Origin: Candidatus Magasanikbacteria bacterium CG11_big_fil_rev_8_21_14_0_20_39_34
Lineage (GTDB): Bacteria; Patescibacteriota; Patescibacteriia; Magasanikbacterales; UBA922
Direction of reading: 5' to 3'
NCBI GenBank assembly: GCA_002787355.1
Contig: PCWN01000005.1
Location: 24,502 to 58,489 of the forward strand
DNA: 33,988 nt
In this document: positions 1-33,988 of the stretch, piece by piece
How positions within the stretch are numbered: position 1 is the stretch's first letter
How the letters are laid out: each line of letters begins with the position of its first letter
Program-made: the position numbers and the translations under genes
Notes under the pieces: model-generated
What the model was told of the DNA's origin: nothing
Databases searched by the model: none
What the model saw: only the letters and a program-made list of their open reading frames with translations

Positions 1-26
1 ATTTTACTCCGATGCATACTTTGATT

Positions 27-1094
27 TCATTTTTTCTTTTTTGCTACAATCTGTATCATTTCCACCAAACGATTGGCGTAACCCCATTCATTATCATACC
101 AAGCAACTACTTTTACCAAGTTTCCCCCAACCACTTTTGTCAGCGATAAGTCCACAATAGAAGAATGTGGATTCCCAATAAAATCAGTAGATACAAGTTC
201 TTCCGTAGTTGTCTCAATAAGACCCTTAAATTCTTTTTTACTCGCAGAAACAAGAGCCTCATTAATTTGTTTTTCTGTTACGGGTTTGTCAAGAAGAAAG
301 GTGAAATCGGTAAGCGAAACCGTTATGGTTGGAACACGAACAGCAAGACCGTCAAATTTTCCGGATAACTCCGGAATAACTTTTGTCACCGCAAGGGCCG
401 CACCAGTAGATGTTGGAACCATATTTTGTGCCGCCGCACGAGCCCGACGCAAATCTTTATGTGGCCCATCCTGAAGATTTTGGTCAGTGGTATAGGAATG
501 AATGGTCGTTAACATCGCTTTTTCTATACCAAACTTTTTGTGGATGACTTGTGCAACCGGAGCACTACAATTGGTCGTACAAGATGCATTGTCTACTATA
601 TTTTCATTTTTATAAATATGACAATTTATCCCTCGTACGTATGAGCTAATACTTGCATCTTTAGCAGGGGCTGAAATAATCACTTTTTTAGCACCCGCGG
701 TAAGGTGTTTTGATGCACCTATCTCATCCCGAAAAAAACCTGTGGACTCCACCACAACATCTATCTTTAATCTTTTCCACGGAAGTTTCTCTGGATCTCT
801 TTCTGCATAGGCAAAAATCTTTTTTCCGGCAACGGTGATACTTTTTTCATCACAGATCACCTTCTTTTCCCAATTTGGATATGCTGTGTCATACTTTAGA
901 AGATGTGCGAGCGTCTTTGTATCCGTCAAATCATTGATAGCGACTACTTCTATATTCTTCTTTTCCCATGCTACCTTGAATGCATGTCTTCCTATTCTTC
1001 CAAAACCATTTATTGCAACACGAATTTTTTTCATAGAGAAAATATTATTAAAATTTGAAAAGTAAAGTAAAAAAGATAATACAAAACAATGCAT
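27..1094 (-). CDS. gapA: Type I glyceraldehyde-3-phosphate dehydrogenase
   Basis: Converts glyceraldehyde-3-phosphate, NAD and phosphate to 1,3-bisphosphoglycerate, reversibly, in cytosolic glycolysis and gluconeogenesis. The Rossmann motif GFGRIGR lies just after the conserved start MKKIRVAINGF. The active site is NASCTTNCSAP, with the catalytic Cys codon at 579-581, and HSYTTDQ and WYDNEWGY follow. An Asp after the second beta strand (AINDLTD) points to NAD preference. The family start would be the ATG at 1034, giving 335 residues, the usual length. An upstream in-frame ATG at 1094 has a well-spaced GGGAGG ribosome site (1101-1106) and an extended -10 element (1132-1140). It would add 20 mostly hydrophobic residues. 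I give the longer form because the translation signals favour it; the start is uncertain, the identity is not. Confidence 0.95.
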   Translation of the reverse strand: MHCFVLSFLLYFSNFNNIFSMKKIRVAINGFGRIGRHAFKVAWEKKNIEVVAINDLTDTKTLAHLLKYDTAYPNWEKKVICDEKSITVAGKKIFAYAERDPEKLPWKRLKIDVVVESTGFFRDEIGASKHLTAGAKKVIISAPAKDASISSYVRGINCHIYKNENIVDNASCTTNCSAPVAQVIHKKFGIEKAMLTTIHSYTTDQNLQDGPHKDLRRARAAAQNMVPTSTGAALAVTKVIPELSGKFDGLAVRVPTITVSLTDFTFLLDKPVTEKQINEALVSASKKEFKGLIETTTEELVSTDFIGNPHSSIVDLSLTKVVGGNLVKVVAWYDNEWGYANRLVEMIQIVAKKKK

Positions 1095-1131
1095 TTGTTA
1101 CCTCCCTTATGCATCTCTTTGTCTGTTTAGT

Positions 1132-1140
1132 ATTATAACA
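1132..1140 (-). promoter_or_regulatory. Extended -10 promoter for gapA
   Basis: On the minus strand this reads TGTTATAAT, a perfect extended -10. No good -35 is visible because the upstream bases belong to the tsf terminator. Transcription would start near 1125, leaving a leader of about 30 nt that holds the GGGAGG ribosome site before the ATG at 1094. Confidence 0.5.
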
Positions 1141-1172
1141 AAAAAGAGACTGGTTTCCCAGCCTCTTTTTCT
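1141..1172 (-). terminator. Intrinsic terminator of rpsB-tsf
   Basis: On the minus strand AAAAAGAGGCTGG, a short GAAA loop and CCAGTCTCTTTTTT form a hairpin with one internal mismatch, followed by a T tract. It starts 9 nt beyond the tsf stop codon. Confidence 0.8.
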
Positions 1173-1181
1173 TTTTAAGTA

Positions 1182-1877
1182 TTACATTCCAGCTTGTTGC
1201 ATGACCTCTTCCACAAAGTTATCCTCTTTTTTCTCTATTCCCTCTCCTAATTCAAATCTTACAAAACGACGAACCGTGATTTTTTCACCAATTTCCGCTG
1301 TTTTTTCAGAAAGGATTTGCTCAATGGTTTTGTCCTCATCTTTGATAAATGATTGCTCAAGAAGACATACTTCGCCATAAAACTTTCCCATCTTGCCTTC
1401 AAGAATTTTTTCGATCATTTCTTCTGGCTTTCCTTCATTTTTAAGCTGATCTCTATACACCTCGCGTTCACGATCCATGAGTTCGGTAGTCACTTCTTCG
1501 CGAGATACAAACTTTGGTGCAGATGCCGCAATATGCATGGCAATATCTGAAACGAGCATTTTGAAATCATCATTTTTTGCTACAAAATCTGTCTCACAAT
1601 TTACCTCCACCAAAACACCAATTCTTCCACCGGCATGAATATAGCTTGTAACCATACCCTCTGCAGCTATTTTGTCCGCACGCTTTGCTGCTTTGGCTGC
1701 CCCCGTCTTGCGAAGCCAATCAATAGCTTTTTCCATATCCCCAGAACATTCATCCAAGGCTTTTTTACAGTCAAGCATGCCGGCTCCTGTTTTTCCACGA
1801 AGCTCAGCAATTTCTTTTGCGCTACTCATATTTTTATCTTTGTTTAAGGTATTAATGGTTTCCTCCTGGTGAGACAT
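1182..1877 (-). CDS. tsf: Translation elongation factor Ts
   Basis: Nucleotide exchange factor that recycles EF-Tu from its GDP form during elongation. The N-terminal UBA-like signature LRGKTGAGMLDCKKALDE and the core motif VEVNCETDFVAKND identify it. The family-typical start is MSSAKEIAELRGK at 1829 (215 residues), but no ribosome site precedes it. The in-frame ATG at 1877 has GAGGTG seven nt upstream, inside the gap after rpsB, so I place the start there; it adds 16 polar residues. The length is intermediate between the long E. coli form and short thermophile forms. It follows rpsB by about 30 nt in the usual rpsB-tsf operon and ends at a clear terminator. Confidence 0.95.
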   Translation of the reverse strand: MSHQEETINTLNKDKNMSSAKEIAELRGKTGAGMLDCKKALDECSGDMEKAIDWLRKTGAAKAAKRADKIAAEGMVTSYIHAGGRIGVLVEVNCETDFVAKNDDFKMLVSDIAMHIAASAPKFVSREEVTTELMDREREVYRDQLKNEGKPEEMIEKILEGKMGKFYGEVCLLEQSFIKDEDKTIEQILSEKTAEIGEKITVRRFVRFELGEGIEKKEDNFVEEVMQQAGM

Positions 1878-1907
1878 TATATCACACCTCTGCACGATTT
1901 CGAATAT

Positions 1908-2624
1908 TTAAACCTCAGTGATGGTTTTTTCTTTCTTTGCAAATTCTGCATTTCCCTCTTTTATTGCATCCCGAACCAATCCAACCATAAGTTCAATAGA
2001 TCGAACAGCATCATCATTTGCAGGAATAATATATTCTGCCTTTGCTGGATTTGCATTGGTATCTGCGATACCAACAACAGGAACTCCCGTTCTATTTGCC
2101 TCTACGACGGCTGTTTTTTCACGTTGTAGTGCTGGAATAAAGAGTGCATCTGGAAGACCATCCAAAGAGAGAAGACCTTCGAGATAATGAGACATCTTTT
2201 CAAGTTCTTTTGCAATTTGCAATTGTTCTTTTTTGGTATATTTTTCTAATTCTCCTGAGTCTCGTTGTTCCTTAAGAGATACATACTTCTTGATAAGCTT
2301 TTTGATCTCCACAAAATTGGTAAGCATTCCACCAATCCAACGATCTACGAGATATGGCATTCCACAGTCAATAGCCGCTTTTTTCACAATTTCTTTTGCC
2401 TGTGGCTTTGTGCTTACAAAGAGGATCTTTTGTCCTTTTGCAGCCTTTTCTTTCACAGCCATGAGGGTTTCCTCAAGCTTTTGCTGTGTTTTTTCAAGAT
2501 CAATGACATGAACGCCATTGCGAACCGTAAAGATATACGGCTTCATTTTTGGATGCCAACGTGAGCTTTGATGCCCAAAATGGACACCTGCCTGCAGCAT
2601 TTCGAGTACTGTTGGGTACTTCAT
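1908..2624 (-). CDS. rpsB: 30S ribosomal protein S2
   Basis: Small-subunit protein S2 at the head-body junction of the 30S subunit, needed for S1 docking where S1 exists. The start MKYPTVLEMLQAGVHFGHQ, then RWHPKMKPYIF, VDRWIGGMLTNF and the late motif GIADTNANPAKAEYIIPANDD are family hallmarks. At 238 residues it is full length. An AAAGG/AGGTGG ribosome site precedes the ATG. It is first in the rpsB-tsf operon, behind a consensus promoter and a folded 98-nt leader that ends in the ribosome site, which suggests translational feedback by S2. Confidence 0.97.
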   Translation of the reverse strand: MKYPTVLEMLQAGVHFGHQSSRWHPKMKPYIFTVRNGVHVIDLEKTQQKLEETLMAVKEKAAKGQKILFVSTKPQAKEIVKKAAIDCGMPYLVDRWIGGMLTNFVEIKKLIKKYVSLKEQRDSGELEKYTKKEQLQIAKELEKMSHYLEGLLSLDGLPDALFIPALQREKTAVVEANRTGVPVVGIADTNANPAKAEYIIPANDDAVRSIELMVGLVRDAIKEGNAEFAKKEKTITEV

Positions 2625-2722
2625 AATTTTTCCTTTTATCCACCTTTCTGCTACCTCTTCTTTATGAAAAGGAGGAAAGTTATCCTGAGTGGTCAGGGCA
2701 GAAAGTGTGTGGTAATTTAAGT
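2625..2722 (-). promoter_or_regulatory. Structured rpsB 5' leader, candidate S2 autoregulatory RNA
   Basis: The predicted transcript starts near 2722. An 8-bp stem pairs 2698-2705 with 2644-2651 (CTTTCTGC with GCAGAAAG). It encloses two hairpins: CCTGA/TCAGG at 2684-2697 and CCTC..CTTT/AAAG..GAGG at 2654-2675. The 3' strand of the outer stem runs into the AAAGGTGG ribosome site, so folding would limit ribosome access. This is the layout of a ribosomal-protein leader; binding by S2 is inferred. Confidence 0.55.
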
Positions 2723-2728
2723 GGCCTC

Positions 2729-2757
2729 ATTGTACGCGAAATTGGACAAAATGTCAA
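2729..2757 (-). promoter_or_regulatory. Sigma-70-type promoter for rpsB-tsf
   Basis: On the minus strand TTGACA (2757-2752) and TACAAT (2734-2729) are separated by 17 nt. It is divergent from the promoter at 2809-2835. Confidence 0.8.
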
Positions 2758-2808
2758 GAAAAACCCCATAAAATCGCCTATCCACAAAAATTCATAGCAA
2801 AGAGAATG

Positions 2809-2835
2809 TTGACAAACTAAAAATTGTGCTATAAT
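2809..2835 (+). promoter_or_regulatory. Promoter for the DsbA-like/pilin-domain pair
   Basis: TTGACA at 2809-2814 and an extended -10 TGCTATAAT ending at 2835, spacer 15 nt. The expected start point near 2842 lies only about 12 nt before the ATG at 2854, so the mRNA would be almost leaderless. Confidence 0.75.
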
Positions 2836-2853
2836 ATATGCAAAATCCGCATT

Positions 2854-3600
2854 ATGCCCTCAAACTATCCACAAACTACAGAACCCTCAAAAAACGGAGG
2901 TATTACCCCTATTATCTTTATTATACTCCTCATTGTAGTCCCTATATTCCTGCTTACCCTCTATTACAGTTGGCAGATAAAGCAGGGAAAGGGAGCAGAT
3001 ATAGTAAAAGAACTCCAAAATAGTCAGCTCAGTAGATCCACAAAGCTTCAAACAACCAACTCACAGAAACCAGTTTCATCCCTCAAGTCCTTTATTAAAG
3101 ACTACAGCCCTAAAAAAGGGTCCAAGGATGCAAAAGTTACCATACTTGCCTTCATAGACTTTGAATGCCCCTATTCTCAAGAAAGTTACGCCACTTTCCA
3201 AAAAGTCATTGAAAAATATGGCAAAGACACGTTTATTGTATTTAAAAATCTCCCAATAGATGAACTGCATCCAGACGCAACCACGACTGCTCTTGCAGCA
3301 AGTTGCGCAAATGAGCAAAATGCTTTTTGGGACTATTACAATCTGCTTTTCACCCTGAAAAAATTTGATAGTGCATCCCTGCTTGGGTATGCCAATAGTT
3401 TGCATTTGAATACAACAGAGTTTCAAAGCTGTATAACAAATGAAAAATACCTCCCCCAAATCCAAAATGATATCCTCGATGCCATAAACTTAGGTGTCCA
3501 GGGAACCCCTACCTATTTTGTAAATGGTATAAAAATTGAAGGGGTGTACGATCTCAATACTTGGGATAAAGTTATAATGAACGAACTTACAAAAGTATGA
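2854..3600 (+). CDS. Membrane-anchored DsbA-like thioredoxin-fold protein
   Basis: A DsbA/BdbD-type (Thioredoxin_4) extracytoplasmic protein of 248 residues. Residues 17-39 form one membrane anchor, followed by a linker and the thioredoxin fold from about residue 85. The active-site region reads FIDFECPYSQ (Cys105, Ser108), so the second Cys of the usual CxxC is Ser. The cis-Pro loop is GTPTYFVNG (Pro219). Two other Cys (151, 193) lie in the helical insertion. It may act as an isomerase, a reductase of mixed disulfides or a non-redox chaperone rather than a classic oxidase. The ATG at 2854 is chosen because it is the first after the predicted transcript start. The stop overlaps the next ATG (ATGA), next to a Cys-rich secreted protein that is a plausible client. 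Confidence 0.85.
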   Translation: MPSNYPQTTEPSKNGGITPIIFIILLIVVPIFLLTLYYSWQIKQGKGADIVKELQNSQLSRSTKLQTTNSQKPVSSLKSFIKDYSPKKGSKDAKVTILAFIDFECPYSQESYATFQKVIEKYGKDTFIVFKNLPIDELHPDATTTALAASCANEQNAFWDYYNLLFTLKKFDSASLLGYANSLHLNTTEFQSCITNEKYLPQIQNDILDAINLGVQGTPTYFVNGIKIEGVYDLNTWDKVIMNELTKV

Positions 3601-5144
3601 AAATAAAATTTTTTATTGTTCTTGTTCTTCTTACAACTTTTTTCCTACCGCATGTGGCAAATGCAAGTGTAGATCAACGTTGTTTTTCCAAAAGCCAATG
3701 TATCCAACTTCGCAAAGACATGAACCTTCCTTCTAACCAAATAGAAAATGGTTTCTATACCGGGAAGAAAGAAACGTTAGAAGCTTGTGGAGAAAAGAAT
3801 GGAAAGGGAGAGCTACTCGGATTTTGTCTTCCTGCCGGTACCGTGACAACACAAGTCACTTTTGGAGATTCCAATTCATTTCTCAATTTGGGTGAATTCA
3901 TGCAAAAAATGTACAAATATGGGATAAGTGCCGGTATCTTCTTGGCAACTGTTATGATTATCTTTGCCGGACTGCAGTGGACAGCTTCTGCCGGAAATCC
4001 TGGAGCCATATCTTCTGCCAAAAAGAAAATTTCCGGCTCACTGGTAGGTCTTATCTTTTTGCTTTTTTCTTATAGTATTCTTCATACTATAAATCCATAC
4101 CTCGTTAAACTTCGCCTTCCTCAAACATGGATGATTAACACAGCCGGGTTGGCTCCTGTATATTGTTCGGAGGTGAATACCCCTATGGCACTTGCTGTAA
4201 AACAAGAAGAAAAAAAACTTGCCAATTACAAAGTAGATGTTATTGATGCCATAAAAAATAAACGTATTAAAGAATCACCAAAGTATGAACTGGATAAAGA
4301 TCAAACGACTTGTGAAAGCGATTATTTTGTAGACGGCTCTGGTGGAGCAACCTGCACCGGAACGGTTTGTCCAGGAGGACTCTTGTGTTATAAAAAAGGA
4401 CTTGAAGTAGCACAAAAAAACTGCTATCCTGGAACCTTCGCTGGGGTTATCACAAATAAAAATCTGTCCCAAAGGTTGGGATATACTCTTGCTCAAAGTG
4501 ATGCTCACGTAGGAGCTTTTTTGGGGACAGTAACGGAATGGTGGGAGTGGCCCTGGATTGAAGAAAATAGTTACCCAATTAACCTTGCGATTGGGTGTCG
4601 AAATGGTGACTTTACCTACGCAGATAAAGACGATGTAGTTGACTATCAATATGTTGTTAATCCTGTCAGCAACAAAAGCAATGAGACACTCACCCAGTGG
4701 TACTCCATCCTCCTACCCCATGTAGAGGGAACAATAACACGAGCAGAAAATTATTGCTCCAAACGAGGAGGAGTTCGAGGCTATGCCCTGACAGTCAATA
4801 TGAATGAAACAGCTGATCCGAGTAATGAACGACATTATCTCGGAAGAGTTGGTAGAAACTCCGTTGATCTTGGAGATGATGAAGCCTTCCAAATCAATCT
4901 CGCACGAGGTTGGAATACATTTACTGACGTACTCCTTACAGAAGATGATCTAAAAAATGGAAACGTTATAGATATAGATACTTCCAAGATAGTCGATATT
5001 GATACCGCATTTTCTGCATGGGGAGAAGGAAAAGATCTTCTCTATGAAAAATATTATGGATATCTTGGATACTGTGGTAATCATGCGTGGTTCAAAAATG
5101 GAGTAGAAAAAATACTAAAATGTTTAGCAAAAACTGAAAATTAA
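3597..5144 (+). CDS. Secreted membrane protein with T4SS-pilin-like domain and large Cys-rich C-terminal region
   Basis: Residues 1-23 look like a cleavable signal peptide (VANAS site). Residues 108-127 and 148-165 are two membrane segments around the motif GNPGAISSAKKKISGSLVG. This two-helix pattern matches the small T4SS-pilin-like proteins (TrbC/VirB2-like) that are abundant in CPR genomes. Those proteins usually have little beyond the helices; here about 340 more residues follow, with many Cys (such as SEVNTP, GTVCPGGLLCY and GYCGNHAW contexts) and an acidic DIDTSKIVDIDT stretch. I do not recognise this C-terminal region. It is translationally coupled to the DsbA-like gene, which suggests disulfide-dependent folding outside the membrane. 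Function unknown: a surface or pilus-related role is inferred. Confidence 0.75.
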   Translation: MKIKFFIVLVLLTTFFLPHVANASVDQRCFSKSQCIQLRKDMNLPSNQIENGFYTGKKETLEACGEKNGKGELLGFCLPAGTVTTQVTFGDSNSFLNLGEFMQKMYKYGISAGIFLATVMIIFAGLQWTASAGNPGAISSAKKKISGSLVGLIFLLFSYSILHTINPYLVKLRLPQTWMINTAGLAPVYCSEVNTPMALAVKQEEKKLANYKVDVIDAIKNKRIKESPKYELDKDQTTCESDYFVDGSGGATCTGTVCPGGLLCYKKGLEVAQKNCYPGTFAGVITNKNLSQRLGYTLAQSDAHVGAFLGTVTEWWEWPWIEENSYPINLAIGCRNGDFTYADKDDVVDYQYVVNPVSNKSNETLTQWYSILLPHVEGTITRAENYCSKRGGVRGYALTVNMNETADPSNERHYLGRVGRNSVDLGDDEAFQINLARGWNTFTDVLLTEDDLKNGNVIDIDTSKIVDIDTAFSAWGEGKDLLYEKYYGYLGYCGNHAWFKNGVEKILKCLAKTEN

Positions 5145-5193
5145 AATTAATTCTTTTTTAGAACATATTACCTTAATTCTATTTCTGAAGATT

Positions 5194-8043
5194 ATGAGTG
5201 AATATATTGAAATCAAAAATGCCCGCGTTCACAACTTGAAAAGTGTTTCCGTAAAAATTCCAAAAAATAAACTCACGGTCGTTACAGGACTTTCCGGATC
5301 AGGAAAGTCTTCTTTAGCTTTTGACACCATCTACGCAGAAGGACAAAGAAGGTATGCTGAGAGTTTAAATGCTTATGCCAGGCAGTTCATGGAAGTTCAC
5401 GATAAGCCTGATGTAGATGAAATCAAAGGCCTCTCACCTACCATTGCTATTGATCAAAAGAATATTTCACGTAACCCACGTTCGACAGTTGGAACGACAA
5501 CTGAAATTTATGATTTCTTACGACTACTTTTTGCTCGAATTGCCAAACAGTACGATCCAGAAACAAACGAACTGGCCAAAGCATACAGTACTGGAGACAT
5601 CGTGGAAGAAGTAAGAAAATTAACACGAAAGGGGAAAATAACTATTCTTTCCCCTATACTCAAAGGAAAAATTTCTTCCAATAAATCCCTTCTTAATACG
5701 TTGGAAAAATCTGGATTCAGTACGATTCGTCTCAATGGAGTAGAACAAAAACTTGCGAATCTAAAAAATTTCAAATTTCAAAAAGAAACCAACTACGAAA
5801 TTGATATTGTTATAACAACTATTACAAATCCAAAAAAGCAAAATGTTTTTGCTTTTGTAGAAAATGCACTTGATCTTTCAAATGGATCCCTGATTGCACT
5901 GGACGAAAAATTAGGTGACGAAATTTTATTTACAACATTCCCCTTTTGTAAAGATTCAGAAAAGATATTTGAACCCATTGAGCCACGAACTTTTAGTTTT
6001 AATAGTCCACATGGTGCTTGTATTCGTTGTACGGGGCTTGGATACACACTTGATATTGATCCTACACTTATTATTCAAAATTCAAAGTTAACCATTGCAG
6101 AAGGAGCCATAACTCCCTGGAGTCGTATGGTTGCAAATCAAGCAAGCCAGATGAAACTTATTGAAGCAGTGGGGACACTTCACAACTTTTCTATACATAC
6201 CCCCGTCAAGGAACTCCCAAAAAATGCTATGGATATCATTCTCTATGGTACTGATGGATATCAATATACGGTTGAAGGAAAGAAAATGACTTTTGAAGGC
6301 GTCATCCCTATGTTGGTACAGAAACACTCTACCAGTGATTCAGAATATATAAAAAAGGAGATTGAACAATACATGCAAGAAACCATCTGTCCTGTCTGTC
6401 ATGGAAAGAGATTGAAGATGGAAGCCCTCTATGTACGGATTGGTGACTACTCCATTTCAGATCTTACTCAAATGGGTATCCAGGATATATATGATACCCT
6501 TCTCCCTATTTCTAAAATTACTCCAAAAACGCCAAAATCTGCCTTCCCTGCTCTTTTGAAAAATGTTTCCAAAGAAGAAATCCCTATTGCCGTTCCTATT
6601 GCCAAAGAAATTGTTAAAAGACTGGAAAATCTTATAAATGTTGGGCTTCACTATCTCACACTTGATCGTTCTGTGAATACGCTCTCTGGAGGAGAAATGC
6701 AACGTATTCGTCTTGCCAACCAACTCTCAACAGGACTTACCAATGTTATCTATATATTAGACGAACCGTCCATCGGTCTTCACCCCAAGGATAACGATAA
6801 ACTCATAAAAACCATAAAATCCCTGCGTGACATGGGCAATACCATTATTGTGGTTGAGCACGATGAAGCCATGATGCATGCGGCAGATTTTATCCTGGAT
6901 ATTGGACCGGGAGCCGGAGCCCTTGGTGGTGAGCTTATTGCTCAAGGGACATTAAAACAAATTATCAACAATAAAAACTCTATTACAGGACAATATCTCA
7001 ACTCAAAAGAATTTATCCCAACTCCAAAAAAATATCGAAAGGGAAATGGAAAAAAACTCACCATTCAAGGCGCTCGTTCTCATAACCTAAAAAATATTGA
7101 TGTTGATATTCCACTTGGAAAGTTTTTGGCAGTTACTGGAGTATCTGGTTCTGGAAAATCTACCCTTATAAATGGAATCCTTGCAAAATCTCTTGCCAAA
7201 CATTTTTACCGTGCAAAAGTCCAAATTGGCGAACACAAGGGAATTCAAGGGATTGAAAATATTGATAAAGTTATTGCCATCGACCAAACAGCAATTGGGA
7301 GAACACCACGCAGTAATCCTGCTACTTATACAGGGATATTTACATCCATCCGAGACCTCTTTTCAAACCAAACAGAAGCAAAAATGCGAGGCTACGATGC
7401 AGGAATGTTTTCTTTCAATGTGAAAGGTGGTGGACGATGTGAGTCTTGTTCGGGAGAAGGATATGTCTGTATTCCCATGCATTTTCTCAATGACGTTTTC
7501 ATTGAATGTAACGCCTGTGAGGGAAAACGGTATAATAAAGAAGCATTAGAAATCCATTATCGTGGAAAAAATATTGCAGATGTTCTTGATATGAGTATTG
7601 AAGAAGCATATATTTTTTTCCGAGATACCAGTACTATTGCTGACAAACTCCAAATTCTTCGCAACGTAGGCCTTGGATACATTAAATTGGGTCAACCAGC
7701 AACAACTCTTTCAGGTGGAGAAGCACAAAGAATAAAACTTGCCACAGAACTCTCCCGCAGACAAACAGGAAAGACTCTCTATATCCTGGATGAACCAACT
7801 ACAGGGCTTCACTTTGCCGATATCAAGAGGCTTCTTGAAATATTGGAACAACTTGTAGACAAAGGAAATACGGTGATTACCATAGAACATAATATGGATG
7901 TAATAAAATGTTCTGACTGGGTTATTGACCTTGGTCCCGAAGGGGGAAAAGAAGGAGGAGAATTGGTTGCAGAAGGAACACCTCGAGACATTATAAAGGT
8001 AAAAGAAAGTTATACAGGAAAATATCTTAAAAAAGTACTCTAA
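5194..8043 (+). CDS. uvrA: Excinuclease ABC subunit A
   Basis: Damage-recognition ATPase of nucleotide excision repair, which loads UvrB at lesions. Two ABC modules are complete: Walker [10 protein letters not shown] (32-40) and GVSGSGKST (about 648), signatures TLSGGEMQR (about 496) and TLSGGEAQR (about 838), Walker [12 protein letters not shown] and [11 protein letters not shown]. The C-terminal zinc module CESC...CNAC is intact, and the UvrB-binding region ([23 protein letters not shown]) is present. In the first zinc module the usual CxxC before the EPR-FSF motif is reduced to one Cys (FPFC, about residue 251), while CIRC remains. At 949 residues it is full length. It starts about 50 nt after the pilin-domain gene, with no strong promoter of its own visible, and ends at a strong bidirectional terminator. 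Confidence 0.97.
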
Positions 8044-8061
8044 ACAAATAGACTATAAAAT

Positions 8062-8092
8062 AAAAAAGGACCTCTGCAGAGAGGTCCTTTTT
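8062..8092. terminator. Bidirectional terminator between uvrA and rplS
   Basis: GGACCTCT (8068-8075) and AGAGGTCC (8080-8087) form a perfect stem around GCAG. A6 precedes it and T5 follows, so it works for both convergent genes. Confidence 0.9.
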
Positions 8093-8100
8093 AAAATTTT

Positions 8101-8451
8101 TTAATTTGACTGTGTATCCATCTTTGGAGTTTTTTTCACCTCACGAAGTTTCTTCTTGTATGTGCGTAAGAAGTATGCTTTCGCTCGACGCAGACGCATC
8201 TGACGCAAAAGTTCAATCTTTGCAACAACCGGTGAATGAACAGGAAATATCTTCTCTACTCCAACACCATTTGATACCTTTCGAACAGTAAAGGTTGCTC
8301 CGGGTTCATTCCCATGTTTGGTAGCGATGATTTGTCCTTCAAAAATTTGAATACGCTCTTTTTCTTCACCCTTCTTATTTACATCCTTGATAACCTGGTG
8401 GACTTTTATAATCATCCCCGGCTTAAGATGTGATCGAATGTCTTCTGACAT
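8101..8451 (-). CDS. rplS: 50S ribosomal protein L19
   Basis: Large-subunit protein L19 near the 30S-50S interface. Recognised by [15 protein letters not shown], the [11 protein letters not shown] strand, [18 protein letters not shown] and the [14 protein letters not shown] motif near the C-terminus. Length 116 residues is normal. No ribosome site is evident; the ATG follows an A/T-rich TAAAAAT. It has its own promoter inside the 3' end of gmk and a ~135-nt structured leader, so it is probably regulated on its own rather than with gmk. Confidence 0.97.
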
Positions 8452-8586
8452 ATATTTTTACACATTATGGAGAGGTTGAGTTTCAAAGTTCTCTCTTTCG
8501 AGAACCGGAACGTTCTACACGGATGGTACCGTTTTTCGCTCTGTCCCAACATCACTGAATACCGCCAATAATGGCTCTTTTAAAGT
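8452..8586 (-). promoter_or_regulatory. Structured rplS leader, candidate L19 autoregulatory RNA
   Basis: From the predicted start near 8586 the minus-strand RNA can form hairpin GCCA-TTAT-TGGC (8575-8564). A long-range helix pairs GTTGGG with CTCAAC (8550-8545 with 8480-8475). Within it are CGG-TACCAT-CCG and the six-bp hairpin GTTCTC..GAGAAC (8505-8488). L19 leaders are known in other bacteria; whether this one is homologous cannot be told by eye. Confidence 0.5.
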
Positions 8587-8592
8587 GCAGAT

Positions 8593-8621
8593 ATAATACA
8601 ATATTCTCTAATTTTTGTCAA
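8593..8621 (-). promoter_or_regulatory. Sigma-70-type promoter for rplS
   Basis: Minus strand TTGACA (8621-8616) and TATTAT (8598-8593), spacer exactly 17 nt. The -35 lies inside the last codons of gmk. Confidence 0.8.
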
Positions 8622-9165
8622 GAATAGCAAGTATTTCCTGTACCGTATCTTCTATAAAACCCTGCCGGTTCACCACGATATAATCATACTTTTCTGCCAT
8701 ATTCAGCTCAAATTCAGCAATCTTTAACCTATCCTCTATCTTGTCCTCACTGGTACTTCCCCGCTCCCGTATTCTTTTTTCCAAAATATCAACATCCTCT
8801 GGCATAAGGAAAATGGATATATGCTCAATTCCAAGCTTATCCAAATTTTGCTTTCCATGGACATCTATTGTGGAAAAAACCACCGTATGCCCTTCTAGAA
8901 ACTTTTGAAGATGCTTCTTTTGAATCCCATAGTATTCTCCTGCATAGAGATTATGTTCCAGCAAAGCACCACTCTCAATAAGAGACTGAAACTCACTTTT
9001 GGAGACAAAAAAATAATCAATACCTTCTTTTTCTCTTGCTCTCTTATCTCGAGTGGTCGTGGTAACAAGACGGCAAGAACCACCAATATGTGGAATAAGA
9101 CGGGCAATAACGGCATTTTTTCCCCCGCCCGACGGTGCTGATATAACAACAAGTTTTCCTGCCAT
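8608..9165 (-). CDS. gmk: Guanylate kinase
   Basis: Phosphorylates GMP to GDP with ATP. Order of motifs: P-loop SAPSGGGKNA (residues 9-18), the GMP-binding TTTTRDKRAREKEGIDYFFVS, LEHNLYAGEYYG, STIDVHGKQNL in place of the common DIDVQG, and the RIRERG lid. Length 185 is typical. Unusually, the residue after the P-loop Lys is Asn followed by Ala, so neither position carries the Ser/Thr that normally helps bind Mg-ATP. It lies between the pseudouridine synthase (18-nt gap) and rplS on the same strand. Confidence 0.94.
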   Translation of the reverse strand: MAGKLVVISAPSGGGKNAVIARLIPHIGGSCRLVTTTTRDKRAREKEGIDYFFVSKSEFQSLIESGALLEHNLYAGEYYGIQKKHLQKFLEGHTVVFSTIDVHGKQNLDKLGIEHISIFLMPEDVDILEKRIRERGSTSEDKIEDRLKIAEFELNMAEKYDYIVVNRQGFIEDTVQEILAILDKN

Positions 9166-9182
9166 AGAGAAGTTTAAAAAAA

Positions 9183-10175
9183 TTATTTCAAAGTATCAAG
9201 GAACTCTTTTAATTCTTCTGGAAGATCAACTGAATATTCCATTGGTTCTCCCTCTAAATTTTGAAAATTTAATAAATATGAGTGAAGAAAGAGCCTTCCC
9301 AAACTTCGATCTTTGGCACCATGTGTTCTCTTATTATGATATAGAGGATCTCCCACAACAGGGTGATTATAAGCATACATATGTACGCGAATCTGATGAG
9401 TTCTTCCAGTATGGATTTTTACCGATAGGAGAGTAAAGTGAAGAAATCGTTGTTTTACCCAGAACTCCGTTATAGCAGGCTTACCCGGCTGGATTTTCGA
9501 AACATGTTTCACCGAAAATTGATTTGTTTTTGGTCGGGCAACCATACGACCATCCGTTCCACGATCTATTAAAAAGTCTAAAAGAGCATGTTCAGCCTCA
9601 ATATTTCCATGAACCAATACCATGTATTCCTTGTGCACAGTCCTTTTTTTAAATTGTTCCTTAAGAGATACAAACATCTTCTGATTCTTGGCAATGACCA
9701 TGAGACCAGATGTATCCTTATCCAAACGATGTACAATACCCGGCCTATTTTCGTATTCTCCAATACCCTTTACCTCAGGATAATGTTCCAGCACCCAGGC
9801 AGCAAGTGAAACCGCTTCTCCTGCTTGCGTTGGGTGGGTAAGTATCCCCGGTGGTTTATTTACAACAATATAATCTTTTGTATCCTCAATAACAGGTATA
9901 ATAAAATCTTTTAAACTTTTCCCAAATTCTTTTTCTTGCTTATTTTTTTCCAAAAGGGCTACCTCCTCATAGGAGCTTACGATACTTACTTCGTCTCCCA
10001 CTTTGAGTTTTTCACCAGACTTTTTAGGTATAATACCGTTGAGCAAAATGGCACCATGTTTTATCATTTTTTGAACCTCTCCTCGTGAATATGAGGAAAT
10101 GTGCACCAAAAAAACATCCAGGCGTTGCCCGTGTTGCTCTTCTTCTACAATGTATTTGGTCTGCTCTGATGACAT
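9183..10175 (-). CDS. RluA-family 23S rRNA/tRNA pseudouridine synthase
   Basis: Isomerises specific uridines in rRNA or tRNA to pseudouridine. An N-terminal S4 RNA-binding domain (RLDVFLVHISSYSRGEVQKM to DEVSIVS) precedes the catalytic domain, with the signature GIVHRLDKDTSGLMVIAKN carrying the catalytic Asp, KEYMVLVHG, and HTGRTHQIRVHM near the C-terminus. The S4 plus catalytic layout and about 330 residues resemble RluD/RluC, but the target site cannot be assigned. I start at the ATG 10175; a TTG at 10187 is in frame but too close to the upstream GGAG. It is first of a minus-strand group with gmk, just after the terminator of the tRNA gene. Confidence 0.92.
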   Translation of the reverse strand: MSSEQTKYIVEEEQHGQRLDVFLVHISSYSRGEVQKMIKHGAILLNGIIPKKSGEKLKVGDEVSIVSSYEEVALLEKNKQEKEFGKSLKDFIIPVIEDTKDYIVVNKPPGILTHPTQAGEAVSLAAWVLEHYPEVKGIGEYENRPGIVHRLDKDTSGLMVIAKNQKMFVSLKEQFKKRTVHKEYMVLVHGNIEAEHALLDFLIDRGTDGRMVARPKTNQFSVKHVSKIQPGKPAITEFWVKQRFLHFTLLSVKIHTGRTHQIRVHMYAYNHPVVGDPLYHNKRTHGAKDRSLGRLFLHSYLLNFQNLEGEPMEYSVDLPEELKEFLDTLK

Positions 10176-10225
10176 ATTTTTCTTCAATACTCCAGGGAAA
10201 ACAGAAAAGAGTGCCCTTATGAGTA

Positions 10226-10249
10226 AAAATGGCTATACAAAGCCATTTT
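10226..10249 (-). terminator. Terminator after tRNA-Ile
   Basis: AAAATGGCT and AGCCATTTT form a 9-bp stem with a 6-nt loop, T-rich on both sides. It starts about 6 nt beyond the tRNA 3' end on the minus strand. Confidence 0.8.
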
Positions 10250-10254
10250 TCATG

Positions 10255-10327
10255 TGCGCCAGGGTGGTTTTGAACCACCGACCCCAACGTTATAAGCGTT
10301 GTGCTCTAACCCCTGAGCTACTGGCAC
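10255..10327 (-). tRNA. tRNA-Ile (anticodon UAU)
   Basis: A complete 73-nt cloverleaf on the minus strand: acceptor GTGCCAG/CTGGCGC (one G-U), D stem GCTC/GAGC with loop AGGGGTTA, anticodon stem CAACG/CGTTG with loop CTTATAA, five-nt variable loop, T stem GGTGG/CCACC with loop TTCAAAA, discriminator A. CCA is not encoded. The anticodon TAT reads AUA directly. Most bacteria read AUA with a CAU tRNA modified to lysidine by TilS, so this form is rare. A hairpin terminator follows. Confidence 0.95.
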
Positions 10328-10410
10328 GAAATATCTCCCCCCCTTATATGACATATCTCCCAATATTGCCCCACTATATCAGAAACAAAGATGGATTTCA
10401 AGCCCATATG

Positions 10411-10439
10411 TTGAAAAAAATCAAAAAAAATGTTACCAT
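10411..10439 (+). promoter_or_regulatory. Promoter for the HD-domain gene
   Basis: TTGAAA (10411-10416), 17-nt spacer, extended -10 TGTTACCAT ending at 10439. The predicted start near 10446 is about 2 nt before the ATG at 10448, implying a leaderless mRNA. Confidence 0.55.
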
Positions 10440-10447
10440 TGTGTCGT

Positions 10448-11155
10448 ATGCAACAAAAAAAAGTAGAACAACTCATTGAGACAGCCAGACGGAAAATGAA
10501 AAAATCTAAGGATCCCATCCATGATCTCTCCCATGTGGAACGAGTGGTGCAATACACCAAAGACTTCTCTTGCCAGCTTGATCTTACCGATGAGCAAAAA
10601 AATGCCCTTCTTTTGGCTGCTTGGTGGCATGACATGGCCCGCACAATAACCAGAAGACCTTCCATTGTATGGATGAGTTTTATTGATGACACGCTCTCTG
10701 CCGTAATGTTATGGGTAAAAACTATCCAGCTTGGCCTTTTTGGAGGTGTTGTGGGACTAGCAACACGACTCATTTTTTCTAAAAGTTTTGGAACCGGTTT
10801 CCTTTTTACACGAATTTGTTTAAAAAAGAAAAATCGTATTCTTTTAGATATTCTTCAAGATGCAGACCAATTTGACCTTTTTCACAGAGAACGGATGCAA
10901 AGGATAAAACAAATGGCAACCAGTTCAAAAATTTATTTATGGGGTTATAAGCTTACCGCATGGTGGTTCCTCAGTGCACATAAAATAAAGTTTAAAACCA
11001 ATGCAGCAAAGGCCTGTTTCAAAAAAATACTCAGAGCCCTCACACATTGGATACTCTCAAAAAATATTTGCACTTGGCACCTGGAAACCTTTGGAATACA
11101 CTGGTGTGAAAAAACCCTTTTACGTATTCAAAGACTCCAAAATACATTCATATAA
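10448..11155 (+). CDS. HD-domain metal-dependent phosphohydrolase-like protein
   Basis: An HD-superfamily protein of 235 residues. The metal-ligand pattern is visible: His25-Asp26 and His29 (HDLSHVERV), then His61-Asp62 in AAWWHDMAR, and a late Asp in LQDADQFDLF. This resembles the cytosolic HD proteins of the YpgQ/YedJ type, which hydrolyse nucleotides or related phosphates. A hydrophobic stretch (MLWVKTIQLGLFGGVVG) between the second and third motifs is longer than expected and could be a membrane-facing helix. The substrate is unknown. It is a single gene with its own promoter, convergent with csaA, and a shared terminator follows at once. Confidence 0.75.
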   Translation: MQQKKVEQLIETARRKMKKSKDPIHDLSHVERVVQYTKDFSCQLDLTDEQKNALLLAAWWHDMARTITRRPSIVWMSFIDDTLSAVMLWVKTIQLGLFGGVVGLATRLIFSKSFGTGFLFTRICLKKKNRILLDILQDADQFDLFHRERMQRIKQMATSSKIYLWGYKLTAWWFLSAHKIKFKTNAAKACFKKILRALTHWILSKNICTWHLETFGIHWCEKTLLRIQRLQNTFI

Positions 11156-11178
11156 AAAAGAGCCCTATGGCTTTTTTT
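11154..11178. terminator. Convergent terminator
   Basis: AAAAAAG-AGCC, loop CTAT, GGCTTTTTTT: a short GC stem flanked by A and T tracts, usable for the HD gene (plus) and the csaA-like gene (minus). Confidence 0.65.
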
Positions 11179-11180
11179 CT

Positions 11181-11522
11181 TTATCTCAACAATGTTCCAT
11201 TGGGCACACTCCTCTCAGCCGAAGCCAAAATGACTTCTCCGTTGTCCAATATAAAACCCATGGTTAGCACCTCCGAAAAAAAAGTTCCAATTTGTTTTTG
11301 GGGAAAGTTACATACACACAAAACCTGTTTTCCAACCAGATCATCTTTCCCATAGATTTTCGTAATTTGAGCACTTGATCTTTTTACACCTACTTCCTCT
11401 CCTAAATCAATGGTAAGCTTGTATGCGGGTTTTCTGGCTTCCGGAAAATCCTCTACTTCAAGAATAGTTCCTACCCGAATTTCAATATTTTCAAATTCCT
11501 CCCAAGTAATTTCTTTTTTCAT
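11181..11522 (-). CDS. csaA: CsaA-like tRNA-binding-domain protein
   Basis: A stand-alone OB-fold tRNA-binding domain of 113 residues, the length of the CsaA family. Motifs: FENIEIRVGTILEVEDFPEARKPAYKL at the start (cut here for length in other entries), KRSSAQITKIY in the middle, KQVLCVCNFP and the C-terminal VILASAERSVPNGTLL. CsaA proteins are described as secretion-related chaperones, while related domains occur in MetRS and PheRS as tRNA-binding modules. Which role applies here is open. It starts 6 nt after the YbaK-like gene, so the two share a transcript; the pairing of a tRNA-binding domain with a likely aminoacyl-tRNA deacylase is suggestive. Confidence 0.85.
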   Translation of the reverse strand: MKKEITWEEFENIEIRVGTILEVEDFPEARKPAYKLTIDLGEEVGVKRSSAQITKIYGKDDLVGKQVLCVCNFPQKQIGTFFSEVLTMGFILDNGEVILASAERSVPNGTLLR

Positions 11523-11528
11523 ATGAAA

Positions 11529-11999
11529 TTATTTTGAAAAATCCATTATTTTTGGTTTTGCGACACGAATGTATTCAGATACACTCATAATAATAGAATC
11601 TTGAAGAGAGCCGGCATTAAAAGCAATCTTCTCATTTTTTAAAATTGAATTATCTACAAAAAGTTCAAATGAAAAAATTGGTTTTCCAAATGGAGGAATA
11701 CACCCTGGTTCCAAGCCCGTTTTCTCCACCAATTCATCTTGCGTAGCAAAACGAAGTTTCTTTACAAAAAAATGTTCGCGAATTTTTTCTGAATCAATAC
11801 GAAGTGCGGCACTCAATACAAAAAGATGAAACTTCTCACCAACTTTCACAAGCATTGCCTTCCCCCCAATGGAAATATCTTCTCCACGTACCCGAGCAGA
11901 CTCTTCTGAAGTATAGGTAGGCTCATGATGAATATGTTTATATTCCACGCTCTCTTTCTCAAGGAAATTCTTTATTTGTTCAAAAATTTTTTCTTGCAT
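11529..11999 (-). CDS. YbaK/EbsC-family aminoacyl-tRNA deacylase-like protein
   Basis: A 156-residue single-domain member of the YbaK/ProX editing family, which removes wrongly attached amino acids from tRNA in trans. Visible elements: YKHIHHEPTYTSEESA at the N-terminus, the conserved Lys in GGKAMLVKVGEKF, FVLSAALRIDSEKI, and ELVEKTGLEPGCIPPFGKP, where the GxxPPFG loop shapes the substrate pocket. The specificity (Cys-tRNAPro, Ala-tRNAPro or other) cannot be told. It heads the two-gene operon with the csaA-like gene, with its own promoter divergent from that of the DUF389 gene. Confidence 0.85.
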   Translation of the reverse strand: MQEKIFEQIKNFLEKESVEYKHIHHEPTYTSEESARVRGEDISIGGKAMLVKVGEKFHLFVLSAALRIDSEKIREHFFVKKLRFATQDELVEKTGLEPGCIPPFGKPIFSFELFVDNSILKNEKIAFNAGSLQDSIIMSVSEYIRVAKPKIMDFSK

Positions 12000-12023
12000 A
12001 TATATGTAAAATGAATATTTTTT

Positions 12024-12052
12024 ATATTACAAGATATTTTTTTTATTGGCAA
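12024..12052 (-). promoter_or_regulatory. Promoter for the YbaK-like/csaA operon
   Basis: Minus strand TTGCCA (12052-12047), 17-nt spacer, TAATAT (12029-12024). Confidence 0.6.
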
Positions 12053-12061
12053 ACCCCTTCC

Positions 12062-12090
12062 TTGCCCTGCAAAAGACAACCTGCTACAAT
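12062..12090 (+). promoter_or_regulatory. Promoter for the DUF389 gene
   Basis: TTGCCC (12062-12067), 17-nt spacer, extended -10 TGCTACAAT ending at 12090. Predicted leader of about 37 nt without a Shine-Dalgarno. Confidence 0.65.
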
Positions 12091-12133
12091 ACCCGCAGAG
12101 TCTCACCCAAAGAATTTTTTAAATATATTTCCT

Positions 12134-12772
12134 ATGTCCTTTTTTTCTTCTACAAACAGAATCAGACGAAAAGCAGAAACAAAACTCAACGAATATAATA
12201 AGCCTTCCCTCAATTTTTTTGTACTTATCTCTCTTTCGTCTGCACTTGCAACACTTGGTATGGCACTCAATAATACTTCCGTAGTTATTGGAGCCATGAT
12301 TGTAGCCCCGCTCATTACCCCAGTATTCGCTTTCTCTTTGGGTCTTATACTTTTTCAAGTTAAAAATGTTCTTCACTCTTTGATTTCCATTTTTCTTGGA
12401 ACGCTCTTTGGAATCCTTGTTTCAATCCTTACCGCACTTCTCATTATTTTTATTAATGGAGAATTTACCATCACCTCTGAAATCCTTGGAAGAACCGAAC
12501 CAGATTTACTCTATTTTTTGGTAGCTATTTTGAGTGGAGTTGCAGGTGCCTTTGCATACGGCAGACCAAAATTGCAGGAATCCATCACAGGTATTGCCAT
12601 TTCCGTTGCTATTATTCCACCACTTGCCGTCACAGGCATTGGAATTGCACTTCAAAATTTTCATCTTATGCAAACAAGTTTTCTTTTATACATTTTTAAT
12701 TTGTGTGGAATAAGTTTTGGAAGTATCGTAACATTTGTTGCATTGGGGTTTGGTAAAGAAGGAGAAATTTAA
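12134..12772 (+). CDS. DUF389-family membrane protein
   Basis: A 212-residue integral membrane protein. The motif ALNNTSVVIGAMIVAPLITPV is the hallmark of DUF389 (TIGR00271/TIGR00341-like). It is followed by paired helices (NVLHSLISIFLGTLFGILV, LLYFLVAILSGVAGAFAYG) and IAISVAIIPPLAVTGIGIAL, about six membrane spans in all. The family has no firm biochemical function. I start at MSFFSSTNRIRRKAE (12134), which leaves a short cytosolic N-terminus; the longer reading frame upstream overlaps the promoter. No neighbour indicates a role. Confidence 0.8.
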   Translation: MSFFSSTNRIRRKAETKLNEYNKPSLNFFVLISLSSALATLGMALNNTSVVIGAMIVAPLITPVFAFSLGLILFQVKNVLHSLISIFLGTLFGILVSILTALLIIFINGEFTITSEILGRTEPDLLYFLVAILSGVAGAFAYGRPKLQESITGIAISVAIIPPLAVTGIGIALQNFHLMQTSFLLYIFNLCGISFGSIVTFVALGFGKEGEI

Positions 12773-12875
12773 TTTTATTTTTTTAAAAAAATAAATTATT
12801 CAGAAAAAATTCTTTTATGCAAGAATTTTTTTTGTTGAAAATAAAAAAGTTATACACAGTTTATTAAATTTCCTA

Positions 12876-12904
12876 TTCAAAAAAGTTGCAAAACAAATTA
12901 TAAT
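12876..12904 (+). promoter_or_regulatory. Promoter for the histone H1-like gene
   Basis: TATAAT at 12899-12904 with TTCAAA 17 nt upstream (weak -35). Start near 12911, giving a leader of about 140 nt. Confidence 0.5.
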
Positions 12905-12910
12905 GTATCC

Positions 12911-13050
12911 AGGTCGATCTTTGAAATTTTTTTAAAATTTTAATGTGCATTTTACATTGATGCCTGTCATGTAAAATCTTTGCAGACCAATTGGTGTGTA
13001 CCATGGTCACATCAAACGCAAATAATCATACAAAGAAAGGAGGTGTCTTT
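12911..13050 (+). promoter_or_regulatory. Structured leader of the histone H1-like mRNA
   Basis: A perfect 9-bp inverted repeat ATTTTACAT/ATGTAAAAT (12949-12957 with 12969-12977, 11-nt loop) and a second hairpin GACCA/TGGTC (12985-13008) with a nested ACCAATTGGT. The leader ends in AAAGGAGGTG, the strongest ribosome site in the window, 5 nt before the ATG. Among the longest mRNA leaders predicted here; regulatory role inferred. Confidence 0.4.
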
Positions 13051-13335
13051 ATGCCCCCACGTAAAAAAGCTTCACCAGCAAAGCGTAAGCCAGCTGCAAG
13101 AAGAAAAAAAGCTTCACCAGCTAAGAAAAAAGCTGCTCCAGCGAAACGTAAACCAGCTGCTAAGAAAAAAGCTGCTGCTAAACGTAAGCCAGCTGCTAAG
13201 AAAAAAGCTGCTCCAGCGAAACGTAAACCAGCTGCTAAGAAAAAGGCTGCTGCTAAACGTAAGCCAGCTGCTAAGAAAAAAGCTGCTGCTAAACGTCCAG
13301 CACGACGCCGCAAGGCTGCTGCGAAGAAAAAATAG
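13051..13335 (+). CDS. Histone H1-like Lys/Ala/Pro-rich DNA-binding protein
   Basis: A 94-residue protein made almost only of Lys, Arg, Ala and Pro, in repeats of AKKKAAxAKRKPA. It has no predicted fold and resembles the C-terminal tail of eukaryotic H1, chlamydial Hc1/Hc2 and similar bacterial nucleoid proteins. It likely coats or condenses DNA through charge. The start MPPRKKASPAKRK is fixed by a near-perfect ribosome site; the upstream in-frame ATGs lie in the leader. Ala codons are mostly GCT and Lys codons AAA/AAG/AAA runs, with 75-bp DNA repeats. It is a single-gene transcript with strong initiation and termination signals, which suggests high expression. Confidence 0.85.
   Translation: MPPRKKASPAKRKPAARRKKASPAKKKAAPAKRKPAAKKKAAAKRKPAAKKKAAPAKRKPAAKKKAAAKRKPAAKKKAAAKRPARRRKAAAKKK
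13120..13290 (+). repeat. 75-bp tandem repeat inside the H1-like gene
   Basis: The segment beginning GCTAAGAAAAAAGCTGCTCC at 13120 recurs at 13195 with few changes, and a partial third copy follows. The 25-residue unit is itself two near-copies of 12-13 residues (AKKKAAPAKRKPA and AKKKAAAKRKPA). Such repeats can change in number by slippage or recombination. Confidence 0.8.
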
Positions 13336-13348
13336 TTTTTTTCTTCAA

Positions 13349-13381
13349 AACAAAAAGGCCCCACATGGGGTCCTTTTTGTT
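13349..13381 (+). terminator. Terminator of the H1-like gene
   Basis: AACAAAAAGG-CCCC / GGGG-CCTTTTTGTT hairpin with one mismatch and a T-rich 3' side. It is followed by the convergent TrmB gene, for which it can also act. Confidence 0.9.
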
Positions 13382-13394
13382 TTTTCAAAAATTT

Positions 13395-14210
13395 TTATTT
13401 TCTTATACTCAGAGATATTCCGTTCCAAGCTAATTCGAAAAGCATTTTCATCATTCCATGAATGGTGGAATCTTCAATAATAACACCAATAAGTCCCCTT
13501 GCATCAAAGTTCACCATAGATACACGATTCCTATCATAAACGGTGAGCTCTGCAGAAAATGGAAAACTATTTTTTTCAATAAAACGTAGCTGAGGCCAAA
13601 TTTTTTTACCAACATGCCTATACTCATTTTTTGCATAATCAGAAGATATCTTTGTGTTGGGTACTATCCCCTTGGAAGTAATGCCATACTTCTCCTTTTT
13701 CTTTACATATTCACGCAAATACCCTTTTGGAAGAAAAGATATCAAATTTTCTACATTACTAAAACCGTACATCTCATAATTTTTTTTCCCTGCTATATGA
13801 TCATCATAAACCTGTATAATTTCATCCTTTCCTTCATAAAATATTACCTTTGGCTTATTTGGTGTCAAAGAAAATAACCCCTCTAATTCAGGAATAAGCT
13901 TTTGAGCCTGATCTACTCCTTCGTTTGCCATGCGTACACGTCCTTGAGCGTAACGAATCAACTTCTGCGGATTCTCAAGTTGATAAAAAATTTTCTTCTT
14001 TTTTTCTAACTCGGTAACCAGCCCCTTTATACAAAGACGTTCCAAAAGAGCATATACCGTACTCCTATTGAGACCGCTGTACTCTGCAACTTTGGATGGA
14101 TATGCACCTCCTAAGTCATAGAGCGCACTATACACCCATGCCTCCTTTTCAGAAAGCCCGGTTTTTTGAAGTTGTGATATAACTTTGTGATATTTTTGAA
14201 ATTCTTTCAT
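13395..14210 (-). CDS. TrmB-family transcriptional regulator
   Basis: A 271-residue regulator. Residues 15-75 are a winged helix (KTGLSEKEAWVYSALYDLGG, then VAEYSGLNRSTVYALLERL as recognition helix). A coiled linker (MANEGVDQAQKLIPELEGLF) and a C-terminal effector domain follow, with FYEGKDEIIQVYDDH as in other TrmB-like sensors. TrmB proteins usually sense sugars and control sugar transport or metabolism. It is divergent from the binding lipoprotein at 14409 with about 200 nt between, so that gene is the likely target, though its ligand class (amino acid type) does not fit a classic sugar TrmB. Its own mRNA would have a leader of about 20 nt. Confidence 0.82.
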   Translation of the reverse strand: MKEFQKYHKVISQLQKTGLSEKEAWVYSALYDLGGAYPSKVAEYSGLNRSTVYALLERLCIKGLVTELEKKKKIFYQLENPQKLIRYAQGRVRMANEGVDQAQKLIPELEGLFSLTPNKPKVIFYEGKDEIIQVYDDHIAGKKNYEMYGFSNVENLISFLPKGYLREYVKKKEKYGITSKGIVPNTKISSDYAKNEYRHVGKKIWPQLRFIEKNSFPFSAELTVYDRNRVSMVNFDARGLIGVIIEDSTIHGMMKMLFELAWNGISLSIRK

Positions 14211-14236
14211 AGGTACATACTATCTCTTTATAGAAT

Positions 14237-14265
14237 AGCATATATTTTTTTCTTTTTTTTGTCAA
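14237..14265 (-). promoter_or_regulatory. Promoter for the TrmB gene at 13395
   Basis: Minus strand TTGACA (14265-14260), 17-nt A-rich spacer, TATGCT (14242-14237). Confidence 0.6.
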
Positions 14266-14340
14266 TTTGAACGCACATTTTTTCTTATAACATACTTTTT
14301 ACCTTTATTTTAGATAAAAATATATAAAAATTTAGTTTTT

Positions 14341-14368
14341 TTGTACAAACATATTTTTTTCTTATTAT
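14341..14368 (+). promoter_or_regulatory. Promoter for the binding lipoprotein
   Basis: TTGTAC (14341-14346), 16-nt spacer, TATTAT (14363-14368). Moderate match; leader about 34 nt without a ribosome site. Confidence 0.45.
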
Positions 14369-14408
14369 AGTACCCCCTATATCATTTTACTCATTTTAGA
14401 TTTATTTT

Positions 14409-15551
14409 ATGAAAAAAATAATGAAACTTTCTTTTTTTATGATTTTGCTTATATCTGGATGTGCAAACACATCCTCAAAAGAAACCAGTTCACCCGTACA
14501 TACCATCCCTATTGGCTTTATCGGTCCTCTCACGGGGGATGCATCCAGTTATGGCATTGCAACCAAAAACGCCCTTGAGCTTGCTGTACAGGATATAAAC
14601 ACATCCGGTGGAATACATGGAAATCCAGTAAAAATCATCTATGAAGATGGAATGTGTAATGGGACTGGAGCTACTGCTGCAGCACAAAAGCTTATCAATG
14701 TAGATAAAGTTCAGTATATAATTGGAGGTGTTTGTAGTGGCGAAACACTGACAGCCGCCCCCCTTGCAGAACAAAGTCATACCATTTTATTTTCTCCCTC
14801 TTCTGGAAGTCCGGACATTAGTACTGCAGGCGATTTTATATTTAGAAATTTTCCATCCGACTCCAGTTCTGCAACAAAACTTGCCTCTCTTGCTCTTAAA
14901 AAGGGATATAATACGTTCGCTATTTTAAGCGAATCAACAGACTACGCTCAGGCATTTTCCAATAAATTTGCTGATACTTTCCAGAAAAGTATGGGGACTA
15001 TATCTTTACAAGATTCTTATCCATCTACAGAAACGGATTGGAGATCTGAACTCACCAAAATTAAAAATAGTGATGCAAATGCAATACTTGTAGTGCCACA
15101 AACTCCTGTAAAGCTGCTTCTCATACTCCGGCAAATGCACGAACTGGGTATGAAACTCCCACTTTTTACCAGTGAATCTATTGCTTCCGAAACTATTCTT
15201 CAACAAAATCCAAGTTTGGCAGAAGGTGCTTATTTTGCAGAGCCACTATTTGACGACACACGTGCACAAACAAAATTATTCCTCAAAGAATATAAAACAA
15301 AATACGGAAACCTGGGTGAGCTTCCTCCTATATATATTGCCACAGCCTATGATGCCCTCTTCATTGCCAAGGAAGCTATGGAGTCCGTTGGAGAAGACAC
15401 GAAAAAAATAAAAGACTATCTCTACCAGATAAAAAATCGCGAAGGTGCTGCTGGTGTACTTACCATTGATCAAAATGGAGATGCGGAATTTGAATATGTA
15501 GTAAAACAAATTCAAAATGGCAAGGGACAAACAGTTGAAGACGTCCCATAA
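14409..15551 (+). CDS. ABC-type substrate-binding lipoprotein, Leu/Ile/Val-binding (Peripla_BP_6) family
   Basis: Extracytoplasmic solute-binding protein of 380 residues. The lipobox LISGC ends at Cys18, so it should be a membrane-anchored lipoprotein. The mature part starts IPIGFIGPLTGDASSYGIATKN, the typical opening of branched-chain amino-acid-binding proteins, followed by VKIIYEDGMCNGTGATAAAQ, IIGGVCSGETLTAAP and the late PPIYIATAYDALFIAKEAM. No permease or ATPase gene is in the window, so it is either an orphan component using a distant transporter or a receptor. It is divergent from a TrmB regulator. Ligand not certain; amino acids or similar small polar molecules are likely. Confidence 0.88.
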   Translation: MKKIMKLSFFMILLISGCANTSSKETSSPVHTIPIGFIGPLTGDASSYGIATKNALELAVQDINTSGGIHGNPVKIIYEDGMCNGTGATAAAQKLINVDKVQYIIGGVCSGETLTAAPLAEQSHTILFSPSSGSPDISTAGDFIFRNFPSDSSSATKLASLALKKGYNTFAILSESTDYAQAFSNKFADTFQKSMGTISLQDSYPSTETDWRSELTKIKNSDANAILVVPQTPVKLLLILRQMHELGMKLPLFTSESIASETILQQNPSLAEGAYFAEPLFDDTRAQTKLFLKEYKTKYGNLGELPPIYIATAYDALFIAKEAMESVGEDTKKIKDYLYQIKNREGAAGVLTIDQNGDAEFEYVVKQIQNGKGQTVEDVP

Positions 15552-15577
15552 AAAAGAATCATCCAAACGGATGATCC
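15551..15577 (-). terminator. Terminator of the minus-strand metabolic directon
   Basis: ATCATCC/GGATGAT stem (15558-15575) with AAAC loop; on the minus strand it is followed by TCTTTTTTAT. It sits right beyond the stop of the gene at 15579 and the convergent lipoprotein stop. Confidence 0.8.
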
Positions 15578-15578
15578 C

Positions 15579-16826
15579 TTAAACCACGAGTAAGAAGCCT
15601 AGTATCAATACATTCTCAAAAAAAAGGTATAGTTGATACCCAAACGAAAAAGCCTTCCCATTCATAGGGCTATATATGCCAAATGAGAAAATTGCTAATA
15701 AAAATACAATAAGAATAAAAGGGATTCCTTTGACAATCAAAGTATCTCCTCCTTTTTTTAAACTGAAAGATCTCTTTATATGTCTCAAATTTTTTTGAAA
15801 TAATCTCCAAAGAGAAAAAGCTGCCTTTCCAAGAATTGGCCAAAAGAATATTAAAGGAAGTGCAAAAAGTCTTGACTCCTGGGCCTTTGCAGAAAAAAAC
15901 ACAAAGAAGGAATTTATGAAAACTGTAAGGACAAATGCCAGCAACATTCGCCTGGTATTTTTTTTTGGAGAAAAATGATTGATAAATCCGATTGCAATAG
16001 CAAGCGGCAAACCAAGTACCAATACAAAGCTTACAATAGATTCCAAACTATATTGCCAACTTTGAAAGTTAAACATCCAGTGTGAGAACCTTTCATTGAT
16101 GAAATATTTTGATGCTATCGCACCGTAATCACTCATACTTGCAAAGTACCACAGTGCTCCAACGTATCCAATGACGGTAAGGATTAAAGAAAAAGCACTC
16201 CTTAAAAAAGTTATATTACTTAGAGGTTTTCTTCCCTCGGGCAAGAGTAAAAGAAACAACCCCGGAACAAGGAAAATAGTTGTTTCACGTGCCATCAGAG
16301 CAAAAAAGAAAGAAATTGCAAAGGGAATCCACTGCTTTTGAAACAAACAAAGCAATGTAAGAAAAAGAAATAGATATTGAAATGGCTCATCGTATGAATA
16401 GACAGGAATAAAAAATGCAAAAAGAATAGAAAAACTGAGATAAAAGAAAAGAACACTGAGGTAGGCATTCCTCTCTTTTTGTTTCAAAGCCTTTGCAAGA
16501 TAGAAAAGGACCACCCCGCAAAGGAACAGAACAAAAAAATTCACGAAAATAAATGCATTCGCATAACTTATATCCAGTATTCTATGAATAAAATCTATAG
16601 AAAAAGATGTGATTGGACGACGAATAAATGCCGGATGCTGTATATGATATTCATACACCTCCTGAATAAACCCGTGATTTATTCTTGCCCTGTAATCCAA
16701 AATCCCGTGACTCGTCGCATCCAAATTCAGCATACTGGAAAAAATATAGTGAACCGCAAAAAGAGCAACTGTACAACACAGACTCAAAAACAACACTTTT
16801 GCAAACGATATCACGTTTTTTTTCAT
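15579..16826 (-). CDS. Multispanning membrane protein, GT-C glycosyltransferase-like
   Basis: A 415-residue polytopic protein with about ten membrane helices. After the first helix there is an extracytoplasmic loop with LNLDATSHGILDYRAR and HPAFIRRPITS, and a central SYDEPFQYLFLFLTLLC followed by FALMARETTIFLVPGLFLLL. An acidic residue in the first loop and the ARETT element in the fourth cytosolic region recall GT-C transferases that use lipid-linked sugars. I cannot confirm the family by eye, and a flippase-like role is possible. It starts 8 nt after the citryl-CoA lyase-like gene and ends the directon. Confidence 0.5.
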   Translation of the reverse strand: MKKNVISFAKVLFLSLCCTVALFAVHYIFSSMLNLDATSHGILDYRARINHGFIQEVYEYHIQHPAFIRRPITSFSIDFIHRILDISYANAFIFVNFFVLFLCGVVLFYLAKALKQKERNAYLSVLFFYLSFSILFAFFIPVYSYDEPFQYLFLFLTLLCLFQKQWIPFAISFFFALMARETTIFLVPGLFLLLLPEGRKPLSNITFLRSAFSLILTVIGYVGALWYFASMSDYGAIASKYFINERFSHWMFNFQSWQYSLESIVSFVLVLGLPLAIAIGFINHFSPKKNTRRMLLAFVLTVFINSFFVFFSAKAQESRLFALPLIFFWPILGKAAFSLWRLFQKNLRHIKRSFSLKKGGDTLIVKGIPFILIVFLLAIFSFGIYSPMNGKAFSFGYQLYLFFENVLILGFLLVV

Positions 16827-16834
16827 AAAAAGTT

Positions 16835-17563
16835 TTATGGAATATATTCAATATCATCTACATCTAATCTTCTTATCCCACTATCCTGTACCATTTCTTC
16901 GTATACTTGAGCTACCAGACCGGGGATTCGTCCAATCACAAATATACCACGTCCAAGCCTACTATCAAAACCCATATCACAAAGAATTGCGCCGATTGCT
17001 CCATCTACATTCAACGGAAGCTTCTTTGAAGAGATTTTGTTAATTTCTGTATGAACAGATTTGGCAAATTTACAATGCATTCCAAAAAATCCAAGTTCTT
17101 CTGCTTTTTTCAAGAGAACCTCGGCACGTGGATCTTTTTCTTCAAATACCTTGTGTCCAAAACCAGGGGCATATTTTTTTTGCTCTTTCATGGATTTCAA
17201 GAGCAAAGATACATCAGAGGTTTCAACATTCTCGTAAAAAAAATGCATAGTAGCTTCAAGTGCCACACCATGCCTTTCACCAAAACCCAAAATACCCGCT
17301 GCAAGCGCACAATGCATGGGGTTATTTGCAGAAGCAGAAATTCGCGCGGTCAGTGCAGAAGTGGTAGCCGGACCATGATCAATAATAGATGTAAAAATAG
17401 CATTCATCATCTGCTCTTCTTTATCTCTTGGAAGTCTCCCCTGTAGAATAAGAAAAATGGTCTGGGTAAACGTATTGTTTTCAATAAGTTCTGTCAGTTC
17501 TTTCCCTCGAACTCTTTCCGTTCCGTTTGTTTTAACGTCCGTTATAGATGTTTGAAATTTCAT
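16835..17563 (-). CDS. Citryl-CoA lyase-like protein (citrate-synthase fold)
   Basis: A 242-residue citrate-synthase-fold protein, far shorter than citrate synthase (about 370-430) and like the lyase part at the C-terminus of ATP-citrate lyase or free Ccl. Catalytic equivalents are present: His98 in GFGERHGVA, His137 in GFGHKVFEEKDPRAE and Asp187 in LNVDGAIGA. It would split citryl-CoA into acetyl-CoA and oxaloacetate. The N-terminus (TDVKTNGTERVRGKELTELI) matches the linker region of AclA. It directly follows the CoA-ligase alpha subunit with a 25-nt gap. Condensation in the other direction, or use of methylcitryl-CoA, is possible. Confidence 0.78.
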   Translation of the reverse strand: MKFQTSITDVKTNGTERVRGKELTELIENNTFTQTIFLILQGRLPRDKEEQMMNAIFTSIIDHGPATTSALTARISASANNPMHCALAAGILGFGERHGVALEATMHFFYENVETSDVSLLLKSMKEQKKYAPGFGHKVFEEKDPRAEVLLKKAEELGFFGMHCKFAKSVHTEINKISSKKLPLNVDGAIGAILCDMGFDSRLGRGIFVIGRIPGLVAQVYEEMVQDSGIRRLDVDDIEYIP

Positions 17564-17588
17564 ATGTGTTGCTTATGTCTCTTATATT

Positions 17589-18485
17589 TTATGCATAGGG
17601 TTGCACAAGTTGTACCAAATCCTCATAGGTTTGAGCTATCATAACCCCAACTGAAGCAAGCGCTGCAGATTTTTCTTCTGCACCTTGTCCACGCGCTACA
17701 ATAGCCCCCGCATGACCAATATTTATTCCTTCTGGGAGTACTTTTGTAAACTTCCCACCGATATATATGGCAAGTGGTTTGGTAAATCGTTTTTGTAGTA
17801 TCATATTTACTATTTCAAACTCGTAACTTCCCCCATGCTCACCGTAAATTACCACGGCCCTTGTTTGAATATCCTGCTCAAACATTTCCAAAAGATCGGC
17901 ATAGGTAGTTCCCATGAGGAGATCCCCTCCCACATGCACAGCAGTGCTCTGTCCCATTCCCGCTTTGCGTATCTGCCAACTGACTTCGTTTGTCATTCCA
18001 CCCGAACGTGAAATGATTCCAATGGATCCTGGTTGAAAAATTTGATCTGCCAACTCTTTTGGTCCACCAACAACACCAATACGTCCAATTCCGGGAGCTA
18101 TGAATCCCAAAGAACTTGGGCCAATAATCCGGATCCCTCTTTCCTTTGCAGCCGCCAAACAATAGGCGGTATCCTTTATAGGGATACGCTCTACAATAGT
18201 ATTAATAAGTGGAATATCACTTTCAATAGCTTCCAAAAAAGCCTCTTTGGCGGCAAATGGAGGCACATAGATGGTGGTAATATCTATTGGTCCAAGTTCT
18301 GCCTTTGCATCCGCTACAGAGTTAAAAACAGGCCTTCCTTCAACCATTTCACCAGCTTTCCCAGGACGCACACCTCCAACAACTTGCGTTCCATAAGAAA
18401 GCATTGATTGTGCCGCCTTTTGCCCTTCTTTTCCGGTAATACCTTGAATTAAAACACGAGTTTCTTTTGTAAGGAGAATAGACAT
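17589..18485 (-). CDS. CoA-ligase alpha subunit, citryl-CoA synthetase small-subunit-like
   Basis: A 298-residue SucD-like subunit. It has the CoA-binding fold with ITGKEG (16-21), IGPSSLGFIAPG (121-132), SRSGGMTNEVSWQ, and the phosphohistidine motif NIGHAGAIVARG with His258. The Glu of GEHGGSYE (216) is the residue that steadies the phosphohistidine. The extra ITGKEGQKAAQSMLSYG start is that of SucD, but the VGVMIAQTYEDL end and gene context are those of ATP-citrate lyase. It sits 3 nt after the ATP-grasp subunit gene. Likely role: transfers phosphate to citrate to form citryl-phosphate and then citryl-CoA. Succinyl-CoA synthetase is the main alternative. Confidence 0.8.
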   Translation of the reverse strand: MSILLTKETRVLIQGITGKEGQKAAQSMLSYGTQVVGGVRPGKAGEMVEGRPVFNSVADAKAELGPIDITTIYVPPFAAKEAFLEAIESDIPLINTIVERIPIKDTAYCLAAAKERGIRIIGPSSLGFIAPGIGRIGVVGGPKELADQIFQPGSIGIISRSGGMTNEVSWQIRKAGMGQSTAVHVGGDLLMGTTYADLLEMFEQDIQTRAVVIYGEHGGSYEFEIVNMILQKRFTKPLAIYIGGKFTKVLPEGINIGHAGAIVARGQGAEEKSAALASVGVMIAQTYEDLVQLVQPYA

Positions 18486-18488
18486 ATT

Positions 18489-19664
18489 TTATTGTTTATG
18501 AATTGCTTCTGCCAGAATACGAGCACTTTCTGTCATGCTGGTTTCTTTTCCAAAAACTTGCATATTGAGAGAATTTCTTTTTTTACATTCTTCAACCAAG
18601 GCAAAGGCCTCTGCACTTTCCGGTCCATCCCTTCTTACCACAATTGGATATCTTGGCTGTACTTCGTCGAGTGCATCTATAATGCCCAAAAAAGTCTCTT
18701 TCATATTGGTGAAGTTCGCTACTACCCCACACATCCACAACCCACGTAAACCAGGTTTGGATAAAACAATTTTTGCCAACTGATATACTTTCTCGCGTGG
18801 AGGGTTCCCTGAGTACTCCGTATAATTTGCGGCCTGTAACCCCACATCCATTAACGCGTCCATATTGGCAATACTTGCCCCACCTCCATTGAGAATAAGT
18901 GCAACATCCCCATCAAATTCAATATACTTTCCCGCGGTACCTTGGTAATATTTTTCTCCCTTATCAATTTCTTGTACAGCAATTTCGCGATCCGTGGGCT
19001 GTCTTCCCATCATAGTACGCGGCTCAAATGTTTCCCAATCCTCATGCCGAAAAAAAGCATCATCATCCAAAGCAATCTTTGCGTCAGCTGCGACCCATGC
19101 ATTTTCTAAAGTTTTTACTAAAGGATTAATTTCTACCACACGGCAATCCTCTTTCAAGAAACAATTCCATAATGATTGGAATATATGTTGCAATGATTCA
19201 CCAAGAAAGTCCGCATCCTTGAGTTCAAGTTTCTCATTTGAGATATCAAGCAAGCATTTATATATTTTTGACTCATCCACATCCTCTATATCCATTCCCC
19301 CTTCCTCACTATAAATAAGCACTGGCTGTTTTGCATTGGTATCATAGGTAATAGACACATAATGTTCAGAAAGAATGGAAAGTTTCTCCTCAATACGTAC
19401 TGATGCAACATACTGTCCTCGAACTTCCATGGAAAACAGATCTTCAACGGCTTCTTTTATTTCATCTTTTCCACTACAAAACCGAATGGCATTATTTTTT
19501 CCGCGTTTTCCCGAGAGAACCTGTGCCTTTACTACTACATCAAAAGAATTTAAACTTTCAAAATGCGAATCTACATTATCTCCACGACGTATAACAACCC
19601 CTTTTGGTATTTTTATACCATACTTTTCAAATAAGGCTTTCCCCTCAAATTCGTATAAATTCAT
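18489..19664 (-). CDS. ATP-grasp CoA-ligase beta subunit, AclB/CcsA-like
   Basis: A 391-residue ATP-grasp subunit. It begins NLYEFEGKALFEKYGIKIPKG, with KAQVLSGKRGKNNAIRF as the ATP-binding loop and RVVEINPLVKT as the metal site. The C-terminal ligase domain has LILNGGGASIANMDALMDVG, ANYTEYSGNPP and VVANFTNMKETF. These last three match ATP-citrate lyase rather than SucC, whose equivalents are NGAGLAM and NFLDVGGGA. It would activate citrate with ATP together with the next gene. The start at 19664 abuts the GNAT stop (TAATATG), so it is coupled to that gene. Confidence 0.82.
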   Translation of the reverse strand: MNLYEFEGKALFEKYGIKIPKGVVIRRGDNVDSHFESLNSFDVVVKAQVLSGKRGKNNAIRFCSGKDEIKEAVEDLFSMEVRGQYVASVRIEEKLSILSEHYVSITYDTNAKQPVLIYSEEGGMDIEDVDESKIYKCLLDISNEKLELKDADFLGESLQHIFQSLWNCFLKEDCRVVEINPLVKTLENAWVAADAKIALDDDAFFRHEDWETFEPRTMMGRQPTDREIAVQEIDKGEKYYQGTAGKYIEFDGDVALILNGGGASIANMDALMDVGLQAANYTEYSGNPPREKVYQLAKIVLSKPGLRGLWMCGVVANFTNMKETFLGIIDALDEVQPRYPIVVRRDGPESAEAFALVEECKKRNSLNMQVFGKETSMTESARILAEAIHKQ

Positions 19665-19665
19665 A

Positions 19666-20028
19666 TTAGTATTCTTCTTGTAAAGGTTTAGATCCATTTA
19701 AATTCATTCGAAATTCTTTTCCCCAGTCCTCAAATCCAACTTTTTTGTACCACTCATGAACTCCCTCATTGGAATACCGACTGGTTGCAATAAATTTATA
19801 GCAATCAAGTTCTTTTACTTTTTTCATTATAGATTTCAATAGCTCTTTGGCATATCCTTTTCCGCGATACTCCGGGTCAACATAAACATTTTCCAAAAGT
19901 GCATACGGCTCTTTATGCCTATTATTTTGGATGATAACAACAAATGCAAACCCAACCGTTTTGCCATCTTCTTCTATATTGAATTCTATAGCATAAGAGT
20001 CCTCCCTTTTTTTATTTACAATTTTCAT
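19666..20028 (-). CDS. GNAT-family N-acetyltransferase
   Basis: A 120-residue acetyltransferase of the GNAT fold. The acetyl-CoA pyrophosphate loop is VYVDPEYRGKGYAKELLKS (about 65-83), preceded by the beta bulge strand YALLENVYV and followed by ATSRYSNEGVHEWYKKVGF, the usual beta5-alpha4 segment. The substrate is not evident. Its stop overlaps the start region of the citrate-activating subunit, which would supply acetyl-CoA. The directon also holds GlmS and a GlmU-type uridylyltransferase that lacks the acetyltransferase half, so glucosamine phosphate is one candidate substrate. Confidence 0.85.
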   Translation of the reverse strand: MKIVNKKREDSYAIEFNIEEDGKTVGFAFVVIIQNNRHKEPYALLENVYVDPEYRGKGYAKELLKSIMKKVKELDCYKFIATSRYSNEGVHEWYKKVGFEDWGKEFRMNLNGSKPLQEEY

Positions 20029-20132
20029 ACATCTTTCTTTTGATCACCGAGTAGGAGTTCCCCTCGTGGCTTATAATAGATATAATAAATTTCATTATGG
20101 ATTGCACCCAAAAAAGAAATGGGAAAGGTGAC
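20029..20132 (-). promoter_or_regulatory. Intergenic leader before the GNAT-citrate genes
   Basis: The only gap above 60 nt in the metabolic directon. On the minus strand TTGGGT and TATTAT are 18 nt apart, a weak promoter, and CACGAG/CTCGGTG can form a hairpin close to the GNAT start. An internal promoter is plausible but not certain. Confidence 0.3.
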
Positions 20133-20546
20133 TTATTGTCTTTTTTCATCTTGGTAATTTCTCAATACTTTTGAAAGCATAAGCATTAAAATAACCAAAG
20201 GAAGAATGGGGGGTATCTTACCTGACCCCAATGCTCCGACGACTATCAATATCCAAAAGAATAAACTGAGATAGTAATAAAACTTTTTTCCTTTTTGGAT
20301 GGACAAAAGACTTACCATACAAGCAAAAAGAGAAAGAATGGAGATAGTGGCAGCCTCCCCGACTTGCTGATAGGACAAACTATCCTCGGTAATAAATTGT
20401 GAACGAAAACCCAGCCAAAAAGGATCCAGGTGTGTCGGATTCTGCCCGGCAATCCATAAAAAAATTATAACAAGCCCCACAGAGAGTATAAGCTGCAAAA
20501 GCAATAATTTTTTTAACCAAAATACCATTTTGGAAGCTTCTATCAT
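20133..20546 (-). CDS. Small membrane protein of unknown function
   Basis: A 137-residue protein with about four hydrophobic spans: LLLLQLILSVGLVIIFLWIAG, ISILSLFACMVSLLSI, YYYLSLFFWILIVVGAL and ILPLVILMLMLSKVL. The second loop holds DPFWLGFRSQFITEDSLSY. I do not recognise a family. The ATG overlaps the stop of yvcK (ATGA), which supports this start and ties it to the envelope and amino-sugar genes upstream. Confidence 0.7.
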   Translation of the reverse strand: MIEASKMVFWLKKLLLLQLILSVGLVIIFLWIAGQNPTHLDPFWLGFRSQFITEDSLSYQQVGEAATISILSLFACMVSLLSIQKGKKFYYYLSLFFWILIVVGALGSGKIPPILPLVILMLMLSKVLRNYQDEKRQ

Positions 20547-21529
20547 ATTTTTTCCCTTATTATATCATAGAGTCTCTTTCCAAGCGCATGGTGATCTATG
20601 CCACCGCCTGATTTTTCTACATCAAACCCAAATACCCTATGTGAGGGGAGATTTTCAACATCAAAGCTCAAGACTCCCCATTCTTTTTCTTCGTAATGAG
20701 ATTGTTCATCCTGTGAAAGGATATGGTCATTATAGACAACTACATCCAATTTTCTTGGCAAATACTTTTCCAAAGCTTCAACCCGTGCACTCAAATTTTG
20801 AGGAGCGTATTCACCGGATAGTGAGTACTTATTCCCAGCAAAATAGAGAATCTTTGCGTGAGACTGTGCAATCGCCTCATAGGTTCCATCTGCCAGAAGA
20901 GATGCAATATTACTGGTATAGAGATCCCCCGGACCAATAACAATGACATCTGCAGAAGTGATCGCCTTCTTTGCTCCATCATATAATCTTCCAGATCTTT
21001 CCAACCAAGCACGTTGAATAAGGAGACCTTCCTTCCGGTTATGCGGCTCGTCTATTTCCCCTTCACCATGAATTTGAGTCCCATCACTTAACTCTACATT
21101 GAGATCGGTCATATCCAGTGTTGCTGGAAAGACTTTCCCATGTATCTCAAAAATTTTTCCAAGTGCATCAATGGTAGAGACTAAATCTCCACAGTAATTT
21201 GCAGAAAGTGCAATCATTAAACTTCCTATATTGAGCCCATTGAGTTTGTCTTCTGTTTCAAAACGTTTTTTATAAAAAATTTCTTTCAAAAGATCAAAGT
21301 CATATTTGGACAGTGCCATAAGCACACGCAAAATATCTGCCACTGGAAGCTGTTTTAACTCTTCACGAACAATGCGTGATGATCTTCCAGAATCACTCAT
21401 TGAAACTACCGCAGATAGGTGAATATCTTGATATTCTTTTAACCCCAACAAAACCAGAGAAGTCCCATTGGCTCCACCAAAGACAACCACTTCAGAAGAA
21501 CGTTCATTTTGCATATTTTTATTTTCCAT
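20543..21529 (-). CDS. yvcK: YvcK/CofD-like gluconeogenesis factor
   Basis: A 328-residue member of the YvcK family, which in Bacillus binds UDP-sugars, is needed for growth on gluconeogenic carbon and affects cell-wall precursor flux. Motifs: FGGANGTSLVLLGLK (usual GGGTGLS), MSDSGRSSRIVREEL (usual ADDGGSS), GLNIGSLMIAL and VIGPGDLYTSNIASLL, in the right order. The ATG at 21529 or 21514 may be used. Placed 24 nt after glmS, which fits the known link of YvcK to GlmS and UDP-GlcNAc levels. The Gly/Asp changes in the first two motifs are unusual but keep the small/acidic pattern. Confidence 0.87.
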   Translation of the reverse strand: MENKNMQNERSSEVVVFGGANGTSLVLLGLKEYQDIHLSAVVSMSDSGRSSRIVREELKQLPVADILRVLMALSKYDFDLLKEIFYKKRFETEDKLNGLNIGSLMIALSANYCGDLVSTIDALGKIFEIHGKVFPATLDMTDLNVELSDGTQIHGEGEIDEPHNRKEGLLIQRAWLERSGRLYDGAKKAITSADVIVIGPGDLYTSNIASLLADGTYEAIAQSHAKILYFAGNKYSLSGEYAPQNLSARVEALEKYLPRKLDVVVYNDHILSQDEQSHYEEKEWGVLSFDVENLPSHRVFGFDVEKSGGGIDHHALGKRLYDIIREKI

Positions 21530-21553
21530 AATATATAATCAATATAAAAATAT

Positions 21554-23398
21554 CTACTCCACCGTAACCGATTTTGCCAAATTTCGTGGTCGATCTACAT
21601 CTCTTTTCAAAGCAACCGCAACATAGTATGAGAAAAGTTGCAATGGAATAGTATTCAACAATGGCTCCAAAAGTTCCTTCATTGCAGGAACATAGATAAC
21701 ATCTTCAGCTAATTCTTTTGCCCTTTCATCCCCCTGAGTTGCAATGAGAATAACCTTTCCTTTTCGAGCCCGAATCTCTTCTATATTACTACGCATTTTT
21801 TCATAGAGTTGATTCTGTGGCATTATAGCAAATGTTGGAAAATCTTCCGAAATAAGAGCCAGTGGCCCATGTTTCATTTCTCCACCCGGGTAGGCCTCCG
21901 CATGAATATAGCTTATTTCTTTCAACTTTAAAGATCCTTCTAGCGCAACGGGGTAGTTGATACCTCGACCAAGAAAAAGGAAATTTTTATAATCTTTATA
22001 CTTTTCCGCAATTTCTTTTATAGAATCTTTTTGAGATAATATCCAGTTCATTTTTTCTGGAATCTCCAAAAATGCATTCAGCATACGCTGACCGGTAGCA
22101 ATACTTACACGTCGTGCACGTCCAAATTGCAATGCATATAATAATGCAACGGTTACCATATTTGTATAAGCTTTCGTAGACGCAACGGCCAACTCCGCAC
22201 CGGCATGAATATAGGTTCCCCCATCTGTTTCTCGAGAAATAGTAGAACCAATAACATTCACAATACCTCGAACGAAAGCACCTTTTCGTTTTGCTTCACG
22301 CAGAGCCGCCAAAGTATCCGCCGTCTCTCCGGATTGTGACATGACGAATACTAATGTTTTTTCATCAATAATAGGATCTCGATAACGAAATTCACTCGCG
22401 ACATCAACCTCGGCGGGAATGCCTGCCAACCGTTCAAAAGCATACTTTCCCACCATTCCAGCGTAGCTTGCCGTGCCACAGGCAATAAAAATTACCCGAT
22501 TGATATCTCGCATCTGCTGCTCGGTCATATTGAGCCCACCAAGGACTGCCGTTCCCTCTGCCATGTTGAACCTTCCACGAATGGCATCTTCAAAAACCGT
22601 GGGCTGGTCATGAATTTCTTTAAGCATAAAATGGGGGAATCCTTGTTTTTCTGCTTGTTCATCATTCCAATGAATTTCTTCAACTTTCTTTGAAACAATT
22701 TCATCTTTGAGAGTGAAAAGTCTTACATTATTTTCCTTCACTTCTGCAATTTCTCCATCATCTAAAAATAATACGTCTCTTGTGTAGGCCAAAATAGGAG
22801 TAGCGTCACTTGCAATGTAATTTTCATCCTTCCCAACGCCTACAACAATAGGACTTCCCATACGCGCAGTAATGAGGCAATCCGGTACGTCTTCGTGCAT
22901 AACCACAATTCCATAGGTTCCCTTCACATGAGAAAGTCCACATCCCACAGCTTTACGAAGACCTTCACAATTTTTTTGTTCTTGAAGGTCAAACTCTCGT
23001 TCTATAAGATGTGCTAAAACTTCTGAATCTGTTTCAGAAGTAAAATGATGTTCCGGACCAAGCTGATCTTTCAGTTCGCGATAATTTTCTATAATTCCAT
23101 TATGAACCAACACAAGTTTCCCTTTATTTCCCGTATGAGGATGCGCGTTCAACTCCGTTACCCCACCATGTGTGGCCCAACGTGTATGTGCAATTCCGAC
23201 ACTCCCAGGTAAATGAGAAGTTTTCATCTTTTCTGCCAAATTTTCAATCTTTCCAACACATTTTGTCATAGCAAGCGTGGAATGATCTGAAATTGCCATT
23301 CCACTACTATCATAACCTCTATATTCAAGACGTCGAAGCCCCTGCAATAAAATGGGCGCAGCTTGTCGTTTTCCAATATAACCTATTATTCCACACAT
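21554..23398 (-). CDS. glmS: Glutamine--fructose-6-phosphate aminotransferase
   Basis: Makes glucosamine-6-phosphate from fructose-6-phosphate and glutamine, the committing step to UDP-GlcNAc. The N-terminal glutaminase has the catalytic Cys2 (MCGIIGYIG) and AHTRWATHG. Two SIS isomerase domains follow, with IACGTASYAG, SQSGETADTLAALREAK, and the C-terminal DRPRNLAKSVTVE carrying the Schiff-base Lys. At 614 residues it is full length. A 13-bp palindrome lies just upstream, but there is no room for a glmS ribozyme. It sits between a GT2 gene and yvcK. Confidence 0.97.
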   Translation of the reverse strand: MCGIIGYIGKRQAAPILLQGLRRLEYRGYDSSGMAISDHSTLAMTKCVGKIENLAEKMKTSHLPGSVGIAHTRWATHGGVTELNAHPHTGNKGKLVLVHNGIIENYRELKDQLGPEHHFTSETDSEVLAHLIEREFDLQEQKNCEGLRKAVGCGLSHVKGTYGIVVMHEDVPDCLITARMGSPIVVGVGKDENYIASDATPILAYTRDVLFLDDGEIAEVKENNVRLFTLKDEIVSKKVEEIHWNDEQAEKQGFPHFMLKEIHDQPTVFEDAIRGRFNMAEGTAVLGGLNMTEQQMRDINRVIFIACGTASYAGMVGKYAFERLAGIPAEVDVASEFRYRDPIIDEKTLVFVMSQSGETADTLAALREAKRKGAFVRGIVNVIGSTISRETDGGTYIHAGAELAVASTKAYTNMVTVALLYALQFGRARRVSIATGQRMLNAFLEIPEKMNWILSQKDSIKEIAEKYKDYKNFLFLGRGINYPVALEGSLKLKEISYIHAEAYPGGEMKHGPLALISEDFPTFAIMPQNQLYEKMRSNIEEIRARKGKVILIATQGDERAKELAEDVIYVPAMKELLEPLLNTIPLQLFSYYVAVALKRDVDRPRNLAKSVTVE

Positions 23399-23420
23399 AT
23401 ATTTTGTTTAGGGTTTAGTG

Positions 23421-23448
23421 TTTAGAGATATACTTGTATATCTCTAAA
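23421..23448 (-). promoter_or_regulatory. Perfect palindrome before glmS
   Basis: TTTAGAGATATAC and GTATATCTCTAAA form a perfect 13-bp inverted repeat with a 2-nt centre in the 59-nt gap between the GT2 gene and glmS. No T tract follows on the minus strand, so it is not a standard terminator; it may be an RNA processing or stability hairpin, or a protein site. Confidence 0.5.
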
Positions 23449-23457
23449 TTCTCTCCC

Positions 23458-24312
23458 CTAATCTTCATTGTACTCGGGAAAATATTTATATCTTGCAGGT
23501 TTTTCAAGACCTTCTTCCACTAATTTTTGAAGTCTAGTGTACTTTTCTACTCTTTCTGGCCACCAATTTTGACCCTGCATAAGAGAATCCTCTTTATGTT
23601 TTTTATAAATAAAATCAAATGCATTTGCCCAATCCCCATACGTTGCATTGGAACACATCCCTTCTGTACTTCCATATCGCTGTGTGTAGTAAACTAAAGG
23701 CTCCATGACAAAAACAAATCCATCCGGTTTTACATTCCCCAACATCAGCAAAAAGTCCCAATCTTCAATATAAGATAAAGTGACATCCCAAAAAATGTTT
23801 CCCTGTACAAAATCTCTTTTGTGAAACAGACCGCTACTGGTTGTCTTTACTTTCCAATGGTAATAATCCTGTAAAGTAGGTGCCTGCGTACAGAGAACTT
23901 CTGCTGGCTTCTCTTGCAGAATATTCAAATTTTTGTCTACCAAAATAATATGCCGTATTTGGTTCACAATCCCAAAACAGGCTTGCTCATTATTTTGAAA
24001 AGCAACCTGAATATGTGAAAGAAAATTTGGCAAAACAGAGTCATCACTATCCAGATACACAATAAGATCCCCTTTTGCCGCCATGAGTCCTGCATTGCGT
24101 GCAGATGAAGCACCAGAATTTTTTTGATAAATATAACGAAGTCTTTTCTCATACACCTGCATATCATGAACCACAGTCATAGTATTATCCGTAGAACCGT
24201 CATCTACAATAATGACCTCAAAATGAGAATAGTCTTGTGCAAAAATACTTTCCAAGGATTTTACCAGGAGATTTGCACGATTATACGTTGGGATAATTAT
24301 AGAAAATAACAT
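23458..24312 (-). CDS. GT2-family glycosyltransferase
   Basis: A 284-residue GT-A-fold transferase. FSIIIPTYNRANLLVKSLES opens the nucleotide-sugar domain. IIVDDGSTDNT and NSGASSARNAGL follow, then the DxD metal site in VYLDSDDSVLP. The ED of YIEDWDFLLML fits the catalytic base of GT2 enzymes. No membrane span is seen, so it acts at the cytosolic face on lipid-linked or protein acceptors. The donor sugar is unknown; the neighbouring GlmS and uridylyltransferase suggest a UDP-sugar made in the same operon. It ends 59 nt before glmS and starts 3 nt after the HAD gene. Confidence 0.88.
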   Translation of the reverse strand: MLFSIIIPTYNRANLLVKSLESIFAQDYSHFEVIIVDDGSTDNTMTVVHDMQVYEKRLRYIYQKNSGASSARNAGLMAAKGDLIVYLDSDDSVLPNFLSHIQVAFQNNEQACFGIVNQIRHIILVDKNLNILQEKPAEVLCTQAPTLQDYYHWKVKTTSSGLFHKRDFVQGNIFWDVTLSYIEDWDFLLMLGNVKPDGFVFVMEPLVYYTQRYGSTEGMCSNATYGDWANAFDFIYKKHKEDSLMQGQNWWPERVEKYTRLQKLVEEGLEKPARYKYFPEYNED

Positions 24313-24315
24313 ACA

Positions 24316-24966
24316 CTATTGATCCAAAAGACCAAATGAAAAATCTACTAATGAATCTAAAATATAGTCAGCATCTTCAAACTCTTTTTTGTGACGTATT
24401 TCTTTCGTAGGAACAGCTACACATTTCATACCCGCAGATTTTGCCGCCTGAACGCCCGCAATGGAATCTTCAAAAACCAAACAATGTTCTGGTGATACAT
24501 GCAATTTTTTTGCAGTGGTGAGATACACACCAGGATGCGGTTTCCCAAAGGGTTCATTTTCCGCTGAATATATGACATCCAAGCACTCTTTTAGACGAAA
24601 TTTATCAACTACAGCGTCAATCACGCGCATATAGGAAGAAGATGCAATTGACATTGGAATTTTTCTTTCACAAAACAAATTGAGGAGTTCCTGTACTCCT
24701 GGCATAAGTTCCCCCTTTGCATGAATTCTTTCAATCACAGCATCCATGATGGCATTGCTAAGATTTTCTTTCTCTTCCTGGTTACCACCAAATTTACCAA
24801 TCCAATGTTCTACTACCACGTCCACCCTCATCCCCATAGTTTCAAAACAGTACTCTTCACGAAAAGGATATCCCCACTTTTTAAATGTTTCAACTTCAGA
24901 CTCACGCCAAAGTGGCTCACTATCTATGAGCAGTCCATCCATATCAAAAATAATTGCCTGTGCCAT
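24316..24966 (-). CDS. HAD hydrolase, beta-phosphoglucomutase/YniC-like
   Basis: A 216-residue HAD protein with motif I FDMDGLLIDSEP (nucleophile Asp and acid/base Asp), a helical C1 cap (WRESEVETFKKWGYPF to ERIHAKGELMPG), motif II SIASSSYM, motif III Lys in FGKPHPGVYL, and motif IV VFEDSIAGVQAAKSAGM. This is the subgroup with beta-phosphoglucomutase and sugar-phosphate phosphatases such as E. coli YniC. It may act as a hexose-phosphate phosphatase or mutase. In this operon a sugar phosphate is the likely substrate. Four nt separate it from the uridylyltransferase gene. Confidence 0.87.
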   Translation of the reverse strand: MAQAIIFDMDGLLIDSEPLWRESEVETFKKWGYPFREEYCFETMGMRVDVVVEHWIGKFGGNQEEKENLSNAIMDAVIERIHAKGELMPGVQELLNLFCERKIPMSIASSSYMRVIDAVVDKFRLKECLDVIYSAENEPFGKPHPGVYLTTAKKLHVSPEHCLVFEDSIAGVQAAKSAGMKCVAVPTKEIRHKKEFEDADYILDSLVDFSFGLLDQ

Positions 24967-24970
24967 ATTT

Positions 24971-25738
24971 TTATTTTAAAAGTTTCTGTGCAACTTCTAG
25001 ATCATCTTTTGTGTTTACCCCAATTGCCTCCATAGGATCAATTGCAATAGAAGAAATTTTTTCGTGATTATCTATAGCCATTTGTAAAAGGTCTGTAAGA
25101 TAGTATTCCCCTTGTGCATTGTCGGTCGTGAGTTTGTCTATATGACCCCACAGCCATTCTGAACGAAAACAAAAGTAGCATGGATTCAATTCTTTTATTT
25201 CCAACTCCTCCGGTGTACAATCTTTTTTCTGAACATCCCGTGCAATGTGCCCATCTTGCTCACGACGAATGATACGACTGAAGCTATAAAATGGTGCATA
25301 CTTCCCCTCAAAATCTGGAACTGTGATGGTCATGAGTGTTATCGCATTTTCTCTTTCCACATGTCTTTCAACTAAACGAAAAATAGAATCACTGGAGACA
25401 AACGGCATATCTCCGTACAAGACAACCACGTGTTCAACTTTCCCTTCTAAAATCTCGCGCGCCATAGAAGTTGCATGACCCGTACCTAGTTGCTCACTTT
25501 GTACCACATATCTTGCCCGATCCCCCAAGTGATCTTGTACATAACTATGTTTGCTACTGACCACAAGAACCGGCTTTTCACATATTCCCGTTTCTTCAAC
25601 GTGAGTAACCACATGATCTACCAGAGGTTTTCCATCAAGCATGTGCATTACCTTTGGGATATCACTATTCATTCTTGTTCCGTGGCCTGCCGCCAAAATG
25701 ATTGCTCCAATTTTAGGATGTGAATTTTTTTGCAACAT
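24971..25738 (-). CDS. Stand-alone GlmU-type nucleotidyltransferase (N-terminal domain only)
   Basis: A 255-residue NTP transferase matching the uridylyltransferase half of GlmU: IILAAGHGTRMNSDIPKVMH, VVQSEQLGTGHATSMARE, VVVLYGDMPF, the Asn of ELNPCYFCF, and TDNAQGEYYLTDLLQMA with a final EAIGVNTKDDL. It should join UTP to GlcNAc-1-phosphate or a similar sugar-1-phosphate. The left-handed beta-helix acetyltransferase half of bacterial GlmU is missing, and the downstream frame is another gene. Its 5' end overlaps the upstream HAD gene by 26 nt. Another enzyme must supply the acetyl step if the product is UDP-GlcNAc. Confidence 0.85.
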   Translation of the reverse strand: MLQKNSHPKIGAIILAAGHGTRMNSDIPKVMHMLDGKPLVDHVVTHVEETGICEKPVLVVSSKHSYVQDHLGDRARYVVQSEQLGTGHATSMAREILEGKVEHVVVLYGDMPFVSSDSIFRLVERHVERENAITLMTITVPDFEGKYAPFYSFSRIIRREQDGHIARDVQKKDCTPEELEIKELNPCYFCFRSEWLWGHIDKLTTDNAQGEYYLTDLLQMAIDNHEKISSIAIDPMEAIGVNTKDDLEVAQKLLK

Positions 25739-26378
25739 AATTTTGTATTTCAGTTAATGTTTTAAAAAATGGAACACCAACAGCCTCTACCTGTTCGAGT
25801 GTGTATTTTTCTGGTCTATATTTTGTAATCACTGATACACCTGGGCAATACTTAAGAATATCTTCATTTTCTTTTAGGCTATCATTTATGTAGAGTACTC
25901 TCGCCCCTTCCGAAGCATACTCATTCAGCTTTTTTGTTTTGTCATAATCTGTAAAATAAATTTCATCAAATTTGTTTTCAATGTGTGTGGCTCTGATCTT
26001 CATAAGTTGAAACTCAGGATTTGCTGCTGAAACAATAGTTAACTTCTTGCTTATCTGTTTTGCATAATCCAAAAAGGTGACAGCATCTGAAAATAAATAT
26101 TTATTTTCTACTACTAAATTTTTCAATGCATAAAGAATTTCATCATCAAAATGATATCCATACTCACGTTCTAGCATGGCAAGATGCTTTTCAAATGTGT
26201 ACGTATAACTTTTTCCATTTTCTCCATACAACGCACGCTTCATCGTATGTTCAACAGCTGGACTATCCACACCAAACTGGTTAAAAATAACACGTATATC
26301 CCTCCCCAGACCAGAAACTCCACTACTATCATGTAGTGTACCATCAAAATCTACTGAGAGAACATCATATTTTTTCAT
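25713..26378 (-). CDS. HAD-superfamily hydrolase
   Basis: A 221-residue HAD protein: motif I SVDFDGTLHDSSG, a helical cap with KRALYGENGKSYTYTFEKHL, motif II TIVSAANPEF, a Lys in TDYDKTKKLNEY (motif III) and VLYINDSLKENEDI (motif IV). Motif IV has a single Asp and then Ser, so the metal site is reduced. Substrate unknown. I use the ATG at 26378, one nt after the TAG of the TrmB gene; the longer frame would reach back into that gene. It overlaps the uridylyltransferase start, a sign of coupling. Confidence 0.8.
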   Translation of the reverse strand: MKKYDVLSVDFDGTLHDSSGVSGLGRDIRVIFNQFGVDSPAVEHTMKRALYGENGKSYTYTFEKHLAMLEREYGYHFDDEILYALKNLVVENKYLFSDAVTFLDYAKQISKKLTIVSAANPEFQLMKIRATHIENKFDEIYFTDYDKTKKLNEYASEGARVLYINDSLKENEDILKYCPGVSVITKYRPEKYTLEQVEAVGVPFFKTLTEIQNYVAKKFTS

Positions 26379-26379
26379 A

Positions 26380-27144
26380 CTATAGTTTTGCCCATAGGTT
26401 ATCAAATATATTTCTTTGTGTTTGGTACACTCCCTCATTTTCTATAACCACACCAACGGGTTCATCCTGTGCATTCAAGGAAATATAGGCGGTCTTCCCC
26501 GGATACATAATAATATAGGTTTCTACTGGCTTTCCATCTGTAGTTTCTCCTTGCTCTGTATTTTTTTCTGTCATCCATTTTCTTTGATCCAACCCTCTCA
26601 GTTCTCCTCCATCACCAATGGCAATTACCTTTACCTCAATGCCTCGAGCAACACGAACATCAGAAAAGGTTGGAAAGTCTTCATAAATATATTCTCGTAT
26701 ACCTTGCGTAGAATAGATACGATACATTTTTTCCTCAGATTCCGAACAAACTTCAAGAATATCCTCTAAGATATCCTGGATTTGTTCACGTGTATAGTAC
26801 CTCGCGATAGGTCTGTCTCCTGCCTTCGAGTAAAGCGCTTGCAGTTCTGGGAGAGCTTTATCAATTTCTCGCTCAGCCCGCTCCAAATCATTGCGCCTAC
26901 TTTCTACAATTTTATGAAGTTTATCGGGATTTTCTGCAAAAAATTTCTGCTTTGTATCCTTATGTGCATAGCTTACTACCCCATGCTCTAGAAGCTCCTT
27001 GAGTATGTCATAGGTAGTTCCCCTATTAATTCCAGTCTTTTCCGCCAACTTTCGTACAGAACTTGGACCTAAAGAAAGAAGTGCCAAGTAAATTTTGACA
27101 CTTTTGTCAGAGAAACCAAGTTTTTTAAGATAGTTTGCTTCCAT
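26380..27144 (-). CDS. TrmB-family transcriptional regulator heading the sugar directon
   Basis: A 254-residue TrmB-like protein. The winged helix spans residues 5-70: LGFSDKSVKIYLALLSLGPS, then AEKTGINRGTTYDILKELL as recognition helix, and FFAENPDKLHKIVESRRNDLE leading into a coiled linker. The C-terminal effector domain carries YYTREQIQDILEDILEV and ISLNAQDEPVGVVIENEGV. Sequence similarity to the TrmB at 13395 is in the fold, not in the effector residues. It begins the directon that holds GlmS and YvcK, so control of amino-sugar or gluconeogenic genes by a sugar signal is the natural inference. A consensus promoter lies about 9 nt before the expected leader end. Confidence 0.83.
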   Translation of the reverse strand: MEANYLKKLGFSDKSVKIYLALLSLGPSSVRKLAEKTGINRGTTYDILKELLEHGVVSYAHKDTKQKFFAENPDKLHKIVESRRNDLERAEREIDKALPELQALYSKAGDRPIARYYTREQIQDILEDILEVCSESEEKMYRIYSTQGIREYIYEDFPTFSDVRVARGIEVKVIAIGDGGELRGLDQRKWMTEKNTEQGETTDGKPVETYIIMYPGKTAYISLNAQDEPVGVVIENEGVYQTQRNIFDNLWAKL

Positions 27145-27159
27145 ATTTTCTTTACCCTC

Positions 27160-27188
27160 AGTATATTTTAAGTTTAAAATTTTGTCAA
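27160..27188 (-). promoter_or_regulatory. Promoter for the TrmB-led directon
   Basis: Minus strand TTGACA (27188-27183), 17-nt spacer, TATACT (27165-27160). The start near 27153 leaves about 9 nt before the ATG at 27144, so the mRNA is almost leaderless. It is divergent from the promoter at 27274. Confidence 0.75.
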
Positions 27189-27273
27189 TTTTTTTTCTAC
27201 AACTCTTGTGTGTAACTCATATATTATACCCAATTTTACCTGTTTTTTGGTATTTTTTTATATATATGCTCCA

Positions 27274-27301
27274 TTGACAAAGATAGTTTTTCATGTATAC
27301 T
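27274..27301 (+). promoter_or_regulatory. Promoter for the GC-rich small gene
   Basis: TTGACA (27274-27279), 16-nt spacer, TATACT (27296-27301). Near-consensus; start near 27308. Confidence 0.75.
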
Positions 27302-27332
27302 GGCCATTGCCAACGACATGAAAGGAGCCAAG

Positions 27333-27674
27333 ATGCTCCTCACAGATTTTCTAGAGGAACTCCAAGGGCTGGGCGCCACTATCCTCGTCTATGATGAAGG
27401 TAGGAGATTCTGCTACCTCTTCATGGGCACTCGTCCTCAGACGGATCCCTTCTTCCTAGGACGCGTATCCGGGGAAGGGATGGACCTTGCCGACCTATGG
27501 CCGGAAGAGTCTCCCCCATGTTGCAACATGGGTTGGTACCATGATATCCCGGAAGGTCGGATCATCATCCGGGGTAGGGGACGAATCGAGGTCAGCTTCA
27601 AGACCTCAAGCATCTCCCCAGAAATTTCAGACCACCTCGCAGCTGCCTGCCGTCAAATGTTCTCCCACCAATGA
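27333..27674 (+). CDS. Small GC-rich ORF of unknown function
   Basis: A 113-residue frame, no family recognised. Translation: N-terminal amphipathic helix LLTDFLEELQGLG, strands ATILVYDEGRRFCYLFMG, a Pro/Cys loop PPCCNMGWYHD, strand GRIIIRGRGRIEVSF and a final helix EISDHLAAACRQMF. This alternation of helix and strands looks like a real alpha/beta protein. AAAGGAG lies 5 nt before the ATG at 27333 (the longer ATG at 27318 would bury that site). Codons end in C or G far more often (ATC, CTC, TTC, GAC) than in all neighbours, which suggests transfer from a GC-richer source. It stands alone between a strong promoter and a complex terminator. A non-coding RNA is the alternative. Confidence 0.6.
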   Translation: MLLTDFLEELQGLGATILVYDEGRRFCYLFMGTRPQTDPFFLGRVSGEGMDLADLWPEESPPCCNMGWYHDIPEGRIIIRGRGRIEVSFKTSSISPEISDHLAAACRQMFSHQ

Positions 27675-27745
27675 AAAAACCGCATACCATTCCAGAATGT
27701 TTTCGTTTCAGAACGAATCCATTCCCACAGTAGTATGCGGTTTTT
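27675..27745 (+). terminator. Large branched terminator
   Basis: AAAAACCGCATAC (27675-27687) pairs with GTATGCGGTTTTT (27733-27745). Inside lie two more hairpins, CATTC-CA-GAATG and TTCGTT-TCAG-AACGAA. A T-rich tract follows. It also faces the aldolase gene, for which it can act in reverse. Confidence 0.75.
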
Positions 27746-27758
27746 GTTTTTTGATTTT

Positions 27759-28829
27759 TTAAGCAATGCCTACCTCTTTACATACATAGACATCTTGCAC
27801 AGCACGAATGATCTCAATACCCTCTTGCAGTGACTTCTGGAAGGCTTTCCTACCAAGAATTAATCCAGATCCTCCAGCACGTTTGTTGATAACCGCAGTT
27901 GCAACCGCGTCCTGAATATCATTTCCTCCGGATTCTCCTCCCGAATTAATTAATCCAATCCTACCCGCAAACCCGTTTAAAACTTGGTATCGACACAGAT
28001 CAATTGGGTGGTCAGAGTTGAGATCCGTATACATTCTCTCATCAAATTTTCCAAATTTTTCTTTTTGATTTATTGCTTTGTATCCCCCATTATTGGTGGG
28101 CAACTTTTGCTTTACAATGTCTGCCCCCAATGTCGCACCCAAATAATTTGCTTGTGAGGTAAGATCAGAACTCCCATGATAATCTTGTCCATCTACTTTA
28201 AATCCATCATTCCTTAAGTAACACCACAGTACCGTAAACATTCCCAACTGATGTGCTTCATAAAAGGCTTCTGATACTTCTTGAATTTGTCTCTTTGATT
28301 CAGGAGAACCAAAGTAAATAGTCGCACCTACACCTGCGGCTCCCATATCGCTTGCCTGCAAAACATCCGCAAACATGATTTGATCATAGTCATTGGGATA
28401 TCGAAGCAAATCATTATGATTCAATTTTACTATAAAAGGAATTTTATCCGCATAACGTTTTGATACCATGCCAAGTACCCCCAAAGTAGAAGCCACTGCA
28501 TTACACTCTGCCTCAACTGCTAACTTTACAATATTTTCCGGATCAAAATAATCAGGATTTTTGGCAAAGCTTGCCCCTGCAGAGTGTTCCACCCCCTGGT
28601 CTACCGGTAAAATAGAGTAGTACCCCGTTCCTGAGAGTCGTCCATGATCTCGCAAACGCTTTAAATTTTCCAAAACAGACTCCGGCCTATCTGAGATGCC
28701 AAAGACATCATCGAGAAAATTTTCCCCTGGAAGATGAAGCCGCTCTTTTGAAATTTTTGGATTTTGAAACTCGAGAAGCTCCTCAGACCTTTCTCCTAAA
28801 ATACTCTGTATATCGCTATATGAATTCAT
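27759..28829 (-). CDS. fbaB: Class I fructose-bisphosphate aldolase, FbaB/DhnA type
   Basis: Condenses or splits fructose-1,6-bisphosphate with a Schiff-base Lys. The protein aligns along its whole length with E. coli Fba[83 protein letters not shown] (Lys240/242) and [13 protein letters not shown], ending [19 protein letters not shown]. At 356 residues it is full length. In FbaB-type enzymes the gluconeogenic direction is often favoured, which fits its place after fructose bisphosphatase in the same minus-strand group. An N-terminal [10 protein letters not shown] element (38-47) recurs in the next gene. Confidence 0.96.
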
Positions 28830-28849
28830 AAAAATATATTAACAAAATA

Positions 28850-29674
28850 TTAAATGGACAAATGCTCAGCATCCTTTATTCCAAAAAAATCATCCAGAAA
28901 TTGGGTAGGATTTTCTGTATACAATTTTTTAAAATGTTGAAATACCCCTGAACCATGTGTTGCAATATTAAGTGAAAACGATGCTCCATCATCCGGCTCC
29001 ATAGCATCTTTTTCTTCCATCTGCAAACTTACATCCTCTGACAGACGAATCTCTTGTGGCGCCTTGCTATCTCTATGCTCTCGTATTTTTCTTTGAAATT
29101 TAATTTTCCATTCTGCTGGGACAGCAACATGTTGTGCCTCAAAAACTTGAAACACATAATCCATGAATATGGGTTGGACTCTTTCATCCACTGCCTCAAT
29201 AAATTTCTTGGAATCTCCCTGAAAAACCTTTTCACGTATCATAAGCGCCAAGGCACGCTGTCTGGATAGGTTTTCACGAAATTCTACAGCTCCTTTTTGT
29301 GGGAGATACTTGGGATTTTGCGTCGCCAAAAGTGGTAAAAACCCACTAAAAAATTCATTTTGAGCCTCTCCCATGTATGTAACGGCACTTATTGCTTCTT
29401 TCAGTTCTGGATCGTCTTTTACCTCATTTCTAAACGGTGTTTCCAAGTCAAGACTAAAGTTCCATATATCTCCAATTTCTTTTTCTGCACGCCCACGAAA
29501 TTCTTTATTATCTTCAAGGGTGAGATAGTCAAAAACTTGTTCTGTGCTTAAATGGGGGAACAGTTCATGAATTTTTTCTGCCCGAAGACGATTCATCTCT
29601 TTGAGTCTCTCCATGGACTTTTCAAAAACCTCCTTCATTGCAAGTCCCTCTTTGTTTCCTTCAAATTCAAACAT
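28850..29674 (-). CDS. Unknown protein between fbp and fbaB
   Basis: A 274-residue soluble protein with no family recognised. The N-terminal part is charged and helical (MKEVFEKSMERLKEMNRLRAEK). The middle has AISAVTYMGEAQNEFFSGFLP and a Lys/Arg-rich EWKIKFQRKIREHRDSKAP. An acidic stretch (QMEEKDAMEPDDG) precedes the C-terminal FLDDFFGIKD (259-268), which closely matches residues 38-47 of the aldolase encoded next ([10 protein letters not shown]). It is flanked by fbp (18 nt) and fbaB (20 nt), so it belongs to the gluconeogenic operon. A regulator or scaffold for these enzymes is one inference. Confidence 0.7.
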   Translation of the reverse strand: MFEFEGNKEGLAMKEVFEKSMERLKEMNRLRAEKIHELFPHLSTEQVFDYLTLEDNKEFRGRAEKEIGDIWNFSLDLETPFRNEVKDDPELKEAISAVTYMGEAQNEFFSGFLPLLATQNPKYLPQKGAVEFRENLSRQRALALMIREKVFQGDSKKFIEAVDERVQPIFMDYVFQVFEAQHVAVPAEWKIKFQRKIREHRDSKAPQEIRLSEDVSLQMEEKDAMEPDDGASFSLNIATHGSGVFQHFKKLYTENPTQFLDDFFGIKDAEHLSI

Positions 29675-29692
29675 ATTCTTCTCTATTATTTT

Positions 29693-30658
29693 TTAGAGTT
29701 GTAAAAATGTTTCCTCTGGTGTCAATATAACCGCAGCCCGTTCATGCAGATGGTTCGGGGTAATCTCCAAAATATTTACCTGTTCGCAAAGCGCTACTCC
29801 ACCTGCTTGTTCCAACAAGAATGCCAATGGTTTCAGCTCATAGTTAAGACGAAGTTTCCCTTTGTATACACCATTTCCTTCCCTATCAACTCCAGGATAC
29901 AGGAAAACACCCCCTTTAATCAAGTTTCTGTGAAAGTCCGCCACCAACGCCCCTACATAGCGGGCACTTATATCTGGATTCTGTTTATATCCTTCAATAA
30001 GTAATCTGTATTTTTCCTCAAAATATTTTGTATTGCTTTCATTCACACTATAATAGGTCAGTTTCTTTGGTATTTTTATATTTTCTCTTGAGAGAATAAA
30101 CTCTCCCATGCCTTGATTAAGGGTAAACTCAAAAACCCCATTCCCCAAGCTAAATACAAACACGGTAGAAGAACCATACAAAATATAACCAGCGAGTACC
30201 TGATCTCTTCCCCTTTGTAAGAATTGTTTTTCATCCAATCGGTCTAAATCATGAATTCTTGAATGCACAGAAAAAAGGGTCCCAATACTTCCATTTACAT
30301 CAATATTACTCGAACCGTCCAGTGGATCAAACGCAATAATATATTTTGCATCCTTTCCAAATGCCTCCATATCTACTACAGAATCTTCTTCCTCAGAGGC
30401 AAGTGCAGCAAAATGCCCGGTCTGACGAAGGTAATCTTTACACAATTCATTGGCAAAAGAATCAAGCTTTTGGACAACTTCACCTTGAATATTGGTAGAT
30501 CCATGTACTCCAAGTATCCCGCTTAAGCCGGCTCTATTAATTTCATGTGAAAGAATCTTCCCAATAACACCAAGATCGTTTACTATCAATGTTAAATCCT
30601 TCTGGTCGGTATGATCGGCAAGATGTTGAAGCAAAAATTGTGTGAGGGTTTGTGGCAT
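29693..30658 (-). CDS. fbp: Fructose-1,6-bisphosphatase, class I
   Basis: Removes the C1 phosphate of fructose-1,6-bisphosphate, the irreversible step of gluconeogenesis. Metal-binding motifs: ASEEED (87-92) and FDPLDGSSNIDVNGSIG (about 110-126). Further features are VLAGYILYGSSTVFVFSLG, the RYVGALVADFHRNLIKGGVFLYPG loop with active-site residues, and the KLRLNYELKPLAFLLEQAGG motif, all typical of class I. Length 321 is normal. It is first in the fbp-unknown-fbaB operon. The AMP-site region at the N-terminus is present but not checked residue by residue. Confidence 0.95.
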   Translation of the reverse strand: MPQTLTQFLLQHLADHTDQKDLTLIVNDLGVIGKILSHEINRAGLSGILGVHGSTNIQGEVVQKLDSFANELCKDYLRQTGHFAALASEEEDSVVDMEAFGKDAKYIIAFDPLDGSSNIDVNGSIGTLFSVHSRIHDLDRLDEKQFLQRGRDQVLAGYILYGSSTVFVFSLGNGVFEFTLNQGMGEFILSRENIKIPKKLTYYSVNESNTKYFEEKYRLLIEGYKQNPDISARYVGALVADFHRNLIKGGVFLYPGVDREGNGVYKGKLRLNYELKPLAFLLEQAGGVALCEQVNILEITPNHLHERAAVILTPEETFLQL

Positions 30659-30699
30659 ACTTTTTTTAAAATATAACGGTAACGATATCTTACAAAATA

Positions 30700-30726
30700 A
30701 AAGAAGCCCCGTAAAGAGCTCCTTTT
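30700..30726 (-). terminator. Terminator of the acidic-protein gene
   Basis: On the minus strand AAAGGAGC and GGCTTCTTT-like arms (8 bp with one G-U) are followed by TTTTATTTTG. It lies 12 nt beyond the stop at 30738. Confidence 0.7.
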
Positions 30727-30737
30727 ATTCTTTTTGT

Positions 30738-31106
30738 TTAGAGGTCTTCTTCTTCCTCTTCTTCATCCTCGTCTTCATCTTCCTCCTCCTCTTCTTCCTC
30801 CTCTTTATAGTCAAAATCATCTTCTCCCTCAAATGAATCAAATGATCCACCTTCACCACTCACTGCCTGATCCCAAAGCTCATCCACATCCACATCCAAA
30901 CCAAGCTCATCCACGTGGTCGCTATACCATTGGTCAAATGCGACACGAAGTTCATCTACATCAGTAGCATTTTCAAAAGCATCTTCTAAAAGCGCATACT
31001 TTTCTTGGTGAGACATGATTGCCTCTTGTTCTAACTCTTCAAAAATTTCTCGTATGTGCCCCAAAACGGCGTCCTTAGTACTATCGTAGTCATGTTCATT
31101 TTCCAT
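30738..31106 (-). CDS. Highly acidic protein with poly-Glu/Asp tail
   Basis: A 122-residue protein. The first 85 residues are helical and acidic (IREIFEELEQEAIMSHQEKY, FENATDVDELRVAFDQWYSDHVDEL). The last 25 are almost only Glu and Asp. It recalls the acidic tail of RNA polymerase delta, but the N-terminal half does not look like the winged helix of that protein. Possible roles are as a nucleic-acid mimic or chaperone for basic proteins; the H1-like protein of this window would be an obvious opposite charge. Single gene with its own promoter and terminator. Function not assigned. Confidence 0.75.
   Translation of the reverse strand: MENEHDYDSTKDAVLGHIREIFEELEQEAIMSHQEKYALLEDAFENATDVDELRVAFDQWYSDHVDELGLDVDVDELWDQAVSGEGGSFDSFEGEDDFDYKEEEEEEEEDEDEDEEEEEEDL
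30742..30808 (-). repeat. Trinucleotide low-complexity tract coding the acidic tail
   Basis: A run of GAG/GAA/GAT codons on the minus strand (CTC/TTC/ATC on plus) of about 65 nt. Such purine-rich triplet tracts tend to change length by replication slippage without shifting the frame. Confidence 0.7.
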
Positions 31107-31147
31107 ATATTTTGTTTTATTTCAAAATAAAAAAATTTTACCAGCAA

Positions 31148-31175
31148 ACTATATCACAGATATTTTTTTTTACAA
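31148..31175 (-). promoter_or_regulatory. Promoter for the acidic-protein gene
   Basis: Minus strand TTGTAA (31175-31170), 16-nt spacer, TATAGT (31153-31148). Confidence 0.6.
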
Positions 31176-31267
31176 GGGTAATAAATGTGGATAGAATTTC
31201 TTCAAAAGGCAAGAAAAAACGTCTAAAATTAGATATAAAAATTATTATGAAAAAATATTTTAAAGAC

Positions 31268-31296
31268 TTGCTTGAAAACAAAAATTTCCCTATAAT
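31268..31296 (+). promoter_or_regulatory. Promoter for exonuclease III
   Basis: TTGCTT (31268-31273), 17-nt spacer, perfect TATAAT (31291-31296). The start near 31303 is about 3 nt before the ATG at 31306, so a leaderless mRNA is predicted. Confidence 0.7.
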
Positions 31297-31305
31297 GGAA
31301 GCACT

Positions 31306-32121
31306 ATGAAAAAACAAACCCTCACAATTATTTCCTGGAATGTAAATGGCCTACGCGCTGTTATACGAAAAAAACTCTTCTTACCTTTTATACAAAAATA
31401 TCATCCGGACATCCTTTGTCTTCAAGAAACCAAAGCACAACAAGACCAAGTTGAGATTGACCTTCCCGACTATACAGAATATTGGCACTCTGCAGAAAAA
31501 AAAGGATATTCAGGAACGGCCATTTTTTCTCAAAAAGATGCCCTCAATGTAATATATGGTATTCCATCCCATATATATAAAAAGTCTTCTCTTCTGGATG
31601 ATCAAAATCGAGACGCCAACCTTGAAGGGCGCGTCATCGTAGCAGAATACGAAAAATTCTTTCTTGCAAATGTATATACTCCAAATGCAAAGGATGACTT
31701 ATCCCGTCTTGAACTACGATACAAACAATGGGATCCAATCTTTTTAAGGTATATGAAATTTTTAGAAGAAAAAAAACCTGTAATATTTTGCGGAGATCTC
31801 AATGTAGCACACCAAGAAATTGACCTGGCCCGCCCCAAACAAAATGTTGGAGTACATGGATTTACCAATGAAGAACGTGAAAGGTTTCAAGATTTTCTTG
31901 ATGCAGGATTTATTGATACCTACCGTGACAAACATGCGGATACTCTGGACGCATACACTTGGTGGTCACATTGGGGAACCGCAAGAGCACGAAATGTTGG
32001 TTGGAGAATTGATTATGTTCTTACTTCACAAAGCATGAAAAAAAATATAAAAGAAGCTTTTATTCTCCCAGAAGTTATGGGATCTGACCACTGTCCCGTT
32101 GGGATTGTATTAAAATTATAA
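31306..32121 (+). CDS. xth: Exodeoxyribonuclease III (AP endonuclease)
   Basis: Base-excision repair nuclease that cuts at abasic sites and trims 3' ends. SWNVNGLRAV opens the DNase I-like fold. The metal Glu is in CLQETKAQ (Glu41), KGYSGTAIFS is next, FCGDLNVAH holds the catalytic Asp and Asn, and the C-terminal GSDHCPVGIVL holds the Asp-His pair. WRIDYVLTS is conserved. Length 271 is usual. It heads a two-gene plus-strand operon and has a sharp leaderless-type promoter. Confidence 0.95.
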   Translation: MKKQTLTIISWNVNGLRAVIRKKLFLPFIQKYHPDILCLQETKAQQDQVEIDLPDYTEYWHSAEKKGYSGTAIFSQKDALNVIYGIPSHIYKKSSLLDDQNRDANLEGRVIVAEYEKFFLANVYTPNAKDDLSRLELRYKQWDPIFLRYMKFLEEKKPVIFCGDLNVAHQEIDLARPKQNVGVHGFTNEERERFQDFLDAGFIDTYRDKHADTLDAYTWWSHWGTARARNVGWRIDYVLTSQSMKKNIKEAFILPEVMGSDHCPVGIVLKL

Positions 32122-32126
32122 GTTTT

Positions 32127-32960
32127 ATGAAAGAATATCCACTTTCTTTTGGGGAAAAACCTATCGAATTTTTTCCACCAACGGACATTGAAAAAAGAAA
32201 TTCACTGCGTGATCGTGGCCGTGCCATTGCAGAACAGGTAGCAGAACTAGGGAAAAAATTGAGCTTTGCCGCGCTACTGCTTGGTATTTCTGCTGTAGCT
32301 CTTGAAAAACATGAGCCAAAATTTTCTCCAACGTCTCCACAAGAAACAAATTATATTCCTCCAGATACACTTATTTCAGAAAATATAGTCCGATATCTAG
32401 ATGCTGCAACCAAACCGAAACAAAAACTACCCAAGCTTGATTTAGATACAGGGAGTTCTTCCACAAAAGAAACCCTTACTCACGATGAGGTAGAGTTTGT
32501 TACACGAAATATACTTGATGATGTGGAAAATATTTTTGGTGTACCATCAACTCCAGAAGAAACATACATAGAGGAAGGTAATGGTGAGTGGAGCATTGTT
32601 ACCGTGGACCCAGGCGACAAAATTACCTATACACTCAATGATGATTCAAATGAAATTGTTGAAGATGGTGCCTTAAGACGTATAAAACTTCATTATAAAG
32701 ATACCCACCTCGGACAGGTAGCCATCAATTCTGATGGAACTTTTCTTTATACTCCAATTCACTTTCGGGAGTCTTTATATCTACACAATGAGCAGGAACT
32801 GCGACAAGCACTGCAAGAAATGAGTGACTATTATGATTTAGTTAATCTTTCAAAGGTTCCTTCTATTCTTCTTCCTCCAGATGAACGTCCATCAGATGAA
32901 GAAATTGCAGATGCGCAAAAGATACTTGAAGCGCATACTGTTTTCCTTAAAAGTATTTAA
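32127..32960 (+). CDS. Unknown single-pass membrane protein
   Basis: A 277-residue protein with a charged cytosolic N-terminus, one hydrophobic segment (LSFAALLLGISAVAL, about 47-61) and a long outside part. That part includes a Ser/Pro linker, LTHDEVEFVTRNILDDVENI, and a compact region WSIVTVDPGDKITYTLNDDSNE followed by VAINSDGTFLYTP, which looks like beta strands. The C-terminus is helical and acidic. I know no family. It starts 5 nt after xth, so it is co-transcribed, but a repair role is not implied. Confidence 0.65.
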   Translation: MKEYPLSFGEKPIEFFPPTDIEKRNSLRDRGRAIAEQVAELGKKLSFAALLLGISAVALEKHEPKFSPTSPQETNYIPPDTLISENIVRYLDAATKPKQKLPKLDLDTGSSSTKETLTHDEVEFVTRNILDDVENIFGVPSTPEETYIEEGNGEWSIVTVDPGDKITYTLNDDSNEIVEDGALRRIKLHYKDTHLGQVAINSDGTFLYTPIHFRESLYLHNEQELRQALQEMSDYYDLVNLSKVPSILLPPDERPSDEEIADAQKILEAHTVFLKSI

Positions 32961-33002
32961 AAAACACATTTCTACCGATAACTCGAGTAAATTGGGATAA
33001 AA

Positions 33003-33026
33003 AAACAACCACTTATGTGGTTGTTT
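33003..33026. terminator. Strong hairpin terminator
   Basis: AAACAACCAC and GTGGTTGTTT form a perfect 10-bp stem with loop TTAT. On the minus strand a run of T follows, ending the GC-rich RNA candidate; it can also end the gene at 32127 on the plus strand. Confidence 0.85.
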
Positions 33027-33371
33027 CCTTTCCTGAAAATATTTTAAAAATATGTTCAGGGAATTGAACGGTGGGGGGGGAGCGTCCACAAGGTAGGACA
33101 CTGGTTGGTGAAGTGGGGGGGGATAAATGCGCTCGACTGTGCTGCTTAGTACATGGGCGATATGGCCCGAGGAGGAGGTGGCTTGCCCACATCCATCTCG
33201 CCACACACACGCCTGTGCGCCCAGTCTTTCCGTTCCCAGGCATCCGTACAATCCGAACCTCGGATCTGTACAGGGGCCCCCCTCTGTTCAGGAGAGGGTT
33301 GACGAATGATCGGCAATTTGGCTGACACGTTGCTCCATCCTTGGATCACACCTGACCCAATCCGTAAACGT
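33003..33371 (-). ncRNA. Candidate GC-rich structured RNA of unknown class
   Basis: About 370 nt with GC content far above the neighbours and no convincing gene on either strand. On the minus strand several stems can form. GGCGAGATGG pairs with CCATATCGCC (9 of 10) and encloses GTGG/CCAC. GACTGGGC pairs with GCACAGTC around it. GATCCGA-GGT-TCGGATT extends to an 11-bp hairpin, and CCCTCT pairs with AGAGGG. A promoter with 17-nt spacing lies just upstream and a strong terminator ends it. I looked for RNase P, tmRNA, SRP and 6S signatures. Only a GGAAAGAC near-match to the RNase P CR-I was seen, without its P4 partner. Orientation and boundaries are inferred. Confidence 0.5.
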
Positions 33372-33377
33372 GTTTCT

Positions 33378-33406
33378 ACTTTAACAAACTTTTCAAAAAA
33401 AAACAA
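33378..33406 (-). promoter_or_regulatory. Weak promoter before the RNA candidate
   Basis: Minus strand TTGTTT (33406-33401), 17-nt spacer, TAAAGT (33383-33378). The -35 overlaps the rRNA terminator hairpin. Confidence 0.4.
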
Positions 33407-33423
33407 GCCCCTCATGAGGGCTT
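33392..33423 (-). terminator. Terminator of the rRNA operon
   Basis: AAGCCC (33405-33410) pairs with GGGCTT (33418-33423), with nested CTC/GAG. On the minus strand a run of nine T follows. It lies about 25 nt past the 5S gene. Confidence 0.85.
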
Positions 33424-33449
33424 ATGGAAAATAAAAAAAGAAGGTAAAA

Positions 33450-33557
<108 letters not shown>

Positions 33558-33644
33558 TTCTACCTTCTTTTCTAAAGGTTTTCAGTTTTTAAAGTAATAT
33601 ATAAGTGTGACTAAGTTGAGGAAAATTTTTCCCAGCACAACTTA

Positions 33645-33988
<344 letters not shown>

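Follow-up and report, generated by a model that had tools for sequence, protein, structure and literature searches.

An unfused citryl-CoA synthetase and citryl-CoA lyase in a UDP-GlcNAc operon of Candidatus Magasanikbacteria: a proposed acetyl-CoA supply for amino-sugar synthesis

Results

Genes at the locus

The window (the whole stretch of DNA analysed, 33,988 nucleotides) carries a tight UDP-GlcNAc operon, the tail of which is a three-gene citrate-cleaving module (Table 1). The genes are ordered GlmU half, HAD phosphatase, glycosyltransferase, GlmS, YvcK, membrane protein, GNAT and CcsA-CcsB-CCL, all on the minus strand. The upstream genes overlap by at most 4 nt or lie at most 104 nt apart, the GNAT gene ends 1 nt ahead of CcsA, and the gaps inside the module are 3 nt (CcsA-CcsB) and 25 nt (CcsB-CCL). 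The full ORF of CcsA covers 19697-18489; the ATG at its residue 12 (position 19664), which is also where the homologues begin, lies 1 nt past the stop codon of the preceding gene. Almost the same gene order was observed in a Candidatus Magasanikbacteria MAG (L003).

The initial annotation had described the module as lying next to gluconeogenic genes. A class I aldolase and FBPase are indeed found 8-11 kb upstream of CcsA, but the immediate neighbours are UDP-GlcNAc genes. GlmS, YvcK and an acetyltransferase (GNAT or GlmU C-half), none of them mentioned in that annotation, are the neighbours that recur from family to family; gluconeogenesis is not supported as the main context. On its plus strand, the window also encodes a 515-aa protein (3597-5144) whose similarity to the T4SS_pilin family PF18895 stays below threshold and, downstream of the module, a binding protein of the periplasmic amino-acid type (14409-15551) that starts like a lipoprotein.

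Table 1. Genes of the citrate-cleaving module and the UDP-GlcNAc operon, with positions in the window.
Feature	Position	Strand	Basis
CCL, citryl-CoA lyase, citrate synthase fold	16835..17563	-	NF004869 over cut-off; PDB 6hxp; His98/His137/Asp187; tree
CcsB, citryl-CoA synthetase small subunit	17589..18485	-	GHAGAI with phospho-His258, SGGMT loop; outside SucD 100/100 (tree)
CcsA, citryl-CoA synthetase large subunit	18489..19664	-	Pfam ATP-grasp_2 and Citrate_bind; PDB 6hxq_B; AclB/CcsA-type motifs; tree
Small GNAT acetyltransferase, about 115-120 aa, proposed glucosamine-phosphate N-acetyltransferase	19666..20028	-	Pfam Acetyltransf_1; GNA1 among profile matches
Small membrane protein, 137 aa, between YvcK and GNAT	20133..20546	-	ORF
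YvcK/CofD-like protein (family named UDP-GlcNAc-binding)	20543..21529	-	PF01933; TIGR01826 182 bits, just below cut-off 196
GlmS, glutamine--fructose-6-phosphate transaminase	21554..23398	-	TIGR01135 784 bits, cut-off 418
Family 2 glycosyltransferase	23458..24312	-	PF00535
HAD-family phosphatase	24316..24966	-	NF008087 210 bits, cut-off 191; recurs in relatives
GlmU N-terminal (uridyltransferase) half only	24971..25738	-	Covers positions 2-237 of 447 of NF010934

Identity of the three proteins

The motifs and residues first reported for these proteins (GGGASIANMD, ANYTEYSG, VANFTNM and GHAGAI; His98, His137 and Asp187) were all found on the minus strand. By Pfam, CcsA consists of ATP-grasp_2 and Citrate_bind and CcsB of CoA_binding and Succ_CoA_lig, while CCL, 242 aa in length, has the citrate synthase fold. 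The family matches far exceed chance. CCL scored 276 bits against the NCBIfam citryl-CoA lyase model NF004869 (cut-off 212), and its top PDB match was the Hydrogenobacter CCL (6hxp, 1e-63; next best 1e-19). CcsA matched the citryl-CoA synthetase large subunit 6hxq_B (2e-64) ahead of AclB (2e-45) and SucC (2e-42). CcsB matched SucD (3e-65) ahead of the CcsB structure 6hxq_A (9e-59) and AclA (7e-41), and judged by these scores it is the least specialised of the three subunits.

The CcsA motifs GGGAS, ANYTEYSGNPP, VANFT and RRDGP are common to AclB/CcsA and missing from SucC and MtkA. CcsB carries GHAGAI and SGGMT, and SucD has SGTLT at the corresponding loop. His98, His137 and Asp187 were invariant across all 33 unfused CCL homologues aligned, whereas Phe occupies position 98 in the ACLs of human, Chlorobium and Methanosaeta, as it does in 11 of 12 AclA fusions from CPR. 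The ORFs, family and PDB matches and trees support the unfused citrate-cleaving module that had been proposed; the three genes very probably encode a citryl-CoA synthetase (CCS) and a separate citryl-CoA lyase with intact catalytic residues, for which acetyl-CoA and oxaloacetate would be the expected products. Plasmid citryl-CoA lyase-like proteins of Halomarina and Cupriavidus (L149, L150) were found to lack equivalents of His98 and Asp187, and on a Polymorphobacter plasmid (L152:2842-6833) a 900-aa hypothetical protein is encoded beside a protein whose annotation names the ACL citrate-binding domain.

Distribution and phylogeny

Of 380 Patescibacteria genomes sampled evenly, 26 matched the lyase model, whether with a separate lyase, a fused AclA or a citrate synthase, and 23 genomes of a same-class sample of 381 were over the lyase-model cut-off. 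Trees were rooted on citrate synthase (lyase) or SucCD (ligase subunits), with Aquificota represented by one reference set. The fused CPR proteins and the ACL references formed one clade in the lyase (100/99), small subunit (100/100) and large subunit (100/99) trees. The unfused proteins fell outside this clade and outside the outgroups in all three trees, and they surrounded the fused clade in the CcsB tree, which was rooted on SucD. CCL fell in a set containing the Hydrogenobacter CCL (84/94). CcsA and CcsB were placed outside SucCD and ACL, without a settled order relative to the single Hydrogenobacter reference.

The subunit phylogeny proposed as a check in the initial annotation thus put all three proteins outside SucC/SucD, the citrate synthases and the fused ACLs. 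Membership of the citrate synthases was rejected from the tree split (100/97) and the length of CCL, against about 370-430 aa for the full-length enzymes; membership of SucCD or Mtk was rejected from the citrate-type motifs and the separation of the ligase subunits from SucC/SucD and MtkA/MtkB (100/100).

The module had been suggested to be either ancestral-type or independently split. Its SucD-like and citrate synthase-like parts are separate ORFs, not one chain. Because the unfused proteins lie outside the fused clade, which is itself nested among them in the CcsB tree, an older unfused type is the simpler reading, compared with fission of AclA. The independent split was rejected, since the proteins never fell inside the fused clade and CCL has His98 instead of Phe. 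It has been proposed that ACL arose from CCS and CCL by fusion (PMC5441870). A divergent clade of unfused CCS/CCL was also noted (L041, L042, L096, L097), with lyases of 191-236 aa and without a link to GlmS or an acetyltransferase.

In previous work, a two-subunit ACL was described in a gracilibacterium, for which external citrate was proposed, and ACL was called rare in CPR (PMC6851277); enrichment of aclAB was reported in Saccharimonadia (PMC12577380). Our literature search, thin on subscription journals, found no paper on unfused CCS/CCL in Patescibacteria and none linking CCS/CCL with UDP-GlcNAc genes.

Recurrence of the operon link

Of the 34 unfused loci compared, which represent 16 families, 16 (7 families) had GlmS on the same strand at a distance of up to 6 kb, and 17 (6 families) had YvcK in the same-strand neighbourhood. 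In 19 loci (10 families), an acetyltransferase was encoded no more than 3 kb away, either a GNAT of the type seen here or a hexapeptide (LbH) protein of the GlmU type. The probability that 7 of the 16 families would show the GlmS link by chance was roughly estimated at 3e-8. About half of the unfused loci showed no GlmS link, the four of the divergent clade among them. Among 13 fused loci, GlmS was adjacent on the same strand in one (L046, 3 nt) and on the opposite strand in one (L045).

The acetyltransferase appears to be exchangeable. In loci lacking the GNAT, a stand-alone GlmU C-half can lie beside CcsA or CCL (L033, L087 and L093, and L080 by similarity); that of L033 corresponds to positions 249-438 of TIGR01173, and those of L087 and L093 are of the archaeal-GlmU type.

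The presumed acetyl-CoA source varied as well. Relatives without the citrate module retained the order of GlmU half, GlmS, YvcK and GNAT. Threonine dehydrogenase and Kbl convert threonine to glycine and acetyl-CoA, and Tdh-Kbl genes were present in that operon in four module-less relatives (L132, L134, L137, L142), three of which (L132, L134, L137) also have 2-oxoacid:ferredoxin oxidoreductase (POR) genes there. Tdh-Kbl was found together with CCS/CCL in L080, L087, L090 and L091. Within the family and order, POR was present in 4 of 16 genomes with the citrate module vs 13 of 18 without it (Fisher p 0.015, kinship unaccounted for); a comparison of the module and POR in independent pairs yielded only 2 supported pairs and was uninformative.

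The neighbouring GNAT

An orthologue of the GNAT protein is present in 26 of 34 relatives. Its profile search placed GNA1 structures among the top matches, alongside other matches, and its structure is a generic GNAT fold that is uninformative on the substrate. Besides the GlmU N-terminal half, the source genome contains one further weak GlmU-type match, so that a hexapeptide acetyltransferase may be encoded as well. From its sequence and position, we propose this GNAT as a candidate glucosamine-phosphate N-acetyltransferase.

Metabolic setting of the genome

The source genome is 1.18 Mb in size and 99% complete. It contains no citrate synthase, and CCL is its only citrate-synthase-fold protein. 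Aconitase was found in 0 of 44 genomes of the group, including the source genome, and in 14 of 14 controls, in agreement with the earlier view of this lineage as lacking a TCA cycle. PDH E2 was likewise found in 0 of 44 genomes (controls positive), and AMP-forming acyl-CoA ligases in 7 of 44, the source genome not among them.

At L155:3643-8880, the source genome has consecutive genes for ADP-forming acetate-CoA ligase, 2-oxoacid:ferredoxin oxidoreductase (as a gamma-alpha fusion plus beta) and flavodoxin, likely an acetate-forming energy module. The presence of POR and acetate-CoA ligase led us to drop the idea of citrate as the only acetyl-CoA source in this genome; citrate may be one of two such sources. 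In the family and order, most module-bearing genomes lack both POR and the acetate-CoA ligase.

A search for citrate transporters had also been recommended. No member of the PF03600 family was found in the source genome. In L091, a PF03600-family transporter (2584-3861, minus strand) is located directly downstream of CCL; it was not counted as a citrate transporter since its best NCBIfam matches were MamN and ArsB, both below cut-offs.

Discussion

Comparison with known systems

The module resembles CcsA/CcsB and CCL of Hydrogenobacter thermophilus (PDB 6hxq, 6hxp), which are the nearest matches of known structure to CcsA and CCL, in having three separate polypeptides with the same domains, His98/His137/Asp187 and the phospho-histidine. 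It differs in that its host is a heterotrophic CPR bacterium without aconitase, its genes form one tight operon with UDP-GlcNAc genes, and its CcsB is without the specialised sequence of the Hydrogenobacter small subunit. With the two-subunit ACL (AclA/AclB of Chlorobium and the fused CPR forms; PMC6851277, PMC12577380) it shares homologous domains in the same order and the same overall reaction, but it is unfused, has His and not Phe at position 98, and lies outside the fused clade in every tree. The two ligase subunits agree with SucCD and MtkAB in fold and mechanism, but they carry citrate-type motifs and form a separate branch. In eukaryotes, cytosolic ATP-citrate lyase supplies acetyl-CoA to GNA1 for UDP-GlcNAc; the acetyl-CoA-dependent acetylation of glucosamine-phosphate in that route is the step that we propose for the GNAT. 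In contrast to the eukaryotic route, the enzymes that make the acetyl donor would be encoded in the operon of the acetyltransferase itself, and the candidate GNAT has only about 115-120 aa.

Proposed role of the module

We propose that citrate is imported from outside the cell, that CcsA and CcsB would convert citrate, ATP and CoA to citryl-CoA through phospho-His258, and that CCL would cleave citryl-CoA to acetyl-CoA and oxaloacetate. An external source of citrate would be required because the source genome has neither citrate synthase nor aconitase. The main purpose would be anabolic, in that the adjacent GNAT would use the acetyl-CoA to acetylate glucosamine-phosphate in the synthesis of UDP-GlcNAc for the cell wall. 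This acetyl-supply role is suggested by the way the operon is built, by its repeated occurrence in several families and by the replacement of acetyl-CoA sources and acetyltransferases among loci. Counting against it are the second possible acetyl-CoA source in the source genome (POR with acetate-CoA ligase), the lack of a PF03600 transporter there, the generic fold of the GNAT and the many unfused loci that have no GlmS link. As a whole, we regard the splitting of imported citrate to supply acetyl-CoA for UDP-GlcNAc synthesis as the probable explanation.

The module may instead serve general citrate catabolism, in which the ADP-forming acetate-CoA ligase would turn the acetyl-CoA into acetate and regain the ATP, the oxaloacetate would go to pyruvate, aspartate or gluconeogenesis, and the position in the glm operon would be incidental or regulatory. 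The acetate-CoA ligase of the source genome and the FBPase and class I aldolase upstream are consistent with this, and a gracilibacterium with a fused ACL was interpreted likewise (PMC6851277). However, POR and acetate-CoA ligase are missing in most module-bearing genomes of the family and order, and the link with GlmS and an acetyltransferase was found repeatedly across several families, so that we consider general catabolism unlikely. There is only a slight chance that the ligase has a different substrate, such as succinate or malate: CcsB alone matches SucD best, but the citrate-type motifs of CcsA and CcsB are absent from SucC/SucD and MtkA/MtkB, the trees place both outside SucCD and Mtk, and a citryl-CoA lyase is always paired with the ligase.

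The overall reaction of citrate cleavage is reversible in principle, and the POR of the source genome could make acetyl-CoA, from which, with oxaloacetate, the enzymes would form citrate and ATP. Without aconitase, however, citrate would be a dead end, POR is missing in most carriers, and an acetyl-CoA consumer is encoded in the operon; the chance that the module runs in reverse seems slighter still. The enzyme type is the same as that of Hydrogenobacter, but a Hydrogenobacter-like reductive TCA cycle for CO2 fixation is hardly conceivable here and was rejected, because with aconitase missing from all 44 genomes a non-homologous replacement would be required.

Significance

The role for which CCS/CCL is chiefly known is citrate cleavage in autotrophic bacteria that use the reductive TCA cycle. 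Our results place the unfused form in many families of minimal bacteria that lack the TCA cycle and probably depend on hosts, and tie it to amino-sugar synthesis, which would give a concrete use for acetyl-CoA in such cells. More tentatively, UDP-GlcNAc operons of TCA-less Patescibacteria may be equipped with a dedicated but exchangeable acetyl-CoA supply (CCS/CCL, Tdh-Kbl or 2-oxoacid:ferredoxin oxidoreductase) and an equally exchangeable acetyltransferase (GNAT or GlmU C-half), with acetyl-CoA needed mainly for the cell-wall amino sugar. The fused ATP-citrate lyase clade is also represented in the phylum, and the many unfused sequences gained here can be used for testing the proposed fusion of CCS and CCL to ACL. 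Citryl-CoA lyase genes in metagenomes should not be equated with CO2 fixation. For the bacteria that carry the module, our reading predicts that citrate would be taken up from their hosts or surroundings.
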